Positions 1 to 10,648 of a DNA stretch of 10,648 bases are shown here, in pieces. The notes beneath the pieces were generated by a model that searched no databases, was not told where the DNA came from, and saw only the letters and a program-made list of their open reading frames with translations. Every line of letters begins with the position of its first letter. The stretch's first letter is position 1. The stretch is from Polynucleobacter sp. (lineage in GTDB: Bacteria; Pseudomonadota; Gammaproteobacteria; Burkholderiales; Burkholderiaceae): positions 1 through 10,648 of the forward strand of contig JAGVCB010000174.1 in the NCBI GenBank assembly GCA_020059445.1. The letters are read 5' to 3'. Made by a program: the position numbers and the translations under genes.

Positions 1-78
1 ACCCAAGTGGTGAAGAGTCGTAAGAAGGCTTTGACCACCCGCGGTCAAAAACATCGTCATGGTGAGCTTCTGAATTGA
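1..78 (+). CDS. C-terminal end of an unidentified gene (partial)
   Basis: The window opens inside a plus-strand reading frame that codes for 25 residues and stops at TGA 76-78. The peptide is strongly basic (KSRKK, then TTRGQKHRHGELLN at the end), as in many nucleic-acid-binding protein tails. It is too short for a family assignment and I do not recognise it. Two things suggest a real gene end: the frame is open from the first base, and a strong intrinsic terminator begins 18 bp after the stop. Most of the gene lies to the left of the window. An accidental open frame of 25 codons cannot be excluded. Confidence 0.5.
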   Translation, partial: TQVVKSRKKALTTRGQKHRHGELLN

Positions 79-95
79 ACTGATTTGCAGACAAT

Positions 96-121
96 AAAAA
101 AGGCGCCGAAGCGCCTTTTTT
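96..121. terminator. Bidirectional intrinsic terminator between the left-edge gene and groEL
   Basis: A perfect inverted repeat has a GC core GGCGC/GCGCC (102-106 and 111-115), a four-base CGAA loop (107-110) and flanks of six A and six T. The stem is 11 bp. Read on either strand it gives a GC hairpin followed by a U run. It can therefore end the plus-strand gene that stops at 78 and the minus-strand groESL transcript, whose last stop codon is at 140-142. Confidence 0.9.
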
Positions 122-139
122 ATTTGAGTATGGACTCAA

Positions 140-1810
<1,671 letters not shown>

Positions 1811-1818
1811 TTATTAAA

Positions 1819-2109
1819 TTACTTCTGAACCACTGCCATGATGTCTTCTTCGCGCATCACAAGAAGCTCATCGCCATCAACTTTTACTGTCTGACCAGCA
1901 TACTTGCCAAACAAAACACGGTCGCCCACTTTCACATCTAGTGGAATAACCTTGCCTGACTCATCTTTTTTACCTGTGCCAACGGCAAGGATCTCGCCTT
2001 GATCTGGCTTTTCAGCTGCAGTCTCAGGAATCACTAAACCTGAAGCTGTTTTTGTTTCATTGTCTAAACGCTTGATGATCACGCGATCATGTAAAGGGCG
2101 TAAATTCAT
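1819..2109 (-). CDS. groES: Co-chaperonin GroES (Hsp10)
   Basis: This is the 96-residue co-chaperonin whose heptamer caps the GroEL ring in the cytoplasm. It is standard length and begins [16 protein letters not shown]. The mobile loop that contacts GroEL is present (residues about 17-33, [12 protein letters not shown]), then the [10 protein letters not shown] turn and the C-terminal [11 protein letters not shown] strand. The ATG at 2109 has an AAAGGAG Shine-Dalgarno six bases upstream. It is the first gene of groES-groEL. Its leader, roughly 125 nt from the predicted start of transcription, carries a perfect CIRCE element. HrcA repression and heat-shock activation are therefore expected. Confidence 0.99.
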
Positions 2110-2183
2110 TTTGACTCCTTTAAAAAAGTTAGTAAGTGTTTACTTGATAGTTAGTAAAAATAATTAATTATAATTTCCAGTGG

Positions 2184-2192
2184 TAGTGCTAA
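2184..2192. promoter_or_regulatory. Isolated CIRCE half-site in the groESL leader
   Basis: The sequence TAGTGCTAA matches eight of nine bases of the CIRCE right arm (GAGTGCTAA). It lies 24 bp downstream (in the groESL direction) of the complete CIRCE. No matching left arm exists at the usual 9-bp spacing, so it is only a half-site. It may be a relic of a second operator or chance. Confidence 0.3.
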
Positions 2193-2216
2193 CGAACTCG
2201 AACTTAAAACGCATTG

Positions 2217-2243
2217 TTAGCACTCTAACTGGTTGAGTGCTAA
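2217..2243. promoter_or_regulatory. CIRCE operator (HrcA binding site) of groESL
   Basis: A perfect inverted repeat TTAGCACTC-N9-GAGTGCTAA matches the canonical CIRCE at all 18 arm positions. HrcA binds this element and represses chaperonin operons. Here it covers the predicted transcription start and touches the -10 box by one base, so bound HrcA would block initiation. It is also transcribed into the groES leader, as is usual. No hrcA gene is in the window. Confidence 0.97.
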
Positions 2244-2271
2244 TTATAGGGATGGTAGACCAGCATTTCAA
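2243..2271 (-). promoter_or_regulatory. groESL promoter with overlapping sigma-70 and sigma-32 elements
   Basis: On the minus strand, TTGAAA (2266-2271) and a perfect TATAAT (2243-2248) are separated by exactly 17 bp, an excellent sigma-70 promoter. The same bases read CTTGAAA followed 14 bp later by CCCTATA. This fits the sigma-32 pattern (CTTGAAA, then CCCCATnT) with one mismatch in CCCCAT. Transcription should begin near 2236, inside CIRCE. The predicted regulation is basal housekeeping transcription, heat-shock activation by RpoH, and repression by HrcA. The promoter call is strong. The dual sigma-factor reading is an inference from motif overlap. Confidence 0.85.
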
Positions 2272-2295
2272 GGGTCACGACCAGATTTTCTATTC

Positions 2296-2312
2296 AAGGA
2301 ATGGATTTCCTA
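2296..2312. promoter_or_regulatory. Short dyad with a BvgA-type heptad, possible regulator site
   Basis: AGGAA (2297-2301) and TTCCT (2307-2311) form an inverted repeat around five bases. The right arm lies within TTTCCTA (2306-2312), identical to the heptad described for Bordetella BvgA sites. The left arm, AAGGAAT, matches the mirrored heptad at five of seven positions. Related T-rich heptads (TTTTCTA at 2286, TTTTCTG at 2330) lie about 20-24 bp to either side. The site is about 90 bp before a locus encoding a BvgA-like regulator, and 25 bp upstream of the groESL -35. Short AT-rich dyads arise easily by chance, so this is a candidate only. Confidence 0.25.
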
Positions 2313-2352
2313 AGCACCCGCACACAAGCTTTTCTGAAGAGCAGTGTAACTA

Positions 2353-2373
2353 TTGGTGATCAAAAATCACTAA
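2353..2373. promoter_or_regulatory. Inverted repeat just upstream of the signalling operon
   Basis: TTGGTGAT and ATCACTAA face each other across CAAAA, pairing at seven of eight arm positions. The repeat ends 25 bp before the ATG at 2399. It could be an operator or a leader hairpin. It has no T run after it and the stem is AT-rich, so it is not a convincing terminator. I see no convincing -35/-10 pair for the plus-strand operon in 2272-2398. Confidence 0.25.
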
Positions 2374-2398
2374 ATAACTGATTTTATTGGATTTAATT

Positions 2399-3247
2399 AT
2401 GAAACCTAAGTCTCGGCTCTATTCACTTGTTAAAAATTGGACAAAAAAACCAGGGTTGGCTGTTAAAGAGTTCCATCAGGGACAACTATATGAAGTGATG
2501 ATGCAACCCGAGACAAGGCAGCTTGAAACTTGGGCAGAATCCCAAAATTTAAGTTTTGAGCTGGTATTGAGCACCCAGGACCTCGTTACCGAATTTGTCA
2601 CCCTCACATCCTTAGAGCAGGCGTCAAAAAACACAGCGATCGACTTAATCAAGGAAGGTATTCGCGCGGCCAATTATTGGCATAGCTTCACAAAACCACA
2701 TGCCATCATGCTCAACATGAAAGCCGAATGGTTGATTGATCCAAATTTAATGAACAGCTTTCAAGAGGAACTACTTAAGTGCTATCTACCAGTTGGACTG
2801 ATTTATGTCGGCATCAGCCACTCAGCTGAATTTAAAGAAGCTTCTCAGTTACAGGACGCATTGGTGCAATTACAACGTTTAGGTATTTTGTTTCATCTAC
2901 TGAATTTCACGGCACAGGATGAAGAGTGCCAACTGATGCTCAATCATCGATTCACTCACATCCATCTGGCAGGTGATCTGATCAGACAAGCAATCCCAGG
3001 AAGTCAGTGTGAAAAGAAATTGATTGCGCTGAAAGCACTCATCCATGCCAACGATGCAAGATCAGTGGCGGGCCCCATCAAACTCATGCACGAAAAATCT
3101 GTGGCCGAAAAGCATGTCATTGATTGTTACTACGGAAAGCACATCATGCCGCCAATGACACTGCATCAAGTGCTCAAGATGGGCAAAACAGCCAAACAAC
3201 AATTAGCCATGAAACAACTGATGAAGAAACAGTCTCAAAAGGAGTGA
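2399..3247 (+). CDS. Degenerate EAL-domain-like protein, probably non-catalytic
   Basis: This 282-residue soluble protein (no signal peptide or membrane segment) keeps the order of conserved blocks of EAL c-di-GMP phosphodiesterases but not their catalytic residues. Visible correspondences are LYEVMMQP (residues 30-37) for the YQP strand, AIMLNMKAEWL (102-112) for VNLSxxxL with its Asn (N106) kept, and LQRLGILFHLLNF (158-170) for LxxLGVxxALDDF. Further on, HIHLAGDLI (187-195) stands for LKIDxxFV, SVAGPI (222-227) for VAEGVE, and YYGKHIMPPM (244-253) for QGYxxxxPxP. The E-A-L segment itself, the DD pair, the catalytic Lys and the Glu of EGVE are all absent, so hydrolysis of c-di-GMP is unlikely. 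The tail is Lys-rich. ATG 2399 is preferred over TTG 2387. Neither has a strong ribosome binding site. It is the first gene of a three-gene operon and its end carries the ribosome binding site of the next gene. The fold assignment is inference from sequence pattern. Confidence 0.65.
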   Translation: MKPKSRLYSLVKNWTKKPGLAVKEFHQGQLYEVMMQPETRQLETWAESQNLSFELVLSTQDLVTEFVTLTSLEQASKNTAIDLIKEGIRAANYWHSFTKPHAIMLNMKAEWLIDPNLMNSFQEELLKCYLPVGLIYVGISHSAEFKEASQLQDALVQLQRLGILFHLLNFTAQDEECQLMLNHRFTHIHLAGDLIRQAIPGSQCEKKLIALKALIHANDARSVAGPIKLMHEKSVAEKHVIDCYYGKHIMPPMTLHQVLKMGKTAKQQLAMKQLMKKQSQKE

Positions 3248-3252
3248 GTTAG

Positions 3253-3876
3253 ATGAGGAAAAAAGTCCTATTGGTTGACGACCATCCAGCCATGCTTTGG
3301 GCACTTAAAAACATGCTGGCACAACAAGTTCATTTTGAAATCATCGGAGAAGCAGTTGACGGCGATGGCTGCCTTGAGTTCGTCCGAGAAAATGAGACAG
3401 ACTTGATCATCTTGGATATCGATATGCCAAAAGTAGATGGCTTCGATGTGATCCGCCGTTTAAAAATCATTGCTCCAGACAGCAGAATCTTGGTCGTGTC
3501 TTCTTTAGAAGCCAAGGTCTATGGCAGTCGCGTCAGAAGTATTGGTGGGCACGGCTTCATCAATAAGACAGCCAGTTCAGACATCATCCTAGCTGCTTGC
3601 CTAGCGGTATCTCAAGGATATACATTTTTTCATGTCAATAATTCATCCAAAATATTCAGCAGTGATGATCAAATCATTTCATCATTTTCACCAAGAGAAT
3701 TTCAAGTCATTAAATACTTGGCCGATGGACACCCCAACAGTGCCATCTCAGAATTTCTTCACATCAGCACTAAAACAGTATCCACGTACAAGACCCGTGT
3801 TTATAAAAAAATTGGTGTGACCAACATCGCAGAGTTGATTACGTTTTGTAGAACCAATCGAATCACTGATGCTTAA
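3253..3876 (+). CDS. NarL/LuxR-type response regulator, BvgA/EvgA-like
   Basis: This is a 207-residue two-component DNA-binding regulator in the cytoplasm. The receiver domain (about 1-125) has the acidic pair D9-D10, the phosphoacceptor D55 in LDIDMPKVDG, S83 in the VVSS switch strand, and K105 in GFINKTAS. After a short linker, the LuxR-type helix-turn-helix (about 144-205) shows SPREFQVIKYLADG, then STKTVSTYKTRV and the dimerisation helix. Length and KTVSTYKTRVYKKIGV pattern match the BvgA/EvgA branch of the NarL family. The ATG is placed eight bases after AAGGAG (3239-3244), which lies inside the last codons of the EAL-like gene. The 3' end overlaps the kinase gene by 8 bp, implying translational coupling. 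It presumably receives phosphate from the HPt domain of that kinase. Its targets are unknown. Confidence 0.93.
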   Translation: MRKKVLLVDDHPAMLWALKNMLAQQVHFEIIGEAVDGDGCLEFVRENETDLIILDIDMPKVDGFDVIRRLKIIAPDSRILVVSSLEAKVYGSRVRSIGGHGFINKTASSDIILAACLAVSQGYTFFHVNNSSKIFSSDDQIISSFSPREFQVIKYLADGHPNSAISEFLHISTKTVSTYKTRVYKKIGVTNIAELITFCRTNRITDA

Positions 3877-5449
3877 CGAACAACAGCTCACCCTCTTCGC
3901 ATTCATTGGCACTTTCTTACTCAGTGTTTACTTAGTGATAAGAAATAAGCATTGGTCGAATCTCGCCCATAAAAACCAACAGAATCTAAGCGCATTTCAA
4001 GAAACAAAAAACCAAGCGATCTCAACCATCAGCCATGAAATAAGAACGCCCATCAGCGCCATACTCAGTATCCAAGAAAAGCTTTTACGCAATAGTCAGC
4101 TAGACCATTCTGAAAGAACCATCTTAGAGAGCGCTCATGCCTCGGCAGAGTCGATGCTAGAGGTTCTGAATCAATTACTGGATTTATCGAAAATTGATGC
4201 CGGAAAAATGACACTCAAAACAGAGGCCTGCAACTTGGGTAATCTGATTAAAAACATCAACCGAACATTTGGCACTCTTGCACAAAAAAATAAAACTACA
4301 GTCAACTGTCATATCTGCCCAGAGATTGCAGAAAGCTTGATGGCAGATGGCACAAGATTAGGTCAGGTATTACATAACTTGATCAGTAATGCCATCAAGT
4401 TTAGTCCAGACAGAAAAGTTCAAATCACGACTCGAACCATTGCAAATGATCATTTTGCTCAGATTATCTATTTTGAAGTTTCTGACAATGGCAGGGGGAT
4501 ACCCCCAGCTCATATAGCAAGGATATTCCAACCCTATGAACAATATGAGCATATTGATGCTGAGTTTTCACAATCAAGTACAGGTCTTGGCCTGACCATT
4601 GCAAAACAGCTGATTGCGATGATGGGCGGAAAACTGGAGATTGATTCTGAAGAGGGTTTGGGCACATCTGTGAGCTTCACGCTTTCTTTTAAGCGATCCA
4701 TCCAGCAACCCAAGTACACAACTACCAATACTGCTTATGAGCAGACCACCCCCATCATCCACCATCACGAAAGCGTGATGATTGTGGACGATCATGCCCC
4801 AAGCAGACTTATCACAGAGGCTCAATTCAAAGATATGGGATATTGCGTTCACTCAAGCGCTTGCAGTCAAGAGGCTTTACAAAAAATTTGTGAGTCTTCT
4901 TTTGATATTTTGGTGACAGACTTGACCATGCCCATCATCAATGGAGATCAATTGGCAATTGCCGCTCATCAGCACTATGGTTCAAAAATAAAAATATTTG
5001 GCATCACCGCTCACACCGATGGAGCTCACAGATTGCTGAACCCTAATAATGTGTTTGATTCTGTTTTGATCAAGCCGGCATCCCTGAAAGATTGGGAACA
5101 AACACTAACTCTTGAAAAAACATATTTAATGACATTCAAAGACTCTGCTGACTCGCCACATTCGATGCTCAAAATCATTGCTAAAGAAATCTTGATGTTT
5201 CAAGAAACATCTTTGGATCTTTTACTTCAATGCCTTGGCAAACAAAAATGGGTATTGAGTGAAGTTGAATTGAAAAGTATCACTCATAAATTACTTGGTG
5301 GTGCCAAATTAAGTAATGACTTAAGACTGGCAAAACTTTGTGAACAATTTCAGGTAAAAATACCGATGCCACATCGACCTATTTTTTATGACCTTTGCAT
5401 TGCCCTGATTCGATCCAACAAGATACTAAAAAACATAGTTGCTGAGTAG
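3869..5449 (+). CDS. Hybrid histidine kinase (HisKA-HATPase-REC-HPt), BvgS-like without sensor domains
   Basis: This 526-residue inner-membrane phosphorelay kinase has one hydrophobic segment (about 8-25) followed by a short linker. HisKA carries H56 in ISHEIRTPISAI. The ATPase domain has N170/N174 in HNLISNAIKF, the G1 box DNGRGI (206-211), the F box IFQPYEQ and the G2 box TGLGL (238-242). A receiver spans about 302-415 with D307/D308, phosphoacceptor D351 in TDLTMP, T380 and K402. The C-terminal about 100 residues look like an HPt domain with H473 in THKLLGGAKL, where the usual Lys after Leu is replaced by Leu. The domain order is that of BvgS/EvgS, which are more than twice as long because of periplasmic Venus-flytrap modules and, in BvgS, a PAS. 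Here these are missing, so no ligand-sensing region is apparent. The ATG lies inside the regulator gene (8-bp overlap). The gene ends with two tandem TAG codons. Confidence 0.92.
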   Translation: MLNEQQLTLFAFIGTFLLSVYLVIRNKHWSNLAHKNQQNLSAFQETKNQAISTISHEIRTPISAILSIQEKLLRNSQLDHSERTILESAHASAESMLEVLNQLLDLSKIDAGKMTLKTEACNLGNLIKNINRTFGTLAQKNKTTVNCHICPEIAESLMADGTRLGQVLHNLISNAIKFSPDRKVQITTRTIANDHFAQIIYFEVSDNGRGIPPAHIARIFQPYEQYEHIDAEFSQSSTGLGLTIAKQLIAMMGGKLEIDSEEGLGTSVSFTLSFKRSIQQPKYTTTNTAYEQTTPIIHHHESVMIVDDHAPSRLITEAQFKDMGYCVHSSACSQEALQKICESSFDILVTDLTMPIINGDQLAIAAHQHYGSKIKIFGITAHTDGAHRLLNPNNVFDSVLIKPASLKDWEQTLTLEKTYLMTFKDSADSPHSMLKIIAKEILMFQETSLDLLLQCLGKQKWVLSEVELKSITHKLLGGAKLSNDLRLAKLCEQFQVKIPMPHRPIFYDLCIALIRSNKILKNIVAE

Positions 5450-5493
5450 TAGCCATATATACATAAGTGCTCATTAGGCTATATGATTTAGGG

Positions 5494-7056
5494 ATGCCAT
5501 TTAAGAGATATTTATTGATATTGACGGGCTTTTTTTTAGCCACGCAAAGTATTGGCCTATTTGCGGAGGATTTTTTGCCTGCCTCAGTTGAATCAGCCAT
5601 CAAAAAAAGTTCTATTCCCAAAGAAGCGATTGCAATATCTATTTCAAAAATCACGAGCCAACAAGGTCATACGACTTTTAACTCCCATGATGTGATTCAT
5701 TGGCAGGAAAATTTAGGCATGAATCCAGCATCCACGATGAAGCTTGTCACAAGCTTGGCTGCCATGGAAATGCTAGGCCCTCAATACAGGTGGAAAACGG
5801 ATCTATTCACGAACGGCCAAATCTCAAAAGGCACCCTGCGCGGGGACTTACTCATCAGAGGCAGCGGTGACCCAAAGCTGATTCCGGAAGAGGTGAATAA
5901 GCTTTTAGCCAATCTAAAAGCAAGTGGGGTAAAAAACATCCATGGAGATTTGATTTTTGACAGAAGCGCCTACGATAAATCTGTCAAAGAATCATCATTC
6001 TCTGACGGCGAACCAACTCGCGCATACAACGTTGCTCCAGACGCTCTTTTGTTTGCCTTTAATAGTTTTAGCTTTCAGTTTTTTCCAAATCTTGAAAATC
6101 GCTTGGTTGTCATCAAGCAAACGCCACGCATGGCCAATCTATCGATTGATAACAACTTGGTGGTGGTCGATGGTCCTTGTACCAATTGGCGAGACGGCAT
6201 CACCATATCTTTGAAGACGGAGAAAAAATCAGACTGGGTTGCCAGCTTTAACGGTGACTATCCCAGCGGCTGCGCAACGGCTCATTGGAACATTGTTGCC
6301 TCTGACAGTGATCAATTTTTATCCCAAAGCTTGATTGCCGCATGGGAAGACCTTGGTGGCACATGGGGCAAAAAGCCAACGATCAAAAGCGGGCAATTAA
6401 CCGAATACTTTCGGCCCATCGTGACACATTTTGGCATCCCACTGTATGAATCAGTCAGAGACATCAATAAGCTTTCTAATAACGTGATGGCGAAACAAGT
6501 TTTACTCACGCTGGCATTAGAAAAAACTGGAGGTCCAGGAAAAACCAGCAACGGAGACATGGTGGTGAAATCTTGGCTCAAGAAATATCAATTAGAGATG
6601 CCTGAACTGGTCATCGAAAACGGTTCAGGCCTATCACGCATTGAAAGAATCAGCTCAAAGCACCTCAATCAAGTCTTACTGCTTGGCTTAAATTCTTCAA
6701 CCAGAGATTACTTCACCGAATCACTTCCTATTGCTGGAGTGGATGGAACAATGAAATTTCGTTTGAAAGATAAGCTTCGTCAATACATCCCCAGAAAAGG
6801 CGATGCACAAGCATTTGAAAATAACTTAGCTCAATTCCCCAAGCCAATCAAAAAATATGGCGCTTATATCAAAACGGGATCTTTGGCTGATGTCAGAAGT
6901 ATTTCAGGCTATGTTGTGAGTAAAACAGGGCAGGTGTATGCAATCTCATCATTCATCAATCATCACAATGCTCGCTCAGGTCGAGGTATTCATGATGCAT
7001 TAATGACTTGGCTTCTTGATGATGGGCCGCAACAATTACATGCCAGAGCCAACTGA
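5494..7056 (+). CDS. dacB: D-alanyl-D-alanine carboxypeptidase/endopeptidase, PBP4 type
   Basis: This periplasmic class C penicillin-binding protein (peptidase S13) removes the terminal D-Ala and cuts peptide cross-links in peptidoglycan. It is 520 residues from this start, somewhat longer than E. coli PBP4. A clear Sec signal peptide opens the protein (MPFKR, hydrophobic core to about 21, likely cleavage after LFA at 22-24). The three active-site motifs are present: SxxK as S80-T-M-K83, SxN as S328-N-N330, and KTG at 460-462. The large insert between the first two motifs is typical of PBP4. ATG 5494 is chosen because it places the signal peptide at the N-terminus; GTG 5467 would add nine polar residues. 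No spaced Shine-Dalgarno precedes ATG 5494, while a TATGAT lies seven bases upstream. It follows the kinase gene by 44 bp and may be partly cotranscribed with it. Its 3' end overlaps sua5 on the other strand by 21 bp. Confidence 0.95.
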   Translation: MPFKRYLLILTGFFLATQSIGLFAEDFLPASVESAIKKSSIPKEAIAISISKITSQQGHTTFNSHDVIHWQENLGMNPASTMKLVTSLAAMEMLGPQYRWKTDLFTNGQISKGTLRGDLLIRGSGDPKLIPEEVNKLLANLKASGVKNIHGDLIFDRSAYDKSVKESSFSDGEPTRAYNVAPDALLFAFNSFSFQFFPNLENRLVVIKQTPRMANLSIDNNLVVVDGPCTNWRDGITISLKTEKKSDWVASFNGDYPSGCATAHWNIVASDSDQFLSQSLIAAWEDLGGTWGKKPTIKSGQLTEYFRPIVTHFGIPLYESVRDINKLSNNVMAKQVLLTLALEKTGGPGKTSNGDMVVKSWLKKYQLEMPELVIENGSGLSRIERISSKHLNQVLLLGLNSSTRDYFTESLPIAGVDGTMKFRLKDKLRQYIPRKGDAQAFENNLAQFPKPIKKYGAYIKTGSLADVRSISGYVVSKTGQVYAISSFINHHNARSGRGIHDALMTWLLDDGPQQLHARAN

Positions 7057-8103
7057 GGCACGCCCCAGTCTATCTCGGATCGCATCCCATTCAATACCGT
7101 CCGGTAATTGCTCAAAGAAAATACAATCAACGTTCAATGAATCTAAATGCCTGAGCATTGCATAAAGCTCGCGAGCCAGTGATTTTGATTCAACCGGCAA
7201 CACTAATTCTTTTGTCACATTCCTCAAACTAAGCTGAGCTTGTGGAAAATGAACCCAAGCAATTTTCTTAAAACCTGCAACCTCATTTACTTCAGAAAAT
7301 GTTGTGTTGGCATTTTTGGGGTCATATACAAGTAATTTTGTCTTTGGCGCATAGTGCGCACTCAAACTACCAGACACCCTTGGTACCGATAGATTAGATT
7401 CTGATATTGTCGATCTAGTCTTTGTTGCAAGACCATCAGTCTCGCTATTTGGATTAAGCGCCTGATCAATCATAGCCTGAGTGATCGCACCTGGCCGTAG
7501 AATCAAGGCACCATGAGTGTCAAGGCGAGTCAGATCAACAATGGTTGACTCAATACCCACATCACAAGGGCCACCATCGATCACCAATACTTCGTTGCCT
7601 GGAAATTCTTCACGCACATGCTCAGCTGTGGTTGGAGAAATTCTGCCAAAACGATTGGCAGAGGGTGCTGCCAATCCACCGCCAAAAGCTTTTAATAAGT
7701 CTTGTGCCACAGGATGTTGCGGGCACCGAACCCCAACCGTCTCTTGCCCACCTGTTATTTCCGATAAAACATTTTTTGCTTTTGGAAGAATCATGGTCAA
7801 AGGACCAGGCCAAAACTTGTTGGCCAAAATCAAAGCTTCCGGCGAAACATCTCTGGACCACTGGCTGAGTATTTCACGCCAAGCAATTGCACTGGCTTGC
7901 TGATCATTGGCAACACTCGCTTCAGGTTGTGCGATGTGAACAATCAAAGGGTGGCCCGAAGGACGGCCCTTGCTAGAAAATATTTTATTAATTGCTGCAA
8001 CGTTATTCGCATCAGCGGCGAGACCATAAACTGTTTCGGTGGGCATCCCCACTAATCCACCCGCCTTAAGAACGTCTACCGCCCTTTGGATTGAATCAGG
8101 CAT
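7036..8103 (-). CDS. sua5: L-threonylcarbamoyladenylate synthase, Sua5 type
   Basis: This 355-residue cytoplasmic enzyme makes threonylcarbamoyl-AMP from Thr, bicarbonate and ATP, the first step of t6A formation at position 37 of ANN-decoding tRNAs. The YrdC domain (about 1-200) shows MPTETVYGL (20-28), FSSKGRP (42-48), FWPGPLT, VGVRCPQHP, APSANRFG, DGGPCDVGIESTIVD and LRPGAIT. A linker with SGSLSAHYAPKTKL leads to the C-terminal Sua5 domain. That domain and the length distinguish Sua5 from the short TsaC form. ATG 8103 begins 2 bp after the purK stop. The alternative TTG 8145 would overlap purK and add residues unrelated to the family. No independent ribosome binding site is obvious, so expression by coupling to purK is likely. 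It is the last gene of the purCEK operon. No terminator is visible after it, and it overlaps the end of dacB. Confidence 0.95.
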   Translation of the reverse strand: MPDSIQRAVDVLKAGGLVGMPTETVYGLAADANNVAAINKIFSSKGRPSGHPLIVHIAQPEASVANDQQASAIAWREILSQWSRDVSPEALILANKFWPGPLTMILPKAKNVLSEITGGQETVGVRCPQHPVAQDLLKAFGGGLAAPSANRFGRISPTTAEHVREEFPGNEVLVIDGGPCDVGIESTIVDLTRLDTHGALILRPGAITQAMIDQALNPNSETDGLATKTRSTISESNLSVPRVSGSLSAHYAPKTKLLVYDPKNANTTFSEVNEVAGFKKIAWVHFPQAQLSLRNVTKELVLPVESKSLARELYAMLRHLDSLNVDCIFFEQLPDGIEWDAIRDRLGRASVGSGM

Positions 8104-8105
8104 GA

Positions 8106-9284
8106 TCAGCGCGCAATTTTTAGGACTTCTATGGCCTCTTGGCAAACCAACTCAACAGCTGATGAGGATTTACCAACAAAGTTAATATGCCCCATCTTGC
8201 GACCGACGCGAGGCTCAGCTTTGCCATACAGATGCAGCTTTGCTGAAGGAGACTTAAGAATTTTTTCCCAAGAAGGCTCTACTTGCTTTCCAAAGACCAA
8301 CCACTCATCACCCAAAATATTGAGCATGATGCTTGAGCCAATCAACTCAGTACTACCCAAAGGCAAACGCGTCATTGCTCTGACTTGCTGTTCAAATTGA
8401 CTTGTTAAACAGGCATTCTGAGTATAGTGACCAGAATTGTGTGGGCGTGGAGCAATCTCATTGGCAACTACTTCGCCATTTTTGAGCACAAAGAACTCAA
8501 CACATAACACACCCACATAATCTAAACGACGAATAATTTCTTTAGCAGCGTCGATGATTTTTGTTTCTTGAGCTGGATTGATCGAAGGTGCTGGTACAGT
8601 TGTTGTGTGCAAAATACCATTTTTATGAATGTTTTGCGCAATTGGATATGCAACAACTTCATCATCATGACCCCGCACCACCAATGCTGATACTTCGAAG
8701 GCTAAATCCATGCGTTTTTCTAAAACACACACAACTTGGTTAAAACCATTCCAAGCCTTCACAAGTTCTTCACAATCATGAACCGTTATCTGCCCTTTAC
8801 CGTCATAGCCCATGCGCGCAGTTTTTAAAATGCCGGGAAATAAATCAGCAGAAACTGTTTGGACATCGCTATGCTTATCAATCACCTGATAAGGTGCTGG
8901 GCCAATACCGGCCTCTTTTTGCCACGTTGCCAAAAACTTCTTTTCTGCAACACGGTCTTGCGCAATGGATACCCCAGCACTTCTTGGGGCAACAAATACA
9001 CCCAAAGACTCTAGCTCATCTAACGCCTTGGCTGGCACGTTTTCAAATTCAGTGCTAGCTGCTTGGCAGATACTTGCCATTTCTTTCAATGCAGCACTGT
9101 CGGTATAGCTTGCTTGAATATGTTTGTCTGCAACGATTCCGGCAGGACTCTGGGCATCAGGATCCAACACGCACACTTTGTATCCCATGGCTTGAGCAGC
9201 ATGAGTGAACATGCGACCCAATTGACCACCCCCAAGAATCCCTAAGTAAGATCCCGGCAAAATTGGCTTTTGACGATCAGCCAT
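8106..9284 (-). CDS. purK: N5-carboxyaminoimidazole ribonucleotide synthase (PurK)
   Basis: This 392-residue ATP-grasp enzyme of de novo purine synthesis converts AIR, ATP and bicarbonate to N5-CAIR, the substrate of PurE. The N-terminal nucleotide-fold motif LGILGGGQLGRM (14-25) is followed by TEFENVP. The ATP-grasp part has KTARMGYDGKGQ and then the metal-binding region ANEIAPRPHNSGHYTQNAC. Length is normal for PurK. ATG 9284 lies 3 bp after the purE stop and the gene ends 2 bp before sua5, so purE, purK and sua5 form one tightly packed transcript. Nothing is missing or unusual. Confidence 0.98.
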   Translation of the reverse strand: MADRQKPILPGSYLGILGGGQLGRMFTHAAQAMGYKVCVLDPDAQSPAGIVADKHIQASYTDSAALKEMASICQAASTEFENVPAKALDELESLGVFVAPRSAGVSIAQDRVAEKKFLATWQKEAGIGPAPYQVIDKHSDVQTVSADLFPGILKTARMGYDGKGQITVHDCEELVKAWNGFNQVVCVLEKRMDLAFEVSALVVRGHDDEVVAYPIAQNIHKNGILHTTTVPAPSINPAQETKIIDAAKEIIRRLDYVGVLCVEFFVLKNGEVVANEIAPRPHNSGHYTQNACLTSQFEQQVRAMTRLPLGSTELIGSSIMLNILGDEWLVFGKQVEPSWEKILKSPSAKLHLYGKAEPRVGRKMGHINFVGKSSSAVELVCQEAIEVLKIAR

Positions 9285-9287
9285 AGA

Positions 9288-9785
9288 TCAAGAATGTCCT
9301 GGTAAGTTCATGGCTCGTGCCTTTTCAGTTTGAGCACTGCGGAATGCCTCTAACTTTTTCGCTAGGGCAGAATCGTTGATTGCAAGATTGGCAATCACAT
9401 GCAAGGCAGCATTGGCTGCACCGGCATCACCAATTGCAAACGTTGCCACAGGAATGCCTTTAGGCATTTGCACAATTGATAACAATGAATCTTCACCACT
9501 CAAATGCTTTGAAGCGACGGGCACACCAAAAATAGGCACAATTGTTTTTGCTGCCAACATCCCTGGCAAATGTGCAGCACCACCAGCACCAGCAATAATT
9601 GCTTTGATACCGCGCTCTGCTGCAGTTTCAGCATAAGCAAACATATCATCAGGCATGCGATGCGCAGAAACCACCTTGGCTTCAAAGGCAACACCGAAAT
9701 CAGCCAAAGTTTGGGCTGCGTTCTGCATGGTGTCCCAATCAGAATTTGATCCCATCAAGATTCCAACAATTGGTTTTTGACTCAT
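9288..9785 (-). CDS. purE: N5-carboxyaminoimidazole ribonucleotide mutase (PurE, class I)
   Basis: This 165-residue octameric mutase converts N5-CAIR to CAIR in de novo purine synthesis. It has the class I signature GSNSDWDTM (12-20) with S13 and D16 for the phosphate/ribose site. SAHRMPD follows, with catalytic H42, then the glycine-rich [13 protein letters not shown] loop and the late [18 protein letters not shown] segment. ATG 9785 has an AAGGA ribosome binding site eight bases upstream. It sits 29 bp after purC and 3 bp before purK. A class I PurE beside purK is the expected bacterial arrangement, because class I needs N5-CAIR. Confidence 0.98.
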
Positions 9786-9814
9786 CTTTTTTCCTTTTTG
9801 CTTTTATCGAGCAA

Positions 9815-10648
9815 TTAAGCAGTCAGTGTTTCTAAAGCTTCACGGTATTTAGCAGCGGTTTTTTCAATCACATCTTCTGGTAACTTTGGTGCTGGTGCAG
9901 ACTTGTTCCATGGTTGACCATTGACTTTTGCAGACTCCAGCCAGTCACGCACAAACTGCTTATCAAATGAAGGCGGATTGGAACCCACCTGGTATGAGGA
10001 TGCTGGCCAAAAACGAGACGAGTCAGCCGTTAAAACTTCATCCATCAACACCAAGGCATTATTTTCATCCAAGCCAAATTCAAATTTTGTGTCAGCAATG
10101 ATGATGCCTTTGCTTGCAGCATAAATAGATGCTTCTTTATACAGGCGAATGCTGACTTCTTTGATTTTTGCAGCCAATTCTTGGCCGATGCGTTTTTCAA
10201 CCTCTGCATAAGAAATATTTTCATCATGCTCACCAACATCCGCCTTTGCGGCTGGCGTAAAAATCGGCTCAGGCAACTGTTGTGCGTTTTGAAGACCTGC
10301 TGGTAATTTGATGCCGCAGATAGCACCAGTGTTTTGATAGTCTTTCCAACCACTGCCAGACAAATAACCACGCACCACAGCTTCAACCATGATTGGCTTC
10401 AAACGCTTCGTCACAATCGCGCGGCCCTTGACTTGATTCACTTCGTCCGCAGCCACAACTGAACATGGATCAATGCCGGTCAAATGATTAGGAATCACAT
10501 GGCTTAATTTTTCAAACCAAAAATTAGCCATCTCATTGAGAACAATCCCTTTTCCTGGAATAGGTTCACCCATGACAACATCAAATGCTGATAAGCGATC
10601 AGTGGTCACCATCAATAACTGGCCTTCACCAATGGCGTAAATATCTCT
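9815..10648 (-). CDS. purC: SAICAR synthase (PurC), 5' end outside the window
   Basis: This is phosphoribosylaminoimidazole-succinocarboxamide synthase, which joins Asp to CAIR using ATP to give SAICAR. The visible 277 residues include [10 protein letters not shown] and PIPGKG near the start. [15 protein letters not shown] and [12 protein letters not shown] follow in the middle. [17 protein letters not shown] carries the late catalytic region. The frame stays open to the window edge, where [14 protein letters not shown] matches the usual N-terminal strand. The true start therefore lies to the right, probably within about 20 codons, and the in-frame TTG at 10615 is internal. The long form with this C-terminal part is typical of betaproteobacterial PurC. 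It is the first visible gene of purC-purE-purK-sua5, and its promoter is not in the window. Confidence 0.98.

Follow-up and report, generated by a model that had tools for sequence, protein, structure and literature searches.

The EAL-type protein BvgR of Bordetella was reportedly described in 1995. Its gene is a separate unit downstream of bvgAS (PMC1557856), the protein lacks 12 of the 13 phosphodiesterase residues (PMC11537037), and its mechanism has been called poorly understood (PMC12805831). In Pseudomonas, the response regulator RocR is an active phosphodiesterase, and rocA1 runs in the opposite direction to rocR–rocS1 (PMC12051241). MrgR–MrgS–ORF1, an Evg/Bvg-like pair beside an EAL-type ORF, has been likened to bvgAS–bvgR (PMC1557856), and BvgS-type kinases without a periplasmic domain are known in Cupriavidus and B. 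petrii (PMC2864759). In the excerpts available from the open-licence literature on Polynucleobacter signalling, we found no description of the operon that is our subject.

That operon lies in a window (the whole stretch of DNA analysed) of 10,648 nucleotides, which corresponds to contig 161 in a Polynucleobacter assembly of 1.14 Mb that is 66% complete. It consists of three plus-strand ORFs: an EAL-like gene (2399..3247, 282 amino acids) for an EAL-fold pseudo-enzyme, a response regulator gene (3253..3876, 207 amino acids) and a hybrid histidine kinase gene (3869..5449, 526 amino acids) whose product has no periplasmic sensor. Five bases separate the first two genes and the second and third overlap by eight, an arrangement described in an initial annotation of the window and confirmed by the ORF list. 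To the left, on the other strand, are genes that we take from their translations to be groES and groEL; groES was the divergent neighbour in 100 of the 116 loci checked. Between groES and the operon is a CIRCE element (the groES operator, 2217..2243), with its halves matched exactly and ending about 155 bp upstream of the EAL-like start; binding of the heat-shock repressor between these divergent genes might touch both promoters. The gene 3' of the kinase (5494..7056, plus strand, in an ORF running from an earlier GTG at 5467) is presumably dacB, encoding a PBP4-like carboxypeptidase, and to its right, on the other strand, are what we take, again from translations, to be tsaC, purK, purE and purC. 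dacB comes next after the kinase, no more than 200 bp away, in 104 of the 126 loci with enough sequence (the gap being mostly 0–60 bp), is further away in 16 and was not found in six; it may belong to the transcript as a fourth gene. Its closeness to the kinase in most loci hints at a link with the cell wall.

Spread and selection of the operon within the genus

The EAL-like protein has one matching place per genome in 166 of the 186 genomes of the genus, a count in which a few weak matches may represent other EAL proteins. The family profile, applied to 398 family-level genomes, matched 62 from the genus (broken or fragmentary in G031, G032, G034, G037 and G051) and had no match in two further members, G050 and G059; outside the genus it gave only partial matches, covering at most 162 of 283 positions, in 11 genomes of four genera. 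We fetched 130 loci (80 plus 50, the first 80 being from Polynucleobacter or from unclassified beta/Burkholderiaceae metagenome bins) by their EAL match, so that the counts of linkage are conditioned on the presence of that gene. The regulator directly follows the EAL-like gene in all 130 (129 by script, plus L091, which was read directly and in which an early start makes the ORFs overlap), and in 127 no more than 500 bp separate the regulator from the kinase (L091 again being added to 126 found by script). As to the exceptions, L035 stops at the end of its contig, and L090 and L105 have their next kinase ORF at a greater distance (some 2.8 kb from the regulator in L105). Thus the neighbourhood survey shows the homologues staying together in related genomes, as they should if, as the initial annotation supposed, they form a unit.

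Among the 121 genomes that are at least 99% complete, six have no match to the EAL-like protein, and no orthologue of the regulator was found in these six either (best match at most 33%); one of them, G051, retains EAL remnants. The genes for the EAL-like protein and the kinase, and dacB too, are fragmented in six genomes (L256–L261), as is expected of decaying symbiont genomes, and four of these have an intact regulator. Since the EAL-like gene is broken but the regulator intact, at 92–97% identity, in G032, G033, G034 and G037, the regulator can outlast the EAL-like protein. Some of the genomes with broken operons are probably those of ciliate endosymbionts such as P. necessarius (for its endosymbiosis, see PMC2408644).

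Might the whole operon, then, be a decaying relic with no present function? The broken copies in six genomes would be in keeping with such a history, as would the absence of the sensor in one clade, its shortening in parts of the other, and the absence of an upstream palindrome in the window lineage (see below). The idea is nevertheless very unlikely, given intact phosphorelay residues and mean dN/dS values in the window clade of 0.10 for the EAL-like gene, 0.03 for the regulator and 0.08 for the kinase (0.08–0.23 for the EAL-like gene across the four groups tested). Together the three form a genuine signalling operon of the Bvg/Roc kind, found across the genus and under selection.

How closely is the EAL-like protein bound up with its two partners? 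Across 91 loci (those missing any of five usable proteins having been dropped), and with GroEL and dacB held constant, distances were correlated at 0.63 for EAL–regulator, 0.60 for EAL–kinase and 0.73 for regulator–kinase. With only GroEL held constant, EAL–dacB (0.71) nearly equalled EAL–kinase (0.77) and EAL–regulator (0.76), and once all else was controlled for EAL–kinase and EAL–regulator dropped to 0.26 and 0.35, so we regard correlated divergence as a weak sign of coupling. That EAL–regulator rises only slightly above EAL–dacB would suit an alternative in which the EAL-like protein, its active site dead (see below), acts on some other regulator away from the phosphorelay, the operon serving for co-expression only. 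There are precedents: YdiV binds FlhD4C2 (PMC3510510), BluF antagonises BluR (PMC3509220), and BvgR, for which such a role is proposed, is a reported antagonist of RisA (PMC12805831). Yet the genomes have one EAL-like match each, always adjoining the regulator in the 130 loci, and the two genes are missing together from the six genomes mentioned above; we consider this alternative possible, if somewhat unlikely.

The EAL-like protein and its relation to c-di-GMP

The EAL-like protein starts with a conserved stretch (residues 1–20, encoded by 2399–2458 on the plus strand), and an EAL barrel occupies approximately residues 50–270. When the 282-residue protein was checked against profile models it passed the Pfam EAL cut-off (32.9 bits against 31.3) and the EAL barrel fold was evident, so that the structural similarity to EAL domains on which the initial annotation depended is real; it is the sole EAL-domain match in its own (incomplete) genome. 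For the catalytic and metal positions we used those of RocR, which we take to be E175, N233, E265, D295, D296, K316, E352 and Q372, E175 being placed by eye and the others through HMM alignments to solved EAL proteins. Among 127 relatives (EAL proteins of fewer than 250 residues having been left out), the RocR residue is kept at D296 in 28, at E352 in three, at N233 in one, and at E175, E265, D295, K316 and Q372 in none. The D295 position is L or M in 105 of the 127, and the E268 position is mostly S, K, T, D, N or Q. The catalytic and metal residue set of an active EAL phosphodiesterase is therefore not present across these relatives, and the protein has the attributes of class III EAL proteins (catalytic residues absent, loop 6 degenerate) as that class is quoted in PMC11537037. 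Although the fold and the above-threshold Pfam score might be held to speak for an active c-di-GMP phosphodiesterase, loss of the catalytic positions in 127 relatives makes this scarcely credible. The inactive site had been recognized in the initial annotation, which erred, however, in presenting it as a contrast to bvgASR, as BvgR is itself without 12 of 13 such residues (PMC11537037).

c-di-GMP may be relevant in some Polynucleobacter, since GGDEF matches occur in 128 of the 186 genus genomes. In the window genome, as far as its incomplete assembly extends, there is neither a GGDEF nor a PilZ match, and 29 of the 115 genomes that are at least 99% complete and have an EAL-like match show no GGDEF match. 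Leaving out G037, with its fragmented EAL gene, reduces these to 28, and PilZ matches were found in none of the 28. The operon was seen in 26 of them (the loci of G088 and G110 lying outside the fetched set), with the EAL-like gene in two ORFs in G025 and the kinase shortened or split in G035 and G185. Since 28 near-complete genomes keep the EAL-like gene without GGDEF or PilZ matches, c-di-GMP cannot be a general requirement of the operon, and the dead EAL protein does not in general depend on it. The same genomes, and the replacement of metal and ligand positions, make it improbable that the protein is a non-catalytic c-di-GMP receptor feeding the phosphorelay, a role proposed for BvgR (PMC12805831) and one with which the 128 genomes having GGDEF matches would accord.

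Phosphorelay, sensor and upstream palindrome

The regulator has a receiver (3265–3594, plus strand; Pfam Response_reg, 79.5 bits) and a LuxR-type GerE DNA-binding domain (3679–3846, plus strand; 64.1 bits), and its best NCBIfam model is EvgA, at 144 bits under a model cut-off of 251. Its phospho-acceptor, D55, is conserved in 80 of 80 regulators, and the DNA-reading helix appears by eye to be similar throughout. The window kinase comprises one N-terminal hydrophobic helix, HisKA (with H56), HATPase, a receiver (with D351) and an HPt-like C-terminus (with H473). HisKA, HATPase and receiver are each above the Pfam cut-off; H56 is conserved in 78 of 79 kinases and both D351 and H473 in 79 of 79. 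Pfam reported no Hpt domain in the C-terminal stretch of the window kinase, while its Hpt match in the L071 kinase reached 21.5 bits, below the cut-off of 24.6, and an HPt profile match to 7c1i (0.0035) stood in a list headed by unrelated helical proteins. From the invariance of H473 and the Pfam Hpt matches of relatives, we infer that the C-terminus of the window kinase is an HPt domain. With its receiver–GerE regulator, for which EvgA is the best model, and its phosphorelay residues kept, the system is consistent with a phosphorelay of Bvg/Evg type, as in the initial annotation.

The missing sensor, too, bears out the initial annotation: 46 residues precede HisKA in the window kinase, from which the periplasmic Venus-flytrap domain of BvgS and EvgS kinases is absent. 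Among 123 usable kinases (those with no recognizable H-box or a core of less than 380 residues having been dropped before counting), the residues before the active His number at least 250 in 94, 120–249 in seven and fewer in 22. Where the N-terminus is long it consists of a flytrap domain, its best solved relatives in a profile search being 3mpl of BvgS (1e-6; we take this entry to be the VFT2 domain) and 9ilw of EvgS (3.7e-6), whereas Pfam PF00497 gave no match over the region. In L046–L050 and L064, within the sensor-bearing clade, the flytrap region is shortened (kinases of about 709–723 amino acids). A GroEL tree of 55 rows, made by a quick method, has a branch (support 100) that parts 15 of the 16 sensorless rows from all the sensor-bearing ones; L090, the sixteenth, is the one sensorless row within the sensor clade and has a shortened ORF. 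Sensor-bearing rows had been thinned to one in four for this tree and to one in three for the kinase tree, whose branches are very long, that of L091 especially; the root is not fixed in either, the GroEL tree being a midpoint drawing. Because of this split, we regard the presence or absence of the sensor as a clade trait. The larger clade, that with the flytrap kinase, was not reached by a protein search with profile A1. Loss of the sensor in the window clade is favoured, since the domain is BvgS-like and sits beside a BvgS-type kinase, and since an outgroup kinase (L339, discussed below) has SBP_bac_3 domains; gain in the other clade is the less favoured alternative.

Upstream alignments of relatives revealed a conserved palindrome before the operon, GTAGG-N4-TTCCTAC. 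An exact copy stands in 97 of 131 upstream regions, and nine more have close variants, reached by none of 200 shuffles. Its half-site resembles what we take to be the BvgA heptad, and inverted heptads are mentioned in parts of the literature. In 20 of 20 genomes that we picked from the sensor-bearing ones, the palindrome is 76 bp upstream of the matched EAL start; elsewhere in these genomes it is exact in one place (G014:C1:1375878-1375893), and a reversed control pattern likewise had one match. With one mismatch allowed there were 15 places outside the operon (that in G014 included) against 42 matches to the reversed control, so that no wider palindrome regulon was found. The near-confinement of the palindrome to the upstream region of the operon in the 20 genomes agrees with a regulator acting chiefly on its own operon, in a search that weaker sites would escape. 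The same one-mismatch variant recurs in five genomes (G007:C1:1827679, G061:C1:1961213, G062:C1:2010413, G070:C1:2161929 and G072:C1:1974706), each time close to where the numbering of the chromosome ends; the variant could belong to a conserved coding stretch or mark a second target.

Nine rows of the sensor clade are without a site, probably because upstream DNA is lacking, the start of the ORF was placed too far upstream or the EAL gene is disrupted. The sensorless L103–L110 group keeps the palindrome or a close variant, and no upstream site better than shuffles was found in the window clade, the 44–53% clade or L091 (L045 had no upstream DNA). In the window the nearest likeness, at 2298..2313 on the plus strand, has a PWM score of -9.5, equalled by 71 of 200 shuffles, and the palindrome is scored as absent. 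Self-control is therefore not supported for the window genome.

Proposed mechanism and comparison with known systems

The reading that we prefer, with a probability of roughly 0.55, is that an unorthodox phosphorelay resembling BvgASR and RocSAR has been inherited down Polynucleobacter, and that the EAL-like protein acts by binding the regulator or the kinase; it is the linkage, shared absence and weakly correlated divergence that suggest such binding. Phosphate would pass from H56 through D351 and H473 of the kinase to D55 of the regulator, which in its phosphorylated form may bind the palindrome and control its own operon. The EAL-like protein would be a binding scaffold, probably by way of a basic stretch at its N-terminus and an extension at its C-terminus, and would restrain or tune the kinase or regulator without c-di-GMP. 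In the window lineage, in which neither sensor nor palindrome was found, the kinase would have to draw its input from the cell interior or the membrane; a candidate for that input is the EAL-like protein. To suppose further that, after the sensor was lost, the cytoplasmic dead EAL protein serves as a c-di-GMP-free sensor or gatekeeper of the phosphorelay is tentative and rather doubtful; if true, the system would also serve as a free-living model of BvgR action. Compared with the initial annotation, what is new is that the system is genus-wide, that absence of the sensor is a clade trait, that most relatives have the palindrome and that dacB is perhaps co-transcribed. The genus thus offers a natural series, with the sensor present, shortened or absent, the palindrome present or absent, and the EAL-like gene retained by almost every member.

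To look beyond the genus, 349 Burkholderiales genomes were searched with the flytrap profile; 25 matched, five being within the genus, and 20 stretches from 19 of the 20 non-genus genomes (G608 was left out) were examined. An EAL gene adjoins a regulator–kinase pair in two of these, L339 and L340; in L340 it encodes a receiver–EAL protein and is divergent from the pair. In L342 a kinase with no regulator match neighbours a long EAL-domain protein, L341 has an EAL-domain protein with no kinase match, and the remaining stretches had none. L339 (4454-9931, in genome G631 of another Burkholderiales family) has an EAL gene, a regulator (36% identical) and a BvgS-like kinase (33% identical), the same three kinds of gene in the same order and on the same strand, but the catalytic motifs of its EAL protein are, to the eye, intact (Pfam 172.7 bits) and its kinase has SBP_bac_3 and PAS domains. 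A locus of this type is possibly the ancestral form, and its apparently active EAL protein makes an ancestor with a working EAL enzyme plausible.

Among described systems, the sensorless BvgS-type kinases of C. metallidurans and B. petrii differ in having the HPt as a separate protein, and the passages describing them mention no EAL gene (PMC2864759). MrgR–MrgS–ORF1 is set apart, by its description, in having the EAL ORF downstream, behind a terminator. The Pseudomonas RocS1/RocA1/RocR system likewise unites an unorthodox kinase, a transcription-factor regulator and an EAL protein in one locus, but the EAL-like protein here has no receiver and is predicted to be inactive. With BvgA–BvgS–BvgR of Bordetella our operon shares a LuxR-type regulator, a probably unorthodox kinase, which in the larger clade bears a BvgS-like flytrap domain, and an EAL protein devoid of catalytic residues, the likeness to BvgR being one of arrangement and missing residues. 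It differs in that the sister clade is sensorless, that many genomes are without GGDEF and PilZ matches, and that, as the initial annotation had pointed out, the EAL gene comes first, upstream of regulator and kinase, whereas bvgR is downstream (PMC1557856). Because this Bvg-like arrangement persists in small-genome freshwater bacteria in which GGDEF and PilZ matches are absent, a c-di-GMP-independent mode of action is directly testable in them.
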